64,000 nt of DNA from Streptomyces sp. NBC_01463. GTDB taxonomy: Bacteria > Actinomycetota > Actinomycetes > Streptomycetales > Streptomycetaceae. The notes beneath the pieces are model-generated. The model had not been told where the DNA came from, did no database searches, and saw nothing but the letters and a program-made list of their open reading frames with translations. Shown one piece after another: positions 1 to 64,000 of this stretch (the stretch's first letter is position 1; each line of letters begins with the position of its first letter). The position numbers and the translations under genes were made by a program. Location of the stretch: contig CP109468.1 in the NCBI GenBank assembly GCA_036227345.1, positions 1,178,001 through 1,242,000 of the forward strand, given 5' to 3'.

Positions 1-1044
1 CTTCTGCTCGTCGCCCGGCAGGCCGAGGCCGCGGTCCTCCACCTCCAGGGCGAGGCCCGCGGTGACGCGCTGGGCCCGGAGCAGGACCTGGGTGTGCGGG
101 GCGGAGAACACGGTGGCGTTCTCGACCAGTTCGGCGAGGAGGTGGATCACGTCGGCCACGGCGTGCCCGCGGAGCGTGCCGTCGATCGGGGGCACGAGCT
201 TGACCCGCGGGTACTGCTCGACCTCGGCGATGGCCGAGCGCAGCACCTCGGTCATCGTGACCGGGTTGCTCCACTGCCGCCGGGAGACGGCGCCGCCGAG
301 GACGGCGAGATTCTCCGCGTGCCGGCGGATGCGCGTGGCCAGGTGGTCGACGTGGAAGAGGCCCTTGAGCAGATCGGGGTCCTCGACCTGGTGCTCCAGC
401 TCGTCGAGCAGCTGGATCTCCCGGTGCACCAGGGACTGGAGGCGGCGGGCGAGATTGACGAAGACCTCGACCTTCTGGTCCTCGCCGGTGTGCTCGGTGA
501 GCCGGGCAGCCTGGACGACGGCGGCGACAGCGCTCTCCTGCTGGCGTCCGAGTTCCTGGGCCAGCAGTTCGAAGCCGTCGCTGCCGGGTGCCACGGGCTG
601 CGGGGGACGCCGCGCGGGCACGGGTTCGCCGTTGCGGAGCTGTTCCACCACCCGTTGCAGATCGGCCTGGCCCTGCGCACTGACCCGGCGCAGGGCCAGA
701 CAGCGGCCGAGGACGGTGGTGGCGACCCGGTTGGCCGCCAGGAAGGCGGCGGCCATCGCGGCGATCGCGAGCGCGCCGGCGGAGCCGAGCGCCACCCAGA
801 GCTCCGTGGACGGCCGGACGGTGCCGGCCCGGGCGGTGAAGATGACGGCAGCGGCGCCGGCCAGGGCGACGGCGACGGCCGGCAGCACTGCGGTGCGCAG
901 GAGTTGGGGGCGTATACGCGCCTCGGGGGACGGCCGGGCAGCGCGCGGTCTGGCCGCGGCCGAGTGGGAACGGGGACCCGGTCGGCCGTGCCGCCCGCCC
1001 TCTCGTCGTTCCGGTCGCGCGTCGGGTGCGCGAAGTTGAGACAT
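1..1044 (-). CDS. Sensor histidine kinase, conservon (CvnA-like) type, 3' end outside window
   Basis: ATG at 1044 opens a frame that stays open to the window edge (348 codons). After a long basic, proline-rich N-terminus there are two hydrophobic segments (about residues 48-71 and 82-103), then a helical region with an H-box-like RRHAENLAVLGG (His near 242), an N-box LLAELVENATVFS (Asn near 308) and the start of a G1 box, DRGLGLPG. This is the short membrane kinase architecture of Streptomyces conservons, where the kinase is usually followed by roadblock, DUF742 and GTPase genes; those would lie beyond position 1 and cannot be seen. No large extracellular sensor domain is present. The signal is unknown. 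Membrane location is inferred from the two hydrophobic segments. Confidence 0.82.
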   Translation of the reverse strand, partial: MSQLRAPDARPERREGGRHGRPGPRSHSAAARPRAARPSPEARIRPQLLRTAVLPAVAVALAGAAAVIFTARAGTVRPSTELWVALGSAGALAIAAMAAAFLAANRVATTVLGRCLALRRVSAQGQADLQRVVEQLRNGEPVPARRPPQPVAPGSDGFELLAQELGRQQESAVAAVVQAARLTEHTGEDQKVEVFVNLARRLQSLVHREIQLLDELEHQVEDPDLLKGLFHVDHLATRIRRHAENLAVLGGAVSRRQWSNPVTMTEVLRSAIAEVEQYPRVKLVPPIDGTLRGHAVADVIHLLAELVENATVFSAPHTQVLLRAQRVTAGLALEVEDRGLGLPGDEQK

Positions 1045-1303
1045 CAGCGTCCTCGGTACGTGGGGCACCAGGAATCGGCATTCATGTGGTGACACCTACG
1101 GTGGTCGGTCATTCTCGGGTCATCGGCCGGGCAGGCTCGGAAAATATGAGCCCACCGTTGATCACCGGGCACACACGGTAGTCGCCCACTGCGAGGGTGC
1201 GACGTGGAGTTGTGGAACTTGCCCACCATCCGTCCCGCTCTGGTATGACCTCTCGCACAAGAGCCCGATTACGCCGGGCGGTTGGACGGTGTCCCGCACA
1301 CGA
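1045..1303. other. Intergenic region upstream of the sensor kinase
   Basis: Stretch between the kinase start and the esterase terminator. It must hold the kinase promoter, but I could not pick a convincing -35/-10 pair. Short frames here lack coding character. No repeat or RNA gene was recognised. Confidence 0.5.
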
Positions 1304-1345
1304 CACGGCAAGCCCCCTCGACCGCCGTCGAGGGGGCTTGCCGTG
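1304..1345 (-). terminator. Strong hairpin terminator after the esterase gene
   Basis: Perfect 19-bp inverted repeat (1304-1322 with 1327-1345) closed by a 4-base loop, starting 13 bases past the esterase stop codon. There is no clear U-tract, as is common in Streptomyces. It should end the C39-peptidase/esterase transcript. Confidence 0.85.
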
Positions 1346-1358
1346 GGTGCCGGGTGCG

Positions 1359-2354
1359 CTACGCCTTGCGGAGCCGGGCGATGATGCCGTCGAGGTCGCG
1401 GAGGAACAGGGGGACGCGGAAGAGGTGTCCGCCGGGCTCCTCGTACCACTCGTGGGCGATGCCCGCGTCACCGAGGCGGGCGCGGAACTCCCGCTGGCCG
1501 GCGAGCACCTGGTTCTCGTTGACCTGGTCGAACCAGTTGACGGGATCGGGGCTGGTGCCCGCGACCAGGAAGACCCGCTTGTTCCGGTAGCTCTCGATCC
1601 GCTCCACCGGGTTGTCCGCGCCGACCCTGGCCTCGTCCCACAGCGGAACGCCGTAGACCGTGCCGCCGGCCAGTTCGACGGCCGCCGACGAGGCGTTGGC
1701 CCAGTGCGTGACCAGTCCCGCGTCCCGGCGCAGGCTGGCCGGTCCTGAGTGGGCGCTCACCGAGGCGAAGTGGCCGTAGTACTTGGCCGCGTACTTCAGC
1801 GCCCCGAAGCCGCCCATCGAGAATCCGGCGACGGCCCGCCCGTCGTACTCGGCGTAGGTACGGAAGTTGGCGTCGATCCAGGGCAGCAGCTGGGCGATGT
1901 GGAAGGTCTCCCAGTTCCTGGGGCCGGCGTTCGAGCTGACCGGGTTGGAGTACCAGCCCGCGTGTCCGCCGTCCGGCATCACGACGATGACCGGCCTGCC
2001 GGCCGTCCACTCCCGGACGCCCGCCCGGTCGAACGTGATGAAGTCCTGGTCCGTGCCGCCGCCGTGCAGCAGGTAGAGCACCGGGTAGCGGCGTCCGCCG
2101 GTGTGGTAGCCGTCGGGAAGCAGGACGTTCACCGCGGGGTTCCAGCCGATCGCGTCGGTCGCGAACCGGTACCACCACATCCGGGGGTCGCTCTCGCCGC
2201 GTTCCACGATGCGCAGCCCGAAGCCGTCTCCGGCTGCACGGGCCGCCGGGGCGGTGGCGAGGACGTTCCCGGCGCCGAGCGCCAGCGCCGCGGAGATACC
2301 GCCCACCGCCCTGATGACGCTTCTGCGGCCGGGCGGCCGCTCCTCACCGCTCAT
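1359..2354 (-). CDS. Secreted alpha/beta-hydrolase esterase (esterase D / Fes-like family), Tat signal
   Basis: 331 residues from ATG 2354. The N-terminus has a twin-arginine-like stretch (GRRSVIR) before a hydrophobic segment ending in AARAA, so Tat export and cleavage near residue 41 is likely. The body matches the esterase D / antigen 85-like alpha/beta-hydrolase fold: an oxyanion region LLHGGGTDQDF, nucleophile elbow GFSMG with Ser near 179, and a C-terminal GGHLFRV supplying the catalytic His. The start overlaps the stop of the upstream C39-like gene (shared ATGA), so the two are translationally coupled and probably act outside the cell on a related substrate. Natural substrate unknown; mycolyltransferase activity is unlikely in Streptomyces. 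Confidence 0.85.
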   Translation of the reverse strand: MSGEERPPGRRSVIRAVGGISAALALGAGNVLATAPAARAAGDGFGLRIVERGESDPRMWWYRFATDAIGWNPAVNVLLPDGYHTGGRRYPVLYLLHGGGTDQDFITFDRAGVREWTAGRPVIVVMPDGGHAGWYSNPVSSNAGPRNWETFHIAQLLPWIDANFRTYAEYDGRAVAGFSMGGFGALKYAAKYYGHFASVSAHSGPASLRRDAGLVTHWANASSAAVELAGGTVYGVPLWDEARVGADNPVERIESYRNKRVFLVAGTSPDPVNWFDQVNENQVLAGQREFRARLGDAGIAHEWYEEPGGHLFRVPLFLRDLDGIIARLRKA

Positions 2355-3064
2355 GCCGAATAGCCCTTCGGCGGGATCAGCGTGGCAAGCTGGTCGAACG
2401 AGATCCAGTAGATCTGGTTGCCGCTGAAGGACGCGGGGTCGGCGATGAGGACGGTGCGGTCCACCTCGTCGTAGCCGAAGACGGTGAAGTAGTGGTAGAT
2501 CGTCTGGTCCGACGGATAGCCGGGGGGCTGGTTGCCGGGCGGGGCCACGATGTTGGTCACCAGCGGGTAGTTGCGGTCGATGTCGAAGACGATGTCGTAC
2601 CAGAGCAGGTCCCGCTGGGCCTGGGTGGGCGGGTCGTTCGGCATTTCCTTGGTCTCGTACCAGCCCCCGCCGAGGTTGGCGTTGAGCACGCCGGTGACCT
2701 GGCCGATGTGGTCGGTGCCCGCCTCGGTGGTGCCGAGCTGCCAGGCCAGATCGCCCTGGCTGGGCGGGGCCATCCGGGCGGAGAGCGCGATGCGGGTGGC
2801 GGCCGGACCGCACCAGTAGCCGGTCTCCTGGACCTGGTAGTCGATCTGCAACCAGTGGGCGCTCTGCGTGCGTCCGGCGTCGACCTGCAGCCGTGTGCCG
2901 GGCCTGTTGTGCCCGCTGACGACGGCCGTGCCGGCTTTCGAACCGCCGGCGAGCACGGAGACGGACGGGACACGGGGTGCGGCCGATGCCTGGGCCAGGG
3001 TCGGCTGGAGGAGGGCCCCGACGGCGGCGACGGCGATCGCGGTGGAGACAAGTCTCTTGCGCAT
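2351..3064 (-). CDS. Secreted C39-family-like cysteine peptidase
   Basis: 237 residues from ATG 3064. A Sec signal peptide (MRKRLV, then a hydrophobic stretch to about AQASA, residue 28) precedes a papain-like C39 domain. The catalytic Cys lies in QETGYWCGPAATR (Cys85), the His in IYHYFTVFGYDE, and an Asp follows in IADPAS. It lacks the transporter domains of bacteriocin exporters, so it is a free extracellular enzyme. Overlap with the esterase start indicates one operon. The substrate cannot be inferred. The longer in-frame start at 3178 is disfavoured because it would put extra residues ahead of a good signal peptide. Confidence 0.82.
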   Translation of the reverse strand: MRKRLVSTAIAVAAVGALLQPTLAQASAAPRVPSVSVLAGGSKAGTAVVSGHNRPGTRLQVDAGRTQSAHWLQIDYQVQETGYWCGPAATRIALSARMAPPSQGDLAWQLGTTEAGTDHIGQVTGVLNANLGGGWYETKEMPNDPPTQAQRDLLWYDIVFDIDRNYPLVTNIVAPPGNQPPGYPSDQTIYHYFTVFGYDEVDRTVLIADPASFSGNQIYWISFDQLATLIPPKGYSA

Positions 3065-3229
3065 GAAGGCTCCTGACGAGGGTGGGGGGTGCCTTGCGGG
3101 CAGAAACGGCTTCCGGCTTCGGGGAAGCGCTCGGCCGTGCGGTACGTCAGGGATCAGCGTCGTCGTCGCCGTGCACACGAGGCAAGCGCCGAAAGTTCAG
3201 GCTTACGACCGGAGTTGGGGAAGCCGCCC

Positions 3230-4231
3230 TCAGCGGCCTCGCTGCTCGGCGGCCAGCAGGGCGCGCCCTTCGGCGGTGGCGACGTGGAAGGACCGCCCGG
3301 CCCTGCGCACGGTGGCGACCAGGCCCGCCGCCCGCAGCACGTTCAGGTGCTGGCTGACGGCGGGGTGCGTCACGTCCAGGAGCCTGGCCGCCTCGACGGT
3401 GGAGCAGCCGGTGCGGGTGGCGCGCAGGATGCCCGCGCGGGTGTGTCCGAGCAGGGGTCCCAGCGGACCGGAGCCCTCGGTGTCACGGGACCCGGGGGCG
3501 GCGGGGGCCGGCACGGCCCAGTCCGGGGCGTGGTGGATGGGGTAGACGAGGACGGGCGGCAGGTCCCCGTCGGCCAGGGTGATCGGCGTCGGCCAGCAGA
3601 AGAACGAGGGCTGCAGCACGAGACCCCGGCCGCGCAGCCGCAGCTGCTGGTCGACGGGGTACGTCACTTCCAGTACGGGCGGCCGCCAGCGGAACTGCGG
3701 CCCGAGGCCCGCCAGCAGTCCCTCGGTCCCGCCGTCGAGGAGGCTGTGCAGCCGGACGGCCCGGTCGGCGTCGACGTGGGCGTGGACGCGCTGCCAGTAC
3801 GGTGCGAGGGCCTCGCGCTGGTACGTACGCAGGGCTCCGCCGAGCCGCTGCAGGGCGTCGGCGTCACCACCGGCCAACGAGCGGACCCAGCCGGGTGGCT
3901 GGAGCGAGGAGGCCAGGTGCGCGAGATCGGTGCGCAGCCGTGGGCGCGGGGTGCTCAGGAGGGTGTCCACGGCCGCGTGCAGCGTGGCGCGGTCGCCGGA
4001 CGTGGGGGTGAGGAAGTCCGGCGAGTAGCCGCGCGGGGGCAGTAACGAGGACAGCAGCCGGGGGCCGTCGGAGAGCCTCGGCCGCACCCAGCGGCGCCAG
4101 GCGCCGAACACGCGCTCGCCGTCGCGCCGTTGCAGGGTCTGCACGCTGTTGCTGATCTCCCAGAGGAAGTCCGGTCCGGGAGCCACCCGGACCCGTGCCA
4201 GGTCCTCGGACGTGAAGTGCACCCGCAGCAT
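3230..4231 (-). CDS. ArsR-like winged-helix transcriptional regulator with large N-terminal domain
   Basis: 333 residues. The last ~70 residues form an ArsR-type winged helix: GHTRAGILRATRTGCSTVEAARLLDVTHPAVSQHLNVLRAAGLV followed by a wing with RRAGRSFHVATAEG. The ~260-residue N-terminal part has no metal-binding motif I recognise and is typical of a Streptomyces family in which a long region of unknown function precedes the HTH. It is the first gene past the secreted C39/esterase pair, on the same strand but 165 bp from it, so co-transcription is uncertain. The ligand is unknown. Confidence 0.8.
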   Translation of the reverse strand: MLRVHFTSEDLARVRVAPGPDFLWEISNSVQTLQRRDGERVFGAWRRWVRPRLSDGPRLLSSLLPPRGYSPDFLTPTSGDRATLHAAVDTLLSTPRPRLRTDLAHLASSLQPPGWVRSLAGGDADALQRLGGALRTYQREALAPYWQRVHAHVDADRAVRLHSLLDGGTEGLLAGLGPQFRWRPPVLEVTYPVDQQLRLRGRGLVLQPSFFCWPTPITLADGDLPPVLVYPIHHAPDWAVPAPAAPGSRDTEGSGPLGPLLGHTRAGILRATRTGCSTVEAARLLDVTHPAVSQHLNVLRAAGLVATVRRAGRSFHVATAEGRALLAAEQRGR

Positions 4232-4360
4232 GGTCGCTCCCCGGGGAAGTGAGCATCTGCGCGCAGCGTACCGCCGTTCGAGTGCCGATCCACCCCGTGG
4301 GCCGGCCGGGCGTCCGCACCCGCGGGGCGGGGACGGTATCCGGCCGCGGGCCCCGGGCGG

Positions 4361-5626
4361 TCAGGCCCGGGCGGCCCGGTCGTGGTCGAGGCCGGGCGCC
4401 GCGACGGTCTCCGTACCGCCGGGAAGCTGGACGTGCACCGGCGGCCAGTTCCCCCATCCGGGGGCCGGCTCGGCCGCCACGCCGCGCCACCAGGGGTCGA
4501 CGGCCGGCGGGTCGGCGGGCTCGAAGGGCTGGCCCGGCCGCGGGGACGCCATCGTCACTCCGGCGACCTGGGTGGCGCGCATCGACCATTCGGCGGGTTC
4601 GGCCCACGGGTGCAGGGCGAGGTTGAACGTCCCCCAGTGGATCGGCAGCATGACGCCCGCCGACGGGTCGCCGCCCTGGAGGTCGAGATGGGCCTGGACC
4701 CCCTCGTCGGGGCTCATGTGAATGTCCGGCCACGCTCCCGGCTCCGGCTTGCTGTCCGTCCGGTCCTTGGGCCAGTACTGGCTGTACGCGCCGATCTGGA
4801 TCATGGTCGCGTCGAAGGGGCCGTGCTCGGCGCCGATCTCCGTGAAGCCGGGGAAATAGCCGGTGTCACCGCTGTGGTAGATCCGGTGCTCGGGCCCGGC
4901 GACCGCCCAGGACGCCCAGAGGGTGTGCTGCTGGTTGCGCAGACCGCGGCCGCAGAAGTGCCGGGCGGGGGTGGCGGTGAGGCTGATCCCGGCGACGGTC
5001 GTGGACTCGTTCCAGTCGAGCTCGTGGATCCGGTCGGCCGGCACGCCCCAGCGCTCCAGGTGCGCGCCGACGCCGAGCGGCACCGCGAAGACCGTGGCCG
5101 TGTCCGCGAGGGTGCGGATGGTCGGCAGGTCGAGGTGGTCGTAGTGGTCGTGCGAGATCACGACCACGTCGACCGGGCCGAGCGTGCCGAGGGGCAGCGG
5201 CGCCGGGTGCACCCGCTTGGGCCCTGCGAAGGCGAAGGGGGAACAGCGCTCGCCCCAGACCGGGTCGAAGAGCACCCGCCGGCCGTCGATCTCGGCGAGC
5301 ACGCTGGAGTGCCCCATCCAGGTGATCCGCAGACCGGAGGCGGGGGGCTGGGCCAGGTCGGCGAGGGTCGTGGCGTGCACGGGCACGGTCCCGGTCGGGG
5401 CCCTGAGGACCCGCTCCTCCTTGCGGAAGTAGACCTTGGCGAACTCCAGCGCGGATCCGGACGGTCTGGTCCGGGCGCCCACCGGGTTCTGGAAGACGCC
5501 GTCGGCGAAGTTGGGGGAACGGCGGATGCGCTCCATACGGGCTCCGCCCGGGTCGGCCCCGAAGGCCGCGGGACGCAGCGCACGCAGCCGGGTGCGGAGC
5601 GGAAGCTTGGAGTCAGCGCCGGTCAC
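4361..5626 (-). CDS. Metallo-beta-lactamase-fold hydrolase, NAPE-PLD/UlaG-like
   Basis: 421 residues. The domain contains MGHSSVL, the metal motif SHDHYDHLD (HxHxDH), a later PARHFCGRG, the YHSGDTGYF segment carrying the bridging Asp, and PIHWGTF with the last His. This order matches the N-acyl-phosphatidylethanolamine phospholipase D / UlaG branch of the superfamily, normally a dizinc phosphodiesterase or lactonase. The ~80-residue N-terminal extension (PNFADGVFQNPVG) is also seen in NAPE-PLD-like proteins. No signal peptide, so cytoplasmic. A phospholipid or other phosphodiester substrate is plausible but unproven. Confidence 0.85.
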   Translation of the reverse strand: MTGADSKLPLRTRLRALRPAAFGADPGGARMERIRRSPNFADGVFQNPVGARTRPSGSALEFAKVYFRKEERVLRAPTGTVPVHATTLADLAQPPASGLRITWMGHSSVLAEIDGRRVLFDPVWGERCSPFAFAGPKRVHPAPLPLGTLGPVDVVVISHDHYDHLDLPTIRTLADTATVFAVPLGVGAHLERWGVPADRIHELDWNESTTVAGISLTATPARHFCGRGLRNQQHTLWASWAVAGPEHRIYHSGDTGYFPGFTEIGAEHGPFDATMIQIGAYSQYWPKDRTDSKPEPGAWPDIHMSPDEGVQAHLDLQGGDPSAGVMLPIHWGTFNLALHPWAEPAEWSMRATQVAGVTMASPRPGQPFEPADPPAVDPWWRGVAAEPAPGWGNWPPVHVQLPGGTETVAAPGLDHDRAARA

Positions 5627-5737
5627 AAGATCTCCTGAGGGAGTCGGTGTCGTCTCATTATGGACAGCGGGTACGACAGTGCGAGAGCGGAGCGGCCAAC
5701 GGGATGGCGCCCACGACGCCGCCCCGGGAGTGCCGTG

Positions 5738-6178
5738 TCAGCCACGCGGCTGCCCGTACACGTGCTCGACGTGGAGCCGCAGGACGATTCGCCGGTCCCT
5801 GACCATGGCTGCGCGGAAGTCGTCCCAGTCGGGGTGCTCGCCCTGGGCGTCGCGGTAGAGCGTGATCAGCTCCTCGACGGTCGCGTCGTCGGGGTCGGCG
5901 GCCACCGGGCTGAGGTCGGCCCTGCCGTCCACGACCGTCCAGGCCCAGCGGTCCTCGCTGGTCACGTGGTAGCTCGCCCTCGGGTCCCGGAGGAGGTTCC
6001 GGGTCTTCGCCCTGCCTTCGGTGACCGAGACGCGGACGATGTGCTCCTGCGGGTAGTACCAGTGGGTGACGTTGGACAACTGAGGTCTGCCGTCCCGCCT
6101 GAGCGTGACCAGTACGCCGCCGTTCCCCTCGGTGAGCAGCCGTAGCAGCGACTCCTGCTGTGCGTCGAATGCCGTCAT
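5738..6178 (-). CDS. PPOX-class split-barrel flavin/F420-dependent oxidoreductase
   Basis: 146 residues from ATG 6178 (MTAFDAQQ); the in-frame start further upstream would add a non-conserved 13-residue leader. The sequence fits the pyridoxamine-phosphate-oxidase-like split barrel of the Rv1155/F420-dependent group: GVLVTLRRDGRPQLSNVTHWYYP, then GRAKTRNLLRDPRASYHV and DRWAWTVVDGRADL. It is transcribed divergently from the amino acid dehydrogenase. Members reduce small substrates with F420H2 or bind FMN; which applies cannot be told from the sequence. Confidence 0.85.
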   Translation of the reverse strand: MTAFDAQQESLLRLLTEGNGGVLVTLRRDGRPQLSNVTHWYYPQEHIVRVSVTEGRAKTRNLLRDPRASYHVTSEDRWAWTVVDGRADLSPVAADPDDATVEELITLYRDAQGEHPDWDDFRAAMVRDRRIVLRLHVEHVYGQPRG

Positions 6179-6284
6179 GCCGGATGCAACGTCCGACGCG
6201 GCCCCAGGATTCCGCATCCGGCGTCCCTCTCGTCCCTGATCCGGCTGCTGCGGGCGGCGGAGCGGTGCGGCGGGAAAGGCCTCG

Positions 6285-6313
6285 TTGACAGGGTGCCGCC
6301 ATCACCGGATACT
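6285..6313 (+). promoter_or_regulatory. Promoter of the Glu/Leu/Phe/Val dehydrogenase gene
   Basis: TTGACA at 6285-6290 and GATACT at 6308-6313 are separated by exactly 17 bp, an almost consensus sigma-70 promoter and unusual for a Streptomyces gene. Transcription would start near 6320, about 110 bases before the ATG at 6432. Confidence 0.75.
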
Positions 6314-6329
6314 GAATGGCCATTCAGTA
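6310..6329. promoter_or_regulatory. 20-bp perfect palindrome, likely TetR-family operator
   Basis: The core ACTGAATGGCCATTCAGT is extended by one pair on each side to 20 bp (6310-6329). It covers the end of the -10 box and the expected transcription start, the ideal place for a repressor. Length, symmetry and the GAATG/CATTC half-sites are typical of TetR-family operators, and a TetR-family gene lies just downstream of the regulated gene. Confidence 0.75.
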
Positions 6330-6431
6330 AGAGATCGTCGAGCCGGTACCGGGGGCGGCGGGTCCGCTCCCCCGGACACCACGGCACCGCCCCGGGCCCG
6401 CCCCGATCGCAGTGACCGAGGAGTACCCCCG

Positions 6432-7640
6432 ATGACGACGACGCCGGTGTCCCCGCCCGCCCCGCTGATCTCGCTGACCTGGACGGACCACGTCACGGGC
6501 CGCGAGGGACACCTCGTCGTCGACCGGCTGGTGCGCGGGGTGGCCAGCGGCGGGCTGCGCATGCGGGCGGGCTGCACGCTGGACGAGGTCGCCGGCCTGG
6601 CCCGCGGCATGACCATGAAGGAAGCCCTCCACTTCGACGCGGACGGGGCCGGTGCCCGCTACATACCGCTCGGCGGTGCCAAGGGCGGCATCGACTGCGA
6701 CCCCCGCGACCCGGCGGCGTACGGCATCCTGGTGCGCTACCTGCGGGCGGTGCGGCCGTACGTGGAGAACATCTGGACCACCGGCGAGGACCTCGGGCTC
6801 ACCCAGGACCTGGTCGACCGGGCCGCCGCCGAGGCCGGGCTCGTCTCGACGGTCCAGGCGGTCTATCCGCTGCTCGACGACGAGGCCGGGGCCCGGCGCC
6901 GGCTGGCCGACGCCTTCGCCGTCGAGGTGGACGGCATCGGCCTGGACGAGCTGGCCGGCGGCTGCGGGGTCGCCGAGTCCGCGCTCGCCGCGCTGGACAG
7001 GGCCGGCGTCGCCCACCGCGACGCACGGGTCTCCGTCCAGGGGGTGGGCACGATGGGCGGGGCCACCGCCAGGTTCCTGTCCCGGGCCGGGCTGCGCGTG
7101 GTCGCCGTCGCCGACGTCAAGGGCACGATCGCCAATCCGGCCGGCCTCGACGTCGAGGCGCTCCTGGCCGCCCGTGACTCCTACGGCACGGTGGACCGCG
7201 CCGCGCTGCGCGACACCGACCGGGAGCTGCCCGCCGACGCCTGGCTGGCCCAGGACGCGGACGTGCTCGTCCCCGCGGCCGTCTCCTACGCCGTCGACCT
7301 CACCAACCAGGCCAGGATCACGGCCCGCTGGGTGGTCGAGGCCGCGAACATGCCGGTCCTGCCGGAGGCCGAGGAACGGCTCACCGCGCGCGGGATCACC
7401 GTGCTGCCCGATGTCGTCGTCAACTCCGGTACCAACGCCTGGTGGTGGTGGACCCTGTTCGGCGATATCGGCGCGGACGCGGACGAGGCCTTCGCGCACA
7501 TCCGCCGCTCGATGCGCGCTCTCATCGACCTCGTGCTGGCCCGCGCCGCCGCGGACGGCTGCACGCCGCGCGCGGCGGCGCACGCCGTCGTCGCCGACCG
7601 GCTGCCGGTGATGGCCGAGCGGTTCGGCTGGTACCGCTGA
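6432..7640 (+). CDS. Glu/Leu/Phe/Val dehydrogenase family amino acid dehydrogenase
   Basis: 402 residues from ATG 6432. The substrate domain shows TMKEALHFD and PLGGAKGGID, where the first Lys binds the carboxylate and the second is the catalytic Lys of the family. The Rossmann domain has GVGTMGGATARFL for NAD(P). Near the C-terminus are VVEAANMP and VNSGTNAWWWW, also conserved in family members. The enzyme should oxidatively deaminate an amino acid to a 2-oxo acid. Longer than typical Streptomyces valine dehydrogenase, so specificity (Val, Leu, Phe or Glu) is left open. A TetR regulator follows, and the promoter has a palindromic operator, so expression is probably substrate-induced. Confidence 0.88.
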   Translation: MTTTPVSPPAPLISLTWTDHVTGREGHLVVDRLVRGVASGGLRMRAGCTLDEVAGLARGMTMKEALHFDADGAGARYIPLGGAKGGIDCDPRDPAAYGILVRYLRAVRPYVENIWTTGEDLGLTQDLVDRAAAEAGLVSTVQAVYPLLDDEAGARRRLADAFAVEVDGIGLDELAGGCGVAESALAALDRAGVAHRDARVSVQGVGTMGGATARFLSRAGLRVVAVADVKGTIANPAGLDVEALLAARDSYGTVDRAALRDTDRELPADAWLAQDADVLVPAAVSYAVDLTNQARITARWVVEAANMPVLPEAEERLTARGITVLPDVVVNSGTNAWWWWTLFGDIGADADEAFAHIRRSMRALIDLVLARAAADGCTPRAAAHAVVADRLPVMAERFGWYR

Positions 7641-7833
7641 CCGTCTGTGCCGCCGCGTCGCTTCGCCCCGCCCGACTGCCTGGTCCTCCGGCCCCGGGTG
7701 ACCGGCGAGTTGCGTTTCCGTTCCGGTCACCCGCGACACCGCACCGCCCCGGCCCGGTCGCGGGAAGGGTGCGGAGTCGGTAGCGTGCCCGCCCCCGGCC
7801 TGCCCGGGAACGGGCATTGGTTAGGGTGAAGCC

Positions 7834-8445
7834 GTGGCAAGGGTGCGGTTGGGAGTGGCCGAGCGGCGCGAGGAGTTGCTGCGCGCTGCCGTCGAGCAGA
7901 TCGAGGTGCGGGGTGTCGCCGCGGTACGGATCGCCGACGTCGCGTCCGTGCTCGGGGTCAGCAACGCCCTGGTGCTCTACCACTTCTCCACCAAGGAGAA
8001 GCTCGTGGCCGCCGCCTTCGCGCACGCCGCCGAGGCCGATCTCGCCCATCTGCGCAAGCTGTTGAGCCGCCGCACCACGGCGGTCCGCCGACTGCGCGCC
8101 GCCGTGCGCTGGTACGCGCCGACGGGCCAGGCCAAGGGCTGGCGGCTGTGGATCGAGGGCTGGGCGGCCTCTCTCCGCGACCCCGCCCTGCGCAACGTGG
8201 CGGGCGATCTCGACCAGCAGTGGAAGGCGGAGCTGGCCGAGGTCATCGAGGAGGGCGCGGCCGCGGGCGAGTTCCAGTGCGACGACCCGATGTCCGTGGC
8301 CTGGCGGCTGACCGCACTGCTGGACGGTCTGGCGGTGCAGATGACGTCGTACGCGGGTCCGCTGTCCCGGGCCACGATGCTGGAGTGGACCGAGGAGGCG
8401 CTCGCCCGTGAACTGGGCATCGACCACGAGGCCCTGACCGCCTGA
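7834..8445 (+). CDS. TetR-family transcriptional regulator
   Basis: 203 residues from GTG 7834. Residues ~8-55 form the TetR DNA-binding domain: RREELLRAAVEQIEVRGVAAVRIADVASVLGVSNALVLYHFSTKEKLV contains the HTH and the classic YHFSTKE turn. The C-terminal helical domain (WRLWIEGWAASLRDP, later ALLDGLAVQ) resembles the BetI-type ligand domain. It lies 193 bp after the amino acid dehydrogenase on the same strand and is the obvious candidate to bind the 6310-6329 palindrome. That link is inference. I see no matching palindrome directly before its own start. Confidence 0.88.
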   Translation: MARVRLGVAERREELLRAAVEQIEVRGVAAVRIADVASVLGVSNALVLYHFSTKEKLVAAAFAHAAEADLAHLRKLLSRRTTAVRRLRAAVRWYAPTGQAKGWRLWIEGWAASLRDPALRNVAGDLDQQWKAELAEVIEEGAAAGEFQCDDPMSVAWRLTALLDGLAVQMTSYAGPLSRATMLEWTEEALARELGIDHEALTA

Positions 8446-8539
8446 AGCCCTGGCCCGTCCCAAGCCCCCCTTCCTTGGCGCTCTCCTTCCCGGACACTCT
8501 CCTTCCCTGAAGCCCTCGTTCCCGAAGCCTGGCCGCCGG

Positions 8540-9541
8540 TCAGGTCTGGCGCAGGGGTGCGTAGGAATCGCCGTCGAGCCCGAACGTCCACGCGACGCCT
8601 TCCTTGGCGGTCCGGGTCCTCGGCGGCACGCGCAGCCAGTACGTGCGGCTGGTCCCGTCCGGCTCCGGAGTGGAGTTGACCACCTCGACCATGGCCACGT
8701 CCTCGTCACCGTCGAGCGATATCCGCCAGAGGATGCCCGTCTCGTCCCGGTGGACCGGTTCGGCGCCGGACTCGGTGAGGTAGCGGTCGTATCCGTAGAA
8801 CTCCAGCATCACGCGCCGCAGTTCCGCGTTCTCCTCGGCCCGGATGCGCTCGGGGGTCAGTGCGCCCAGCTCCGCGAGGAACGCTGCGGGGACGGGCATG
8901 CCGCGCCAGGCGTACAGCACGAAGCCGTCGCGGTAGGCGAGCGCGGGCCCCTCGCCGCAGTCGAGCCGGCCCGCCTCGTCGCGGTGGAGCGCCTCGGGGC
9001 GTTCACTGATGACCACGGTGCGCTCGTAGGGCCACCACCAGCCCGCGTTCCTCGCCACTGCCGCGAGGCCGTCGAGCCGGTCGCCCCGGCCGTCGAACGC
9101 GGCGAGCCAGGCCGCGTCGTGCTGGCCCAGGACCGCGTCGAGCAGCACCAGCCGGACAGCCGACTCGTCCTCGGGCTGCACGGCGAGACCGGCCACGACA
9201 CCGGCCCGTATCCGGTCGGCGAGCGCGGACGTGGTCTCCCAGAGCTGGGCCCCGGTGGCGGACCACAGCGCGGACCAGCCGGCCGGACCCAACTCGTCGT
9301 ACATCCGGCGCCGTTCCTCCGCCCAGGGCCGGGTCCGTACGTCCTCACGCACCGAGCGCCCCGGGTCGGTCAGCTTCCCCACCGCCTCGACGGCGGCCCT
9401 GGGCGAATCGGCCCAGACGAACTCCTCCGGCTCGGCCAGACCGGCGCTGCGGTAGGCGAGCCGCACCCCGTCCTCGGCCGCGGCCCGGTCCGCCGCACCG
9501 GTCGCCGCCGCCACGGCCCGCCATGAGTCCACGTACTGCAT
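8540..9541 (-). CDS. DUF6745 domain protein
   Basis: 333 residues from ATG 9541. The diagnostic part is the region around 190-260: LHRDEAGRLDCGEGPALAYRDGFVLYAWRGMPVPAAFL, the repeated H-R-D-x-x-G / GPA-x-x-Y-x-D-G-x-x-x-Y-x-W pattern I associate with DUF6745. Following are EENAELRRVMLEFYGYDRYL and a beta-rich C-terminus (WRISLDGDEDVAMVEVVNSTPEPDG). Function unknown. It lies head-to-tail 111 bp after the small gene at 9653 and is divergent from the STM4015-STM4011 cluster. Such genes often neighbour leucine-rich STM4015-type proteins in Streptomyces, to my recollection, so a functional link is possible. Confidence 0.75.
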   Translation of the reverse strand: MQYVDSWRAVAAATGAADRAAAEDGVRLAYRSAGLAEPEEFVWADSPRAAVEAVGKLTDPGRSVREDVRTRPWAEERRRMYDELGPAGWSALWSATGAQLWETTSALADRIRAGVVAGLAVQPEDESAVRLVLLDAVLGQHDAAWLAAFDGRGDRLDGLAAVARNAGWWWPYERTVVISERPEALHRDEAGRLDCGEGPALAYRDGFVLYAWRGMPVPAAFLAELGALTPERIRAEENAELRRVMLEFYGYDRYLTESGAEPVHRDETGILWRISLDGDEDVAMVEVVNSTPEPDGTSRTYWLRVPPRTRTAKEGVAWTFGLDGDSYAPLRQT

Positions 9542-9652
9542 CGGTTTCCCCGTCCCCTGTTCCTGAGTTGCTGTGCTTCCACGCGTATGCGCGTCGCTTC
9601 TGTATGCCGCGTTCGGGACGCCCGGTGCGCCCGCGGGTGTTCCCGCTTCGGC

Positions 9653-9979
9653 TCAGTCCGCGACGATGCGGACCGCGCCCGGTGCGTACTCGCGCTGGCG
9701 CACCACCCGGAACCAGCCCTTCGGCAGCGAGATCACCGCGTGCTCCTCGTGGACGACGCGGCCCCCGTCGGGGAGATGGAGCAGCATGGGACCGAACACC
9801 CCGCCCTCCCGGATCAGCCGGCCCGGGCCCGGCACCGCGTGCGCGTGTCCGGTGACCTCGCCGAGCGCGAGGACCAGCCGGCCGCGCCCGTCGCGCAGTT
9901 CGCCCGGTGCCTCCAGGAGGTTCGCGGGCACCGCGGACTCCTCCAGCGCCATGATCAGTACGTCGCCCTGCCGGTACAC
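9653..9979 (-). CDS. Small conserved hypothetical protein, upstream partner of DUF6745
   Basis: 108 residues from ATG 9979 (MYRQGDVLIMALEE). No recognised family. It looks beta-rich: QGDVLIMAL, GRLVLALGEVTGHAHAV, GPMLLHLPDGGRVVHEEHAVISLPKGWFRVVRQREYAPG. The GEVTGHAHAV and HEEHAVI segments carry several His residues, suggestive of a small metal-dependent or cupin-like fold, but this is only an impression. It is probably the first gene of a two-gene unit with the DUF6745 gene, divergent from the STM4015 cluster, with a shared 175-bp regulatory region. Confidence 0.65.
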   Translation of the reverse strand: MYRQGDVLIMALEESAVPANLLEAPGELRDGRGRLVLALGEVTGHAHAVPGPGRLIREGGVFGPMLLHLPDGGRVVHEEHAVISLPKGWFRVVRQREYAPGAVRIVAD

Positions 9980-10154
9980 AGACGTCTCCCCTCCGCACCG
10001 GCACCCGCTGTGCCGGCCACACGGAAAACGCTACGGCGGGGGTCTGACAACCGGCCGGTGCGCGCCGTCGGCGGAGCCCGGTCGCCGCGTTGTCAGTGGG
10101 ACTTGATAGACCTTGCGGACATCAACCCGTCGCCGTCATCAGGAGCTCAGGGCC

Positions 10155-11108
10155 ATGTCCGGTGTGCACCACCTGCACGAGTTGCTCGGCCTTCCGGCCG
10201 TCGATTTCCAGACCGGGACGGAGGACGGCCCCCGGCCCGCCGCCGACGCGGTGGCCTGGCGCGTCTTCGTCGAGCCGTACGAGGACGAGGACCGCACCTG
10301 GGAGCAGGAGTTCACCGCCTTTCTGGAGGAGGTGGACCCGGCCGGCGTCCGTGCGCTGATCATCGGGCAGTGGGGCGAGTCGTACGAGGAGGACTCGTCG
10401 TACCCGATCGGTCTCGTGATCGCCGCCGCCGAGCGGCTGACGTCGCTGGAGGCGGTGTTCGTCGGCGACCTGACGATGGAGGAGGCGGAGATCTCGTGGA
10501 TCCAGCAGAGCGATGTCACCGCACTCCTCACCGCTTTCCCGGCGCTGCTGGAGCTGGGGGTGCGCGGCGGGAGCGGGCTCGTCTTCCCGGCCACCGAGCA
10601 CGAGCGGCTGCGTGCGCTCACCGTCGAGACGGGCGGACTGCCGGTGGAGGTGGTGCGCGGGGTTCTCGACAGTGAACTGCCCGCGCTGGAGCGCCTCGAC
10701 CTGTGGCTCGGCGTCTCCGCCTACGGGGGCGACACCGATGTCACGCATCTCGCACCGCTGCTGTCGGGGACGCGTTTTCCGGCTCTGCACCATCTCGGTC
10801 TGCGCAACAGCGAGGTGGAGAACGAGATCGCGACCGCCGTCGCATCGGCGCCGCTCGTGGCCCGGCTGCGCACCCTCGACCTGTCCTGCGGCACGCTCGG
10901 CGACGAGGGTGCGGCGGCACTGCTGGAGGGCCAGCCGCTGACGCATCTCGATGTCCTCGATCTGCACCACCACTTCCTGACCGAGCCGATGGAGCGCCGG
11001 GTCGCGGAGTCGCTGGAGCCGCACGGGGTGCGGGTGGACCTGTCGGACCGCTGCAAGCCGTGGGGCGACCGCGGGGCCGCGGGCCGCTACGTCACGGTGT
11101 CGGAGTGA
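10155..11108 (+). CDS. STM4015 family leucine-rich protein, copy A
   Basis: 317 residues from ATG 10155, chosen because conserved sequence begins at HELLGLPAVDF. Leucine-rich-like repeats run through the middle: SDVTALLTAFPALLELGVRGGSG, LPALERLDLWLGVSAYGGDT, FPALHHLGLRNSEVENEIATAVASAPLVARLRTLDLSCGTLGDEGAAALL, PLTHLDVLDLHHHFLTEPM. This matches the STM4015 family, named after a Salmonella protein encoded with two radical SAM enzymes. Function unknown. The C-terminus is a variable linker followed by RYVTVSE, shared with copy B. First gene of the six-gene cluster; the next starts 7 bases after its stop. Confidence 0.85.
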   Translation: MSGVHHLHELLGLPAVDFQTGTEDGPRPAADAVAWRVFVEPYEDEDRTWEQEFTAFLEEVDPAGVRALIIGQWGESYEEDSSYPIGLVIAAAERLTSLEAVFVGDLTMEEAEISWIQQSDVTALLTAFPALLELGVRGGSGLVFPATEHERLRALTVETGGLPVEVVRGVLDSELPALERLDLWLGVSAYGGDTDVTHLAPLLSGTRFPALHHLGLRNSEVENEIATAVASAPLVARLRTLDLSCGTLGDEGAAALLEGQPLTHLDVLDLHHHFLTEPMERRVAESLEPHGVRVDLSDRCKPWGDRGAAGRYVTVSE

Positions 11109-11115
11109 GAGCGCG

Positions 11116-12087
11116 ATGACGGACATCGAGCACCCCGGCACCTTCCACGGCCTGCCGGTCTTCACCCTGCCGCCGGCGGCGGACGATGTGTCCGCGGCGT
11201 CCCTGCCCGCGGCGGACTCCGTGGCCTGGCGGCTGGACTGTGCCTGGGAGGAGCCGGCCTTCCCCGGGGTCTGGCGGCGTTTCCTGGACTCCGTCGACCC
11301 GGCCGGGGTCCGTGCGCTGCTGATCGGCCCCTGGTGGGTCGAGGACTACGGCTCCTTCGCTCCGGTGGCGGAGCTGATCAGCGCGGACGCGAGCCGCTTC
11401 CCGGCGTTGCGCGGGCTGTTCCTGGCCGATGTCGTCGGCGAGGAGTGCGAGGTGTCCTGGCTGGAGATGTCGGACGTCACCGCGCTGATCGATGCGTTCC
11501 CCCACCTGGAGGAGCTGGTGGTGCGCGGCGGCGGGGAGGCGGACCACACGCTGGGGAGACTGCGGCTGCGCCCGGTGCGCCATCAGGCGCTGAAGTCGCT
11601 GCGGTTCGAGTCCGGAGGTCTGCCCGGGCCCGTCGTCCGCGCGGTCGGCGCGAGCGAACTGCCCGCGCTGGAGCGGCTGGAGCTCTGGTTCGGTGCCTCG
11701 TGGTACGGCGGTGACGCCACCGTGGAGGACATGAGGCCGCTCCTCGCGGGCGGCGGCTTTCCCCGGCTGCGCCATCTCGGCCTCCAGAACAGCGAGATCC
11801 AGGACGAGATCGCCGCGGCAGTGGCGTCCGCGCCGGTCGTCGCGCAGTTGGAGTCGCTCTCGCTCGCCATGGGAACGCTCAGCGACACGGGCGCCCTGGC
11901 CCTGCTCGACGGTCAGCCGCTCACCCATCTGACCTCGCTCGACCTGCACCACCACTACCTCACCGATCCGGTGATGGCGCGCGCCCGTGAGCTGTGTGCC
12001 CGCGAGGGCGTCCACGTGGACCTCGACGAGGCGGACTACTGGGATCCCGAGGACGACGAGCCCCGTTATGTCGCGGTCAGCGAGTAG
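11116..12087 (+). CDS. STM4015 family leucine-rich protein, copy B
   Basis: 323 residues. A diverged tandem paralogue of the preceding gene: shared landmarks are DSVAWRL, VDPAGVRALLIG, VSWLEMSDVTALIDAFPHLEELVVRGG, ELPALERLELWFGASWYGGD, RLRHLGLQNSEIQDEIAAAVASAPVV and LTSLDLHHHYLTDPV. The tail runs through an acidic linker (DEADYWDPEDDE) into PRYVAVSE, so the last seven residues match copy A in five or six positions although the linkers differ. Two copies in one cluster imply a heteromeric complex or two targets. Its last 20 bases overlap the next gene, so translation is coupled. Confidence 0.85.
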   Translation: MTDIEHPGTFHGLPVFTLPPAADDVSAASLPAADSVAWRLDCAWEEPAFPGVWRRFLDSVDPAGVRALLIGPWWVEDYGSFAPVAELISADASRFPALRGLFLADVVGEECEVSWLEMSDVTALIDAFPHLEELVVRGGGEADHTLGRLRLRPVRHQALKSLRFESGGLPGPVVRAVGASELPALERLELWFGASWYGGDATVEDMRPLLAGGGFPRLRHLGLQNSEIQDEIAAAVASAPVVAQLESLSLAMGTLSDTGALALLDGQPLTHLTSLDLHHHYLTDPVMARARELCAREGVHVDLDEADYWDPEDDEPRYVAVSE

Positions 12088-13210
12088 CGCGCCGCGCCTG
12101 GTGGTCGTCGGCAATCCCGGCAACCGCCGGGTCGGCCTCTTCCAGGACGCGGTGCGGGCCGCCGGGCTGCCGCCGGCCCGTACGGTGTCGTGGCTCGACG
12201 TCCTGAAGGGCGACGCGGTCTTCCGGGCCGGGGAGACCGTGCGTGTCGAGTCGCCTGGCGAGGACGCCGAGGTCGAGCGGCTGCTGCGCGATGTCGACGA
12301 CCCGACCCGGGTGGAGGGCTCGGCCCTCTGGTACGCACGCTTCACCTCCGCCGTACGAGAGGTGGCCCGGGCGGCGACGGCCGCGGGCGCCGTCCTGCTG
12401 GACGGCCCCGGCGACATCGCGGTGCTGTTCGACAAGCGGCTGTGCCACGGTGTCCTGGCCGCGGCGGGCGTCCCCGTTCCCGCATCGCCCACATCGGGAC
12501 CGGCCGCGCCCGCCGTGCGGGACTGGGCCGATGTGCGTGAGCTGATGGCGGACCACCGCATGCCGCGCGTGTTCGTGAAGCCCGCGCACGGGTCCTCCGC
12601 GTCCGGGGTGATGGCCCTGGAGACGGCCGGCCCCGGCCGGGTCCGGGCGACCACCTCGGTCGAGCGCGACCCGGCCGGCCGCCTCTACAACTCCCTCCGG
12701 GTACGCCGCTGCACGACGGAGCGCGAGGTCGCGGCGATCGTCGACGCGCTCGCGCCGGACGGTCTGCACGTCGAACGGTGGCTGCCGAAGGCCTCGCAGC
12801 GGGGCCGGGTCGCGGATCTGCGCGTCGTGGTGGTCGACGGCCGCGCCACCCATGCCGTCGTCCGCACCAGCCGCTCCCCCATGACCAATCTGCATCTCGG
12901 CGGCGCCCGCGGCGATCTGGACGAGGTGCGGGCCGCCGTCGCGGCGGCGGGCGGCAGCTGGGCCGGGGCGCTGGCCGTGTGCGAGCAGGCCGCCGCCGCC
13001 TTCCCGGACACGCTGTGCGTGGGCGTCGATCTGCTGCCCGCGACCGGCTGGCGGCGTTTCGCCGTCGGCGAGGTCAACGCCTTCGGTGATCTGCTGCCGC
13101 GGCTGACCGGTCTGCCGGGCAGCGGCGCCGAGGGCCTGGACACCTACGCGGCGCAGGTCGCCGCCGTACTGAACCGATCAAGGAACCACCGTGTCAGCGC
13201 ACCGTCCTGA
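12068..13210 (+). CDS. STM4014 family ATP-grasp-like protein
   Basis: 380 residues from ATG 12068, inside the end of STM4015 copy B; the frame is open further upstream but that part is only antisense-like noise in the previous gene. The N-terminus (RLVVVGNPGNRRVGLFQDAV) is a pre-ATP-grasp-like fold. The central RVFVKPAHGSSASGVMALE resembles the ATP-grasp P-loop-like segment, and GEVNAFGDLLP near the C-terminus resembles the metal-ligand region. ATP-grasp enzymes join a carboxylate to an amine or thiol, so it may ligate a group to a protein or small molecule. The family is defined by co-occurrence with STM4011-4015. Confidence 0.82.
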   Translation: MSRSASSAPRLVVVGNPGNRRVGLFQDAVRAAGLPPARTVSWLDVLKGDAVFRAGETVRVESPGEDAEVERLLRDVDDPTRVEGSALWYARFTSAVREVARAATAAGAVLLDGPGDIAVLFDKRLCHGVLAAAGVPVPASPTSGPAAPAVRDWADVRELMADHRMPRVFVKPAHGSSASGVMALETAGPGRVRATTSVERDPAGRLYNSLRVRRCTTEREVAAIVDALAPDGLHVERWLPKASQRGRVADLRVVVVDGRATHAVVRTSRSPMTNLHLGGARGDLDEVRAAVAAAGGSWAGALAVCEQAAAAFPDTLCVGVDLLPATGWRRFAVGEVNAFGDLLPRLTGLPGSGAEGLDTYAAQVAAVLNRSRNHRVSAPS

Positions 13211-14063
13211 ACCCCCCTCCGGCGTCATGGCCGCCACCGGTCCCGACATGAGCGAGGTCGTGGGCAGCCACGATCTGCTGCTCGTCACCCTGGACACCCT
13301 GCGGTACGACGTGGCGGCGGAGCTCGCCGCCGCCGGGCGCATCCCGCATCTGGCCCGGCATCTTCCGGGCGGCGTGTGGGAGAAGCGCCACGCCCCGGGC
13401 AGCTTCACCTTCGCCTCGCACCAGGCGATCTTCGCCGGGTTCCTGCCCACCCCCGCCTCCCCCGGCCCGCACCCCCGGCTGTTCGCCGCACGGTTCGCCG
13501 GCAGTGAGACGACGGCGGAGCGCACCTACGTCTTCGACACGCCCGATCTGGTCTCGGGCCTCGCGCGGACCGGCTATCGAACGGTGTGCATCGGCGGAGT
13601 GGGGTTCTTCAACCAACGGGCGCCACTGGGCTCGGTGCTGCCCGGAATGTTCCAGGAGGCGCACTGGGAGCCGGAGTTCGGTGTCGCCTCGCCGACCTCG
13701 TTCGAGGCCCAGGTGGCCCGCGCCGAGCAGGTGGTCGGAGAGCTCCCGGCCGGCCAGAGGCTCTTCCTCTTCGTGAACGTGTCGGCCCTGCACCAGCCGA
13801 ACTGGTTCCACCGCCCGGGTGCCACCCGCGACGCGGGCGACACCCGCGCCACCCACGCCGCCGCACTGGAGTACGTGGACGCCCACATCGGGCGCCTCTT
13901 CGCCGCCGTGAGCAGTCGCCGCCGCGCCTTCGCCATCGTCTGCTCCGACCACGGCACGGCGTACGGCGACGACGGCTACACCGGTCACCGGCTCGGTCAC
14001 GAGTCCGTGTGGACCGTTCCGTACGCGCACTTCTTCCTGGAACCGGGGGCCTCCGCACGATGA
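13191..14063 (+). CDS. STM4013 family sulfatase-like (alkaline phosphatase superfamily) protein
   Basis: 290 residues from GTG 13191 with a good AAGGAA ribosome site; overlaps the previous gene by 20 bases. Metal-site motifs of the alkaline phosphatase/sulfatase fold are visible: LLLVTLDTLRYDV at the start and CSDHGTAYGDDGYTGHRLGH near the end. The nucleophile region reads GSFTFASHQAIFAGFLP rather than the C/S-x-P-x-R of true sulfatases, so formylglycine is not expected and a Thr or Ser may be the nucleophile. Likely a phospho- or sulfo-ester hydrolase or phosphotransferase. No signal peptide, so it acts in the cytoplasm with its neighbours. Confidence 0.85.
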   Translation: MSAHRPEPPSGVMAATGPDMSEVVGSHDLLLVTLDTLRYDVAAELAAAGRIPHLARHLPGGVWEKRHAPGSFTFASHQAIFAGFLPTPASPGPHPRLFAARFAGSETTAERTYVFDTPDLVSGLARTGYRTVCIGGVGFFNQRAPLGSVLPGMFQEAHWEPEFGVASPTSFEAQVARAEQVVGELPAGQRLFLFVNVSALHQPNWFHRPGATRDAGDTRATHAAALEYVDAHIGRLFAAVSSRRRAFAIVCSDHGTAYGDDGYTGHRLGHESVWTVPYAHFFLEPGASAR

Positions 14064-15424
14064 CCGGCCTGCACACCGTCCGCCCGTACCAGAGCTACGT
14101 CTACGCCTATCCGCACAAGACGGCGTACAGCAGACTCTCCGAGCACCCCGAGGGGCGGCCCGCGCTGAGCGAGCTGTGGGCGGGTGAGCGCAAGGACGCG
14201 CTCTCGCTCTATCTCCACATACCCTTCTGCGAGGTCCGCTGCGGCTTCTGCAACCTCTTCACCCGGATCGGCGCGCCGGACGAGCTCACCACCCGCTACC
14301 TCGACGCGCTGGACCGGCAGGCGTCGGCCGTGCGGGACGCCCTGGGCGACGAGGAACCGGTGCGCTTCGCCGCCGCCGCGTTCGGCGGCGGGACACCCAC
14401 GTACCTGACGGCGGGCGAGCTGGAGCGGCTGTGCGACATCGCGGAGAAGCGCATGGGCGCCGATCTGCGCTCCGTGCCGCTGTCCGTGGAGACCTCGCCG
14501 TCGACCGCCACCGCCGACCGGCTGGCCGTCCTGGCCGACCGGGGGACGACCAGGATCAGCATCGGGGTGCAGAGCTTCGTCGAGGCCGAGGCCCGGGCGG
14601 CGGTCCGTCCGCAGCGCCGCGCCGATGTGGAGAAGGCCCTCGGACTGATCAGGGAGACCCGCATCCCGCTCCTCAACATCGACCTGATCTACGGCATCGA
14701 CGGCCAGACCGGGCGCAGCTGGCGCACCTCACTGGACGCGGCCCTGGAGTGGCGGCCCGAGGAGCTGTATCTGTACCCGCTGTACGTGCGTCCGCTGACC
14801 GGTCTGGGCCGGCTCGGGGCCGCCGGGGAGGCGGTGGCGGACGCGGCCTGGGACGAGCAGCGGCTGCGGCTGTACCGGGCCGGCCGCGATCATCTCCTCT
14901 CCCACGGCTACGAGCAGGTGTCGATGCGCATGTTCCGCCGCGCGGACGCCCCGCGGACGGACGGCCCCGACGACTACGCCTGCCAGACGGACGGCATGAT
15001 CGGCCTGGGCTGCGGCGCCCGTTCGTACACCTCGCGGCTGCACTACTCCTTCGACTACGCGGTGGAGATGCGCGAGGTGCGGGCGATCATCGACGGCTAC
15101 ACCGCCACCGAGGACTTCTCGCACGCGGAGGTGGGACGGTTCACCGACGGGGACGAGGCGCGCCGCCGTCACCTCCTGCAGTCCGTGCTGCAGGCCGAGG
15201 GGCTGCACGTGTCCGAGTACCGCGAGCGTTTCGGTACGTCGCCCCACGAGGACTTCCCCGAGGAGCTGGCGCGGTTCGGGGACCGGGGCTGGCTCGACGC
15301 GGGCGCGGCGGCCGGCGGCCTGCTGCGGCTGTCCCCCGAGGGCCTCGCCCACTCCGACGCGCTGGGCCCCGACCTCTTCTCCCCCGCCGTACGGGCCGCG
15401 ATGGCCGCGTACGAGCTGAAGTGA
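14060..15424 (+). CDS. STM4012 family radical SAM protein (HemW-like)
   Basis: 454 residues from ATG 14060, which shares ATGA with the stop of the STM4013 gene. The radical SAM cluster motif is CEVRCGFC (Cys57, Cys61, Cys64), preceded by YLHIPF as in HemN/HemW proteins. GGGTPTYL is the SAM-binding GGE-like element, and RISIGVQSF and NIDLIYGIDGQT are also HemW-like. The C-terminal part resembles the HemN C-terminal domain. It is not a coproporphyrinogen oxidase by context: it sits with a second radical SAM gene and STM4013-4015 members. The chemistry is unknown; a methyl- or alkyl-transfer is possible from its relatives. Confidence 0.88.
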   Translation: MTGLHTVRPYQSYVYAYPHKTAYSRLSEHPEGRPALSELWAGERKDALSLYLHIPFCEVRCGFCNLFTRIGAPDELTTRYLDALDRQASAVRDALGDEEPVRFAAAAFGGGTPTYLTAGELERLCDIAEKRMGADLRSVPLSVETSPSTATADRLAVLADRGTTRISIGVQSFVEAEARAAVRPQRRADVEKALGLIRETRIPLLNIDLIYGIDGQTGRSWRTSLDAALEWRPEELYLYPLYVRPLTGLGRLGAAGEAVADAAWDEQRLRLYRAGRDHLLSHGYEQVSMRMFRRADAPRTDGPDDYACQTDGMIGLGCGARSYTSRLHYSFDYAVEMREVRAIIDGYTATEDFSHAEVGRFTDGDEARRRHLLQSVLQAEGLHVSEYRERFGTSPHEDFPEELARFGDRGWLDAGAAAGGLLRLSPEGLAHSDALGPDLFSPAVRAAMAAYELK

Positions 15425-15431
15425 GCCCCGT

Positions 15432-16343
15432 ATGGACCTGACGATCCTCTACCGCGGCCCCCTCGCGTCGTGCGACTACGACTGCCCCTACTGCCCGTTC
15501 GCCAAGCGGCGTGACAGCCGGGAGCAGCTGCGGGCCGACCGGGCCGCGCTGGAGCGGTTCACGGCGTGGGCGGCGGCGCAGACCGGGGACCGGATCTCGG
15601 TGCTGTTCACACCGTGGGGCGAGGGCCTGGTGCGCTCCTGGTACCGCCGGGCACTGGTCGAGCTGTCCCGGCTGCCGCACATCCGCCGGGTGGCGATCCA
15701 GACGAACCTCAGCGGCCGTACGCAGTGGCTGGCCGCCGCGGGCGCGGCGGGCCGCGACAAGATCGCGCTCTGGTGCACGTACCACCCGGGCCAGACACCG
15801 TACGAGCGTTTCCTCGCCCGGTGCGGGGAGCTGGCGTCCCTGGGGATCCGGCACAGCGTGGGGGTGGTCGGTCTCGACGGCCATCTCGACGAGGCGCGGC
15901 GGCTGCGGGCGGCCCTGCCCGACGAGGTCTACCTCTGGGTCAACGCCGCCGAGGGGCACACCTACACGGACGAGGAGGCGGACCGGTGGACGGCGGTCGA
16001 CCCGCTGTTCCCGTACAGCCGCCATCCGCACCGCTCGGCCGGTCTGCCGTGCCGGACCGGTGAGTCGGTGATCTCGGTGGACGGTGACGGCACGGTGCGC
16101 CGCTGCCATTTCGTCCGGGCCGAGCTCGGCAATCTCTACGACGGCAGCTACCGCCGGGCGCTGGGGCCGCGGGCCTGCCCGCTGGCCGTCTGCGACTGCC
16201 ACATCGGCTATGTGCACCTGGAGACGCTGCCGCTGTACGACGTCTTCGCGGGCGGTGTACTGGAGCGCATACCGGCGACGCCCCCGCCGGCGTCAGTCCC
16301 CCCGGGCACCCCGGCCGGTGGTCCGGGTGCCCGGGGGGACTGA
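15432..16343 (+). CDS. STM4011 family radical SAM protein
   Basis: 303 residues, starting 8 bases after the STM4012 stop. The radical SAM motif CDYDCPYC (Cys14, 18, 21) is near the N-terminus. In the C-terminal third, a Cys in GTVRRCHFV (near 223) and the cluster ACPLAVCDCHIG (near 248-256) look like ligands for an auxiliary iron-sulfur centre, as in SPASM/twitch enzymes that modify peptides. Such enzymes often act on a protein or peptide, which fits a cluster whose other members include two repeat proteins of unknown role. Last gene of the cluster; its final codons overlap a terminator hairpin. Confidence 0.88.
   Translation: MDLTILYRGPLASCDYDCPYCPFAKRRDSREQLRADRAALERFTAWAAAQTGDRISVLFTPWGEGLVRSWYRRALVELSRLPHIRRVAIQTNLSGRTQWLAAAGAAGRDKIALWCTYHPGQTPYERFLARCGELASLGIRHSVGVVGLDGHLDEARRLRAALPDEVYLWVNAAEGHTYTDEEADRWTAVDPLFPYSRHPHRSAGLPCRTGESVISVDGDGTVRRCHFVRAELGNLYDGSYRRALGPRACPLAVCDCHIGYVHLETLPLYDVFAGGVLERIPATPPPASVPPGTPAGGPGARGD
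16294..16342. terminator. Terminator hairpin overlapping the STM4011 stop codon
   Basis: Perfect 18-bp stem (16294-16311 with 16325-16342) with a 13-base loop. The right arm ends in the TGA of the STM4011 gene, so the hairpin is built from its last codons. It lies between convergent genes and can serve both the STM40xx cluster and the SGNH hydrolase gene. Confidence 0.75.
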
Positions 16344-16358
16344 GGACAGCGGGGTCCC

Positions 16359-17201
16359 TCAGAGAGGCAGCAGGTCGGGCCGCTTGGCCCCGACGTGGTC
16401 CCCCGAGGACTCGCCGCGCAACCGCCTGCCGATCCACGGGACCAGGTACTCGCGCGCCCAGTGGATGTCGTCGCGCCGTACTTCGAATGTTCCGCGCTGC
16501 ACCTGCGGCGGCCACGCCTGGTCCGGGTCGGCCGGCACGTCGAGGCCGAGGACCTGGGCGGCGCGCAGCGCGACCCGGGTGTGTCCCTCGGGCGACAGGT
16601 GCAGCCGGTCGTCGTCCCAGGCCCGCCGGTCCTGCACCGAGCGCAGGGACCAGAGGTCGAGGACCGGGCAGTCGTAGCGGTCGGCGATGGACCGCACATG
16701 GGCCGTGTAGGTGGCGATCTTGCCGCGCAGATGGCGCAGCACGGGAACGTTGCGGGTGTCGAAGCCGGTGGTGACCATGACGGTGCCGACCGACCTGGTC
16801 AGTTCGGCGACCGCGCGCTCGAAGCGTTCGGCCACGTCGTCGGGGTCGGTGCCCGGCCGGATGATGTCGTTGCCGCCCGCGCAGAAGCTCACCAGATCGG
16901 GGGCGAGTTCCCTGGCGCGCGGCACCTGCTCCTCGACTATCTGGTCGAGGAGGCGTCCTCGTACGGCGAGATTGGCGTATCGGAAATTCCCGTGCGCGGG
17001 GCCCGTGGCGCCCGTCGCGCCGGTGCCCGGGAGCTGGTCCGCGAGGAGTACCGCGAACCGGTCGGCCCAGCCGACGAACGTTCCGTCCGGGCCGGGGTCG
17101 CCGACTCCCTCGGTGAAGCTGTCGCCAATCGCCGCGTACGACCCGATGGCGCCCTGTCTGTTGTTGACGCCCTGCTGGATGTTGTTCGAATCGTCTGCCA
17201 C
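16359..17201 (-). CDS. SGNH/GDSL-family hydrolase
   Basis: 280 residues from GTG 17201. Block I is AAIGDSFTEGVGDP (catalytic Ser), block II has ANLAVRG, block III is FCAGGNDIIRPG, and block V is WDDDRLHLSPEGH with the catalytic Asp and His. All four SGNH residues are present. No signal peptide is evident, so it is probably a cytoplasmic esterase, lipase or acetylhydrolase. A short polar N-terminus (ADDSNNIQQGVNNRQG) precedes the domain and may be dispensable. Convergent with the STM40xx cluster and probably unrelated to it. Confidence 0.88.
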   Translation of the reverse strand: MADDSNNIQQGVNNRQGAIGSYAAIGDSFTEGVGDPGPDGTFVGWADRFAVLLADQLPGTGATGATGPAHGNFRYANLAVRGRLLDQIVEEQVPRARELAPDLVSFCAGGNDIIRPGTDPDDVAERFERAVAELTRSVGTVMVTTGFDTRNVPVLRHLRGKIATYTAHVRSIADRYDCPVLDLWSLRSVQDRRAWDDDRLHLSPEGHTRVALRAAQVLGLDVPADPDQAWPPQVQRGTFEVRRDDIHWAREYLVPWIGRRLRGESSGDHVGAKRPDLLPL

Positions 17202-17306
17202 AAGGGCTTATCCTGCACCGCCGAATGTGACCTACGCGACCGTAATAAGGGGTTGACGGGTGGTGAGATAGACCACCCGGTCAGTTTTTGGTAAAGGGGG
17301 AATAAG

Positions 17307-17340
17307 CAGAGGGACGGTGCGCCGCCGCACACCGTCCCTC
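17307..17340 (-). terminator. Terminator after the LysM-M23 peptidase gene
   Basis: 12-bp perfect inverted repeat AGAGGGACGGTG / CACCGTCCCTCT with a 10-base GC-rich loop, 45 bases past the peptidase stop. It separates that gene from the SGNH hydrolase gene downstream. Confidence 0.7.
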
Positions 17341-17384
17341 TATGCATTGCTCAGGCCCGGATCACCGGACCGGTGGTTGCTGGA

Positions 17385-18320
17385 TCAGACGTTGATCCCG
17401 TGCGACGCCAGGTAGGCGATCGGGTCGATGTCCGAGCCGTACGCCGGGCCCGTGCGGACCTCGAAGTGGAGGTGCGGGCCGGTGGCGTTGCCGGTGGCGC
17501 CGGAGAGGCCGACCTGCTGGCCCGCGGTCACGGTCTGGCCCGCCGAGACGGAGAGCGAGGACATGTGGCCGTACTGCGAGTAGTGGCCGTCGGCGTGCTT
17601 GATGACGACCTCGTTGCCGTACGCGCCGCCCCAGCCGGCGGTGACGACGGTGCCGGAGGTGATGGCCTTCACGCTCGTGCCGGTGGCGACGGGGAAGTCG
17701 ATGCCGGTGTGGCTGCCGCTGGACCAGCTGGCGCCGGAGGCACGGTAGGCGGTGGTGTGGTTGCCCGGGACCGGGTGGACGTAGCCGGAGCTGTCGCTCT
17801 GGGTCGCCGGGGCCGAGGTCTCCTTGGAGGAGGAGGCGTCGGAGGAGGACGAGTTGGAGACCGTGGAGGCCTTCGTCTCGGTCTTCGCCGGGGCCTTGGA
17901 GGGGGCCTTCGACGGGGTGGTGGCGCCGGTGGAGGTCTGCGCCGCGGACTTGCCGCCGAGCGTCAGCTTCATGCCCGGGAAGATCAGGCTCGGGTCGTCG
18001 CCGACGACCTTGCGGTTGTCCTGGTACAGCTTCTCCCAGCCGCCCTTGAGCTTGTGCTGGGCGGCGATCTTCGAGAGGTAGTCGCCGGAGACCACGGAGT
18101 ACGTCCTGGAGCCGGCCTGCTCCTTCGCCACCGGCTTGGCCGGGGTGGCGTGCGTGGCGGCGGCCGACTTCGAGGTCGCGGGAGCGGCCTGCTCCGCGGC
18201 GTTGGCACCGGTGGCGCCGAGCAGCGGAAGCGCGATGACGGCTCCGCCGGCACTCGCGACGACGACGCCACGGGCGATGGTGCTGGACTTGGGACGGCGG
18301 TGCTTACCCGATATGGGCAT
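17385..18320 (-). CDS. Secreted LysM-M23 peptidoglycan endopeptidase
   Basis: 311 residues from ATG 18320. A signal peptide (basic MPISGKHRRPKSS, hydrophobic core, ANAA near 42) is followed by a LysM domain (YSVVSGDYLSKIAAQHKLKGGWEKLYQDNRKVV, about 73-120) that binds peptidoglycan, then a Ser/Thr/Ala-rich linker, then an M23 zinc endopeptidase domain (about 200-305). Metal ligands are HTGIDF (His, Asp) and HLHFE (His). It should cut peptide cross-links during wall growth, germination or division. The upstream leader folds as a c-di-AMP riboswitch, so the gene is controlled like other Streptomyces cell-wall lytic genes. Confidence 0.93.
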   Translation of the reverse strand: MPISGKHRRPKSSTIARGVVVASAGGAVIALPLLGATGANAAEQAAPATSKSAAATHATPAKPVAKEQAGSRTYSVVSGDYLSKIAAQHKLKGGWEKLYQDNRKVVGDDPSLIFPGMKLTLGGKSAAQTSTGATTPSKAPSKAPAKTETKASTVSNSSSSDASSSKETSAPATQSDSSGYVHPVPGNHTTAYRASGASWSSGSHTGIDFPVATGTSVKAITSGTVVTAGWGGAYGNEVVIKHADGHYSQYGHMSSLSVSAGQTVTAGQQVGLSGATGNATGPHLHFEVRTGPAYGSDIDPIAYLASHGINV

Positions 18321-18330
18321 GAAGGTTTTC

Positions 18331-18503
18331 CTCTCCGGCGCCTGCGAGGTGAGCTGTCGGGTTCGGACTGGAGATGTCCGGTCGCGACTGGCGCGACTTC
18401 ACCCCGAGCCGGCCGGATTACCCGGTCGGCGGCTTACCTGGTTCCCCCGCTCCTGCCACGCGGTGAGTGGGTGCGAATTCCGGACGGCGGCAGGATTAGG
18501 CGG
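18331..18503 (-). promoter_or_regulatory. c-di-AMP (ydaO-yuaA class) riboswitch in the LysM-M23 leader
   Basis: Read on the minus strand the leader carries the conserved blocks of this class in order: CCTAATCCTGCC at the 5' end, GTGGCAGGAGCGGGGGAACC, CGGGGTGAAGTCGC, and CGAACCCGACAGCTCACCT followed by GCAGGCG and GGAGAGGA. The last block lies directly before the ATG, so it includes the ribosome site. This class is known ahead of Streptomyces rpfA and related wall hydrolase genes. High c-di-AMP normally turns expression off. Boundaries are estimates to about 10 bases. Confidence 0.88.
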
Positions 18504-18947
18504 TCCGTCCGGATTGACAGCGAACGTAAGCGAGCCGGGACGGCGGAAACAAGCCACGGGTTCCTCATCGGATTCCGGGCCGGAAATTCGGTGCGGAATT
18601 CCGGTCACACTCCGTGGATTACGGATCTTGGCTTTCCGCGCGGTGCACGGACTACCCCACCGCGGCATCACCACACACCGTCACGGATATGATCCCGCTC
18701 ACGAGAGGGTCATCATCTCCCGCATAAGCGGGGCATGTTCGACTAAATGCCTCAATACGGACATGTCATGCCCACCGCCCTCCCCCGATCGGGACATCCA
18801 CCCGGGACCGACCCCCGCGCGAGGGGGTCGGAGCAGGCGCGAAACGGGGGCGTGACCGAGATGATTGTCCGAGGAATCAATGTCGTATCGTCACGAGAGT
18901 GGACCCGTCGGCGACACGCGCCGGTGGCAGAGCCTCCAGGAGTGACC
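18504..18947. other. Divergent intergenic region (promoters of LysM-M23 and phosphatase genes)
   Basis: Between the riboswitch and the phosphatase start. It must hold the promoter of the minus-strand riboswitch transcript and that of the plus-strand phosphatase. I found no convincing -35/-10 pair, no repeat and no coding-like small frame. It is more AT-rich than its surroundings around 18540-18620 and 18700-18780. Confidence 0.5.
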
Positions 18948-19760
18948 GTGACGCAGCAGCTGCCGCAGACCCCGTCGACGGAGCCCGAGCTGGCGGGTGT
19001 CCGCAATTTCCGTGACGTGGGCGGGCTGCCCACCTCGGACGGCCGCCGGGTGCGGTTCGGGCGGCTCTACCGCAGTGGCCACCTGGCGCACGCCACGGCC
19101 GAGGACGCCGCGTTCCTCGGGACCCTGGGGCTGCACACCGTCTTCGACTTCCGCAACGTCGCCGACCACAAGCTGGACGGCCTGGACGTCGAGCTGCCGG
19201 GCGTCCGCAACGTGAGCATTCCGCTCAGCGACCCGGCGGACGGCGCGGAGTTCTGGCGGATGGTGCGCGACGGCAACATGGACGAGCTGCGGTCGATCCT
19301 CGCCGACGGCAAGGGGACGCACCGCATGGTCGCCTCCTACCGCCGGATCATCCTGGACCGCACGGCCGAGCACAGCCGGGTGCTGCACGCCCTGGCCGAG
19401 GACAGCATGCCCGCCCTGATGCACTGCGCCGCGGGCAAGGACCGCGCGGGGATCTCGATCGCGGTGTCCCTGCTGGCCGTCGGCGTCGAGCGCGAGGCCA
19501 TCGAGGGCGACTACCTCAAGTCCAACGACGCACACCGCCGCTACAAGGTCACCCGCAGCGACACCTCCCCCGCCGGCATGTCGCCCGAGGTGATGGAGCT
19601 GCTCAATCCGCTCTTCGGCGCCCACCCCGACTACCTGGCCGCGTCCTTCGCCACCATCGACGAGACCTGGGGCAGCACCGAGCGCTACCTCTCCGACGGC
19701 CTGAAGATCACTCCCGAGACCCGGGAGCGGCTGCGCGAGCGCCTGCTCGACGAGGCCTAG
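18948..19760 (+). CDS. Protein tyrosine/serine phosphatase (MptpB/IphP-like)
   Basis: 270 residues from GTG 18948, chosen because AGGAG lies 5 bases upstream; GTG 18942 would overlap that site. The N-terminus NFRDVGGLPTSDGRRVRFGRLYRSGHL is the hallmark of the bacterial tyrosine phosphatase family typified by MptpB, and the P-loop is HCAAGKDRAGIS (C-x5-R, Cys near 160). FDFRNVAD carries a further conserved motif. Members are cytoplasmic or secreted and dephosphorylate Tyr, Ser/Thr or phosphoinositides. No signal peptide is seen here. Substrate unknown. Confidence 0.9.
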   Translation: MTQQLPQTPSTEPELAGVRNFRDVGGLPTSDGRRVRFGRLYRSGHLAHATAEDAAFLGTLGLHTVFDFRNVADHKLDGLDVELPGVRNVSIPLSDPADGAEFWRMVRDGNMDELRSILADGKGTHRMVASYRRIILDRTAEHSRVLHALAEDSMPALMHCAAGKDRAGISIAVSLLAVGVEREAIEGDYLKSNDAHRRYKVTRSDTSPAGMSPEVMELLNPLFGAHPDYLAASFATIDETWGSTERYLSDGLKITPETRERLRERLLDEA

Positions 19761-19780
19761 GCGGTCCGCCGGGCCCCCGC

Positions 19781-19957
19781 CTACTGGTTGTGCATCCCCA
19801 CCGCGAACAGCAGGTAGAGGAAGCCCGCGATGACGTGCCCGGCCACCAGATAGGCGAAGAGCCTGATGACGAGCCCGCGGGGCATCTTCTTCTCCTGCGG
19901 GTCGTAGTTCTTGGGCCGGCCCGGGCCGAGCGGGTCGTAGTTCTCGGAATCGGACAT
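19781..19957 (-). CDS. Small single-pass membrane protein, DUF6126 family
   Basis: 58 residues from ATG 19957: polar head MSDSENYDPLGPGRPKNYDPQEKKMPRG, with a repeated NYDP motif, then one hydrophobic segment (LVIRLFAYLVAGHVIAGFLYLLFAVG). I recognise the pattern as DUF6126, small proteins that sit beside XRE-cupin regulators in Streptomyces, as here (47 bases after that gene on the same strand). It is probably co-transcribed with and controlled by the regulator. Function unknown; a role in transport or membrane sensing is possible. Confidence 0.75.
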   Translation of the reverse strand: MSDSENYDPLGPGRPKNYDPQEKKMPRGLVIRLFAYLVAGHVIAGFLYLLFAVGMHNQ

Positions 19958-20004
19958 GAGAAGTCCTCTCTGGCGGCCGGTGGGCCGGTGGCGGGGACGG
20001 CGCC

Positions 20005-20613
20005 TCAGCGTCGGTGGATCCCGCTGCCGAGGCACAGCTCGGCGGCGGGGCTCTGCAGCAGGGTGTGGACGAAGAGCAGCTCGGCACCGTCGTGGTCCAG
20101 GGCCGCGATCCGGTGCGGGGTGAGCGAGTCGAAGTGCGCGCTGTCCCCGGGTGCGAGGTCGTGCACGGTCTCCCCGAGGGTCACCCGGAGGTGCCCGGCC
20201 AGGACGTACAGCCACTCCTCGCCGGGATGGACGCGCACCAGGTCGCCCTGGGCGCCGTGCGGGACCCGGACCCGCAGCGCCTGCATCGCACGGCCGGAAC
20301 CGCCGGCCTGCTGGTACATCCAGCCGTCGGCCTCGGCGCCCTCGAATCTGCGGCCGCGGACGATCGCGTCACGTTCCGGGGGGACCTCGCCGAGCAGCTC
20401 GGAGACCGTCGTACCGTAGATCCTGGCGAGACCGAGCAGCATCGGCAGCGAGGGCTGCCGCCGGCCCGTTTCGAGCCGGGAGAGGTGAGCCGGCGAGAGC
20501 CCGGCCCGCTGGGCGGCGGTCTCCAGGGTGAGACCACGGCTGCGGCGCAGATCGCGCAGGCGCGGTGCGACCCCGGGCAGCTCATCGGCCGCCCCTCCTT
20601 CTGGAGGATTCAT
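20005..20613 (-). CDS. XRE-family regulator with C-terminal cupin domain
   Basis: 202 residues. N-terminal HTH of the XRE/HipB type (LRDLRRSRGLTLETAAQRAGLSPAHLSRLETGRRQPSLPMLLGLARIYG, about 17-65) and a C-terminal cupin (VHPGEEWLYVLAGHLRVTLGETVHDLAPGDSAHFDSLTPHRI) for small-molecule sensing. This is the PuuR-like architecture, often controlling transport or catabolism of amines or amino acids. The DUF6126 gene follows. The region just upstream holds a 12-bp inverted repeat suited to autoregulation. The ligand is unknown. Confidence 0.9.
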   Translation of the reverse strand: MNPPEGGAADELPGVAPRLRDLRRSRGLTLETAAQRAGLSPAHLSRLETGRRQPSLPMLLGLARIYGTTVSELLGEVPPERDAIVRGRRFEGAEADGWMYQQAGGSGRAMQALRVRVPHGAQGDLVRVHPGEEWLYVLAGHLRVTLGETVHDLAPGDSAHFDSLTPHRIAALDHDGAELLFVHTLLQSPAAELCLGSGIHRR

Positions 20614-20636
20614 GCCTCCATTGGGCCAGGATCTTT

Positions 20637-20665
20637 CCTCGGAGGCAAATTTCTTGCCTCCGAGG
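20637..20665. promoter_or_regulatory. Inverted repeat before the XRE-cupin gene, likely autoregulatory operator
   Basis: CCTCGGAGGCAA (20637-20648) and its exact complement TTGCCTCCGAGG (20654-20665) separated by ATTTC. The inner motif TTGCCTCCGAGGCAA overlaps the right arm, so there are two nested symmetric arrangements of TTGCCT/AGGCAA. It lies 24-52 bases before the regulator start, where -10/-35 boxes should be, and just after the aminotransferase stop. Confidence 0.7.
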
Positions 20666-20685
20666 CAAAACCACCACCCGGCCGG

Positions 20686-22083
20686 TCAGCGGTTGGCGAC
20701 GGCCTGCTTCACCAGGGTCCGGCCGAAGTCCCACATCAGCCCGCCGCCACTGTGCGCGTCGTCCATGACGGCCGTGAACGCGGCCACGAAACGGTCCACG
20801 TCCGCCTCGTCGATCACCAGCGGCGGAATCAGCTTGATCACTTCCAGGTGGTCGCCGGAGACCTGCGTCAGGATCCGGTGCTTCTGGAGGAGCGGCACGA
20901 CCACCATCTGCGCGAAGAGTCCCTTGCGGGCCGCCTGCAGCATGGTCCAGCGGCTGCGCAGCTTCAGTGACGTGGGCCGGCCGAACTCGATGCCGATCAT
21001 CAGCCCGCGCCCGCGCACCTCGTACAGCAGCTCGTACCGGTCGACCAGCGCCGCCAGCCGTTCGCGCAGCAGGTCGCCGATGCGCCGGGCGTGCGCCACC
21101 GTCTCCTCGTCCTCCATCACCGAGAGGACCGCGAGTCCGGCCGCCATCGCCTGGGCGTTGGAGCCGAAGCTCGCCGAGTGGACCAGGACCCGGTCCATCG
21201 AGGAGTAGACGCGTTTGAAGATCCAGTCCTTGCCGAGCGTCGCCCCGACCGGCACATATCCGCCGGAGAGCGCCTTGGCGACACAGACCAGGTCCGGTTC
21301 CACCCCGTCCTCGTGCTGGTACGCGTAGAAGTCCCCGGTCCTGCCCAGACCGGTCTGCACCTCGTCCGCGATGAGCAGTGCCTTGTGCTTGTGCAGCAGT
21401 TCCTGGGCCTCCCGCAGGAAGCCGGGCGGCGAGGCGTGCACCCCCTTGCCCTGGATCGGCTCGACGACCAGCCCGGCCACGTCGCCGCGCCTGAGCTCAC
21501 GGCGCAGGCCGTCGAGATCACCGAGCTCGATGGCGGTGTCGGGCAGCAGCGGGGCGAAGCCGTCACGGAAACCGTCCTCGCCGTTGACCGAGAGGGATCC
21601 GGTGGTCAGCCCGTGGAAGGCGTGCGTGCAGTACAGGATCCTCGGCTTCCCGGTGGCGTACCGGGCGAACTTGAGGGCCGTCTCCACCGCTTCCGTACCG
21701 CTGTTCCCGAAGAACACCCGGTCCAGGTGCGGGCTGTGCGTGAGCAGCTTCTCGGCCAGCAGGCCCGGCAGGGGCTGGCAGTCGAAGCGGGTGAGGTCGG
21801 CGAGCGAGGCATCCAGGACGTCGTGCAGCGCCTTGCGTACGACGGGGTGGTGCCGGCCGAGCCCCATCACCCCGAAGCCGGCGAGCATGTCCAGGTAGTC
21901 GTTGCCCTCCGCGTCCCAGAAGTGCGCACCCTCGGCCCGTTCGTAGACCTTGTCGAAGCCGATGGTGTGCAGCATGCGCGGGAGCTGGTGGTTGAGGTGC
22001 TTGGTGTGCAGCTCGTAGCGTTCGGCGCCGCGCTCCGCGAGGAGCTGTGCCAGATCGAAGCCCTTGGGCCCGTCGTCGTTCAT
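20686..22083 (-). CDS. Class III PLP-dependent aminotransferase of the hopanoid operon
   Basis: 465 residues from ATG 22083. Fold-type I, acetylornithine/GABA aminotransferase-like: [44 protein letters not shown] (Asp contacting PLP) and the Lys region [18 protein letters not shown]. In hopanoid operons the homologous enzyme (HpnO-type) converts ribosylhopane-derived aldehyde to aminobacteriohopanetriol. That is inferred from position after dxs at the end of the operon. The start overlaps the dxs stop by ATGA. I leave the symbol blank because the exact hopanoid product in Streptomyces is not certain from sequence. Confidence 0.88.
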
Positions 22084-24008
22084 GCCCCGCTCTCCTTGTG
22101 ACCGTTGCCCTGGGTGTGCCGCCCCTTGCCCGTGGCCGCTTCCCTGGCGGCCAGTGCGGCGCTGATCCGGCCCGCGATCTCGACCGGGGTGAGTCCGATG
22201 TCGGCCAGGACCTCGGCCCGTTTGCCGTGGGCCAGGAACTGCTCGGGAATGCCGAACGTGCGCAGCGGTACGTCGGCCCCGGCGTCCCGCAGCGCCTGCC
22301 CGACGGCCGAGCCGACGCCTCCGGCCCGGCTGTTGTCCTCGACGACGGCGACGAGCCGGTGCCGCGCGGCGAGCGGGGCCAGTTCCGCGTCGACCGGCTT
22401 GACCCAGCGCGGATCCACCACGGTGCAGCGGATTCCGCCGCCGGCCAACAGGTCGGCGGCCCGGAGACAGACGGCGGCCATCACCCCGACCGCGACGAGC
22501 AGCACATCGGCCTCCTCCGCGCGGTGCAGGACGTCCATGCCGCCGACCCTGCCGAGGGCGGGTACCGGCTCCCCCACCGACTCCTTCGGGAACCGGATCA
22601 GGGTGGGCGCGTCGTCGACGTCGACGGCCTCGCGCAGCTCGGCCCGCAGCTGGTCGGCGTCACGGGGGGCCGCGATCCGGAGCCCGGGCACGACCTGGAG
22701 CAGGGACAGGTCCCACATGCCGTTGTGGGAGGCCCCGTCCGTTCCGGTGATCCCGGCGCGGTCGAGGACGAACGTCACGCCGCACCTGTGCAGGGCGACG
22801 TCCATCAGCAGCTGGTCGAAGGCCCGGTTGAGGAAGGTGGCGTAGACGGCGACGACCGGGTGCAGTCCCCCGGTGGCGAGTCCGGCGGCCGATACGGTCG
22901 CGTGCTGCTCGGCGATCCCCACGTCCCAGACCCGGTCGGGGAACGTCTCGGCGAACTTCGTCAGTCCGACGGGGTGCAGCATCGCCGCCGTGATCGCGAC
23001 GACGTCCGGCCGCTCCGCGCCGATCGCGGCGATCTCGTCACCGAACACGGAGGTCCAGGAGGGACCGGCCGCCGGGGCGAGCGGGGCACAGGTCAGCGGG
23101 TCCATCGCGCCGACGGTGTGGAAACGGTCGGCGTCGTCCTCCAGGGCGGGGGCGTAGCCGCGGCCCTTCTCCGTGATGCAGTGCACGAGCACGGGCCCGT
23201 GGAAGCGTTTCGCGCGCTGGAGCGCGGACTCGACGGCGGCGGTGTCGTGCCCGTCGACCGGTCCGACGTACTTCAGCCCGAGGTCCTCGAACATGCCCTG
23301 CGGGGCGAAGGTGTCCTTGAACCCCTTCTTGGCCCCGTGCAGCGACTCGTACAGCGGCTGCCCGATGACGGGGGTCTGCTGCAGGACGCCCTTGCCCCAG
23401 GAGAGGAAGCGCTCGTAGCCGTCCGTGGTGCGCAGGGTCGCCAGGTGGTCGGCGAGGCCGCCGATGGTCGGGGCGTAGGAGCGTTCGTTGTCGTTGACGA
23501 CGATGATCAGCGGCCGGTCTCCGGCGGCGGCGATGTTGTTCAGCGCCTCCCAGGCCATGCCACCGGTCAGGGCCCCGTCGCCGATGACCGCGACGACGTG
23601 GTCGGGGCGGCCCAGCACCTCGTTCGCCTTGGCGAGCCCGTCGGCCCAGCCGAGCACGGTGGAGGCGTGCGAGTTCTCGATGACGTCGTGCTCGGACTCC
23701 TCGCGGGAGGGATAGCCGGAGAGGCCGCCCTTGCTGCGCAGCTTGGAGAAGTCCTGCCTCCCGGTGAGGAGCTTGTGCACGTAGCTCTGGTGTCCGGTGT
23801 CCCACAGGATGCGGTCCACCGGTGAGTCGAAGACCCGGTGCAGGGCGATGGAGAGCTCCACCACCCCGAGGTTGGGGCCCAGATGGCCACCGGTCCTGGC
23901 CACGGCCTGGACCAGGAACTTCCTGATGTCCTCGGCGAGTTCGCCGAGCTGTGGTTCGTTGAGCCTCTTGAGATCGTGCGGCCCCCGGATGGTCTGCAGC
24001 AGCGTCAT
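22080..24008 (-). CDS. dxs: 1-deoxy-D-xylulose-5-phosphate synthase
   Basis: 642 residues, full length for DXS. The N-terminal TPP domain has [35 protein letters not shown] and the TPP motif [17 protein letters not shown] followed by [10 protein letters not shown]. The central domain has the catalytic DVGIAEQHA and [12 protein letters not shown]. The C-terminal transketolase domain ends [16 protein letters not shown]. It condenses pyruvate and glyceraldehyde 3-phosphate, the entry step of the MEP pathway. This copy, inside the hopanoid operon, would boost isoprenoid supply for hopanoids; Streptomyces commonly carries another dxs elsewhere. Coupled to the aminotransferase by ATGA overlap. Confidence 0.95.
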
Positions 24009-24034
24009 GCCCGGGCCCCCTCTCTGGTCCTGTT

Positions 24035-24310
24035 TCAGCTCACGGTGACGGCGGGGACCCCCGAGGGTGTCCCCGCGCCGTCCATGCCCTCCGGACCCGC
24101 ACTCACCTGATCGGCCAGCTCGTACGCATCCACCTGCGCACGGCCGCGCGACGGGCAGGACACGGTCTCCAGCCGCCGCTGCTTCAGGTTCAGCGACTCC
24201 AGGATCTGCACCACCGACCCGACCTGGATGCGCCGCGAGGGGCGGCGCATCGCCTGCGGCCGGGCCGGCAGCCCGGGGAGACCCGGTGGGACCGGCTCTC
24301 CGGCGGTCGT
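24035..24310 (-). pseudogene. ispG: Internally deleted relic of ispG (HMB-PP synthase)
   Basis: The ~306-bp space between hpnH and dxs is not empty. Minus-strand frame 24349-24035 reads SRRIQVGSV, an IspG N-terminal motif, joined directly (near 24211) to [34 protein letters not shown] and a short tail ending VPAVTVS, which are IspG C-terminal sequence. Roughly 240 central residues, and most of the segment after AGPEGM, are missing. The iron-sulfur motif CPSCGR reads CPSRGR, losing a cluster ligand. In related hopanoid operons a full ispG occupies this position. The fragment cannot be an active enzyme. Comparison is from memory of IspG sequences. Confidence 0.85.
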
Positions 24311-24314
24311 CAGA

Positions 24315-25334
24315 TCACCGGTTCCCGCCGATGGTCTCCCGCGCCGCACGCAGGGACTCCTTCAGCGACCCCATGGTGGCGAGTACGGCGGTGGGCTCGT
24401 AGCCGCAGTGCGCCATGCAGTTGGCGCAGCGCGGGTCCTTGCCCCGGCCGTACTTGTCCCAGTCGGTCTCCTCGATGAGTTCCCGGTACGTAGGGACGTA
24501 GCCGTCGCTCATCAGGTAGCAGGGCCGCTGCCAGCCGAACAGCGAGTAGTTGGGAATGGCCCACGCCGTGCAGGGGAAGTCCGCCTTGCCCTCCAGGAAG
24601 TCCAGGAAGAGCGGCGAGTGGTTGAGGCGCCACCTGGCCCGGTTGCCGCCCGCGAAGGACTTCTTGAACAGCTCGCGGGTCTGCTCGACACCCAGGAAGT
24701 GCTCCTGGTCGGGCGCCTTCTCGTACGCGTAGGCGGGCGAGATCATCATCTCGTCGACCTTCAGGTCGTCATTGAGGTAGTTGAGGACCTCGATGATGGT
24801 CTGGGGCGTGTCGGTGTTGAAGAAGGTCGAGTTGGTGGTGACCCGGAAGCCGCGGCGCTTGGCCTCCTTGATCGCCGCCACCGCCTCGTCGAACACCCCT
24901 TCCTTGGCGACGGATTCGTCGTGGCGCTCGCGCAGTCCGTCGATGTGGACGGCGAAGGCGAAGTAGGGCGACGGGGTGAATTTCTCGATCTTCTTGCGCA
25001 GCAGCATCGCGTTGGTGCAGAGGAAGACGTATTTCCTCTTCGCCACCAGCTGCCGCACGATCTCGTCGATCTGCGGGTGCATCAGCGGCTCGCCACCCGC
25101 GATGGAGACCATCGGGGCGCCGGATTCGAGCACGGCGCCGACGGCCTGGGCCACCGGCATGCGCTGCTTGAGGACTCCGGCCGGATGCTGGATCTTCCCG
25201 CAGCCCTCGCAGGCGAGATTGCAGGCGAACAAGGGCTCCAGTTCGACGATCAGCGGGAACTTCTCCCGCTTTCGGAGCTTCTGTTCAATGAGGTACGTCG
25301 CAACCTTGATGGACTGACGGAGCGGCATGGCCAT
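24315..25334 (-). CDS. hpnH: Adenosyl-hopene transferase HpnH (radical SAM)
   Basis: 339 residues from ATG 25334, 5 bases after an AGGTGA ribosome site; ATG 25328 is an alternative. Radical SAM motif CNLACEGC (CxxxCxxC), then [13 protein letters not shown] for SAM binding and [11 protein letters not shown]. The C-terminal half has [22 protein letters not shown] and [15 protein letters not shown], a Cys-rich region seen in HpnH. The family joins the 5'-deoxyadenosyl radical to diploptene, giving adenosylhopane, the first step of C35 hopanoid side-chain formation. Follows hpnG with a 5-base gap. Confidence 0.95.
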
Positions 25335-25339
25335 CTAGC

Positions 25340-25999
25340 TCACCTCCTGGGGAGCAGCAAAGATCGGTGCCATTCATAGAAAGCCGGTAGGACGGCACGA
25401 AGAACGCGGAATGCCGATATTCCACCGCGGACCGTGCCGATGCGGACGAGCTCATGCTCCGGAGCGTCCACGACCACCCGTACGGCCGCAACCGGGCGTG
25501 GCCCGGACCGCAGGGAAGTGCGCAGGGTCGCGGCGGACTCCATGTCCACCGCGATGGCTCCGGTGGCCCGCAGCTCGGCCCGTTCATGTCCGCGTACGAC
25601 ATGGTCGGAACCGGTCAGCGGACCGGTGTGGACGGTGCGTCCGGGCAGCGCCCTGGTCAGCGCCTCGGCGAGCAGGTCCGTGCCGGTGCAGGCGACCGCC
25701 TGCCCGGCTTGCCGGGCCTCGTCGGCCACCACCAGGTCACCGGGGTGCATACCGGGCGCGAGCCCGGCGCAGAACCCCGAGGCGATGACTGCGGCGCCCA
25801 GTGCCCGGCTCTCGCCGAGCGCCTTCGCCACAGCCGTTTCGGCCGCCTTGGGCCCCATGCCCGTACGCAGTACGGTCACCGGGCCCGGAGCGGTGCCCGC
25901 CCTGGCCCTGCCGGTGCGCAGGGCCAGCTGCTCGATGCCCAGCGCGCAGGCGATGAGCAGCGGGGCGGCGGGGCCGGCCGGCCCCGGGGCATCGCCCAT
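25340..25999 (-). CDS. hpnG: Hopanoid-associated nucleosidase/phosphorylase HpnG
   Basis: 219 residues from ATG 25999, which overlaps the shc stop by one base (TGATG). PNP/MTAN-fold: ALGIEQLAL, LRTGMGPKAAETAV, ASGFCAGLAPGMHPGDLVVADEA, and near the C-terminus AVDMESAATLRTSL, the conserved ribose-binding Glu. In hopanoid operons this protein removes adenine from adenosylhopane to give ribosylhopane (or a phosphoribohopane). The frame is open well upstream within shc, but the TGATG overlap and the conserved start of the fold support 25999. Confidence 0.9.
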   Translation of the reverse strand: MGDAPGPAGPAAPLLIACALGIEQLALRTGRARAGTAPGPVTVLRTGMGPKAAETAVAKALGESRALGAAVIASGFCAGLAPGMHPGDLVVADEARQAGQAVACTGTDLLAEALTRALPGRTVHTGPLTGSDHVVRGHERAELRATGAIAVDMESAATLRTSLRSGPRPVAAVRVVVDAPEHELVRIGTVRGGISAFRVLRAVLPAFYEWHRSLLLPRR

Positions 26000-28002
26000 C
26001 AGGTCTCCTCCCGGACCGCCGTGCGGCCCGCGAACGGGTCGCCGTGCACGTACCGTCCGAGTGCGGTCAGCGGGAAGACCTGCCGGTAGAGGTGGTAGTT
26101 GATGGAGAAGTCCCACGGGAAGCCGGTGCCGGTGAAGTACGGCTCGTCCCAGGAGCCGTCGGCCTGCTGGGTCTCGGTGAGCCAGGCGATGCCGCGGGCC
26201 ACGGCCACGGTGTCCCGCCGGTCCGCGGACAGGAGTGCGAGCAGCGCCCAGGCGGTCTGGGACGCGGTCGAGGCCCCGTGGCCGATCCACTTGTCCTCGC
26301 TGTACGAGCGCAGGTCCTCGCCCCAGCCGCCGTCGTCGTTCTGGACGGATTCCAGCCAGCCCACCGCGCGGCGGATCGAGGGGTGGGTGGGGGCGATTCC
26401 GGCGGCGACCAGGGCGGGCACCACCGACCCCGTGCCGTAGACGTAGTTGACGCCCCAGCGGCCGAACCAGCCGCCGGCCGCGTCCTGTTCGGCGAGCAGC
26501 CACTCGATGCCCCGGCGGGTGGCGGGGTGCCGGGAGTGGCCCTCGATGGCGAGCATCTCCACCACGTGCCCGGTGACGTCGGCGGAGGGCGGGTCGATGA
26601 CCTCGCCGAAGTCGCAGAACGGCAGCCGGTTGGGGAAGGCGCTGGTGTTGTCAGCGTCGAAGGCGCCCCAGGCCCCGTTGCGCGACTGCATGCCCACGTT
26701 CCAGCGCACACCGCGTTCGATGGCGGCCTCGACCCGCGCCTGTTCCGGGTGCCGGATCCGGCGCAGCGCGAGGACCACCTCGGCGGTGTCGTCGATATCG
26801 GGGTAGTTGTCGTTGTGGAACTCGAACGCCCAGCCGCCGGGGGCCAGTTGGGGCCTGCGTACGGACCAGTCGCCGGGCCGGTCGATCTCCTCGTCGAGCA
26901 TCCAGTCGGCCGCCTTCACAAGCGCCGGGTGATCGGGGGCGACCCCGGCGTCGGCGAGCGCGATGGTGGCGAGGCAGGTGTCCCAGACCGGGGACTGGCA
27001 AGCCTCGATCATGCGGGCGCCGTCCTCGCGCCAGACCGCGAACCGGTCGAGCGACTCGAGTCCGGCCCGCATCACCGGGTGGTCGAGGTCGTAGCCGAGC
27101 AGATGGAGGGCGATGACGGAGTAGACGGCGGGTGGCTGGATGCCGCCCCAGCAGCCGTCGTTCTCCTGGCGTTCGATGATCCAGCGGGCGGCGGCGTTCA
27201 TGGCGAGCCGGCGCAGTCTGCGCGGGGCGAACCGGTGATAGAGGTGCAGCGCCTTGTCGAGGCGCTGGAAGACGCCGTCCCAGCTGGCGGCGGGTGCGGG
27301 GCGCCGGGCGGGGTTCGGTTCGGCCGGGTCGGTGTGCAGCTCGTCCAGGGCGAAGGGGGCGGGTCTGACCGGCCGCTTCGCGGAGACGACGGTGAGCGGC
27401 ACGATGGTCTGGCGCGCCCAGCAGCCGAAGTCGTAGATGTTGAGCGGGACCCATTTGGGGAAGAACATCAGTTCGGGCGGGAGCTCCGGCAGGTCGTCCC
27501 ATTTCCACCAGCCGAAGAGGGCCAGCCAGATCCGGGTGAACACGCGGCTCGCCGCGATCCCGCCCTGTTCCCTGACCCAGCCCGCGGCGCGGGCCATGTG
27601 CGCGTCGTCGGGCCGGTCCCCCGCCAGGCGCAGTGCCACGTACGCCTCGATGGTGGCGGAGAGGTCCCCGGGGCCGCCGTGGAAGGTGGCCCAGGTTCCG
27701 TCGCCGAGCTGCTCGCCGCGGATGAAGCGGCCGGCCGCCTGGACCGTGGCGGGATCCTGGATACCGAGGAACTGCCGGAGCAGGAGGTCCTCGGCGTCCA
27801 TGGTGACGTTGGTGGCGAGGTCGCCCTTCCACCAGCCCTGCTCGTCCTGCCTGCCGAGGAGATGCTCCACCGAGCGTTCCGCGGCCCGCCGCGCGGCGGC
27901 GAGTACGTCGTCCGCGGCGATCGTCGATTCGGTTGTCGGTCTGCTGGCCGAGGCTGCGCGGGGGTCCACGGCCCCGGTGCTTCCGTCGGTCGTCGCTGTC
28001 AT
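25999..28002 (-). CDS. shc: Squalene-hopene cyclase
   Basis: 667 residues, normal family length. QW repeats recur (QDEQGWWKGDL, GTWATFHG, ENDGCWGG, NGAWGAFD, DAAGGWFGRWG, NDDGGWGED, ADGSWDE). The catalytic protonating motif DIDD is at residues 402-405 in YPDIDDTAE. LFGWWKW and FWPxW-like aromatic runs line the cavity of the family. It cyclises squalene to hopene/hopanol at the membrane, where a nonpolar patch docks it; it is not a transmembrane protein. Central gene of the operon: upstream genes make squalene, downstream genes build the side chain. 107 bp separates it from the polyprenyl synthase gene. Confidence 0.97.
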   Translation of the reverse strand: MTATTDGSTGAVDPRAASASRPTTESTIAADDVLAAARRAAERSVEHLLGRQDEQGWWKGDLATNVTMDAEDLLLRQFLGIQDPATVQAAGRFIRGEQLGDGTWATFHGGPGDLSATIEAYVALRLAGDRPDDAHMARAAGWVREQGGIAASRVFTRIWLALFGWWKWDDLPELPPELMFFPKWVPLNIYDFGCWARQTIVPLTVVSAKRPVRPAPFALDELHTDPAEPNPARRPAPAASWDGVFQRLDKALHLYHRFAPRRLRRLAMNAAARWIIERQENDGCWGGIQPPAVYSVIALHLLGYDLDHPVMRAGLESLDRFAVWREDGARMIEACQSPVWDTCLATIALADAGVAPDHPALVKAADWMLDEEIDRPGDWSVRRPQLAPGGWAFEFHNDNYPDIDDTAEVVLALRRIRHPEQARVEAAIERGVRWNVGMQSRNGAWGAFDADNTSAFPNRLPFCDFGEVIDPPSADVTGHVVEMLAIEGHSRHPATRRGIEWLLAEQDAAGGWFGRWGVNYVYGTGSVVPALVAAGIAPTHPSIRRAVGWLESVQNDDGGWGEDLRSYSEDKWIGHGASTASQTAWALLALLSADRRDTVAVARGIAWLTETQQADGSWDEPYFTGTGFPWDFSINYHLYRQVFPLTALGRYVHGDPFAGRTAVREET

Positions 28003-28109
28003 GGCTTCCCCTTCGTGCAGTTGGTCCTCTGCTGTGCTGGGGTCTCCGTCGGCCGGCGCCCGTGACGGGCACCGGCCGGCGACTGCGAGCTATATGGAGG
28101 GGATGGTCA

Positions 28110-29213
28110 TCATCTCTTTCGTACGACGACGAAGTCCGCGAGCGCCGTGAGCTGCGCCCGCACGGTTTCGGGCATGTCGACACCGTGCAGCGCCTCGATG
28201 GCGACCGCATGCTGACGACGGGCCTCCTGGGCGGTCCACTCGCGGCCGCCCGCCTCCTCGATGAGCGCCGCACGGGCGGCGAACTCCTCTTCGGAGAAGC
28301 TGTCGAAGTCATTGCTCTTCGCGTCGGCGGCGAGCAGCTCGCCCAGGCGCTCCGAGGCCGGTCCGCCCGCGGCGAGCGCGGCGACGACCGGCAGGGACTT
28401 CTTGCGCTGGCGCAGATCGCTCCAGGTCTGCTTGCCGGTGGACTCCGGGTCGCCCCAGATCCCGAGCAGGTCGTCGACCGCCTGGAAGGCGAGGCCGAGG
28501 TGGTAGCCGTACGCCTCCAGGACGTCGGCGGTGCGGTCGTCGGCGCCGCCGAGCACCGCGCCGATGGAGCAGGCGCAGGCGAGCAGGGCGCCCGTCTTGT
28601 TGCCCTCCATCTCCAGGCACTCCTCGACGGTGACCCGCTCGCGGTGCTCGTAGGAGATGTCCTGGGCCTGCCCGTCGATGAGCTTGCGGGTGGCCGTGGT
28701 CAGCCGCCGGGCCGCGCGCCCCGCCTCGACGGTGCCGAGCTCCAGCAGGATCTCGTTGGCCAGCGCGAACAGCGCGTCGCCGACCAGGATCGCCTGGGCG
28801 GGACCGTGCACCTTCCACACCGTGTCGCGGTGGCGCCGCTGCTCGTCGCCGTCCATCAGGTCGTCGTGCAGCAGCGAGAAGTTGTGCACGAGTTCGACGG
28901 CCACGGCGCCGGGGATGCCGGCCTCGGCCGCGGCACCCGCCGCCTCGGCGGACAGCAGGGCCAGGGCCGGGCGGACGGCCTTGCCGCCGTCGCCGTCGGA
29001 CGGCCTGCCCTGGGCGTCGATCCAGCCGAAGTGGTAGGCGGACACGGTGTCCATCGGCGGTGCGAGCCGGTCGACGGCGGCCCGGAGCACCGGCGTGGAA
29101 AGGGCCCGTCCGCGCTCCAGAAGCGCGGTGACGTCCGTGGTCTCGGCCACGGTGTCGGAAGCCGGATTCGCCGGGGTCACTGACTCTCCTCTTGTTCCGG
29201 TGGTACTGCTCAT
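28110..29213 (-). CDS. Polyprenyl (E-isoprenyl) diphosphate synthase
   Basis: 367 residues from ATG 29213. First Asp-rich motif in LLHDDLMDGDEQRR and second in FQAVDDLLGIWGD, with GKQTWSDLRQRKKSLPV after it, as in all-trans prenyl synthases. In the hopanoid operon it most simply supplies farnesyl diphosphate for HpnC/HpnD. The residues before the first DDxxD (H-N-F-S-L-L) do not allow me to fix chain length with confidence. Start overlaps the hpnE stop (ATGA), so the two are translationally coupled. Confidence 0.92.
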   Translation of the reverse strand: MSSTTGTRGESVTPANPASDTVAETTDVTALLERGRALSTPVLRAAVDRLAPPMDTVSAYHFGWIDAQGRPSDGDGGKAVRPALALLSAEAAGAAAEAGIPGAVAVELVHNFSLLHDDLMDGDEQRRHRDTVWKVHGPAQAILVGDALFALANEILLELGTVEAGRAARRLTTATRKLIDGQAQDISYEHRERVTVEECLEMEGNKTGALLACACSIGAVLGGADDRTADVLEAYGYHLGLAFQAVDDLLGIWGDPESTGKQTWSDLRQRKKSLPVVAALAAGGPASERLGELLAADAKSNDFDSFSEEEFAARAALIEEAGGREWTAQEARRQHAVAIEALHGVDMPETVRAQLTALADFVVVRKR

Positions 29214-30598
29214 GCCGCCTCCTGCAGCGGATGTTCGTGGGGGCGGCCGAGTGCCAGGAGTGCGGCGTCCGCGGCGCCGGCACCGCTGCGGACGGCACCC
29301 TCCATCGTGGCGGGCCAGCCGGTGGCGGTCCATGCGCCGGCCAGGAAGAGGCCGGGTGCGCGGGTGCGCGTCCCTGGTCGCAGCCTGCCGACGCCGGGCG
29401 CGGGCGCGAAGGTCGCCGTGCGTTCCCGGGTGACGAAGAAGTCCCTGATCCCGGCTCCCCGGGCGGCCGGCAGCAGCCGCTCCAGCTCGGGGAGGTAGCG
29501 GGCGCGGAGCTCGGCGACGGGCAGCTCGATCTCCTCGCCGGCGGCGGACTGGGAGACCGCGAGGTACTGGCCGGGGCCGGCGAGACCGGAGGCCTCGGTA
29601 CGGTCGAAGACCCATTGGACCGGGGAGCCGAGCGCCGCGAAGAACGGCTGCCTGAGCACCTTGCGGTCGTAGACGACGTGCACGTTGAGGATCGGCGAGG
29701 TGCCAATCTCCAGCAGCCGTTCCGGGGCGTCGAGCGCGCCCTCGGGCAGCAGGTCGTGGGTCTCGCGCTGCGGCACGGCCAGCACGACGGTGTCCGCCTC
29801 GATCCGCTCGGCGCCGGTGTCGACCACCCAGCGCCCGTCGTCGGTGCGGGTGAGCGCGCCGGCCTTCGTCCGCAGTTCGGTGCGGACACCGGCGGAGTCC
29901 AGGGCCTTGCGGCTCAGTGTGTCGTGGACGTCCCCGAGCGGCACGGACGCCCAGCCGATGTCGGCGGCGCCGGGCTCGGAGAGGAGTCCGGTCTTGAAGA
30001 CCTTCGCGGCGAGCGCGAGGGAGGAGTTCGGCGCGGTGGCGTTGAGCGTGGCCACGCCGACCAGGTCCCAGAGGGCCTCGACGGTGCGGGGCGACTGGCC
30101 GTGCCGGGCCAGCCAGCTGCCGAAGTCGATGTCGTCGAGTGCGGGGTCGTCCGGATCCAGTCGGCCGAGGGCCAGCGCGGCGCGTCCGACGCTCGCCCGC
30201 TCGACGAGCGAGAGGTGCGGATATCCGGCGAGTCCGGCGGCGAGGTGGAACGGCACCGGGAGCGCGTTGCGGCGCAGCCGTCCCAGGCGCGGGCCCGAGG
30301 GCCGTCCGACATCGAGAACCGGCACGTCGAGACGGTTCTGCAGCGGTGCGAGGCGGGTGCCGTCGACCCGGTCGAGGAACCAGCGGTAGGCGGTGCAGCA
30401 GCGCAGATAGACGTGCTGGCCGTTGTCGACGGTCAGTTCGCCGCGCCGGAAGGAGAAGGCGAGACCGCCGAGCCGGGGCCGGCCTTCGAGCAGGGTCACG
30501 TCAAGCCCGGCGTCGGCGAGGCGGAGCGCCGCCGTGATGCCGGCGAGGCCGCCGCCGATCACGACCGCGCGGGAGGAACGCGGCGCGTCGTCGGTCAT
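29210..30598 (-). CDS. hpnE: Hydroxysqualene dehydroxylase HpnE
   Basis: 462 residues. An FAD-binding Rossmann motif at the N-terminus (AVVIGGGLAGITAALRLADAGLDVTLLEG) and GGLAFSFRRGELTVDNGQHVYLRCC place it in the amine-oxidase/phytoene-desaturase-like family. The C-terminal LFLAGAWTATGWPATMEGAVRSG is the second FAD contact. In the HpnC-HpnD-HpnE route it reductively removes the hydroxyl of hydroxysqualene to give squalene. Position between hpnD and the prenyl synthase supports this. 119 bp separates it from hpnD. Confidence 0.93.
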   Translation of the reverse strand: MTDDAPRSSRAVVIGGGLAGITAALRLADAGLDVTLLEGRPRLGGLAFSFRRGELTVDNGQHVYLRCCTAYRWFLDRVDGTRLAPLQNRLDVPVLDVGRPSGPRLGRLRRNALPVPFHLAAGLAGYPHLSLVERASVGRAALALGRLDPDDPALDDIDFGSWLARHGQSPRTVEALWDLVGVATLNATAPNSSLALAAKVFKTGLLSEPGAADIGWASVPLGDVHDTLSRKALDSAGVRTELRTKAGALTRTDDGRWVVDTGAERIEADTVVLAVPQRETHDLLPEGALDAPERLLEIGTSPILNVHVVYDRKVLRQPFFAALGSPVQWVFDRTEASGLAGPGQYLAVSQSAAGEEIELPVAELRARYLPELERLLPAARGAGIRDFFVTRERTATFAPAPGVGRLRPGTRTRAPGLFLAGAWTATGWPATMEGAVRSGAGAADAALLALGRPHEHPLQEAA

Positions 30599-30717
30599 GC
30601 GTCCCCCTCTCGCCAGGTCTTTTCAGTCAGGGACGCAACCGTGCGGCGCGAGGTTGCCCGCCGTACGGAGTGATCATCCATGATGCACATGGTGCGTGAG
30701 ATGTCCGTGTGGCGCAT

Positions 30718-31671
30718 TCAGACACGCCCCCTGGTGGTGCGCCGCGAAATGTGGCGTGCGTCGAGACCCGACAGGCCGCGCACCGCCACGTACGCCTTCT
30801 CATGGCCCGGGAGCGAGACCCGGCCGCGCAGTACTGCCTCGGGGTCGCGCTCGATCCGGTCCAGGAGCCTGCGGTAGATGCCGGCCATGGCCGCCACGCA
30901 GGCGCCGCTGCGCCGGTCGAGCATGGGCAGCAGCCGGTAGCCCTCGGCGAACAGGGCACGGGCGCGCCGCACCTCGAAGTGGACCAGGCCCGCGAAGTCC
31001 GAGCCGGGCGGCGGGGTGGCGCGGTGGAAGCCCGCGGAACAGCCGAACTTGGCGAGGTCGTCGGCGGGCAGATAGGTGCGCCCGTTGCCCGCGTCCTCGC
31101 GCACGTCGCGCAGGATGTTCGTCAGCTGGAGCGCGAGGCCGAGCGTGTCGGCGTACTCCGAGGCGCGCTCGGCGCCCGGCGCGCCGGGTTCCGTACCGAA
31201 GACGCCCAGGCTGAGGCGGCCGATGGCGCCCGCGACGCAGCGGCAGTAGATCTTGAGGTCGTCCCAGGTCTCGTACGTCGCGCCGCGCACGTCCATCAGC
31301 ACACCGTCGATGAGCTCGTCGAGCCCTTCGAGCGGCAGCGGGAAGCGGCGGGCGGCGTCGGCGAGCGCGACGGCCACCGGGTCGGTGTCGTCCTCGTCGA
31401 CCGCGCCGTCGCGGATCCGGTCCAGGAGTGTGCGGGTGCCCTCCAGGCGGACCCGCTTGGTCTCCGGCTCCAGCTCTCCGTCACCGATGTCGTCGACCCG
31501 GCGGGAGAAGGCGTACAGCGCCGACATGGCCTGTCGCTTCTCCAGGGGCAGCAGCCGGATGCCGTACGCGAAGTTACGCGCCTGCTGTCCGGTGACCGCC
31601 TCGCAGTAACTGTATGCGGCCTGTACCGGTGCCGACATATACGTCGTCTGTCCCTCCACGGTCCGGCTCAC
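30718..31671 (-). CDS. hpnD: Presqualene diphosphate synthase HpnD
   Basis: 317 residues from GTG 31671, whose GTGA overlaps the hpnC stop; ATG 31638 (MSAPVQAAYSY) with GGAGGGA upstream is a serious alternative and begins nearer the conserved domain. Trans-isoprenyl diphosphate synthase, head-to-head type: substrate motif YAFSRRVDDIGD and second Asp-rich motif LRDVREDAGNGRTYLP. It condenses two farnesyl diphosphates to presqualene diphosphate, which HpnC converts to hydroxysqualene. Confidence 0.93.
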   Translation of the reverse strand: MSRTVEGQTTYMSAPVQAAYSYCEAVTGQQARNFAYGIRLLPLEKRQAMSALYAFSRRVDDIGDGELEPETKRVRLEGTRTLLDRIRDGAVDEDDTDPVAVALADAARRFPLPLEGLDELIDGVLMDVRGATYETWDDLKIYCRCVAGAIGRLSLGVFGTEPGAPGAERASEYADTLGLALQLTNILRDVREDAGNGRTYLPADDLAKFGCSAGFHRATPPPGSDFAGLVHFEVRRARALFAEGYRLLPMLDRRSGACVAAMAGIYRRLLDRIERDPEAVLRGRVSLPGHEKAYVAVRGLSGLDARHISRRTTRGRV

Positions 31672-32588
31672 CCCTCTCTACGCGCTCTTCGCAAGACAAC
31701 TCCCACCTCGCGCAGCAGGCTGGGCTTGGTGGGTTTGGGCGGTCCGGGCAGTACGTCGAACCCGGCGGCCGCGATCGCGGTGAGGGCGGCACGCCCCCCT
31801 CCCACGAATCCGGCGAGAAGCAGCTTGAGCCTGCCGTGGACGCTACCCACCAGAGGGGTGCCTTCATTCAGCAGATCTCGGGCGCGTTCCGCTTCGTACG
31901 CGACCAGCGACCGCACCGACCCGCTCCCGGAGGATGCCGCCAGGTCGGATTCGGTGACGTGGAACCTGGCCATGTCGTCGGCCGGCAGATAGATCCGGTC
32001 ACGGCCGAGGTCCTCGGCGACGTCCTGCAGGTGCTCGACGATCTGCAGCGCGGTGCAGACGGCGTCGGAACGGCGGACGCGTTCGGGACTGGCGGTTCCG
32101 GTCAGCTGGAGGACCAGCCGGCCGACGGGGTTCGCGGAGAGCTCGCAGTAGGCGAGGAGCTCCTCGTACGTCCCGTAGCGGCGGATCTTCTGGTCCTGCC
32201 GGTTGGCCTCGATGAGACCGAGGAAGGGTTCGGGGGTGAGGGCGCGGCGCCGCACGGTGGGGCGCAGTGCCTGCAGGAGGGGGTGGTGCGGGGCCCCGCC
32301 GGCGGTGGCGAAGATCCTTCGCAGGTCCGTCTCCAGCGCGTCGAGCATCGCGAGACGGTCCTCGCCCTCGGCCGGGTCGAGACCGAGGTGCCGTGCATCG
32401 GCGCCGCCGGGGGCGAGGTCGCCGTCACCGATGTCGTCGACGAGGCGGGCGAAGCCGTAGACCGCCATCAGGTCGTCGCGCCAGGCGCGGGGCAGGAAGA
32501 AGGGTGCCACCGGAAAGTTCTCGTCGGCGGCCTTGTCAAGAGTTCCGGGTACGGCGGAATCAAGCCGCGCCTGCCGGGTACGGGTCAC
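31668..32588 (-). CDS. hpnC: Hydroxysqualene synthase HpnC
   Basis: 306 residues from GTG 32588. Squalene/phytoene synthase fold with YGFARLVDDIGD and LQDVAEDLGRDRIYLP. The early ENFPVAPFFLPRAWRDDLMAVYGFARL is typical of HpnC rather than HpnD. It turns presqualene diphosphate into hydroxysqualene. First enzyme gene of the hopanoid operon. The GTG overlaps the stop of a possible 20-codon leader frame, so translational coupling may set expression of the whole operon. Confidence 0.93.
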   Translation of the reverse strand: MTRTRQARLDSAVPGTLDKAADENFPVAPFFLPRAWRDDLMAVYGFARLVDDIGDGDLAPGGADARHLGLDPAEGEDRLAMLDALETDLRRIFATAGGAPHHPLLQALRPTVRRRALTPEPFLGLIEANRQDQKIRRYGTYEELLAYCELSANPVGRLVLQLTGTASPERVRRSDAVCTALQIVEHLQDVAEDLGRDRIYLPADDMARFHVTESDLAASSGSGSVRSLVAYEAERARDLLNEGTPLVGSVHGRLKLLLAGFVGGGRAALTAIAAAGFDVLPGPPKPTKPSLLREVGVVLRRARREG

Positions 32589-32647
32589 TGCGGACCGCCC
32601 TGCGCGGGGACGGCGTGAGCACCTCGGAGCTGGAGATCTTCCGTCAT
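32585..32647 (-). CDS. Possible 20-codon leader ORF overlapping the hpnC start
   Basis: ATG 32647 opens a 20-codon frame (MTEDLQLRGAHAVPAQGGPQ) whose TGA overlaps the GTG of hpnC (GTGA). The sequence resembles no known peptide. A purine-rich GGGAG lies ~12 bases upstream, a little far. If translated, it would couple hpnC translation to ribosomes arriving from the leader. It could equally be chance; conservation would decide. Confidence 0.35.
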   Translation of the reverse strand: MTEDLQLRGAHAVPAQGGPQ

Positions 32648-32988
32648 AGCCGTCACATCTCCCGTTCTACACTGCTGACCCAAAACATCCCATTCCGGAC
32701 ACGCCGCCCGCTCTCCCGAGTGCGGAGGACGGCTACGGGCCGTCCACCCAGGCGGTATCGCCCCACTTGCAACGAATCAGCACCGGTACAGCTTACGTTG
32801 TACAACGCTCATCCATACGCCGGGGTGTGGGGCGCGCAGCAAGTGCGCGCCTCGCTCGGTCAACTTTCCCCTTGCGCAAGGAAATTGACGTCATCCGGCG
32901 GGAGGAGATCTTGCCGGGCGCCGTACGACGAGCCGTGCATGTCCGAAACCCGTCGGCCGTCGTCCGTCGCAGGTGACGGACATACGGA
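32589..32988. other. Intergenic region carrying the hopanoid operon promoter
   Basis: 400 bp between hpnC and the terminator of the upstream phosphopolymer operon, with only the small leader frame. Two short perfect palindromes are visible: CGTTGTACAACG at 32796-32807 and CCTTGCGCAAGG at 32870-32881. The first looks like a regulator site; the second may be chance. I could not assign -35/-10 boxes with confidence. Longer open frames here lack codon bias. Confidence 0.5.
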
Positions 32989-33020
32989 CGGCCCCCGCCG
33001 GAAGAGTCCGGCAGGGGCCG
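32989..33020 (-). terminator. Terminator of the phosphopolymer/ABC export operon
   Basis: 14-bp stem (32989-33002 with 33007-33020) broken only by one G-U type pair, loop AGAG, 28 bases past the stop of the ABC ATPase gene. It insulates that operon from the hopanoid operon on the same strand. Confidence 0.75.
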
Positions 33021-33047
33021 CCGCTGTGCGTGCCCGGAAGGGGCGCG

Positions 33048-33833
33048 CTACTTGCCGGTCTCCCGCTCGTACGCCTTGAGGACCTCGTCGGTCGGGCCGT
33101 CCATCAGCAGCTCGCCCTTCTCCAGCCACAGCACCCGGTCGCAGGTGTCCCTGATCGACTTGTTGCTGTGGCTGACCAGGAAGACGGTGCCGGCCTCCTT
33201 GCGGAGCTCCCGGATGCGCGCCTCGGAGCGGATCTGGAACTTGCGGTCACCGGTGGCCAGCGCCTCGTCGATCATGAGGACGTCGTGGTTCTTGGCGGCG
33301 GCGATGGAGAACCGCAGCCGGGCGGCCATTCCGGAGGAGTACGTCCGCATCGGCAGGGTGATGAAGTCGCCCTTCTCGTTGATGCCGGAGAAGTCGACGA
33401 TGCCCTGGTACCGCTGGCGGATCTCCTCGCGGCTCATGCCCATCGCGAGGCCGCCGAGCACGACGTTGCGCTCGCCGGTCAGATCGCTCATCAGGGCCGC
33501 GTTCACCCCGAGCAGCGACGGCTGGCCGTCCGTGTACACCTTCCCCTGCTCGGTCGGCAGCAGTCCGGCGATGGCCCGCAGCAGGGTGGACTTGCCGGAG
33601 CCGTTGGTCCCGATGAGACCGATGGCCTCGCCCCGGTAGGAGGTGAAGGAGACGCCGCGCACGGCGTGCACCTTGCGGACCCCGCGCTCCTCGCCCTTGC
33701 CGCGGCGCAGTATCCGGCTCAGTGCCGCGGTGGCGCCGCCCTTGCCACCGCCGCCGCCGTTGACTCGGTACACGATGTGCACATCGTCGGCGATCACGGT
33801 GGGGACGCGCCCCGCGGTGTTGTCGTCAGCCAC
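33048..33833 (-). CDS. ABC exporter ATPase, polysaccharide/teichoic acid type (Wzt/TagH-like)
   Basis: 261 residues from GTG 33833, overlapping the permease stop by 8 bases. Walker A LIGTNGSGKSTLLR, signature YSSGMAARLRF, Walker B HDVLMIDEALATGD and switch His in FLVSHSN. The LIGxNGSGKST plus YSSGM signature is characteristic of ATPases that export O-antigen or wall teichoic acid. It has no C-terminal carrier-binding domain like that of some Wzt proteins. Forms a transporter with the permease encoded next to it, moving a lipid-linked glycan or polyol-phosphate polymer across the membrane. Confidence 0.93.
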   Translation of the reverse strand: MADDNTAGRVPTVIADDVHIVYRVNGGGGGKGGATAALSRILRRGKGEERGVRKVHAVRGVSFTSYRGEAIGLIGTNGSGKSTLLRAIAGLLPTEQGKVYTDGQPSLLGVNAALMSDLTGERNVVLGGLAMGMSREEIRQRYQGIVDFSGINEKGDFITLPMRTYSSGMAARLRFSIAAAKNHDVLMIDEALATGDRKFQIRSEARIRELRKEAGTVFLVSHSNKSIRDTCDRVLWLEKGELLMDGPTDEVLKAYERETGK

Positions 33834-34755
33834 GGCCGTACCGCTCCTCTGCCTTCCAGAAGTACACGAAGCCGGCCGCGCCCACCACGAGCGCCCAGCC
33901 GAGAGCCGCCACCCAGACGTGCGCCGGCAGGTTCTCGGAGCCGTATCCGTCGATCATCGCGAACCGGATCAGGTCCATGTAGATGGCCGCGGGGTTGAAC
34001 TGCAGCACGTCGGTGATCCAGGCCGGCTTGTCGGCGAGCATCTCCTTGATGGAGAACATGACTCCGGAGGCGTACATCCAGGTCCGCATGATGAACGGCA
34101 TCAGCTGAGCCAGGTCGGGGGTCTTGGACCCGAGCCTCGCCATGATCAGCGCCAGTCCGGTGTTGAAGAGGAACTGAAGCGCCAGCGCGGGGATCACCAG
34201 CAGCCAGGACAGCTTCGGATAGCTGCCGAATCCCACGGTCACGGCGACCAGCACGATCATCGAGTACAGCAGCTGCTGGAGCTGCTGGAGCGAGAACGAG
34301 ATGGGCAGCGAGGCACGCGGGAAGTGCAGCGCCCGCACCAGCCCCAGGTTGCCGGAGATCGAGCGGACCCCGGCCATCACCGAGCTCTGGGTGAAGGTGA
34401 AGACGAAGACCCCGGTCACCAGGAACGGGATGAAGACCTCGGACCCCATCCCCCTCTTCGTCCCGAGGATCAGGCCGAAGATGACGAAGTACACCGCCGC
34501 GTTCAGGAGCGGGGTCGCCACCTGCCACAGCTGGCCGAGCTTGGCCTGGCTGTACTGAGCGGTCAGCTTCGCCCGGGAGAACGCCATGATGAAGTGGCGT
34601 CGCCCGCGGAGCTGGCGCACGTACTCGAAGAGTCCGGGCCGCGCACCGCTGACCGTCAGGCCGTACTTGGCGGCCAGATCGGCAGGGCTCAGGCCGGCGT
34701 CGGCCGAGGGCGGGGTGCTCAACGCAACAGCACCTTCATGGGTTGTGTCACTCAC
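33826..34755 (-). CDS. ABC-2 type export permease (Wzm/TagG-like)
   Basis: 309 residues from GTG 34755. An ~50-residue cytoplasmic N-terminus (SPADLAAKYGLTVSG) leads into RRHFIMAFSRAKLTAQYSQAKLGQLWQVATPLLNAAVYFVIFGLILG, the amphipathic helix and first membrane segment typical of TagG/Wzm. Six hydrophobic segments are visible, including VFVFTFTQSSVMAGVRSIS. Works with the adjacent ATPase. 108 bp separates it from the glycosyltransferase gene upstream; this gap holds no gene, and I see no terminator in it. Confidence 0.92.
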   Translation of the reverse strand: MSDTTHEGAVALSTPPSADAGLSPADLAAKYGLTVSGARPGLFEYVRQLRGRRHFIMAFSRAKLTAQYSQAKLGQLWQVATPLLNAAVYFVIFGLILGTKRGMGSEVFIPFLVTGVFVFTFTQSSVMAGVRSISGNLGLVRALHFPRASLPISFSLQQLQQLLYSMIVLVAVTVGFGSYPKLSWLLVIPALALQFLFNTGLALIMARLGSKTPDLAQLMPFIMRTWMYASGVMFSIKEMLADKPAWITDVLQFNPAAIYMDLIRFAMIDGYGSENLPAHVWVAALGWALVVGAAGFVYFWKAEERYGRG

Positions 34756-34863
34756 CAGATGAAACTCTCGTATTCAAAACGCGCAGCCAGTCGCGGGCGC
34801 GGCTCAGGGCGGACAGGTCCCGTCAAGAAAATTTACGCCTCATGCTCCCAGAGGCGGACCCTC

Positions 34864-35748
34864 TCAGATCACCGGAGGGCGGCCTAGTCTGGTCAGCCGC
34901 CACACCGTACGCCACTTCATGGGACGGCGCGGTCCGCAGGGTGTCGACCAGCCTTCCCGGAAGCCGCCGAACCACGCCTTCAGGGCCGGGCCCGACGGCC
35001 TGCGCAGCAGCGTCAGCAGCAGCCACACCCCGAGGTACACCGGGACCAGCGGCGCGGGCAGGTTGCGGCGGGCCAGCCAGACCCGGTTCCGCGCCACCAT
35101 GCGGTGGTAGACGGCGTGCCGGGACGGGGCCGTGGTGGGGTGGTTGAGGACCATGTCCGCGCGGTAGTCGATCAGCCAGCCGGCGTCCAGCGCCCGCCAC
35201 GCGAGGTCGGTCTCCTCGTGCGCGTAGAAGAAGTCGCCCGGCAGCGGGCCGACCTCGGCGATGACGCGGGTGCGTACGGCGTTGGCACCGCCGAGGAACG
35301 TCGTCACGCGCGACGAGCGCAGCGGGTCGGCGGCCCGCAGCCTCGGCACGTGGCGGCGCTGGGTCTCGCCGGTGTCCGGGTCGGCGATCCGGAAGCTGAT
35401 GATGCCGAGCTTGGGATCGGCCTCGAACGCCTGCCGGCACAGCTCCGCGGTGTCGGTGAGCGGCAGATGGCCGTCGTCGTCGAGGAAGAGCAGCGCGTCG
35501 ACGTCGGCGCCGGAGGGCCCGAAGGCCTCGATGCCCACGTTGCGGCCGCCCGGGATGCCCAGGTTCTCGGGCAGCTCGACGGTCCGGACGCCCGGGGGGA
35601 CGTCCGGGACGGGCGAGCCGTTGCCGACGACGACCACCTCGATCCGGTCGCCGTCCTGTCCGGCGACCGAATCGAGCAGGGCGCGCAGCTCGGCCGGGCG
35701 GTTGCCCATCGTGATGATGACCGCGCCGAGTTTCATGGGGGTGCTCAC
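34864..35748 (-). CDS. Family 2 glycosyltransferase
   Basis: 294 residues from GTG 35748 (GTGA overlap with the upstream CDP-alcohol phosphotransferase); ATG 35736, four codons later, is possible. GT-A fold: GAVIITMGNRPAELRALLDSV, VVVGNGSP, ENLGIPGGRNVGI, the LFLDDDGHLP DxD motif (Asp 90-92) for metal and nucleotide sugar, and FYAHEETDLAWRAL, an ED-like catalytic region. A hydrophobic stretch near the C-terminus (LVPVYLGVWLLLTLL) suggests membrane attachment. It likely adds a sugar to the polymer or lipid built by the operon. Confidence 0.9.
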   Translation of the reverse strand: MSTPMKLGAVIITMGNRPAELRALLDSVAGQDGDRIEVVVVGNGSPVPDVPPGVRTVELPENLGIPGGRNVGIEAFGPSGADVDALLFLDDDGHLPLTDTAELCRQAFEADPKLGIISFRIADPDTGETQRRHVPRLRAADPLRSSRVTTFLGGANAVRTRVIAEVGPLPGDFFYAHEETDLAWRALDAGWLIDYRADMVLNHPTTAPSRHAVYHRMVARNRVWLARRNLPAPLVPVYLGVWLLLTLLRRPSGPALKAWFGGFREGWSTPCGPRRPMKWRTVWRLTRLGRPPVI

Positions 35749-36524
35749 TTCAGCCTGCTCGATGCCAGGACCGACACGAGGTGGAGGAGGGTCTGCAGCA
35801 GGGCGATGCCGGCCAGTACCGCGACCGCGAGGCGGCTGAAGTACAGGTCGTCCCGGACGGCGTCCAGGACGGCCGCGACCAGGATCACCAGCGAGGCCTC
35901 GACACACAGGATCAGCCGGTGGAACTTGAGCGCACCGGCGGCCCGGCGGGCGAACGCCATGCCGGAGGAGCGCGGCTCGGACGCCGCCTCCTTGACCGGC
36001 GGCAGCCCGCCCTGGTGGCGGGCGACCCCGACCAGGTCGGTCTCGGCCTTGATCAGGATGGCGCCCAGCGCGGCGAGCGTGCCCAGGAAGGCCCACAGCC
36101 AGTCGATCCGTCCGGTGCCCCACAGGTCGGCGGCGCGCAGGCCGAAGCCGACCAGCACGGCCGCGTCGCAGAGGTAGGCGCCGACCCGGTCCAGGTAGAC
36201 CCCGCCGAGCGAGAACTGCTTCTTCCAGCGGGCGAGCTCGCCGTCGACGCAGTCGAGCAGCAGATAGAGCTGGACCATGAGGACGCCGAGCAGCGCGCCG
36301 GGGATGCCGGGCACGAGCAGGGCCGGGGCGGCGAGCACACCGGCGACGGTCATCAGGTAGGTGAGCTGGTTGGGCGTCACCTTGGTGTTCACCAGATACC
36401 GGTCCACACGCAGCGAGACCTCGCGCATGTAGATCCGGCCCGCCCAGTGTTCGCCGCTGCGCCGGTCCTTGACGCCCGGGGGGTGAACGACAGGGCGGAG
36501 TTCAGCTACTGATGGTCTTGGCAT
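35745..36524 (-). CDS. CDP-alcohol phosphatidyltransferase-family protein with altered motif
   Basis: 259 residues from ATG 36524, overlapping the dehydrogenase gene by 23 bases. About five to six membrane segments. The family motif D-x2-DG-x2-AR-x8-G-x3-D-x3-D reads DCVDGELAR...GGVYLDRVGA: Asp90, Asp93, Asp111 are present, but the fourth Asp is Ala115. That last Asp is considered the catalytic base in structurally studied members, so this protein may use another base (a later Asp119 lies four residues on) or be inactive. It should transfer a phospho-alcohol from a CDP-alcohol to a membrane acceptor. Confidence 0.85.
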   Translation of the reverse strand: MPRPSVAELRPVVHPPGVKDRRSGEHWAGRIYMREVSLRVDRYLVNTKVTPNQLTYLMTVAGVLAAPALLVPGIPGALLGVLMVQLYLLLDCVDGELARWKKQFSLGGVYLDRVGAYLCDAAVLVGFGLRAADLWGTGRIDWLWAFLGTLAALGAILIKAETDLVGVARHQGGLPPVKEAASEPRSSGMAFARRAAGALKFHRLILCVEASLVILVAAVLDAVRDDLYFSRLAVAVLAGIALLQTLLHLVSVLASSRLK

Positions 36525-37563
36525 AGTCGGCGTACGCGTCCCTGATCTGGTCGGTGGACAGGTTGAGGTGCTCCAGGACCGTGAAGCGTCCCGGACGGGT
36601 CTGCGGGGCGTACGCGACGGCCTGCACGAACTCGTCGACGGTGAAGCCGATCTCCTCGGGCAGGACCGGCAGTCCGTGCCGGCGGAGCACGTCGGCGAAG
36701 AGCCCGGAGTCGTCGTGGGCGCCGCGCAGGTGCATGGCGAAGGCGGCGCCGAGGCCGACCTGCTCGCCGTGGCTGGCGGCCCGCTTGGGGAAGAGCAGGT
36801 CGAAGGCGTGGCTGATCTCGTGGCACGCGCCGGACGACGGGCGGGTGTCGCCGCTGATCGAGATGGCGATGCCGGAGAGGACCAGCGACTCGGCGAGGAC
36901 GGTGAGGAACTCGTCGTCGGCGACGGTGCCGGGGTGGCGCAGGACGGCTTCGCCCGCGGTACGGGCCATGGCGGCGGCCAGTCCGTCGATCTGCTCGTTG
37001 TTGACCTGGTGCGAGAGCTCCCAGTCGGCGATCGCCGAGATGTTGGAGATCGCGTCACCGATGCCGGAGCGCACGAAGCGGTCCGGGGCCTCGCGGATCA
37101 CCGCGAGGTCGATGACCATGGCGATCGGCATCGGGACACCGTAGGAGCCCCGGCCGTTGTCGTTGTCCAGGGTGGCGACCGGCGAGCAGAGGCCGTCGTG
37201 GGCGAGGTTCGTGGCGACCGACACGAGCGGGAGGCCCACCCGGGCCGCGGCGTACTTCGCCACGTCGATGATCTTGCCGCCGCCGAGGCCGACCACGGCG
37301 TCGTACCGCTTGCCCTTGATGTCGTCGGCCAGCTTCACGGCGGCGTCGATGTTGCCGCCGGCGACGCAGTACCAGTCGGCGCCCGGCAGGGCCGGTGCGA
37401 GCTTCTCGCGCAGGGCCTGGCCCGAGCCGCCGCTGATCGCGATCGCGAGCTTGCCGGAGGCGGAGATCCGCTGGTCGGCGAGGAGGCCGGCCAGGTCGTC
37501 CATGGCGCCCCGGCTGATGTCGACGAAGACCGGGGAGGGGATGAGCCGGGTCAGTACTGGCAC
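36502..37563 (-). CDS. Glycerol-1-phosphate dehydrogenase-like (EgsA/AraM-like) iron-containing alcohol dehydrogenase
   Basis: 353 residues from ATG 37563. NAD-binding GLGGGKIIDVAKYAA, then THE active-site series of this family: NLAHDGLCSPVA, SGIGDAIS (metal Asp), SGACHEISHAFD (metal His) and SHGEQVGLGAAF (metal His). These match archaeal and AraM-type sn-glycerol-1-phosphate dehydrogenases more than generic alcohol dehydrogenases. Predicted reaction: dihydroxyacetone phosphate (or a similar ketose phosphate) to the sn-1 polyol phosphate with NAD(P)H. In this operon the product would be activated by the adjacent nucleotidyltransferase. Its stop and start overlap both neighbours. Confidence 0.85.
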   Translation of the reverse strand: MPVLTRLIPSPVFVDISRGAMDDLAGLLADQRISASGKLAIAISGGSGQALREKLAPALPGADWYCVAGGNIDAAVKLADDIKGKRYDAVVGLGGGKIIDVAKYAAARVGLPLVSVATNLAHDGLCSPVATLDNDNGRGSYGVPMPIAMVIDLAVIREAPDRFVRSGIGDAISNISAIADWELSHQVNNEQIDGLAAAMARTAGEAVLRHPGTVADDEFLTVLAESLVLSGIAISISGDTRPSSGACHEISHAFDLLFPKRAASHGEQVGLGAAFAMHLRGAHDDSGLFADVLRRHGLPVLPEEIGFTVDEFVQAVAYAPQTRPGRFTVLEHLNLSTDQIRDAYADYAKTISS

Positions 37564-38288
37564 GCGATCTCCCTGCCCTTCGCGAGGTCGTCGTGGTTGT
37601 CGATCTCGACCCAGGTCACCTCGCCGATGGGGGCCACGTCGACGGTGAAGCCGCGGTTGACGAGCTCCTGGTAGCCGTCCTCGTAGTAGAGGTCCGGGTC
37701 GCGCTCGAAGGTCGCCCTGAGTGCGTCGGCGAGCTCCTCGGCGGCCTCGGCCTCGATGAGGGTGACGCCGATGTACTCGCCGGTTGCGGTGGCCGGGTCC
37801 ATCAGCTTCGTGATCCGCCGCACACCCTTGTCGCCGTCGGTGATGACCTTCATCTCCTCGTCGGCGAGGCTCTTCACCGTGTCGAGGGCGAGGATGATCT
37901 TCTGGCCCTTGCCGCGGGCGTCCAGCAGGGTCCGCTCGACGGAGACGGGGTGCACGGTGTCGCCGTTGGCGAGGATCACACCGCGCTTGAGGACCTCACG
38001 GGCGCACCACAGGGAGTAGGCGTTGTTCCACTCCTCGGCCTTGTCGTTGTCGACGAGGGTGAGCTTGAGGCCGTACTTCGCCTCCAGCTCCTCCTTGCGG
38101 TCGTAGACGGCTTCCTTGCGGTAGCCGACGACGATCGCGACCTCGGTGAGCCCGATCTCGGCGAAGTTGGCGAGCGTGAGGTCGAGGACGGTCTTCTCGC
38201 CGTCCACCGGCACGAGGGCCTTGGGGAGCGTGTCGGTGTAGGGGCGCAGTCGCCGTCCTGCGCCGGCTGCCAGTACGAGGCCGATCAT
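37551..38288 (-). CDS. NTP-transferase, phosphopolyol/inositol-phosphate cytidylyltransferase-like
   Basis: 245 residues from ATG 38288 (ATGA overlap with the upstream gene). Nucleotidyltransferase fold: LVLAAGAGRRLRPYTDTLPKALVPVDG (NTP loop and Lys), FAEIGLTEVAIVVGYRKEAV, NNAYSLWCAREVL, ILANGDTVHP (metal Asp) and WVEIDNHDDLAKGR. NNxxSL and the ANGD motif are common in choline-phosphate, inositol-phosphate and related cytidylyltransferases. With the adjacent dehydrogenase and two CDP-alcohol transferases, a CDP-polyol is the most reasonable product. Substrate not certain. Confidence 0.88.
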   Translation of the reverse strand: MIGLVLAAGAGRRLRPYTDTLPKALVPVDGEKTVLDLTLANFAEIGLTEVAIVVGYRKEAVYDRKEELEAKYGLKLTLVDNDKAEEWNNAYSLWCAREVLKRGVILANGDTVHPVSVERTLLDARGKGQKIILALDTVKSLADEEMKVITDGDKGVRRITKLMDPATATGEYIGVTLIEAEAAEELADALRATFERDPDLYYEDGYQELVNRGFTVDVAPIGEVTWVEIDNHDDLAKGREIACQY

Positions 38289-40117
38289 GCGGGTTCTCCT
38301 TCGTCGTGAACGGCGGGTGCCCCGGAGGACACCCAGAAGCGGATGGACTCCACCAGGACGACCAGGGCCACGGCCACCGCGAGGGCGGTGAGAGCCACGG
38401 TGAAGTCGGAGGGCCCCGTCAGGACGGCGGCGAACACGGCCACCACCAGGGTCCGGCCCTCGTGCCCGCCGATCGTGCGGACCAGCCACCGGGGCGGGGC
38501 GCCGGTGCCGCCCCGAATGCGGTACACCGTGTCGTAGTGATGGTAGGCGACCGCCGAAACCAGGCCGAAGGCCGCGGGAAGCGCTCCGTCGATATCGCTC
38601 CGCGCGGCCAGGATGAGGATCGTGCAGTACTCCGCCGCCCGGAAGACCGGGGGCACGAGCCAGTCGAGTGCGCCCTTGAGGGGGCGGGCCACGGCTATGC
38701 CGGAGCAGATCGCGTAGAACACCGCGGCGGCGATCATCTGGCGGCTGCCGAACGGCTGCTGCAGGGCGGCGGCGATCAGCGCACCGGTGCCGACGACGGC
38801 CACCACCGGGGCGCTCCAGGCGCCGGGGATGCGGGGGCCGCGGGCCGCGACGAGCTGGGCGAGCGGGCCGGAGTCGGCGAGGTCCGCGAGGGCCTGGGCG
38901 GCCCGGTCGGTGCGGCGGGCCTTGCGGGTCAGCGAGCGCAGGAGCCGGCCCGCGGTGGTGTAGCAGGCGGCGAAGGCGCAGCCGACGAGCAGGGCGTAGA
39001 AGACGATCCGCGGGGTGGTCACCGCGGTCAGCACCGCGATCATCGCCCAGCGCTCACCGATCGGGAGGACGATCATGCGGCGCAGCCAGACCGTCCAGCC
39101 GACGCTGTCGAGCTTGTCGGAGAGGGCGGCGGTGGGGCTGGAGTTCGCGACCGCGTCGTGGTTCGCCTCGTTGAACGAGAAGTCGATGACGTGGCGGCAG
39201 GACTGGAGCACCATCGCGCCGAGCGCCAGCGCCCAGACGTCGTCGCCGCCGCGGGCGGCGCCCAGGGCGAGGCCCGCGTAGTAGGCGTACTCCTTGGCCC
39301 GGTCGAAGGTGGCGTCCAGCCAGGCGCCCATCGTGGAGTACTGCAGCGAGTAGCGGGCGAGCTGCCCGTCGGTGCAGTCCAGCACGAAGGAGAAGAGGAG
39401 GAGCAGCCCGGCGGCGACGTATCCGCCGCGGGTGCCGGTCGCCGCGCAGCCCGCCGCGACCAGCGCGGTGAGCAGGGACGCGGTGGTGACCTGGTTCGGG
39501 GTGAAGCCGCGGCGTGCGCACCAGCGGGCGAGGTAGCGGGAGTACGGGCTGATGCAGTACGTGGTGAAGAAGCCGTCGCGGGCCTTCACCGCGCTGCGCA
39601 GCCGCACCGCTTCCTCGTCGACCGCCTCGGTACCGGACCGCGCGGCGGCCCGTGCGGCCTCGTCCGCGGGGACTGCGGCGACGAGCGAGCCGAGCTCCGG
39701 ACGCTGGACCGCGGTGCCCTCGGCGTCCATGGTGGCGGCGAGCCGCCCCGGCACGGTGCGGTCGGTCACTTCGGGGGTGCTGCCGGGCGGGCCGGCGGGG
39801 ACGCCCGCGCCGACCGCCTCGGTGGTGGTGCGCAGGGCACGGACCAGGGCCGAGCGGGCCTCGGGCTGCGCGGTGAGCGCTCCGGGCACGGTGGCCGCGG
39901 GGAAGCGGGGGTCGGTCAGTCCGAGCCGCAGGGCGTGGACGTGGCCGACGAAACGGGGGTCGACGAGGGCGACGCGGCTGTCGGCCGGCACCGCGGACAG
40001 CAGCTTCGCGGCCTCGGTGACATCGGCGGCGGCCCGGACGTCGAAGCCCAGTGACCTCAGATCGTCCTCGAGGGGAGATCCGGGTACCGGAGCACCTGTG
40101 AGAATGGCGGTCGACAG
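38285..40117 (-). CDS. CDP-alcohol phosphatidyltransferase-family protein with long N-terminal domain; CTG start
   Basis: 610 residues if translation starts at CTG 40117. Canonical catalytic motif DCTDGQLAR...MGAWLDATFDR (Asp ~247, 250, 268, 272), about ten membrane segments. The ~180-residue N-terminal region begins STAILTGAPVPGSPLEDDLRSLGFDVRAAADVTEAAKLLSAVPADSRVALVDPRFVGH, which looks like a Rossmann-type domain. The first in-frame GTG is at 39991, but the 42 codons before it are coding in character; TGA precedes the CTG by two codons, and AAGGAG stands 9 bases before CTG. Probably makes a phosphatidyl- or polyprenyl-phospho-alcohol. First gene of the operon. Confidence 0.82.
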   Translation of the reverse strand: MSTAILTGAPVPGSPLEDDLRSLGFDVRAAADVTEAAKLLSAVPADSRVALVDPRFVGHVHALRLGLTDPRFPAATVPGALTAQPEARSALVRALRTTTEAVGAGVPAGPPGSTPEVTDRTVPGRLAATMDAEGTAVQRPELGSLVAAVPADEAARAAARSGTEAVDEEAVRLRSAVKARDGFFTTYCISPYSRYLARWCARRGFTPNQVTTASLLTALVAAGCAATGTRGGYVAAGLLLLFSFVLDCTDGQLARYSLQYSTMGAWLDATFDRAKEYAYYAGLALGAARGGDDVWALALGAMVLQSCRHVIDFSFNEANHDAVANSSPTAALSDKLDSVGWTVWLRRMIVLPIGERWAMIAVLTAVTTPRIVFYALLVGCAFAACYTTAGRLLRSLTRKARRTDRAAQALADLADSGPLAQLVAARGPRIPGAWSAPVVAVVGTGALIAAALQQPFGSRQMIAAAVFYAICSGIAVARPLKGALDWLVPPVFRAAEYCTILILAARSDIDGALPAAFGLVSAVAYHHYDTVYRIRGGTGAPPRWLVRTIGGHEGRTLVVAVFAAVLTGPSDFTVALTALAVAVALVVLVESIRFWVSSGAPAVHDEGEPA

Positions 40118-40126
40118 ACGAACTCA

Positions 40127-40132
40127 CTCCTT
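40127..40132 (-). promoter_or_regulatory. Shine-Dalgarno site that selects the CTG start at 40117
   Basis: AAGGAG on the minus strand, 9 bases before CTG (40117-40115). No ATG, GTG or TTG is in frame between it and 39991, so this site only makes sense with the CTG codon. Confidence 0.7.
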
Positions 40133-40332
40133 GGTGCTGACACGGGTCGGCGCGCGACAGTGCGGCCATGAATGCGGCCGGCGGCATGTCGGCAGAGGCT
40201 ATCGGATGAACGGAAGCGGGAGTTCACTGCCCGTTTGTGCTCCGTTCCGGGCGGACCGGCATCATGCGGCGCCGTCCGCGATCATCATCGTCGATGGCCG
40301 CCTCGCCTGACAAAACGCCGCCGGAAAGCCCC

Positions 40333-40338
40333 TAGTCT
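40333..40338 (+). promoter_or_regulatory. -10 box giving a leaderless galE transcript
   Basis: TAGTCT ends 7 bases before the ATG at 40346, so transcription should begin at or next to the A of the start codon. No Shine-Dalgarno sequence precedes the ATG. A CTGACA (40307-40312) is present but 20 bp away, long for a -35 box. Confidence 0.6.
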
Positions 40339-40345
40339 GACCCGC

Positions 40346-41329
40346 ATGACATGGCTGATCACAGGCGGAGCGGGATATATCGGGGCACACGTGGTGCGGG
40401 CGATGACGGCGGCCGGGGAGCGGGTGGTCGTGCTCGACGACCTGTCGACCGGCAATCCGGACCGGCTCGCGGACGACGTCCCGCTGATCCGGGGCCCGGT
40501 GGCCGACCGTGCGCTGCTGGACCGGGTGCTGGCGGAGCACGAGGTGACCGGTGTGGTGCATCTCGCAGCGAAGAAGCAGGTCGGTGAGTCCGTCGAGGAG
40601 CCGCTGCTGTACTACCGGGAGAACCTCGGCGGGCTGAACGTCCTGCTGGAGGCCGTCGCGGCCGCCGGGGTGCGGAGCTTCCTGTTCTCGTCGTCGGCCG
40701 CGGTCTACGGCGTGCCGGAGGCGGAGCTGATCACCGAGGAGGCTCCCTGCGCCCCCATCAATCCGTACGGCGAGACGAAGCTCGCCGGCGAGTGGCTGGT
40801 GCGGGCGGCCGGGCGGGCGCACGGGCTGTCCACCGGCTGTCTGCGCTACTTCAACGTGGCGGGCGCCGCCGAGCCCCGGCTGTCGGACACGGGTGTCTTC
40901 AACGTGATCCCGATGTTCTTCGACCGGCTGACCCGCGGCGAGGCACCGCGGATCTTCGGTGACGACTACCCCACGCCAGACGGCACGGGCATCCGCGACT
41001 ACATCCACGTGGCCGATCTGGCCGACGCGCACCTGGCGGTCGCCCGCCGCCTGGCCGGGCAGGACGTGCCCGGGGACCTGACGGTGAACATCGGCCGCGG
41101 CGAGGGCGTCTCGGTGCGGGAGCTGGCCGACCTGGTGGCGGAGGTCACCGGCCGCGGCCTGAAGCCGGAGACCGAGCCGCGCCGCCCCGGGGACGCCGCG
41201 AAGGCGGTCGCCTCGTGCGACCGGATCTCCGGCGAGCTGGGCTGGACCGCCCGGCACGGGGTCCGCGAGATGGTCGAGTCGGCCTGGCGGGGCTGGCTGC
41301 TGCACCACCCGGAGCCGGTGGCGCCCTAG
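40346..41329 (+). CDS. galE: UDP-glucose 4-epimerase-like NAD-dependent epimerase
   Basis: 327 residues from ATG 40346. Extended short-chain dehydrogenase: NAD motif ITGGAGYIGAHVV, VLDDLSTGN, VVHLAAKKQVGESVEEP, SSSAAVYGVPE and catalytic YGETK (Tyr-x3-Lys), then CLRYFNVAGA and DGTGIRDYIHVADLADAH. These are GalE hallmarks. Divergent from the phosphopolymer operon, it may supply UDP-galactose (or UDP-GalNAc) to the glycosyltransferase there. The short divergent region and leaderless promoter are noted separately. Confidence 0.9.
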   Translation: MTWLITGGAGYIGAHVVRAMTAAGERVVVLDDLSTGNPDRLADDVPLIRGPVADRALLDRVLAEHEVTGVVHLAAKKQVGESVEEPLLYYRENLGGLNVLLEAVAAAGVRSFLFSSSAAVYGVPEAELITEEAPCAPINPYGETKLAGEWLVRAAGRAHGLSTGCLRYFNVAGAAEPRLSDTGVFNVIPMFFDRLTRGEAPRIFGDDYPTPDGTGIRDYIHVADLADAHLAVARRLAGQDVPGDLTVNIGRGEGVSVRELADLVAEVTGRGLKPETEPRRPGDAAKAVASCDRISGELGWTARHGVREMVESAWRGWLLHHPEPVAP

Positions 41330-41352
41330 TCGGCCACGGGGGTCGGCCCGCC

Positions 41353-41386
41353 GCTCTGACCTGCGAGCATTTCCGCAGGTCAGAGC
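41353..41386 (+). terminator. Terminator after galE
   Basis: 13-bp perfect inverted repeat GCTCTGACCTGCG / CGCAGGTCAGAGC with loop AGCATTTC, 23 bases past the galE stop and before the CDF gene. Confidence 0.75.
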
Positions 41387-41496
41387 AGTTGACAACGGTG
41401 TTCAGTGCCGTGTTGCCCGATACCCCCCACCCGTAGTTCACTGGCAGTGTCCGGGCCGTTCGCGTCCGGATCCGCAGACGACCGGGAGGCGTCCCC

Positions 41497-42438
41497 ATGG
41501 GGGCAGGGCACGATCACGGACATGCGCACGGCGGGCCGCCGCCCACCGGCACCGCGGCCGCCGCGTACCGGGGACGGCTGCGGATCGCCCTGGGGATCAC
41601 GCTCGCGGTCACCGTCATGGAGGTCGTCGGCGGTGTGCTGTCGGGCTCTCTCGCGCTGATCGCCGACGCGGCGCACATGGCGACCGACTCCCTCGGGCTG
41701 GGCATGGCGCTGCTGGCGATCCACTTCGCCAACAAGCCGGCCGGCCCCAACCGCACCTTCGGCTACGCCCGCGCCGAGATCCTCGCCGCGCTGGCCAACT
41801 GTGTGCTGCTGCTGGGGGTGGGCGGCTATCTGCTCTTCGAGGCGGTGGACCGCTTCATCACCCCGGCCGAGACCCGGGGCGAGCTGACGATCGCTTTCGC
41901 CCTGGTCGGCCTGGTCGCGAACATGGTGTCGCTGTCGCTGCTGGTACGCGGACAGAAGGACAGCCTCAATGTGCGCGGCGCCTATCTGGAGGTGCTCGCC
42001 GACACCCTGGGTTCGGTGACCGTCCTGGTCTCGGCGGGCATCATCATGGCGACCGGCTGGCAGGCCGCGGACCCGGCGGCCTCGCTGGTCATCGGCCTCA
42101 TGATCGTGCCGCGCACGGTGAAGCTGCTCCGGGAGACGCTGAACGTGCTCCTGGAGTCGGCGCCCCCGGGCGTCGACATGGGCGAGGTGCGCGACCACAT
42201 CACGGCCCTGCCCGGAGTGCTGGACGTCCATGACCTGCACGCCTGGACGATCACCTCGGGCATGCCGGTCCTCTCCGCCCATGTGGTGGTGCACCAGGAA
42301 CTGCTCGACTCGATCGGGCACGAGAAGCTCCTCCATGAACTCCAGGGCTGTCTCGGGGACCACTTCGACGTCGAGCACTGCACCTTCCAGCTGGAGCCGA
42401 GCGGCCATGCCGAGCACGAGGCGAAGCTCTGCCACTGA
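41497..42438 (+). CDS. Cation diffusion facilitator (CzcD/ZitB-like) metal exporter
   Basis: 313 residues from ATG 41497. His-rich N-terminus (GAGHDHGHAHGG), six membrane segments, and the CDF metal site as HMATDSL in helix II (His, Asp) and LEVLADTLGS in helix V; RTFGYARAEILAAL lies between. The cytoplasmic C-terminal domain has VHDLHAWTITSGMPVLSAHVV and HCTFQLE. Two HxxxD elements in the membrane indicate Zn(II)/Co(II)/Cd(II) export by proton antiport. No metal-responsive regulator lies beside it. Confidence 0.93.
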   Translation: MGAGHDHGHAHGGPPPTGTAAAAYRGRLRIALGITLAVTVMEVVGGVLSGSLALIADAAHMATDSLGLGMALLAIHFANKPAGPNRTFGYARAEILAALANCVLLLGVGGYLLFEAVDRFITPAETRGELTIAFALVGLVANMVSLSLLVRGQKDSLNVRGAYLEVLADTLGSVTVLVSAGIIMATGWQAADPAASLVIGLMIVPRTVKLLRETLNVLLESAPPGVDMGEVRDHITALPGVLDVHDLHAWTITSGMPVLSAHVVVHQELLDSIGHEKLLHELQGCLGDHFDVEHCTFQLEPSGHAEHEAKLCH

Positions 42439-42504
42439 CCCGGGGCCCCGGGGTGTAGGTTTTCGCAGAGGTGTACGACCTCCATCCCCCAAGGGTTTCC
42501 CACG

Positions 42505-43050
42505 TTGACCGATCGCACTCTCTTCCCCCACGACACCGGCGCCGCCGGCTGGCCGGCCCGTCCCGAGACGGCCGCGGACCTCGCCGCCGTGCACGCGGTC
42601 AACGCCGCGGCGTTCCCGACGGAGGCGGAGGCCGGTCTGGTCGACGCCCTGCGCGCGGACCCGTCGGCCTGGCTGCCCGGTCTCTCGTACGTCGCCGAGG
42701 CCCCTGACGGCTCACTCGCCGCGTACGCCCTGCTCACCCGCTGCCGGGTCGGGGAAGCCCCCGCCCTGGCACTGGCCCCGGTGGCCACCGCCCCGGAGCA
42801 TCAGCGCAAGGGCGCGGGGCAAGCCGTGGTGCGGGCCCTGCTCGATGCCGCACGGATGCGCGGGGAGTCACTCGTCCTGGTGCTCGGTCATCCCGAGTAC
42901 TACCCGAAGTTCTGCTTCGTGCCCGCGTCGCGGTACGGAATCCGGCCGGGTTTCGAGGTTCCGGACGAGGCGATGATGGCTCTGGTCCTCGATGATTCCG
43001 CGCCCGTTCCGCAGGGCACGATTGAGTATCCGGCCGCTTTCGGGGTCTGA
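42505..43050 (+). CDS. GNAT-family N-acetyltransferase
   Basis: 181 residues from TTG 42505, with AAGGG about 10 bases upstream; no ATG or GTG is available before the conserved domain. GNAT fold: RPETAADLAAVHAVNAAAFPTEAEAGLVDALR, then LALAPVATAPEHQRKGAGQAVVRALLDAAR with the acetyl-CoA loop QRKGAG, and LVLGHPEYYPKFCFVPASRYGI as in the YhbS-like subgroup. Substrate unknown. 147 bp follow before idi. Confidence 0.87.
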   Translation: MTDRTLFPHDTGAAGWPARPETAADLAAVHAVNAAAFPTEAEAGLVDALRADPSAWLPGLSYVAEAPDGSLAAYALLTRCRVGEAPALALAPVATAPEHQRKGAGQAVVRALLDAARMRGESLVLVLGHPEYYPKFCFVPASRYGIRPGFEVPDEAMMALVLDDSAPVPQGTIEYPAAFGV

Positions 43051-43198
43051 CGCGCCGTCCGGTCCCGCCGCGCCCGGGCTGTGCTGCGGGGCCGGACATG
43101 CCAGGACCCGAAGTGCGGACAAGCCTCTTTTGTACGGCAGACTTGAGCAGACTCGACGGGACCGGCGCACGGGGCCGGGACCATAGCGAAGGATGGGT

Positions 43199-43792
43199 AT
43201 GCCGACCACACCAGCCACCGCGGCGAACAGCTCGTCGAACGGCGCAGCAGAAGCGATCATGCTCGAACTGGTCGACGAGAACGGCACCACCATCGGCACG
43301 GCGGAGAAGCTCGCCGCTCACCAGGCGCCCGGTCAACTGCACCGGGCGTTCTCCGTGTTCCTCTTCGACGAGCAGGGGCGGCTGCTGCTGCAGCGTCGCG
43401 CGCTCGGCAAGTACCACTCCCCCGGTGTCTGGTCCAACACCTGCTGCGGTCACCCGTACCCGGGCGAGGCGCCCTTCGCCGCCGCCGCCCGGCGGACGTA
43501 CGAGGAGCTGGGCGTCTCGCCCTCGCTGCTCGCCGAGGCGGGCACGGTCCGCTACAACCACCCGGACCCCGCGTCGGGCCTGGTGGAGCAGGAGTTCAAC
43601 CACCTCTTCGTGGGGATGGCGCAGGAGCGGCTGCGGCCCGATCCGGAGGAGGTCGGCGAGACGGCTTTCGTGACGGCGGGTGAGCTCGCCGAGCGTCACG
43701 CCGAGGCGCCGTTCTCCGCCTGGTTCATGACCGTGCTGGACGCCGCGCGTCCCGCGATCCGGGAGCTGACCGGACCGGCCGCCGGCTGGTAG
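43199..43792 (+). CDS. idi: Isopentenyl-diphosphate delta-isomerase, type 1
   Basis: 197 residues from ATG 43199, 5 bases after GAAGGA; ATG 43193 lies within that site. Nudix-fold type 1 enzyme: HRAFSVFLFDEQGRLLLQRRA, SNTCCGHPYPGE with the catalytic Cys, AARRTYEELGV (Nudix-like helix), and FNHLFVGMAQE. It interconverts IPP and DMAPP, balancing the MEP pathway products used by the hopanoid operon 11 kb away. Separate transcription unit. Confidence 0.95.
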   Translation: MPTTPATAANSSSNGAAEAIMLELVDENGTTIGTAEKLAAHQAPGQLHRAFSVFLFDEQGRLLLQRRALGKYHSPGVWSNTCCGHPYPGEAPFAAAARRTYEELGVSPSLLAEAGTVRYNHPDPASGLVEQEFNHLFVGMAQERLRPDPEEVGETAFVTAGELAERHAEAPFSAWFMTVLDAARPAIRELTGPAAGW

Positions 43793-43815
43793 CGGCGGAC
43801 GCCGGTGCGGAAGGG

Positions 43816-44292
43816 TCAGAGGGCGGTGGTGAGCGGCAGCGCCGCCCAGATGACCTTTCCGCCGCCCGCGGTGTGCTCCACGTCGCAGCTGCCGCCGGCT
43901 TCCCGGGTGATCTCGCGCACCAGCAGCAGTCCCCGCCCGCCGGTCTGCGCGTAGTCCGTCTCCAGTGCCGTCGGACGGTAGGGGTGGTTGTCCTCGACGG
44001 AGACCCTGATCCATTCGGCGCCCACCGCGACCTCGACGGCGAGCTCGGGCGAGAGCAGCGCGGCGTGCTTCACGGCGTTGGTCACCAGCTCGGAGACGAT
44101 GAGCAGCAGACCCTGGGCGATGTCCTCGTCCAGGGGCACGCCCTGGCGGTGCAGCAGATCGCGTACGGCGTGCCTGGCCTGGGGTACGGAGACGTCCGTG
44201 GCCGGGGCGGTGAACCGCCAGACCCCCTCGTACGACACGGGCCGGGCGGGGACACTCCCGCGGCTCTCCATAGTCCGGTACCCGCTCTCCAC
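43816..44292 (-). CDS. ATP-binding anti-sigma/serine-kinase-like protein
   Basis: 158 residues from GTG 44292; ATG 44271 is an equally good start seven codons later. HATPase_c_2 domain: [35 protein letters not shown] (N-box), RVSVEDNHPYRP (Asp of the G1 box) and GGRGLLLVREIT. This is the RsbW/SpoIIAB-like fold widely duplicated in Streptomyces, mostly of unknown partner. No sigma or anti-anti-sigma gene is adjacent. Convergent with idi. Confidence 0.85.
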   Translation of the reverse strand: MESGYRTMESRGSVPARPVSYEGVWRFTAPATDVSVPQARHAVRDLLHRQGVPLDEDIAQGLLLIVSELVTNAVKHAALLSPELAVEVAVGAEWIRVSVEDNHPYRPTALETDYAQTGGRGLLLVREITREAGGSCDVEHTAGGGKVIWAALPLTTAL

Positions 44293-44406
44293 TCGAATGG
44301 TGACTGCACGTCGAGTACAGGGTGCGGGGCGTAATCGGTCCGGTCCGTACCACTGAACAGAAGTCGACTCCTATCGACGGAACTTGACCGAGTTGGTGTG
44401 ACTGCG

Positions 44407-45033
44407 TCAGCTTTCGGACCGCTTCTGGTCTTCTTCCGGGAGTGGGTCCGTCTCCTCCTCGGGCACCATCCTGTCCGAGACCATGGAGACGATCCGGCGG
44501 CCGCCGACGCCGATCGCGATGAGCCCCAGCCCGTCGAAGAGCAGGGCGAGCGAGAAGAAGCAGCCGAGCACGTAGAGACTGCTGTGCGGCCAGTCGAAGA
44601 GGACGAGCAGCCCCAGGAGCAGCCCGAAGGCGCCCTGCAGCAGCGTCCAGCCGAACTGCGGACCCCGCACCACGACACTCCCGACGAGGCGGAACACCCC
44701 GCCCGTCAGGAAGAGCAGCGCGGCGAACATGGTCAGCGCCTCGGCGGTGCCGTGGGGGTGGCGGATCACGACGACTCCGGCGGCGATGTTCAGCGCGGCG
44801 ACCACCACGCCCAGCCAGAAGTAGCTGGTGCCGCGCGACTGGACCGCGTGGAGCAGCCCGACGAGGCCGCCGATCAGCAGCAGCCAGCCGAAGAGGATCA
44901 TCGAGGTGAGCGTGGCGACGCCCGTGTACACGAGACCGACCAGGCCGGCGACGACGAGCACGATGCCGAGCAGTGCCAGACCGCTGAAACTGCGGTTGAG
45001 CTTCCTGCCCTCTTTCACGGGATCGGCCACCAC
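44407..45033 (-). CDS. HdeD-family membrane protein
   Basis: 208 residues from GTG 45033. Six hydrophobic segments in three hairpins (LALLGIVLVVAGLVGLVY, ILFGWLLLIGGLVGLLHAV, FWLGVVVAALNIAAGVVVI, LTMFAALLFLTGGVFRLVGS, GWTLLQGAFGLLLGLLVLF, LYVLGCFFSLALLFDGLGLI), the pattern of HdeD/DUF308 proteins. Named after an E. coli acid-resistance protein, but in actinomycetes the role is not established. Acidic C-terminal tail (EEETDPLPEEDQKRSES). Confidence 0.85.
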   Translation of the reverse strand: MVADPVKEGRKLNRSFSGLALLGIVLVVAGLVGLVYTGVATLTSMILFGWLLLIGGLVGLLHAVQSRGTSYFWLGVVVAALNIAAGVVVIRHPHGTAEALTMFAALLFLTGGVFRLVGSVVVRGPQFGWTLLQGAFGLLLGLLVLFDWPHSSLYVLGCFFSLALLFDGLGLIAIGVGGRRIVSMVSDRMVPEEETDPLPEEDQKRSES

Positions 45034-45097
45034 GTACTCCTCAGGGTGCGTTCCTGCTTCGCGACCCCTCCTTGATCATAGGTTCGAACAGCATGGA

Positions 45098-45103
45098 TAG
45101 CAT
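45098..45103 (+). promoter_or_regulatory. -10 box for a leaderless enoyl-CoA hydratase transcript
   Basis: TAGCAT followed by 7 bases and the ATG at 45111. There is no Shine-Dalgarno sequence. This supports ATG 45111 rather than the in-frame ATGs at 45072 or 45093. Confidence 0.55.
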
Positions 45104-45110
45104 CCGGCGT

Positions 45111-45908
45111 ATGGACCGTACGGAGCCCGCCCTCGTGCACACCGTCGCGGACGGCGTCGCCACCGTCGTCATCAGCAATCCCGCCAAGCGCAACGCGATG
45201 ACGGCCGCCATGTGGCAGTCGCTGCCCGTGCTGCTCGAAGGACTGGCCGCCGACCCGTCGGTGCGCGCCCTCGTGCTGACCGGCGCCGGCGACACCTTCT
45301 GCGCGGGTGCGGACATCTCCTCGCTCCGGGACGCCTCGGGCTCCCCGCAGGGGCTCGCCGTGGCGGCCGAGGAGGCGCTGGCCGCCTTCCCCCGGCCGAC
45401 GCTCGCCGCGGTGCGCGGCTACTGCGTGGGCGGGGGCAGCCAGTTGGCGGCCGCCTGCGATCTGCGGTTCGCGGAGGAGGGCGCGTCGTTCGGCGTCACC
45501 CCGGCGAAGCTCGGGATCGTCTACGCCGCGTCGTCGACCCGCCGGCTCGTCGCACTGACGGGCCCGGCGACGGCCAAGCACCTGCTGTTCTCCGGCGAGC
45601 TGATCGGGACGGAGCGGGCACTGCGGACCGGTCTGGTGGACGAGGTGCTGCCCGCCGGTGAGCTGGCGGAGCGGGTCGGCGCGTACGTACGCACCCTGGT
45701 GTCCCGGTCCCGGCTGACCCAGGCCGCGGCCAAGGAGTTCGCGGCGGGGCGCGAGGACCGGGACGCCCACTGGGCGGACCAGGCGCGCCGCAGCGGCGAC
45801 ACCGCGGAAGGGGTCGCGGCCTTCCTGGAGCGCCGCACACCGCGCTTCAGCTGGCCGGACGACGTGGGCACCCCCACCGAACGGCCCGCCGCCGCTACCG
45901 AAGGATGA
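45111..45908 (+). CDS. Enoyl-CoA hydratase/isomerase-family protein
   Basis: 265 residues from ATG 45111. Crotonase fold: VISNPAKRNAMTAAMWQSL, GAGDTFCAGADISSLRDA (oxyanion loop and acyl-CoA pocket), RGYCVGGGSQLAAACDLRFAEEGASFGVTPAKLGIVY. The first catalytic Glu of classical hydratases (in the GGGxxLA helix) is replaced by Gln/Ser (GGGSQLAAACDLR), so isomerase or another crotonase reaction is possible. The 3' end overlaps the convergent DJ-1/PfpI gene by 14 bases. Confidence 0.88.
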   Translation: MDRTEPALVHTVADGVATVVISNPAKRNAMTAAMWQSLPVLLEGLAADPSVRALVLTGAGDTFCAGADISSLRDASGSPQGLAVAAEEALAAFPRPTLAAVRGYCVGGGSQLAAACDLRFAEEGASFGVTPAKLGIVYAASSTRRLVALTGPATAKHLLFSGELIGTERALRTGLVDEVLPAGELAERVGAYVRTLVSRSRLTQAAAKEFAAGREDRDAHWADQARRSGDTAEGVAAFLERRTPRFSWPDDVGTPTERPAAATEG

Positions 45909-46530
45909 AGCGGCTCCTGGCGCGCCACTCCTCCACGACCTCGGCCGGGGCCTTCTCCGGGGATCCCGCGTCGTAGGGCGGCTGCGGGTCGTACTCCGTC
46001 AGCAGCTGAACGGCCTGGGCGTGCCGGTCGCCGGCGATGCGGCCGAGCAGGGTGAGGCCCATGTCGATGCCCGAGGAGACGCCCGCGGCGGTGACGTACT
46101 TGCCGTCGGTGACCACGCGTTCGCCGGTCGGCTCGGCGCCGTACTCCTTCAGGGTCTCCAGGGCGAGCCAGTGCGAGGTGGCGCGCCGTCCGTCCAGGAG
46201 CCCGGCGGCCGCGAGCAGCAGGGAGCCGGTGCAGACGGAGGTCGTCCAGGTGCTGGTGGCATCGGCCCGGCGCAGCCAGCCGAGGAGCCTCTCGTTGTCC
46301 ATCTGGGCGCTCTGGCCGGGGCCGCCGGGGACGATGACCAGGTCGGGCGCCGGGACGTCGTCGAACGTCCGGTCGGCGATCAGGGTCAGGCTGCCGCTGT
46401 CGTTGCGCACCCCGCCGGCCGACTCGGCGACGAACACGGTCTCGGCGCCGGGTGCGCGCGACAGGATCTCGTACGTTCCGACGGCGTCCAGCGCGGTGAA
46501 GCGGTCGAAGAGGACGATGGCGATCTGCAT
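45895..46530 (-). CDS. DJ-1/PfpI-family protein (isonitrile-hydratase-like)
   Basis: 211 residues. Fold of the DJ-1/PfpI superfamily: IAIVLFDRFTALDAVGTYEILSRAPG, DLVIVPGGPGQ, TSVCTGSLLLAAAGLLDGRRATSHW with the nucleophilic Cys in VCTGS, and AAGVSSGIDMGLTLLGRIAG. This pattern is shared by isonitrile hydratases and the sensor half of GlxA regulators. 24 bases downstream of a GlxA-type regulator gene and on the same strand, it is probably its target and partner. Confidence 0.88.
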   Translation of the reverse strand: MQIAIVLFDRFTALDAVGTYEILSRAPGAETVFVAESAGGVRNDSGSLTLIADRTFDDVPAPDLVIVPGGPGQSAQMDNERLLGWLRRADATSTWTTSVCTGSLLLAAAGLLDGRRATSHWLALETLKEYGAEPTGERVVTDGKYVTAAGVSSGIDMGLTLLGRIAGDRHAQAVQLLTEYDPQPPYDAGSPEKAPAEVVEEWRARSRFILR

Positions 46531-46554
46531 GGTGACGGTCTGCCTTTCTTTCGG

Positions 46555-47556
46555 TCAGTGACCGAGGGAGTCGGTGGTGCCGGGCCGGACGGACGGCTCG
46601 CCCGCCGGGCGTGAGGTGAAGCGCCGCCGGTACTCGGCCGGCGCGGTGTCCAGGGCCTTGACGAACGCCCGCCGCATCGCCTCCGGTGTGCCGTAGCCGC
46701 AGGCCCGCGCGATCCCGGCGACACCGTCGGTGGTGTCCTCCAGGAGCCGGCGGGCCTGTTCCAGGCGGACGCGGTCGACGTACCGGCCGGGCGTCATGCC
46801 GGTCTCGGTCTGGAAGGCGCGGGCGAAGTGGCGCGGGGAGAGCCGGGCGCGGGCGGCGAGCGCGTCCACGGACAGGTCCTCGCCCAGGTGCTCGGTGATC
46901 CAGTGCTGGACGGCGCGCAGCGGTTCGCGGCGGGCCGTCTGGGCGGTGAGCTGGGCGCTGAACTGGGCCTGGTTGCCGGGTCTGCGCAGGAAGACCACGA
47001 GATGACGGGCGACCGTGAGGGCCACGTCCCGGCCGTGGTCCTCCTCGACGAGCGCGAGGGCGAGATCGATGCCCGCGGTGACTCCGGCCGAGGTGGCGAT
47101 CCTGCCGTCGCGCACGAAGATCGGCTCGGGGTCGACCTCGACGGCCGGGTAGCTGCGGGCCAGGTGGTCGCAGACGTTCCAGTGGGTGGTCGCCCGGTGC
47201 CCGTCCAGCTGTCCGGCCGCGGCGAGCAGCAGCGCACCGCTGCACACGGAGACGAGCCGTTCGGGGTCCGGCCCATGCGTCCGGAGCCAGTCGACGAGGG
47301 CGGGGTCCGGGGCGCGGGTGCCCTGTCCGCCGGGGACGAGGAGGGTGTGCGGTCGACCGGCGTCGGCCAGGGTGCCGTCGGGGACCAGGGTGAGGCCGCT
47401 GGACGTGCGGACCGGGGCGCCGTCCAGCGAGGCGGTGCGCAGCTCGTACGAGACCTCCGGGAACCGGGAGGCGCCGGCGAAGACCTCCATGGGGCCGGTC
47501 ACATCGAGGCTCTGGATGCCGTCGAAGAGGACGACGAGTACGGATCGCTGCTTCAT
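46555..47556 (-). CDS. GlxA-type AraC-family regulator
   Basis: 333 residues from ATG 47556; ATG 47565 is in frame three codons earlier but abuts its ribosome site. N-terminal DJ-1/PfpI-like sensor (VVLFDGIQSLDVTGPMEVFAG, SVCSGALLLAAAGQLDGHRATTHW) and C-terminal AraC HTH pair (DLSVDALAARARLSPRHFARAFQTETGMTPGRYVDRVRLEQARRLLED, then IARACGYGTPEAMRRAF). It is likely an activator of the following PfpI gene. The sensor keeps the Cys of the DJ-1 site. Inducer unknown. Confidence 0.92.
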   Translation of the reverse strand: MKQRSVLVVLFDGIQSLDVTGPMEVFAGASRFPEVSYELRTASLDGAPVRTSSGLTLVPDGTLADAGRPHTLLVPGGQGTRAPDPALVDWLRTHGPDPERLVSVCSGALLLAAAGQLDGHRATTHWNVCDHLARSYPAVEVDPEPIFVRDGRIATSAGVTAGIDLALALVEEDHGRDVALTVARHLVVFLRRPGNQAQFSAQLTAQTARREPLRAVQHWITEHLGEDLSVDALAARARLSPRHFARAFQTETGMTPGRYVDRVRLEQARRLLEDTTDGVAGIARACGYGTPEAMRRAFVKALDTAPAEYRRRFTSRPAGEPSVRPGTTDSLGH

Positions 47557-47689
47557 GCCCGCCATCCTCGGCGGCCCCGCGGATGGCCGCAATGACGAGA
47601 ACCCCACCTTTCCTGCCCTCTGCCCTGCGGCGGACATCACGGGCTCCCCGGGGTTCCGGACCGTACCGACCAGTCGGTAACGTGCGGGT

Positions 47690-48547
47690 ATGAGTACTCT
47701 CCCGCCCCGCGCCGGACGCCGCTGCCACAACGCCCTCAACCCCCTGCACTCCGCGCTCTACTTCTCCCCCGACCTGGGCAAGGAGCTCGGTGGCATCGGG
47801 ATCGACGATCCCGCCGCCGCCTACTTCGCCGCCCGCGCGGCCGCCCTGGGCGCGGTCGGCCCCGGCACGGTCACCGCGACCTTCTACAACTTCAACCACG
47901 AGCTCGTCGCCCGGCACGTGCCCGCCGTCTGGGACATCGCCTCACCCGGCGAGGTCCTCGCGGCCCGGCTGCGCGCCGCCGACTCGACGCTGCGCAGGCT
48001 GCTCGGCGAGGAGATCATCGCCTCGCCCGAGATGGCGGAGGCCGCGCAGCTCGCCCTGCGCGCCACCGAGGGCTGCACGCGACACGCCCGGCCGCTCTAC
48101 GCCGCCCACGCCGATCTCCCGGTGCCGGAGCAGCCGCACCTGGCGTACTGGCACGCCGCGACGCTGCTGCGGGAGCACCGCGGCGACGCCCACCTCGCCG
48201 CCCTGCTCGCCGCGGGCCTCGACCCGCTGGAGGCCCTGGTCAGCCACACCGCCACCGGCAAGGGCATGGCACCGCGCTGGATCCTGGCCACCCGCGGCTG
48301 GCGGCGCACCGACTGGGAGGACGCGTCCGCGCGGCTGCGCGAGCGCGGACTGCTCACCGCCGAGGGCGAGTTGACGGAGGAGGGCACCGCGCTGCGGGCC
48401 GGCGTCGAGGAGTCGACGGACCGGATGGACCTCGCCCCGTACGAGCACCTGGGCGGCGCCGGAGCGGCCCGGCTGACCGAGCTGGGCCGCGGTTTCCTCG
48501 CAACGGCGTTCGCCGCAGGCGCGTTCCCGGCGGACGCGACCGGCTGA
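47690..48547 (+). CDS. SCO6745 family protein
   Basis: 285 residues. Helical protein of the actinobacterial family typified by SCO6745: RRCHNALNPLHSALYFSPDLGKEL, FYNFNHELVARHVPAVWDI, HLAYWHAATLLREHRGDAHLAALLAAGLDPLEALVSHTATGKGM, and a C-terminal winged-helix-like half (RGWRRTDWEDASARLRERGLLTAEGELTEEGTALRAGVEESTDRM). The C-terminal part suggests DNA binding or a MarR-like fold. Function unknown. The name itself supports a Streptomyces region similar to that of S. coelicolor near SCO6745. Confidence 0.85.
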   Translation: MSTLPPRAGRRCHNALNPLHSALYFSPDLGKELGGIGIDDPAAAYFAARAAALGAVGPGTVTATFYNFNHELVARHVPAVWDIASPGEVLAARLRAADSTLRRLLGEEIIASPEMAEAAQLALRATEGCTRHARPLYAAHADLPVPEQPHLAYWHAATLLREHRGDAHLAALLAAGLDPLEALVSHTATGKGMAPRWILATRGWRRTDWEDASARLRERGLLTAEGELTEEGTALRAGVEESTDRMDLAPYEHLGGAGAARLTELGRGFLATAFAAGAFPADATG

Positions 48548-48702
48548 CCGTCGGCGGAACCGACGGCCGGATTGTGGGGTGGCCGGGCGACACGGTGCCC
48601 GGCCACCCGGCACAATGCAGGCGAGTGGCTCCGGGCCGGTCCGAACGGCCGGCCCCGGGCCCGACCAGCACAGCCAGCAGGAGAAGGCGAGTCGGTAGAA
48701 CC

Positions 48703-51147
48703 GTGACGACGTCCATCGAAGGCAGGATCGCCGAGGAGCTCGGCGTACGGGAGCGACAGGTGAAGGCGGCCGTCGAGCTGCTCGACGGCGGATCGACCGT
48801 GCCGTTCATCGCGCGCTACCGCAAGGAAGCGACCGAGATGCTCGACGACGCGCAGCTGCGCACGCTCGAGGAGCGGCTGCGCTATCTGCGGGAGCTGGAG
48901 GAGCGCCGCACGGCGATCCTCGAATCCGTACGGGAGCAGGGCAAGCTCGACGAGACGCTGGAGGCCCGGATCCGGGCCGCCGACACCAAGGCGCGCCTCG
49001 AGGACATCTATCTGCCGTTCAAGCCGAAGCGGCGGACGAAGGCCCAGATCGCCCGGGAGGCAGGTCTCGAACCGCTCGCCTCGGCGCTGCTGGACGACCC
49101 GTCGGCCGATCCGCTCGCCGCGGCCGCGGCCTACGTGGACGCCGGCAAGGGGGTGGCGGACGCCGCGGCGGCCCTGGAGGGCGCGCGTGCCGTCCTCACC
49201 GAACGCTTCTCGGAGGACGCCGACCTGATCGGTGAGCTGCGTGAGCGCATGTGGTCGCGCGGGCGGCTGGTGGCCAGGGTGCGGGACGGCAAGGAGGAGG
49301 AGGGCGCCAAGTTCGCGGACTACTTCGACTTCGCGGAGCCGTTCACCGCGCTGCCCTCGCACCGGGTGCTGGCGATGCTCCGGGGCGAGAAGGAGGACGT
49401 CCTCGACCTGGTCCTGGAGCCGGAGGAGCCGGAGGATCCGTCCAGGGCTCCCGGCCCGTCCGGTTACGAGAACATGGTGGCGCGCCGCTTCGGGGTGAAC
49501 GACCGCGGGCGCCCCGGCGACAAGTGGCTGGGCGACACGGTGCGCTGGGCCTGGCGGACCCGGATCCTGGTGCACCTCGGCATCGACCTGCGGCTGCGGC
49601 TGCGTACGGCGGCGGAGGACGAGGCGGTACGCGTCTTCGCGTCCAACCTGCGCGATCTGCTGCTCGCCGCACCGGCCGGGACCCGGGCCACGCTGGGTCT
49701 TGACCCCGGCTTCCGTACCGGGGTCAAGGTCGCCGTCGTCGACGCGACCGGCAAGGTCGTCGCGACCGATGTCATCTACCCGCACGTGCCGGCCAACAAG
49801 TGGGACCAGTCGCTGGCGAAGCTGGAGCAGCTGGCGAAGGCGCACGATGTCGACCTGATCGCGATCGGCAACGGCACGGCGTCCCGCGAGACGGACAAGC
49901 TCGCCGGTGAACTGTGCGACAAGCACCCGGAGTTGAAGCTCACCAAGGTGATGGTGTCGGAGGCCGGCGCGTCCGTGTACTCGGCGTCCGCCTTCGCCTC
50001 GCAGGAACTCCCGGACATGGACGTGTCGTTGCGCGGTGCCGTGTCGATCGCCCGCCGCCTCCAGGACCCCCTCGCCGAGCTGGTGAAGATCGACCCGAAG
50101 TCGATCGGCGTCGGGCAGTACCAGCACGACCTGTCCGAGGTGAAGCTGTCGCGGTCACTGGACACGGTGGTCGAGGACTGTGTGAACGGCGTCGGGGTCG
50201 ACGTCAACACCGCGTCCGCACCGCTGCTTTCACGGGTCTCCGGCATCGGGTCGGGGCTCGCGGAGAACATCGTGGCACACCGTGACGCCAACGGCCCGTT
50301 CCGCTCCCGCAAGGGACTCAAGGACGTGGCCCGGCTGGGACCGAAGGCGTACGAGCAGTGCGCGGGCTTCCTGCGGATCCGGGGCGACGACCCGCTGGAC
50401 GCGTCCAGCGTGCACCCGGAGGCGTACCCGGTGGTCCGCGCGATGGTCAAGCGGACGGGCGGTGACGTCGCCTCGCTGATCGGCAACTCGGGCGTGCTGC
50501 GGTCGCTGCGGGCCGACGACTTCGTGGACGAGAAGTTCGGGCTGCCGACGGTCACCGACATCATCAAGGAGCTGGAGAAGCCGGGGCGCGACCCGCGTCC
50601 GGCCTTCAAGACGGCCACCTTCAAGGAGGGCGTCGAGAAGATCGGCGACCTGGCGTCCGGCATGGTGCTGGAGGGCGTCGTGACGAACGTCGCGGCGTTC
50701 GGCGCGTTCGTCGACGTCGGGGTGCACCAGGACGGCCTGGTGCATGTGTCGGCGATGTCGAGGACGTTCGTGAAGGACCCCCGCGATGTCGTGAAGCCGG
50801 GTGACATCGTCCGGGTGAAGGTGATGGAGGTCGACATCCCGCGGAAGCGGATCTCGCTGACGCTGCGGCTGGACGACGAGGCGGGTGCGGGCGGCGGGAA
50901 TGCTGCCGGATCGGCTTCGGGTGCGAGCGCCGGGGGTGCCGGCGGTGAGCGGGGCGGGCGTCCGCCTCGGCAGCGGCAGGGGCAGGGGCAGGGCCAGGGC
51001 GGCCAGGGGCGTGACCGGCGCGGTGGCGGTAACGGTGGTGGCGGGGGGCGTCAGGCTCCTGCCGCCGCTCCGGCCAACGGGGCGATGGCCGATGCGCTGC
51101 GCCGGGCGGGGCTGCTGGATCCCAAGCAGGGCGGCAGGAAGCGGTAA
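48703..51147 (+). CDS. tex: Tex-family RNA-binding transcription accessory protein
   Basis: 814 residues from GTG 48703. Tex N-terminal domain (IAEELGVRERQVKAAVELLDGGSTVPFIARYRKEATEMLDD), YqgF/RuvC-like domain (LGLDPGFRTGVKVAVVDATGKV), helix-hairpin-helix (LSRVSGIGSGLAENIVAHRDANG), and an S1 domain (GMVLEGVVTNVAAFGAFVDVGVHQDGLVHVSAMS). Ends in a low-complexity Gly/Gln/Arg tail from about residue 730 before a short ADALRRAGLLDPKQ motif. Tex binds nucleic acid and affects transcription and toxin or stress gene expression in other bacteria. Single gene with its own terminator. Confidence 0.95.
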   Translation: MTTSIEGRIAEELGVRERQVKAAVELLDGGSTVPFIARYRKEATEMLDDAQLRTLEERLRYLRELEERRTAILESVREQGKLDETLEARIRAADTKARLEDIYLPFKPKRRTKAQIAREAGLEPLASALLDDPSADPLAAAAAYVDAGKGVADAAAALEGARAVLTERFSEDADLIGELRERMWSRGRLVARVRDGKEEEGAKFADYFDFAEPFTALPSHRVLAMLRGEKEDVLDLVLEPEEPEDPSRAPGPSGYENMVARRFGVNDRGRPGDKWLGDTVRWAWRTRILVHLGIDLRLRLRTAAEDEAVRVFASNLRDLLLAAPAGTRATLGLDPGFRTGVKVAVVDATGKVVATDVIYPHVPANKWDQSLAKLEQLAKAHDVDLIAIGNGTASRETDKLAGELCDKHPELKLTKVMVSEAGASVYSASAFASQELPDMDVSLRGAVSIARRLQDPLAELVKIDPKSIGVGQYQHDLSEVKLSRSLDTVVEDCVNGVGVDVNTASAPLLSRVSGIGSGLAENIVAHRDANGPFRSRKGLKDVARLGPKAYEQCAGFLRIRGDDPLDASSVHPEAYPVVRAMVKRTGGDVASLIGNSGVLRSLRADDFVDEKFGLPTVTDIIKELEKPGRDPRPAFKTATFKEGVEKIGDLASGMVLEGVVTNVAAFGAFVDVGVHQDGLVHVSAMSRTFVKDPRDVVKPGDIVRVKVMEVDIPRKRISLTLRLDDEAGAGGGNAAGSASGASAGGAGGERGGRPPRQRQGQGQGQGGQGRDRRGGGNGGGGGRQAPAAAPANGAMADALRRAGLLDPKQGGRKR

Positions 51148-51177
51148 TCAGCAGTCGGTAGTCACCAGCCCGGTCCG

Positions 51178-51237
51178 GAAGGGGCGGGGTGGGGAGAGGT
51201 TCGCCTGCGGCGGGCCTGTTCCCCACCCCGCCCCTTC
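51178..51237 (+). terminator. Terminator after tex
   Basis: 17-bp perfect inverted repeat (51178-51194 with 51221-51237) with a 26-base GC-rich spacer that can pair further, 30 bases past the tex stop. Confidence 0.7.
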
Positions 51238-51295
51238 GCGTATCCGGGGCTCCGCCCCGGCCTCCCGCTCCCCGAGCGCAGGAGGGGCTGAAAGT

Positions 51296-51312
51296 GTTCG
51301 GTATACCAAGTC
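51296..51312. promoter_or_regulatory. GntR-type operator candidate 1
   Basis: GTTCGGTATACCAAGTC, centred on the palindrome GGTATACC (centre 51303.5). Same motif as the sites at 51429, 60671 and 60768. Confidence 0.6.
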
Positions 51313-51428
51313 GGTCTCAAGTCGTGAATCTGCCGCCGAACCGTCGCCGCATCCGTCCTTTTTGCTCCGCCACATACGCTGCAAAAACGGCAAACAAGGC
51401 CGTTTGGCCCCAGCTTGGCACCGAAGCG

Positions 51429-51440
51429 CTTGGTATACCG
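51429..51440. promoter_or_regulatory. GntR-type operator candidate 2
   Basis: CTTGGTATACCG, again centred on GGTATACC, 132 bp from candidate 1 and 79 bases before the substrate-binding protein start. Confidence 0.6.
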
Positions 51441-51518
51441 TTACGCCTCAACGTGTACCCGAGTCGGTACTCGTCCCGCCGTCCTGCCGCCCTGCCGTCC
51501 TCAAGGAGGCTTGATCCC

Positions 51519-53129
51519 ATGCGTCGAATTCCGGCCGCTCTGTCGGTGGCCGCACTGCTGGCGATCACCACCGCATGCAGTTCGCTCTCCCCGCCAGGCA
51601 AGGAGACCACCGCCCAGGCGCGGCTCACCGACCTGCGTCCCGTCCGCGACGGCGGCACGGTCACCATCGGGCTGAAGTCCGATCCGGACAGGCTGGACCC
51701 GAGCCTCACGACGACGCTCGTCGCGCGCACCGTGTTCACGTCCATGTGCGAACAGCTCTACGACGTGGACCAGCAGAACAAGTTCGTGCCGCAGCTGGCC
51801 GCCTCCCTGCCGAAGATCACCGACGGCGGCCGGACCTTCACCTTCGACGTCCGCAAGGACGCGAGGTTCAGCGACGGCGCCCGCCTCGACGCCCGGGCGG
51901 TGAAGACCTCGCTCGACCGGCATCTGCACCTGCGCGGCTCCGGCCGCGCCTCCGAGATCGACTCGGTGCAGAAGGTGACGGCCGTCGGCCCGTACACCGT
52001 GCGGCTCTCGCTGAGCCACCCCGACGTACCGCTGCTCGGCCGGCTCGCCAACACCGCCGGGCTGATCATGTCGCCGAAGGCGCTGAAGACGTACGGGGCC
52101 GATTTCGCGACGCATCCCTCGTGCGTCGGCCCGTTCAAGTACGAGAAGCGGGTCGTCGGTGACCGGATCGAGCTGGCGAAGGACCCGCTGTACTACGACG
52201 CGGACAAGGTCCACCTCGACCACGTCATCTACAAGACGATCACCGACGGCAACATCCGGATGGCCAACATACGCTCCGGCGACGTCCAGATCGGCGACCA
52301 GATGGGTCCGGTCGAGGTGCGCAACTCCATGGGCGAGAAGGACCTCCAGCTCCTCAACACCCCGTCCCTCGGCTACATGGCGCTCACCCTCAACGTCGGC
52401 AACTCGCACGGCATCGACAAGGCGCCCAGCCCCGTCGACAGCCCCTTCGGGCGCGATGTGCGGGTCCGTGAGGCCTTCGACCTGTCGCTGGACCGCGCGC
52501 TGATCAACAAGCTGGTCTTCCAGGGCATGTACGAGCCGGCCTGCGGCCCCGTTCCCCCGGGGACCCCGCTCAGCACCCCGGTCACGTGCCCGAAGCGGGA
52601 CGTGGCCAAGGCCGAGCGGCTGCTGAAGGCCGCCGGCGTGAAGACGCCCGTGCCGCTGGAGCTGATGATCAACACGACTCCGGAGGACAGCCGCCTCGGA
52701 CAGGTCGTGCAGGCCATGGCCGCCGACGCCGGCTTCGACGTACGGCTGCGGCCCACCGAGTTCGCCACCGGCCTGACCCGGACCCTCGCCGGCGACTTCC
52801 AGGCGCGGACCGGCGGCTGGGGCGGCCAGCCCGACCCCGCCGGCAACATCGACAGCCTCGTCGGCACGACCGGCAGCAACAACCAGGGCAAGCTCTCGGA
52901 CCCCGAGATCGACCGGCTGATCGTCGAGGGCCGCAGTACATCGGACGTCGCCGAGCGCCGCGAGATCTACCGCAGGCTCACCGTCGCGATCAACAAGCAG
53001 CACGGGGTCATCTACCTCTACCGCAACATCAACTACGTCTCCGCCTCGCAGGACGTCAGCGGCATCAAGCTCTCCGGTGACGGCCTGATCAGGGTCAAGG
53101 AAGCCGGATACACGAAGGGGAGCCGGTGA
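51519..53129 (+). CDS. ABC importer substrate-binding lipoprotein (SBP family 5)
   Basis: 536 residues from ATG 51519, 9 bases after AAGGAGG. Lipoprotein signal with LLAITTAC as lipobox (Cys20). The mature part is an SBP_bac_5 (DppA/OppA-type) protein: TVTIGLKSDPDRLDPSLTTTLVARTVFTSMCEQLYDVD, VPQLAASLPKITDGGRTFTFDVRKDARFSDGARLDARAVKTSLDRH, VREAFDLSLDRALINKLVF. By sequence it belongs to the peptide/nickel/glutathione class, but the gene context of deaminases suggests a different, possibly nitrogen-heterocyclic, ligand. First gene of a five-gene operon coupled throughout by 4-base overlaps. Confidence 0.93.
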   Translation: MRRIPAALSVAALLAITTACSSLSPPGKETTAQARLTDLRPVRDGGTVTIGLKSDPDRLDPSLTTTLVARTVFTSMCEQLYDVDQQNKFVPQLAASLPKITDGGRTFTFDVRKDARFSDGARLDARAVKTSLDRHLHLRGSGRASEIDSVQKVTAVGPYTVRLSLSHPDVPLLGRLANTAGLIMSPKALKTYGADFATHPSCVGPFKYEKRVVGDRIELAKDPLYYDADKVHLDHVIYKTITDGNIRMANIRSGDVQIGDQMGPVEVRNSMGEKDLQLLNTPSLGYMALTLNVGNSHGIDKAPSPVDSPFGRDVRVREAFDLSLDRALINKLVFQGMYEPACGPVPPGTPLSTPVTCPKRDVAKAERLLKAAGVKTPVPLELMINTTPEDSRLGQVVQAMAADAGFDVRLRPTEFATGLTRTLAGDFQARTGGWGGQPDPAGNIDSLVGTTGSNNQGKLSDPEIDRLIVEGRSTSDVAERREIYRRLTVAINKQHGVIYLYRNINYVSASQDVSGIKLSGDGLIRVKEAGYTKGSR

Positions 53130-54100
53130 AGACCCTCCGCCAACTTCTCAGCTCCTATGTGAGCCGCCGGATCGGCATGTCGCTGGTGACCATGGTGCTG
53201 GTCAGCATCACCGTGTTCCTCGGGGTCCGTGCGATGCCCGGCGACACCGCCCAGGCACTGGCCGGTGAACAGACCTCCCCCGAGGTGCTGGCCGCGATCC
53301 GCTCCGAGTACGGGCTCGACGACAACATCGCCGTCCAGTACTGGCGTTACGTCAGCAATGCCGTCACGGGCGACTTCGGCACCTCGGCCCGTACCGGGCT
53401 CCCGGTACTCGACTCCATCACCCAGGCCCTGCCCATCACCCTCGAACTCGCCGCGCTGTCCCTGCTGATGGCCGTGGTCGTCGGCATCGGGGCCGGGGTC
53501 ATGGCCGCCGTGCGGCGCGGCAAGCCCGAGGAGTGGCTGGCCAACGGCATCGCGCTGCTGGGCATGTCCGTCCCCTCGTTCTGGCTCGGCATCGTGCTGG
53601 TGCTGGTCTTCGCCATCGCCATGCCGGTGTTCGCCGCCTCCGGATTCGTGCCCTTCAGCACCGATCCGCTGGAGAACCTGCGACGTCTGGTGCTGCCCGC
53701 CGTCGTGCTCGGCTCCGGTCTCGCCGCGGTCGTGATGCGCCAGACGAGAGCGGCGATGATCGACGCGATGTCCTCGGACTACGTGCGGACCGCGCGGGCC
53801 AAGGGACTGGCCCCAGCGGCCGTCATCGGCCGGCACGGGCTGCGCAACTCGCTCGTCACCGTGATCACCGTGCTGGGCCTCCAGCTCGGCCACCTGATCT
53901 CCGGCGCCGTCGTCACCGAGCAGGTCTTCGTCCTGCCGGGCTTCGGCAAGCTCACCATCGACGCGGTCTTCACCCGTGACTACGCGATGGTCCAGGGCGT
54001 CGTCCTGTTCACCTCGGCCGCCTACATCCTGATCAACCTGCTGGTCGACTTCCTGTACTCGGTGGTCGACCCGCGCATCCGGCTCGGAGGTTCCCGATGA
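53126..54100 (+). CDS. ABC importer permease, DppB/OppB-like
   Basis: 324 residues from GTG 53126 (GTGA overlap with the SBP stop). Typical N-terminus SYVSRRIGMSLVTMVLVSITVFLGVRAMPGD, six membrane segments, and the EAA-type coupling loop SDYVRTARAKGLAPAAVIGRHGLRNSL. Pairs with the next permease. Confidence 0.93.
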   Translation: MKTLRQLLSSYVSRRIGMSLVTMVLVSITVFLGVRAMPGDTAQALAGEQTSPEVLAAIRSEYGLDDNIAVQYWRYVSNAVTGDFGTSARTGLPVLDSITQALPITLELAALSLLMAVVVGIGAGVMAAVRRGKPEEWLANGIALLGMSVPSFWLGIVLVLVFAIAMPVFAASGFVPFSTDPLENLRRLVLPAVVLGSGLAAVVMRQTRAAMIDAMSSDYVRTARAKGLAPAAVIGRHGLRNSLVTVITVLGLQLGHLISGAVVTEQVFVLPGFGKLTIDAVFTRDYAMVQGVVLFTSAAYILINLLVDFLYSVVDPRIRLGGSR

Positions 54101-55005
54101 CCCTCGCCCCGACCACGGCGCCGCCCGCCGCCCCGGTCACCGCGGCCCGGCCGTCCGCCCGCGTCGCACGGCTGGCCACCTCGCTGCGCCGGCTGCGGCG
54201 CAACCGGCTGGCGCTGGTGGGTGCGGTGCTCTCGGCGGTGTTCGTGCTCGTCGCGCTGCTGGCACCGCTGCTCGCCCCGTACGACCCGGCCCGGCCGGAC
54301 TTCGACGCGGCGCTCATGGAGCCGAGCTGGTCGCACTGGCTCGGCACGGACGACCTGGGCCGCGACCAGCTCTCCCGGGTGCTGGTGGGCGTCACCGCGT
54401 CCATGCAGGTGGGCGTGCTCGCCGTGCTGCTGGCCTTCGTCGTCGCCGTACCGCTCGGACTGGTGGCCGGCTACTACGGCCGGTTCGCCGACACGGTCGT
54501 CTCCCGGCTGACCGACACCATGCTGGCGTTCCCCTTCCTGGTGCTCGCGGTGGGTCTCGCCGCCGTCATGGGCCCCTCGCTGGAGAACGCGACCATCGCG
54601 ATCGGCATCTCCCAGATCCCCGGGATCGTCCGCGTCACCCGGGCCGAGACGCTGCGGCTCAAGCACCTGGACTACGTGGGCGCCGCCGTGGCCAACGGCG
54701 GCGGTGACGGGGTGATCCTGTTCCGGCACATCCTGCCGAACGCCACCTCGACACTGATCGTGCAGGCCACCGTCGGCATCCCGTCCGCCATCATCGGCGA
54801 GGCCGTGCTCAGCTTCCTCGGCCTCGGGGTGCAGCCGCCCTCCCCCTCGCTCGGCGTGATGCTCTCCAGCGCCCAGCCCTTCATCGCGGACGCGCCCTGG
54901 ATGGCGGTCTTCCCCGGACTGGTCATCGTGCTCGCCACCCTGGCGTTCAACCTGCTCGGTGACGGCGTACGCGACATCCTCGACCCCCGCGGAGGTTCCC
55001 GGTGA
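54097..55005 (+). CDS. ABC importer permease, DppC/OppC-like
   Basis: 302 residues from ATG 54097 (ATGA overlap). Long cytoplasmic N-terminus, then RRNRLALVGAVLSAVFVLVALLAPLLAPYDP, SHWLGTDDLGRDQLSRVLVG, six membrane segments, and RVTRAETLRLKHLDYVGAAVANGGG as the ATPase-coupling loop. A typical DppC protein. Confidence 0.93.
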   Translation: MTLAPTTAPPAAPVTAARPSARVARLATSLRRLRRNRLALVGAVLSAVFVLVALLAPLLAPYDPARPDFDAALMEPSWSHWLGTDDLGRDQLSRVLVGVTASMQVGVLAVLLAFVVAVPLGLVAGYYGRFADTVVSRLTDTMLAFPFLVLAVGLAAVMGPSLENATIAIGISQIPGIVRVTRAETLRLKHLDYVGAAVANGGGDGVILFRHILPNATSTLIVQATVGIPSAIIGEAVLSFLGLGVQPPSPSLGVMLSSAQPFIADAPWMAVFPGLVIVLATLAFNLLGDGVRDILDPRGGSR

Positions 55006-56078
55006 CCGAAGTCGAAACGACCACCGTGCCCCGGCCCGCCCCGGCCGGTGCCGTCGAACCGGTGCTCCGGGTCCGCGACCTCACCGTCTCCTTCCACGGG
55101 GCGGAGCGGACCGTGCACGCCGTGGACGGCGTCTCCTACGATCTGGCGCCCGGCGAGGTGCTGGCCGTGGTCGGCGAGTCCGGCTGCGGGAAGTCCGTCA
55201 CCTCCATGGCCGTGATGGGGCTGCTTCCGCCGACCGCCCGGATCGGCGGGTCCATCCGGCTGGACGGTCATGAACTGGTCGGCGCCCCGGAGAAGCAGCT
55301 CCGGTCGCTCCGCGGCCGCCGCCTCTCGATGATCTTCCAGGAGCCGATGACCTCGCTCAACCCGGTCCTCACCGTGGGGCGGCAGATCACCGAGGTCCTC
55401 ATCCGCCACCAGGGCCTGAGCCGCCGCGCGGCCAGGGAGCGGGCCGTCGAGCTGCTCGACATCGTCGGTATCCCGGCTCCGCGAAAGCGGGTCGACGAGT
55501 ACCCGCACCAGCTGTCCGGCGGGATGCGGCAGCGGGTGATGATCGCCATCGCGGTGGCGTGCGACCCCGCGGTGCTGATCGCGGACGAGCCGACGACCGC
55601 GCTCGACGTGACGGTCCAGGCCGGCATCCTCGATGTGCTCCGCTCGCTGCGGGACCGGCTCGGCACCGCCATCGTCCTGATCACCCACGACCTCGGGGTG
55701 GTCGCGGACACCGCGGACCGGGTCCTCGTGATGTACGCGGGCCGTCCGGTCGAACAGGCCTCGGTGGACGAGCTGTTCGACTCGCCCCGGCATCCGTACA
55801 CCCGTGGTCTGCTCGGTGCCGTCCTGCGCCCCGGCAGCCGGGGCGCGGGCGGACGGGCGCGGCTGAACGAGATCCCCGGCCTCGTGCCCGACCTGCGCGA
55901 GCAGCCCAAGGGGTGCAGTTTCGCACCGCGTTGCGCCTCGGCCGACGACGGCTGCCTGACGGGCAGGCCGCCGCTGGAGAAGGCCGCTGGCACCCATCTG
56001 ATCGCCTGTTTCCACCCGGCCGACGCGGCCGGGTCCGACCAGTCCCCACCCGACGCGAGCAAGGGAGCCGTCCGATGA
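55002..56078 (+). CDS. ABC importer ATPase, DppD/OppD-like
   Basis: 358 residues from GTG 55002 (GTGA overlap). Walker [14 protein letters not shown]-loop [15 protein letters not shown], signature [14 protein letters not shown], Walker [14 protein letters not shown] and switch His LITHDLGV. The C-terminal Cys-rich [20 protein letters not shown] is the iron-sulfur-like oligopeptide-type element. Confidence 0.95.
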
Positions 56079-57106
56079 GCGCCGCCATCGACCCACCGAC
56101 CGTCACCCCCGTGCTGGCCGTACGCGACCTGAAGCGGCACTTCGACGGGTCCGGCGGCACGGTGAAGGCGGTCGACGGGGTGTCGTTGACCATCCTTCCC
56201 GGCGAAGTCGTGGGCCTCGTCGGTGAGTCGGGCAGCGGCAAGTCCACCGTGGGGCGCTGCGTGGTCCGCCTCGACCGGCCGACCGACGGCAGCGTGGAGA
56301 TCAACGGCACGGATGTCACCGCCCTTTCGGCGCGTGCGCTCAGGCCGTTGCGCAAGGACTTCCACCTGGTGTTCCAGGACCCGTCGTCCTCGCTCAACCC
56401 GAGGATGACCATCCGTCAGATCATCGCCGAGCCGCTGCGGCTGCACGGCATGGCGACACGCGCCGAGGCCTCGCGGCGGGTGGACGAACTCCTCGCCCAG
56501 GTGGGCCTGCGGCCCGAACTGGCCGACCGCAACCCGCACGAGCTCTCCGGCGGTCAGCGCCAGCGCGTCTCCATCGCGCGGGCGCTGGCGGTCGATCCGG
56601 CGCTCCTGGTGGCCGACGAGCCGACCTCGGCCCTGGACGTGTCCGTCCAGGCCTCCGTCCTCAACCTGCTCGCGGACCTCCAGCGCGACCGGGGATTCGG
56701 CTGCCTCTTCATCACGCACGACCTGGCGGCCGTGGAGTACCTGGCGGACCGCATCGCGGTGATGTACCTGGGGCGGATCGTCGAACAGGCCCCGGCCGCC
56801 AAGCTGTTCTCCGCGCCCAAGCACCCGTACACCCAGGCGCTGCTGTCCGCGGCGCCCGTGCCCGACCCGGCCGAGCAGCGCGGCCGCCGCCGGATCGTGC
56901 TCGGCGGCGACCTGCCCAGCCCACTGGACCCGCCGCCGGGCTGTCACTTCCACACCCGCTGCCCGCTGGCCACCGAACGGTGCAGGACCGAGGCGCCCGT
57001 GCTGCGCACCCTGTCCGCCGGGGGCGCGCCCAGGGAGGTGGCCTGCCATCTCGTCGCGGACGACGGCAGTGTGCCGGATGCCGCGAAGGCGGTGGCGGCG
57101 GTCTGA
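56075..57106 (+). CDS. ABC importer ATPase, DppF/OppF-like
   Basis: 343 residues from ATG 56075 (ATGA overlap). Walker [28 protein letters not shown], signature [15 protein letters not shown], Walker [14 protein letters not shown], switch [12 protein letters not shown], and the C-terminal [15 protein letters not shown]ys motif. Last gene of the importer operon; a strong bidirectional terminator follows. Confidence 0.95.
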
Positions 57107-57128
57107 CCTCAGCGGCCGTCCGCCGGAA

Positions 57129-57170
57129 ACGCCGGAGCCCGTCCACCAGTCGGTGGACGGGCTCCGGCGT
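57129..57170. terminator. Bidirectional terminator between the importer and the deaminase gene
   Basis: Perfect 19-bp stem (57129-57147 with 57152-57170) with loop AGTC, between two convergent genes, 23 bases past the importer stop and 13 before the deaminase stop. Confidence 0.88.
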
Positions 57171-57182
57171 GTGTGCGGCGGG

Positions 57183-58391
57183 TCAGCCGACGAGCTGCAG
57201 GCCGTCGGCGACGACCCGGCCGGCGTGCAGGACGGTGCGGTCGTCGCTGCGGTCCATGACCGCGGACGCCACCGTCTCGCCCTCGACCAGCAGCAGATCG
57301 GCGGCGTCGCCGACGGCGAGGCCCGGGCGGTCGGCGACGGACGACAGGCGGGGCAGGTCCGGGTGCAGGATCGAGGCACCGCCGCGGCTCGCGACGGCGA
57401 CGCAGTGCTCGATCAGCTCGTCGGCCCGGTAGCGGTTGGTGAAGGCGAGCTGCCAGGTGCGGTCCAGCATGTCGCCGTTGCCGTAGGGCGACCAGAAGTC
57501 GCGCTGGCCGTCCTCGCCCAGACCGATCCGCACACCGGCGGCGGTCAGCTGCGCCATCGGCAGGGCGTTCTGCTGCTGGGCGGGTGCGATCGTCGCCATC
57601 GCGATGTCCAGCTCGGCGAACTCCTCGATGAGGCGCCGGGTGGTCGCCTCGTCGACGGTGCCCAGCTCGTAGGCGTGCGAGAGCGTCACCTGACTGGCCA
57701 TGTCCAGGGCGCGCACCCGCTCCAGGATCAGGTCGACGCTGAACACGCCGAGGGCGCCGGGCTCGTGGAGGTGGATGTCGACAGGTGCCTGGTGGCGCTC
57801 GGCGAGGTCGAAGACGATGTCGAGGTGGCGCACCGGGTCGCGGTCCAGGGTGCACGGGTCGATGCCACCGACGACGGCGGCGCCCGCGGACATCGCCTGG
57901 TCCATCAGCTCCGGCACGCCCTTCTCCTTGAGCAGACCGGCCTGCGGGAAGGCCATGATCTCGACCTCGCACCGGCCGGCGTGCGCCTCCTTGGCCGCGA
58001 GGACACCCTCCAGCCGCTCCAGACCGCAGTCCGCGTCGATCTGGGCGTAGCTGCGCACCCGGGTGGTGCCGCGCTCGATCATGCGGCCGAGGGTGTACGT
58101 GGCGCGCTCGGCGACGCTCCACTCATCCTCGCGCCAGTGCGCGCGGTCGTTCATCGTCATGCCCCAGACGCCCGGGGCGCCGGTGTGCGGGCGGAAGGGC
58201 AGTCCCATGCGGGTGGAGTCGAGGTGGCAGTGGACATCGGAGAACGACGGCAGCGCGAGCCGTCCCCGTCCGGCCACGGTGTCGGTGGCGGCGAGGCTCG
58301 GGTCGTGCGGGGTGATCGCGGCTATCACGCCGTCCTTGATATCGATGTCGCAGGGCTCGCCGCCCCAGGGACGGACGTTCGTGACGAGCAT
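57183..58391 (-). CDS. Cytosine-deaminase-like amidohydrolase
   Basis: 402 residues from ATG 58391. Amidohydrolase fold near CodA/Atz[21 protein letters not shown] (HxH metal motif), [26 protein letters not shown] (His) and [28 protein letters not shown], the metal Asp region of cytosine and isopropylammelide deaminases. It likely hydrolyses an exocyclic amine or ring bond of a pyrimidine or triazine. The base in the HLHEPG segment differs from the HxGE/HCDE of E. coli CodA, so the substrate may differ. Last gene of a minus-strand unit after a GntR regulator and another amidohydrolase. Confidence 0.88.
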
Positions 58392-58452
58392 GTGGTGCCT
58401 TTCCTTGTTCGGTCGCGCGGGAGGTAGGTGTCGCGCGGCATGCAGGTGTGGG

Positions 58453-59121
58453 TCATTCCGCCGGAAGCACCTCGGCCAGGGCCGCCAGCGAGGGGCCACG
58501 GCCCCGCTCGATGTGCGCGTAGGCGAGGGCGTCGGCCAGATCGGGCTTGCCCGCGTAGATCGCCGCGCAGATGTCCTGGTGCTCGGTGCACTGGACGCGC
58601 GGGTCGAGGCCGCCGGTGAGCGTGAACAGCCACTGGACCAGGCCGAGCGAGGGCTGCAGCGCGTCCTGGAGCAGCCGGTTCCCGGTCATCGCGACGATCT
58701 CGGCGTGCAGCGCGGTGTTGGCGGCGGGGATCCCGTGGGCGTCGCCGCGCCGGGTGGCGTCCTCGGCCGCCTCCATGAGTTCGCGCAGCCGCTCGCCGCC
58801 GCGGCCGCCGGCGCAGGCCTCCGCGGCCCTGCGGGCGGCGAACACCTCGAGGCTCAGCCGGAGGTCGAAGAGCTCGGCCACATCGCGCAGCGAGAGGTTG
58901 CGCACGGACGCGCCGCGGCGCGGGGAGATCACCACGAGCCCCTCCCCCGTGAGCCGGGTCAGCGCCTCCCGGACGGGGATGCGCGAGAAGCCAAGCGCCT
59001 CGGAGAGCTCGCGTTCGCGCAGGCGGCCGCCGGGCGGGTACTCGCCGGACAGGATGCGGGCGCGGATGGTCCGTTCGGCGTGATCGACATGGGAGGCACC
59101 GGACTCGGGCGCATCGGTCAT
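58453..59121 (-). CDS. GntR-family (FCD subfamily) regulator
   Basis: 222 residues from ATG 59121 (ATGA overlap with the amidohydrolase stop). GntR winged helix (TIRARILSGEYPPGGRLRERELSEALGFSRIPVREALTRLTGEGLVVISPRRGASV) and a helical FCD domain (DLRLSLEVFAARRAAE, ANTALHAEIVAMTGN, CTEHQDICAAIYAG) whose Asp and His residues usually bind Zn or Ni and a carboxylic ligand. The TTGGYATACCAA-like sites at 51296, 51429, 60671 and 60768 have the size and symmetry of FCD-type operators. It would control both the importer and its own operon. Confidence 0.92.
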   Translation of the reverse strand: MTDAPESGASHVDHAERTIRARILSGEYPPGGRLRERELSEALGFSRIPVREALTRLTGEGLVVISPRRGASVRNLSLRDVAELFDLRLSLEVFAARRAAEACAGGRGGERLRELMEAAEDATRRGDAHGIPAANTALHAEIVAMTGNRLLQDALQPSLGLVQWLFTLTGGLDPRVQCTEHQDICAAIYAGKPDLADALAYAHIERGRGPSLAALAEVLPAE

Positions 59122-60593
59122 CGTGAGGTCTCCTCGTACGGCGGGAACGTCGGCGGGAACAGTTCGCCGGCACCTCGGCGGTGCAGGTCGCGCTCGCCGT
59201 AGGCCGCGCGCATTGTCTCGAACAGGGACTGGGCCCGGCGCCGCAGGTTCGCCAGGTCGATGCCCGGTATCCGGCCGTCGGTCATGACGGGGCGTCCCGC
59301 GACGACGGAGTGGGTGGCCTGCCGGGCGGTGCCGTTGAGCAGGAGCGTACGGACGGGGTCGTCCTGGACTCCGTCGCGGATGTCGTCCAGCCGGAACGCC
59401 ACCAGGTCCGCCTGCGCGCCCGGCTCCAGCCGTCCGAGGTCGGTGCGTCCCAGGGCGCGGGCGCCGCCGAGCGTGGCCGCCTCGACGTAGTGCTCGGCGG
59501 GTGCGGCGTCCGCGCGTCCGTCGACGACCTTCGCGAGGTGGACGCCCACGTCCATGCCCCGGATCAGGTCCGGCGGGAAGGAGTCGGTGCCCAGGCACAG
59601 GTTGATCCCGGCCCGCCGGTAGGCGTCGAAGGAGTGCAGCACCTGGCCGTAGCGCAGGGAGGTCTGCGGGCAGTGGACGACGGAGACGTCCGCCGCCGCG
59701 AGGGCGGCCAGGTCGCCGCGGTCCTCGCCGTGGACGTCGGGGTGGCGGTCGGTCACGATGCCGTGCGGCACGAGGAGCCGGGTGTCCAGCAGCCCGGTGC
59801 GGGCGAGCAGTTCCAGGGGTGTGGTGCCGTGCAGTTCCCGTACGAGATCGCGTTCGGTCAGGCCCTGGAGGCAGTGCAGCCGTACGAGGACGTCGCGCTG
59901 CCGGGCGGTCGCGGCGGTCTCGCGCAGGAGGTCCTCGGTGAGCGTCTCGATGCGGCACGGCAGGAGGACCCCGTTGACCAGCGGGTCGCCGAGGGCCTCG
60001 GTGTGGTCGAGGAAGCGGACGGCGTCGCGCAGCCCCGCGCGGCCGCGTTCCTCGTCGAAGGCGACGCCGCGGCCGCCGTCGGGCCGTGCGACGTTGACGC
60101 CGGAGCGGTAGGCGGGGCCCAGGTAGCCGCGCAGGCCGATGCGGCGGGAGGTCCGCGCCATCGCGACGAGTTCGTCGTACGGCTCCGCCCAGTCGCTGTG
60201 GATCTCCGAGGCGATCGGCATGTAGGTGGTGATGCCGTGCAGGGCCAGCTGGACGAGCGCGTACTCGCGGACGGTGGCCCGTTCCGCGGGGGTGAGGACG
60301 GGGCGGCGGCGGTGGTCGAAGTAGTCCTGGGACCACTGGAGTCCGGCGGCGCGTTCACGGGGTGCCCAGGAGTCCAGGACGAGGTGGTCGATGTCGGTGA
60401 GCGCGTCCAGGTCGATGAGCCCGGGCATCACCAGGGCCTCGCCGAGGTCCAGTTCCTCGTCCACCGGGCCGTCGTACCCCGTGCCGACGTACGCGATCGT
60501 GTCGTCCTCCCACACGATCTCGCCGTCGCGCAGCAGCGCGTGCCCGCCGTTCCGGTGGGCGAGGACGTGGGTGGCGCGCCAGCGGGTTCGCAC
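59118..60593 (-). CDS. Atypical amidohydrolase (ATZ/TRZ-like), first gene of the deaminase operon
   Basis: 491 residues from GTG 60593, preceded by AGGAGG at 60603-60598 with a 4-base gap. A longer in-frame start at 60680 would lie inside an operator palindrome and add a non-conserved leader. The fold is that of ATZ/TRZ and guanine-deaminase-like enzymes: LVRLHCLQGL (His), LLVPHGIVTDRH (His), HCPQTSLRYG and LCLGTDSFPPDL (metal Asp). The first-strand HxH motif is absent; the site reads PGLIDLDALTDIDH. Substrate unknown; a heterocycle hydrolase is likely from context. Confidence 0.85.
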   Translation of the reverse strand: MRTRWRATHVLAHRNGGHALLRDGEIVWEDDTIAYVGTGYDGPVDEELDLGEALVMPGLIDLDALTDIDHLVLDSWAPRERAAGLQWSQDYFDHRRRPVLTPAERATVREYALVQLALHGITTYMPIASEIHSDWAEPYDELVAMARTSRRIGLRGYLGPAYRSGVNVARPDGGRGVAFDEERGRAGLRDAVRFLDHTEALGDPLVNGVLLPCRIETLTEDLLRETAATARQRDVLVRLHCLQGLTERDLVRELHGTTPLELLARTGLLDTRLLVPHGIVTDRHPDVHGEDRGDLAALAAADVSVVHCPQTSLRYGQVLHSFDAYRRAGINLCLGTDSFPPDLIRGMDVGVHLAKVVDGRADAAPAEHYVEAATLGGARALGRTDLGRLEPGAQADLVAFRLDDIRDGVQDDPVRTLLLNGTARQATHSVVAGRPVMTDGRIPGIDLANLRRRAQSLFETMRAAYGERDLHRRGAGELFPPTFPPYEETSR

Positions 60594-60670
60594 GGGGCCT
60601 CCTGCGGGTGCGGGGTACCGGACCGCTCCGACCGGACGCCAGTCCTCGCGCCGGAGCAAGGCGACAGTAA

Positions 60671-60688
60671 CACTTGGCATACCAAGTG
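60671..60688. promoter_or_regulatory. GntR-type operator candidate 3
   Basis: CACTTGGCATACCAAGTG: seven-base arms CACTTGG/CCAAGTG around CATA, 78 bases before the amidohydrolase start at 60593. Best-matched member of the four-site set. Confidence 0.7.
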
Positions 60689-60767
60689 ATCGCGCCTTCA
60701 GGAGTTATGCGGAGTAAGTCGGAATTCTTCCCTGAATGGATGCGTGAGGAGGGAGTGCGTGAGACCT

Positions 60768-60780
60768 CTTGGCATACCAG
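60768..60780. promoter_or_regulatory. GntR-type operator candidate 4
   Basis: CTTGGCATACCAG, 95 bp (about nine helical turns) from candidate 3, so dimers would lie on the same DNA face. Abuts the terminator of the ABC-F gene. Confidence 0.6.
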
Positions 60781-60812
60781 CGTGTGACCGGTCCGGGAGA
60801 CCGGTCACACGC
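60780..60812 (-). terminator. Terminator after the ABC-F gene
   Basis: 13-bp perfect stem GCGTGTGACCGGT / ACCGGTCACACGC, 7-base loop, directly after the ABC-F stop codon. Confidence 0.75.
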
Positions 60813-60813
60813 G

Positions 60814-62451
<1,638 letters not shown>

Positions 62452-62555
62452 CAGGGTGCCGATCCTAATCGGCCGCCGGGCCGCTCCGGACGCTCAGGGC
62501 GGCCCGGGCGGCCCTGCCGTCGGCGGGTGGTCCGCGGCCTGCGCCGACGGGCTGT

Positions 62556-63602
62556 TCAGCGGTGCACCACAGGGGCGGCCAGCACGCTTCCCGTCGTGCG
62601 GGCCACCAGGAAGGAGCGGCCCTTCACGGCCCCCGCGTCCAGCGGGATGCGGTGTTCGCCCGGTTCCAGGAAGCCGTTGAACAGCTCGTGGGCGCGGGTG
62701 CGGGACAGCAGGTCGAGGCGGTAGGCGACCAGGGTCACCCGGCAGGGCGAGGTGACCTCCACCGCGGCCGTGCCGCCCGCCGCGTCCAGCCGGACCAGCC
62801 GGTGCTGGGCGGGGGCGCCGCGGTCCAGGGCGTGCTCGATCTGGGCGACGAGGACGGGGACGACCGGGGCGAGCCCGTCGACGTACGCGACGTCCGTGCC
62901 GGCCCGGCCGAACGCCTCGCGCACGGCGGTGCGCTCCGGGTCGCCGACCGCGCGCCCGAAGAGGACGGCGCGGTAGGCGCGCAGTTCCTCGCCGGGCACC
63001 TGTGCGGCGTCCGCGGTGATGTCGGCGCCGATGCCGATGGTGCGCAGGGCGGCGGCGAGCCGGGCCAGGCCGGCGACCCGGGCGCCGATGAGCAGGACGC
63101 GGCGGGCGGCGGGAGCCTGTGCCTGCGGGGCGGCCTCGTCGGCGGCCGGCAGGAGCCGTTCCAGCTCGCGGCGGTACTGCTCGCCGTCGAAGCGGTACGG
63201 CCCTATGTCCCGGTAGCCGCCCTCCTCCAGGTCGACGGACTCGTACGTCTGCCAGGCGAAGTCCCGCCACACGATGTCCGTGCCGTCGCGTTCGATGACG
63301 GCGGTGACCGCCCCGCATTCGAGACTCTCGCACTCGGGGCAGCCGTAGATCACATAGCGTCCGCCCGCGAGCGGCGCCTCGGCCTCCAGCAGCAGCCGGC
63401 GCACATGGGTGGTGAAGATCGCGGGCGGTACGTCGGAGGCGAGCGGGGAGACGGCGTCGAGGTCGGACAGGCGGAAGAGCAGCGGGCGGCCGTCGACGAG
63501 GAAGTCCATGAAGTCCCGGTGCACCTGGTGGTCACCGTTGGCCAGGACACCGCCGGCCCGCATGGCGGGTGCCAGACCGAAGGTCGCGTACGGGGCAGAC
63601 AT
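62556..63602 (-). CDS. Uncharacterised protein, two-part architecture
   Basis: 348 residues from ATG 63602. I do not recognise a family. N-terminal half (~1-160) contains a Cys-rich segment YGCPECESLECGAVTAVIERDGTDIVWRDFAWQ with a CxxC pair plus a further Cys, suggesting a metal site. The C-terminal half begins RRVLLIGARVAGLARLAAALRTIGIGADITADAA, which resembles a Rossmann or receiver-like fold, and ends in a beta-rich region. Streptomyces homologues are often labelled oxidoreductases without evidence. It lies alone between the ABC-F gene and the divergent FAD enzyme. Confidence 0.65.
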   Translation of the reverse strand: MSAPYATFGLAPAMRAGGVLANGDHQVHRDFMDFLVDGRPLLFRLSDLDAVSPLASDVPPAIFTTHVRRLLLEAEAPLAGGRYVIYGCPECESLECGAVTAVIERDGTDIVWRDFAWQTYESVDLEEGGYRDIGPYRFDGEQYRRELERLLPAADEAAPQAQAPAARRVLLIGARVAGLARLAAALRTIGIGADITADAAQVPGEELRAYRAVLFGRAVGDPERTAVREAFGRAGTDVAYVDGLAPVVPVLVAQIEHALDRGAPAQHRLVRLDAAGGTAAVEVTSPCRVTLVAYRLDLLSRTRAHELFNGFLEPGEHRIPLDAGAVKGRSFLVARTTGSVLAAPVVHR

Positions 63603-63708
63603 GACCCGAGTATTCCCGTCCGGAGCCCGTTGTGAGCACGCCGTGGCGGATTTCCGTTAGCGTCGCCACCTGAACGAGGAACAGTCGAACGGATACGGCG
63701 GGGCGGCA

Positions 63709-64000
63709 GTGTCGGAAGTGATTGTGGTGGGCGGTGGGGTCAGTGGTCTCACCACGGCGACGGTCCTGGCGGAGCGCGGCCATCGCGTGCGGGTCTGGTC
63801 CAGGGAACCGGCCGCGACCACGACGTCGGCGGTCGCGGGCGCCCTGTGGTGGCCCTACCGGATCGAGCCGCGGGACCGGGTCGGCGACTGGTCGCTGACC
63901 TCGCTGCGGTGGTACGAGGAACTGGCCGGCCGTCCGCACGAGACCGGTGTACGGCTGGTCGCCGGGGTGCACCGGGGCGAGCGGCTCGCCGCGCTCGGGC
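63709..64000 (+). CDS. FAD-dependent oxidoreductase, D-amino-acid-oxidase-like, 3' end outside window
   Basis: 97 codons from GTG 63709. The N-terminus VIVVGGGVSGLTTATVLAERGHRVRVWSREPAATTTSAVAGALWWPYRIEPRDRV holds the FAD dinucleotide fold and then the AGALWWPYR segment characteristic of D-amino acid/D-aspartate oxidases. The rest lies beyond the window. Divergent from the uncharacterised gene at 62556-63602. Confidence 0.85.
   Translation, partial: MSEVIVVGGGVSGLTTATVLAERGHRVRVWSREPAATTTSAVAGALWWPYRIEPRDRVGDWSLTSLRWYEELAGRPHETGVRLVAGVHRGERLAALG

Follow-up and report, generated by a model that had tools for sequence, protein, structure and literature searches.

The window analysed here is a 64,000-nucleotide stretch of DNA from Streptomyces sp. 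NBC_01463. It contains a six-gene operon, STM4015A, STM4015B, STM4014, STM4013, STM4012, and STM4011 in that order by NCBIfam models, together with two accessory genes and a promoter-like element:

8540..9541, minus strand: DUF6745 protein, accessory member (Pfam PF20530, 380.4 bits)
9653..9979, minus strand: small protein of 108 aa, partner of DUF6745, with conserved HxH and HxEH pairs
10090..10112, plus strand: promoter-like element TTGTCAGTG-N8-TAGACC, RecA-NDp/PafBC-like, 65 nt before STM4015A
10155..11108, plus strand: STM4015A, leucine-rich-repeat (LRR) protein of 317 aa (NF038076, 382.8 bits, cut-off 275)
11085..11105, plus strand: C-terminal tail of STM4015A, RYVTVSE, with a terminal Glu and the stop directly after it
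11116..12087, plus strand: STM4015B, LRR paralogue of 323 aa (NF038076, 364.6 bits, cut-off 275)
12064..12084, plus strand: C-terminal tail of STM4015B, RYVAVSE
12068..13210, plus strand: STM4014, putative ATP-grasp ligase with a predicted ArgX/LysX/RimK fold (NCBIfam, 469.9 bits, cut-off 175)
13191..14063, plus strand: STM4013, alkaline-phosphatase-superfamily hydrolase (NF038075, 424.4 bits, cut-off 250)
14060..15424, plus strand: STM4012, HemN-type radical SAM enzyme (NF006067, 635.1 bits, cut-off 380)
15432..16343, plus strand: STM4011, radical SAM enzyme (NF038073, 413.4 bits, cut-off 200)

All six operon genes exceed the curated cut-offs of their NCBIfam models, and the five families lie adjacent on one strand. 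STM4015A and STM4015B are 7 nt apart, STM4015B and STM4014 overlap by 20 nt, STM4014 and STM4013 overlap by 20 nt provided that GTG 13191 is the STM4013 start (ATG 13227 is the alternative), STM4013 and STM4012 overlap by 4 nt, and STM4012 and STM4011 are separated by 7 nt. The start of STM4014 is most likely ATG 12068, within the 3′ end of STM4015B. A preliminary description of this DNA had listed the same order and families, close junctions or overlaps, and two radical SAM motifs, all of which agree with the model matches, the measured junctions, and the CX3CX2C motifs present in both STM4012 and STM4011. It had also stated that the cluster has no assigned function, and likewise no functional paper on the system was found. 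Two papers name an STM401x gene, in passages that give no function, none of the papers found uses the NCBIfam family names, and searches for radical SAM with leucine-rich repeat, for DUF6745, and for 2RA8/Q64V53 returned nothing. An STM4015 homologue does have a solved structure, 2RA8. The operon is widespread among bacteria yet uncharacterised.

Conservation of the gene order, for which a search had been suggested, was found in 83 of the 86 loci examined, where the five families occur in the same order on one strand, so the arrangement is not due to chance. These loci span Actinomycetota, Bacillota, Deinococcota, Pseudomonadota, and Cyanobacteria; the operon is complete in five phyla and partial in Bacteroidota. 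The exceptions are a Bacteroides locus (L014) with a truncated STM4013 and no STM4012, a locus (L076) in which neither STM4015 nor STM4014 was found upstream, and one (L080) whose contig starts just before STM4011. Among the 83, one locus (L077) has STM4014 only as a piece. Neighbouring genes were clustered for 85 loci using ORFs of at least 80 aa, and the 30 largest groups were named by eye. Besides the DUF6745 pair, these groups are mostly confined to Bacillota and none exceeds 17 loci. No release peptidase or transporter was seen by eye to recur with the five genes in the 85 loci, no recurrent peptide gene was seen among the ORFs compared, and NCBIfam and Pfam models identified no release peptidase among the operon genes of the window. 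An M32 carboxypeptidase-like neighbour, assigned by eye, is present in four loci, three from Paenibacillus and one on a Paenibacillus plasmid (L016).

In Actinobacteria, Deinococcus, and Methylobacterium the system also includes the DUF6745 gene and a gene for a protein of about 100 residues. DUF6745 scores above 350 bits in 44 of 121 genomes of the same genus, and all 44 also carry STM4011. In the small protein, H45, H47, H77, E79, and H80 are invariant across 15 sequences (alignment A10); it has no PDB relative at E 1, and at E 0.001 neither NCBIfam nor Pfam gives a match.

The element upstream of the operon matches the RecA-NDp/PafBC consensus, TGTC-R-GTG-N8-TA. Such an element precedes 19 of 22 actinobacterial loci (19/20 plus 0/2 further loci), being not found in Nonomuraea or Embleya, and it occurs nowhere else in 898,766 nt-strands of the 20 loci. 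Primer 6735F, beside SCO6735 (a passage of PMC5087735), shows the same spacing as here. In Bacillota, an SOS-like GAAC-N4-GTTC lies upstream in 25 of 57 loci, and in Deinococcus a radiation-response-like palindrome precedes the accessory genes in 3/3 loci. SOS boxes at the Salmonella, Methylobacterium, Undibacterium, and Acaryochloris loci were not above shuffles. Judged from their sequences, the upstream elements would work as DNA-damage promoters. A radical SAM gene, vnz_31145, is listed in the LexA regulon of Streptomyces venezuelae in a section of PMC9380542; no identity with the radical SAM genes of the operon was established. The ddrTUVWX genes of Deinococcus deserti, described in parts of PMC2669436 and PMC5552922 as five radiation-induced genes whose function is not known, were rejected as a match and form a separate operon, with SWIM zinc finger, MoxR-like, and VWA genes. 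In D. taeanensis, a VWA gene adjoins the cluster, but the stretches inspected carry no gene annotated as MoxR or SWIM.

A C-terminal Glu is present in 332 of 334 full-length STM4015 homologues (120/120, 93/95, and 119/119) and in 79/79 non-redundant STM4015 ORFs at the loci, where the other four operon proteins end variably. The tail is acidic and probably flexible. Within the window's own genome the tail pattern occurs at three sites, two of which are STM4015A and STM4015B; the third is at chance level, since the reversed control pattern gives four. Several tailed STM4015 copies occur per genome, some of them outside the operon, and in a small, partly selected sample of such copies the Glu is kept in 14/17 with the system and 0/4 without it. 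The operon's upstream element is found on 6/14 extra-operon copies with the tail and on 0/7 without. The near-invariant Glu and its tendency to follow the system in extra-operon copies favour the earlier proposal that STM4015 is a substrate or scaffold.

STM4014 is predicted to have a LysX/ArgX-type ATP-grasp fold. In Foldseek comparisons its predicted fold is closest to LysX, ArgX-LysW, PsnB, and RimK, and in a separate comparison ranked by Z it is closest to ArgX (24.2), LysX (23.9), and RimK (23.4); both are consistent with the ligase role first suggested for it. A profile of diverse STM4014 sequences (A9) finds RimK (5zct, 1.3e-4) as its best PDB match and also LysX (1uc8, 9.9e-4). Small-molecule ligases are also among the nearby ATP-grasp folds.

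For STM4013, a phospho/sulfo transfer or trimming role had been put forward. Its PDB profile matches include a phosphodiesterase-nucleotide pyrophosphatase (3.8e-6) and an arylsulfatase (6.6e-6). The sulfatase signature, C-x-P-S-R, was used to place the nucleophile position by eye, and at this position T61 is invariant in 16/16 sequences (alignment A6). Thr thus replaces the Cys or Ser that a sulfatase of the FGly type requires; that reading was rejected, and both sulfo chemistry and peptide trimming are unlikely. STM4013 is best read as a phosphohydrolase, not a sulfohydrolase.

In STM4012 the CX3CX2C cysteines, C57, C61, and C64, are invariant in 17/17 sequences. The protein matches HemN (1olt, 3.5e-56) and NocN (9p2u, 1.2e-33), yet when set beside the HemN/HutW/ChuW/NocN enzymes it falls far below the heme-family cut-offs (HutW 140.4/400 bits, HemN 125.4/324.95 bits). 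STM4011 has an invariant CX3CX2C (C14, C18, and C21, 6/6) and matches SkfB (6efn, 1.6e-4). The full SPASM consensus has seven Cys; the six STM4011 sequences share five further invariant Cys (C208, C226 in G-x4-C, C250, C255, and C257, 6/6). With a radical SAM motif and a second Cys-rich region, the C-terminal region of STM4011 is SPASM-like by sequence.

The operon likely modifies protein tails. On balance we favour a scheme in which STM4015 is a carrier or target extended at its terminal Glu by STM4014, with radical SAM rework, phosphohydrolysis by STM4013, and induction by DNA damage. The LRR protein would offer one free glutamate on its C-terminal tail, and STM4014 with ATP would activate a carboxylate of this residue and couple it to a small amino compound through the amino group of the latter. 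STM4012 and STM4011 could then use radical chemistry to alter either the attached group or neighbouring tail Tyr, Trp, or Arg, and STM4013 may act in the cytoplasm to remove or transfer a phosphate or phosphodiester, although the order of these steps may differ. As no recurrent release peptidase or transporter was seen, the product may never leave the protein, or an enzyme encoded at another site may free it. DUF6745 and the small protein would be accessory partners, and DNA damage would turn on all or part of the system in Actinobacteria, part of Bacillota, and Deinococcus. A broader version is possible, with the chances against it: a DNA-damage-induced, protein-tethered assembly line, in which LRR carriers from the operon and in trans hold an amino compound on the terminal Glu while the radical SAM pair and the phosphohydrolase build the group, and in which independent lineages use three regulons (PafBC, LexA, and DdrO). 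Four features go beyond the preliminary description: the terminal Glu, the pair formed by DUF6745 and the small protein, the upstream elements, and the structure 2RA8. A conserved operon of no known function thereby gains a candidate site (the terminal residue), a candidate enzyme pair (STM4014 and the STM4015 tail), and a candidate inducer (DNA damage). If true, the scheme would provide a further type of C-terminal protein carrier besides LysW and the pearlin scaffolds, and would connect the response of bacteria to DNA damage with radical SAM chemistry.

The terminal Glu and its neighbours might instead be the final modified site. An altered LRR protein (e.g., cross-linked or tailed with poly-amino acids) would then serve as a stress effector, without any small molecule being made on it. 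That no recurring peptidase or transporter was seen by eye would fit this, as would the N-terminal WGR domain on Bacteroidota homologues, a tail Arg conserved in one alignment (R311, 40/40 of A5), and the tailing of a ribosomal protein by RimK, as described in part of PMC10092738. Against it, the Arg is absent from the Salmonella and Bacteroides tails, and two radical enzymes plus a phosphohydrolase exceed the needs of a tailing ligase; we regard this explanation as unlikely. Less probable still is that STM4015 is a mere protein–protein scaffold whose Glu docks the enzymes, the substrate being a free small molecule or an unlinked peptide. LRR proteins often bind partners, radical and phosphatase-like enzymes could work on a metabolite, and small-molecule ligases lie near the STM4014 fold. 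Docking peptides, however, seldom require an invariant last residue with the stop directly behind it, the several tailed copies, some outside the operon, fit substrates better, and among neighbouring ORFs of at least 80 aa no peptide gene was seen to recur.

The STM4014 start often lies near or inside the STM4015 end, which could make the conserved end a DNA-level signal for STM4014 translation. We see almost no chance of this, because both Glu codons (GAG 45, GAA 40) and all three stops are used, the STM4015-to-STM4014 distance ranges from -65 to +141 nt, and the tail is kept in copies with no STM4014 after them. The terminal Glu is thus no DNA constraint, and the codon, stop, and spacing counts rule out translational coupling as its cause.

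The favoured scheme, modification at the STM4015 tail, resembles the LysW/LysX system in the C-terminal Glu of the carrier and the predicted fold of the ligase. LysW is a small, acidic carrier of about 55 residues, and the substrate is held by an isopeptide bond between its amino group and the gamma-carboxyl of the Glu. Here, in contrast, the carrier would be an LRR protein of about 300 residues, the operon adds a phosphohydrolase and a pair of radical SAM enzymes, no release peptidase was identified in the window's operon, and the promoters are DNA-damage-like. Protein-end ligation of this kind is described, in the relevant parts of PMC10092738, PMC4490483, and PMC9303977, for RimK on RpsF and LysX on LysW. 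RimK is likewise an ATP-grasp ligase acting on a protein C-terminus (a passage of PMC10092738), whereas the target here would be an LRR protein of the same operon, more enzymes follow, and STM4014 scores 28.8 bits against the RimK family model, under its cut-off of 143.4. Pearlin biosynthesis (TglA/TmoA), as outlined in a section of PMC9303977, similarly carries out amino-acid chemistry, radical SAM included, at the C-terminal end of a scaffold made by the ribosome. It differs in its short-peptide scaffold, in a protease that frees the product, and in a loading enzyme that uses aminoacyl-tRNA, according to part of PMC9016710, and has no ATP-grasp fold.

STM4015, a leucine-rich-repeat protein, is most likely a candidate protein carrier or target, on which the predicted ATP-grasp ligase STM4014 would modify the terminal glutamate (Glu) before radical chemistry would take place on STM4015. 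The STM4015 system is most likely part of a putative DNA-damage response in several lineages. The six genes STM4015A, STM4015B, STM4014, STM4013, STM4012, and STM4011 lie at window positions 10155-16343 with the identities assigned in the preliminary description, all NCBIfam scores exceeding the curated cut-offs, and are joined at junctions of 7, -20, -20, -4, and 7 nt (the third becomes +16 with a later ATG of STM4013). STM4012 is a HemN-type radical SAM protein, matching HemN (3.5e-56) and the methyltransferase NocN (1.2e-33). STM4011, present as one gene in the 9.07 Mb genome, contains a radical SAM motif and, towards its C-terminus, a Cys-rich region that resembles SkfB. STM4013 is a member of the phosphatase/sulfatase superfamily in which the nucleophile position, assigned by eye, is Thr in 16 of 16 sequences; Thr at this position is also found in phosphodiesterases and phosphoethanolamine transferases. 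No signal peptide was seen in STM4013 by eye. A second STM4012-like gene occurs in the same genome (G000:C1:8422448-8423731; 272.6 bits, below the cut-off of 380), as does one of similar score and length in at least nine other genomes among the matches listed.

The conserved gene order that had been proposed as a check is found: STM4015-4014-4013-4012-4011 lie on one strand in 83 of 86 loci, drawn from plasmid records and a single genome-contig scan (the top 80 of 538 relatives), a sample in which Bacillota and Streptomyces are over-represented. The exceptions are L076, in which neither STM4015 nor STM4014 was found, L080, whose contig starts just ahead of STM4011, and L014, a Bacteroides finegoldii plasmid (9572-9817, 9920-11527) that lacks STM4012 and has only a truncated STM4013. 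STM4014 is present only as a piece in L077. The STM4011 of L014 carries a C-terminal extension that, by eye, resembles a HAD-type domain; the Salmonella locus L015 instead has a Cof-type HAD gene of its own after STM4011. Among plasmid records, STM4011 and STM4014 occur in the same 13. Across 121 same-genus genomes, STM4015 exceeds its cut-off in 56, STM4011 in 55, and both in 53 (Fisher p 5e-28, uncorrected for kinship); the genomes with STM4011 and no STM4015 are G310, with a partial gene, and G391, at a contig edge. Convergent GDSL lipase and LysM-M23 peptidase genes (16359-18320, minus strand) lie 3' of the operon.

The C-terminus of STM4015 consists of an acidic linker, an aromatic-rich stretch, and the terminal Glu, which is the sole invariant tail residue among seven homologues from five phyla. 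Glu is the last residue in all 79 non-redundant STM4015 open reading frames of the loci, whereas STM4014, STM4013, STM4012, and STM4011 end in many different residues. Full-length homologues end in Glu in 120/120, 93/95, and 119/119 cases in three lists, each the best 120 of a far longer list, after removal of 26 proteins whose sequences end before the tail (9 of the 26 end in Glu anyway); the two exceptions are a protein two residues short and a run-on fusion. The solved structure 2RA8, of a Bacteroides fragilis homologue (profile E 3.9e-78), has a sequence that includes the tail Glu as residue 354 of 362, the last eight residues presumably being a tag. Because both codons (GAG 45, GAA 40; n = 85) and all three stops are used and the spacing to STM4014 varies from -65 to +141 nt, Glu is kept at the protein level. 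When the tail and its stop codon are written as a degenerate DNA pattern, the window's genome has three matches, two of which are STM4015A and STM4015B, against four for the reversed control. Most Bacteroidota-type STM4015 proteins (P0121-P0240) among the matches listed have an N-terminal WGR domain (PF05406).

Some genomes contain extra STM4015 genes outside the operon. Glu is retained in 8 of 11 such copies in genomes with the system versus 0 of 3 in genomes without STM4011 over the cut-off, two of which hold remnants: an STM4011 fragment with an internal stop (53.9 bits) in G385 and two DUF6745 fragments (~22 bits) in G361. A larger sample contributed six more copies from system genomes, each ending in Glu, from 30 loci chosen by resemblance to a tailed query, and a further orphan copy in G589, without Glu. 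Pooled retention is 14 of 17 versus 0 of 4 (Fisher p 0.006, uncorrected for kinship). The 14 include two copies, in G355 and G549, that are just ~5 kb away from the operon. Judging by tail type, several of the tail-less copies seem to form one clade. Excluded from this count were G602 (a decayed cluster in which STM4015 nonetheless retains the Glu), G625 (most of the system present, at a contig break), G360 (decayed), and G524 and G344 (weak matches). In G531 (L159, 5238-8870), STM4013-4012-4011 and the DUF6745 pair are present and STM4015 and STM4014 are absent, which counts mildly against dependence or else reflects a recent deletion. Five extra-operon homologues (L108, L109, L112, L113, L160) have a different tail, with a GP(L/V)(S/T)Y end in four.

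An accessory pair at 8540-9979, divergent to the operon, is the seventh and eighth gene, left out of the preliminary description:

8540-9541, minus strand: DUF6745 gene
9653-9979, minus strand: gene for a 108-residue protein

In the 108-residue protein, H45, H47, H77, E79, and H80 are invariant across 15 sequences. The pair occurs in 18 of 21 actinobacterial loci (missing from L076, L090, and L097), in Methylobacterium and one Deinococcus locus, and, on further search, in two more Deinococcus loci and Nonomuraea; it is absent from the Embleya locus and from all 57 loci L019-L075, which come almost entirely from Paenibacillus and Saccharibacillus. DUF6745 exceeds 350 bits in 44 of the 121 same-genus genomes, all 44 with STM4011 over its cut-off, and in 0 of 66 without (p 6e-23 for association); more distant DUF6745 proteins are present in genomes without the cluster. 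By coordinates, 43 of the 44 genes lie on the same contig within ~2.5 kb of an STM4015 match, the other (G400) being on a different contig. Two DUF6745 proteins (L017 10894-11904, L018 4619-5638) have, by eye, an N-terminal leucine-rich stretch that the window's protein does not.

The element TTGTCAGTG-N8-TAGACC lies 65 nt 5' of STM4015A and matches what we take to be the RecA-NDp promoter consensus. Its strict form is found in 19 of 20 actinobacterial loci with no other match in their 898,766 nt-strands; having been shaped on these same loci, it demonstrates a conserved element and not an independent prediction. It is missing from the L094, Nonomuraea, and Embleya loci. A pattern search of the window gives one match versus 0.78 by chance, so the window site by itself proves nothing. 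Excerpts of PMC5087735 describe SCO6735 as UV-inducible, its promoter being of the RecA-NDp type, and give a primer beside it with spacing identical to the window element, and an excerpt of PMC8223512 describes the PafBC motif and RecA-NDp as closely alike. The same element precedes 6 of 14 tailed extra-operon STM4015 genes, 69-102 nt 5' of the aligned start, versus 0 of 7 tail-less ones (p 0.06).

Elsewhere, of the 57 loci L019-L075 (L016 is outside this count), 25 carry the SOS-like GAAC-N4-GTTC in the 300 nt upstream; the 26 sites, where the remaining locus sequence would predict 0.31, are spread over 6 of 22 protein-similarity groups at differing positions. For Salmonella, Methylobacterium, Undibacterium, and Acaryochloris, one locus each, no SOS box scored better than those in shuffled sequence. 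All three Deinococcus loci have a palindrome 26-42 nt 5' of the small-protein gene, preceding the accessory pair and not STM4015, that matches 12 or 13 of 15 positions of what we take to be the radiation/desiccation motif, with no other site of equal score anywhere in each locus. The L168 site is weak, since it scores 12 and shuffles of its region reached 13, and the palindrome of L169 lies inside an annotated hypothetical gene. In L168, a Deinococcus taeanensis plasmid, a VWA-domain gene (174-2192) is divergent from the STM4015 tandem.
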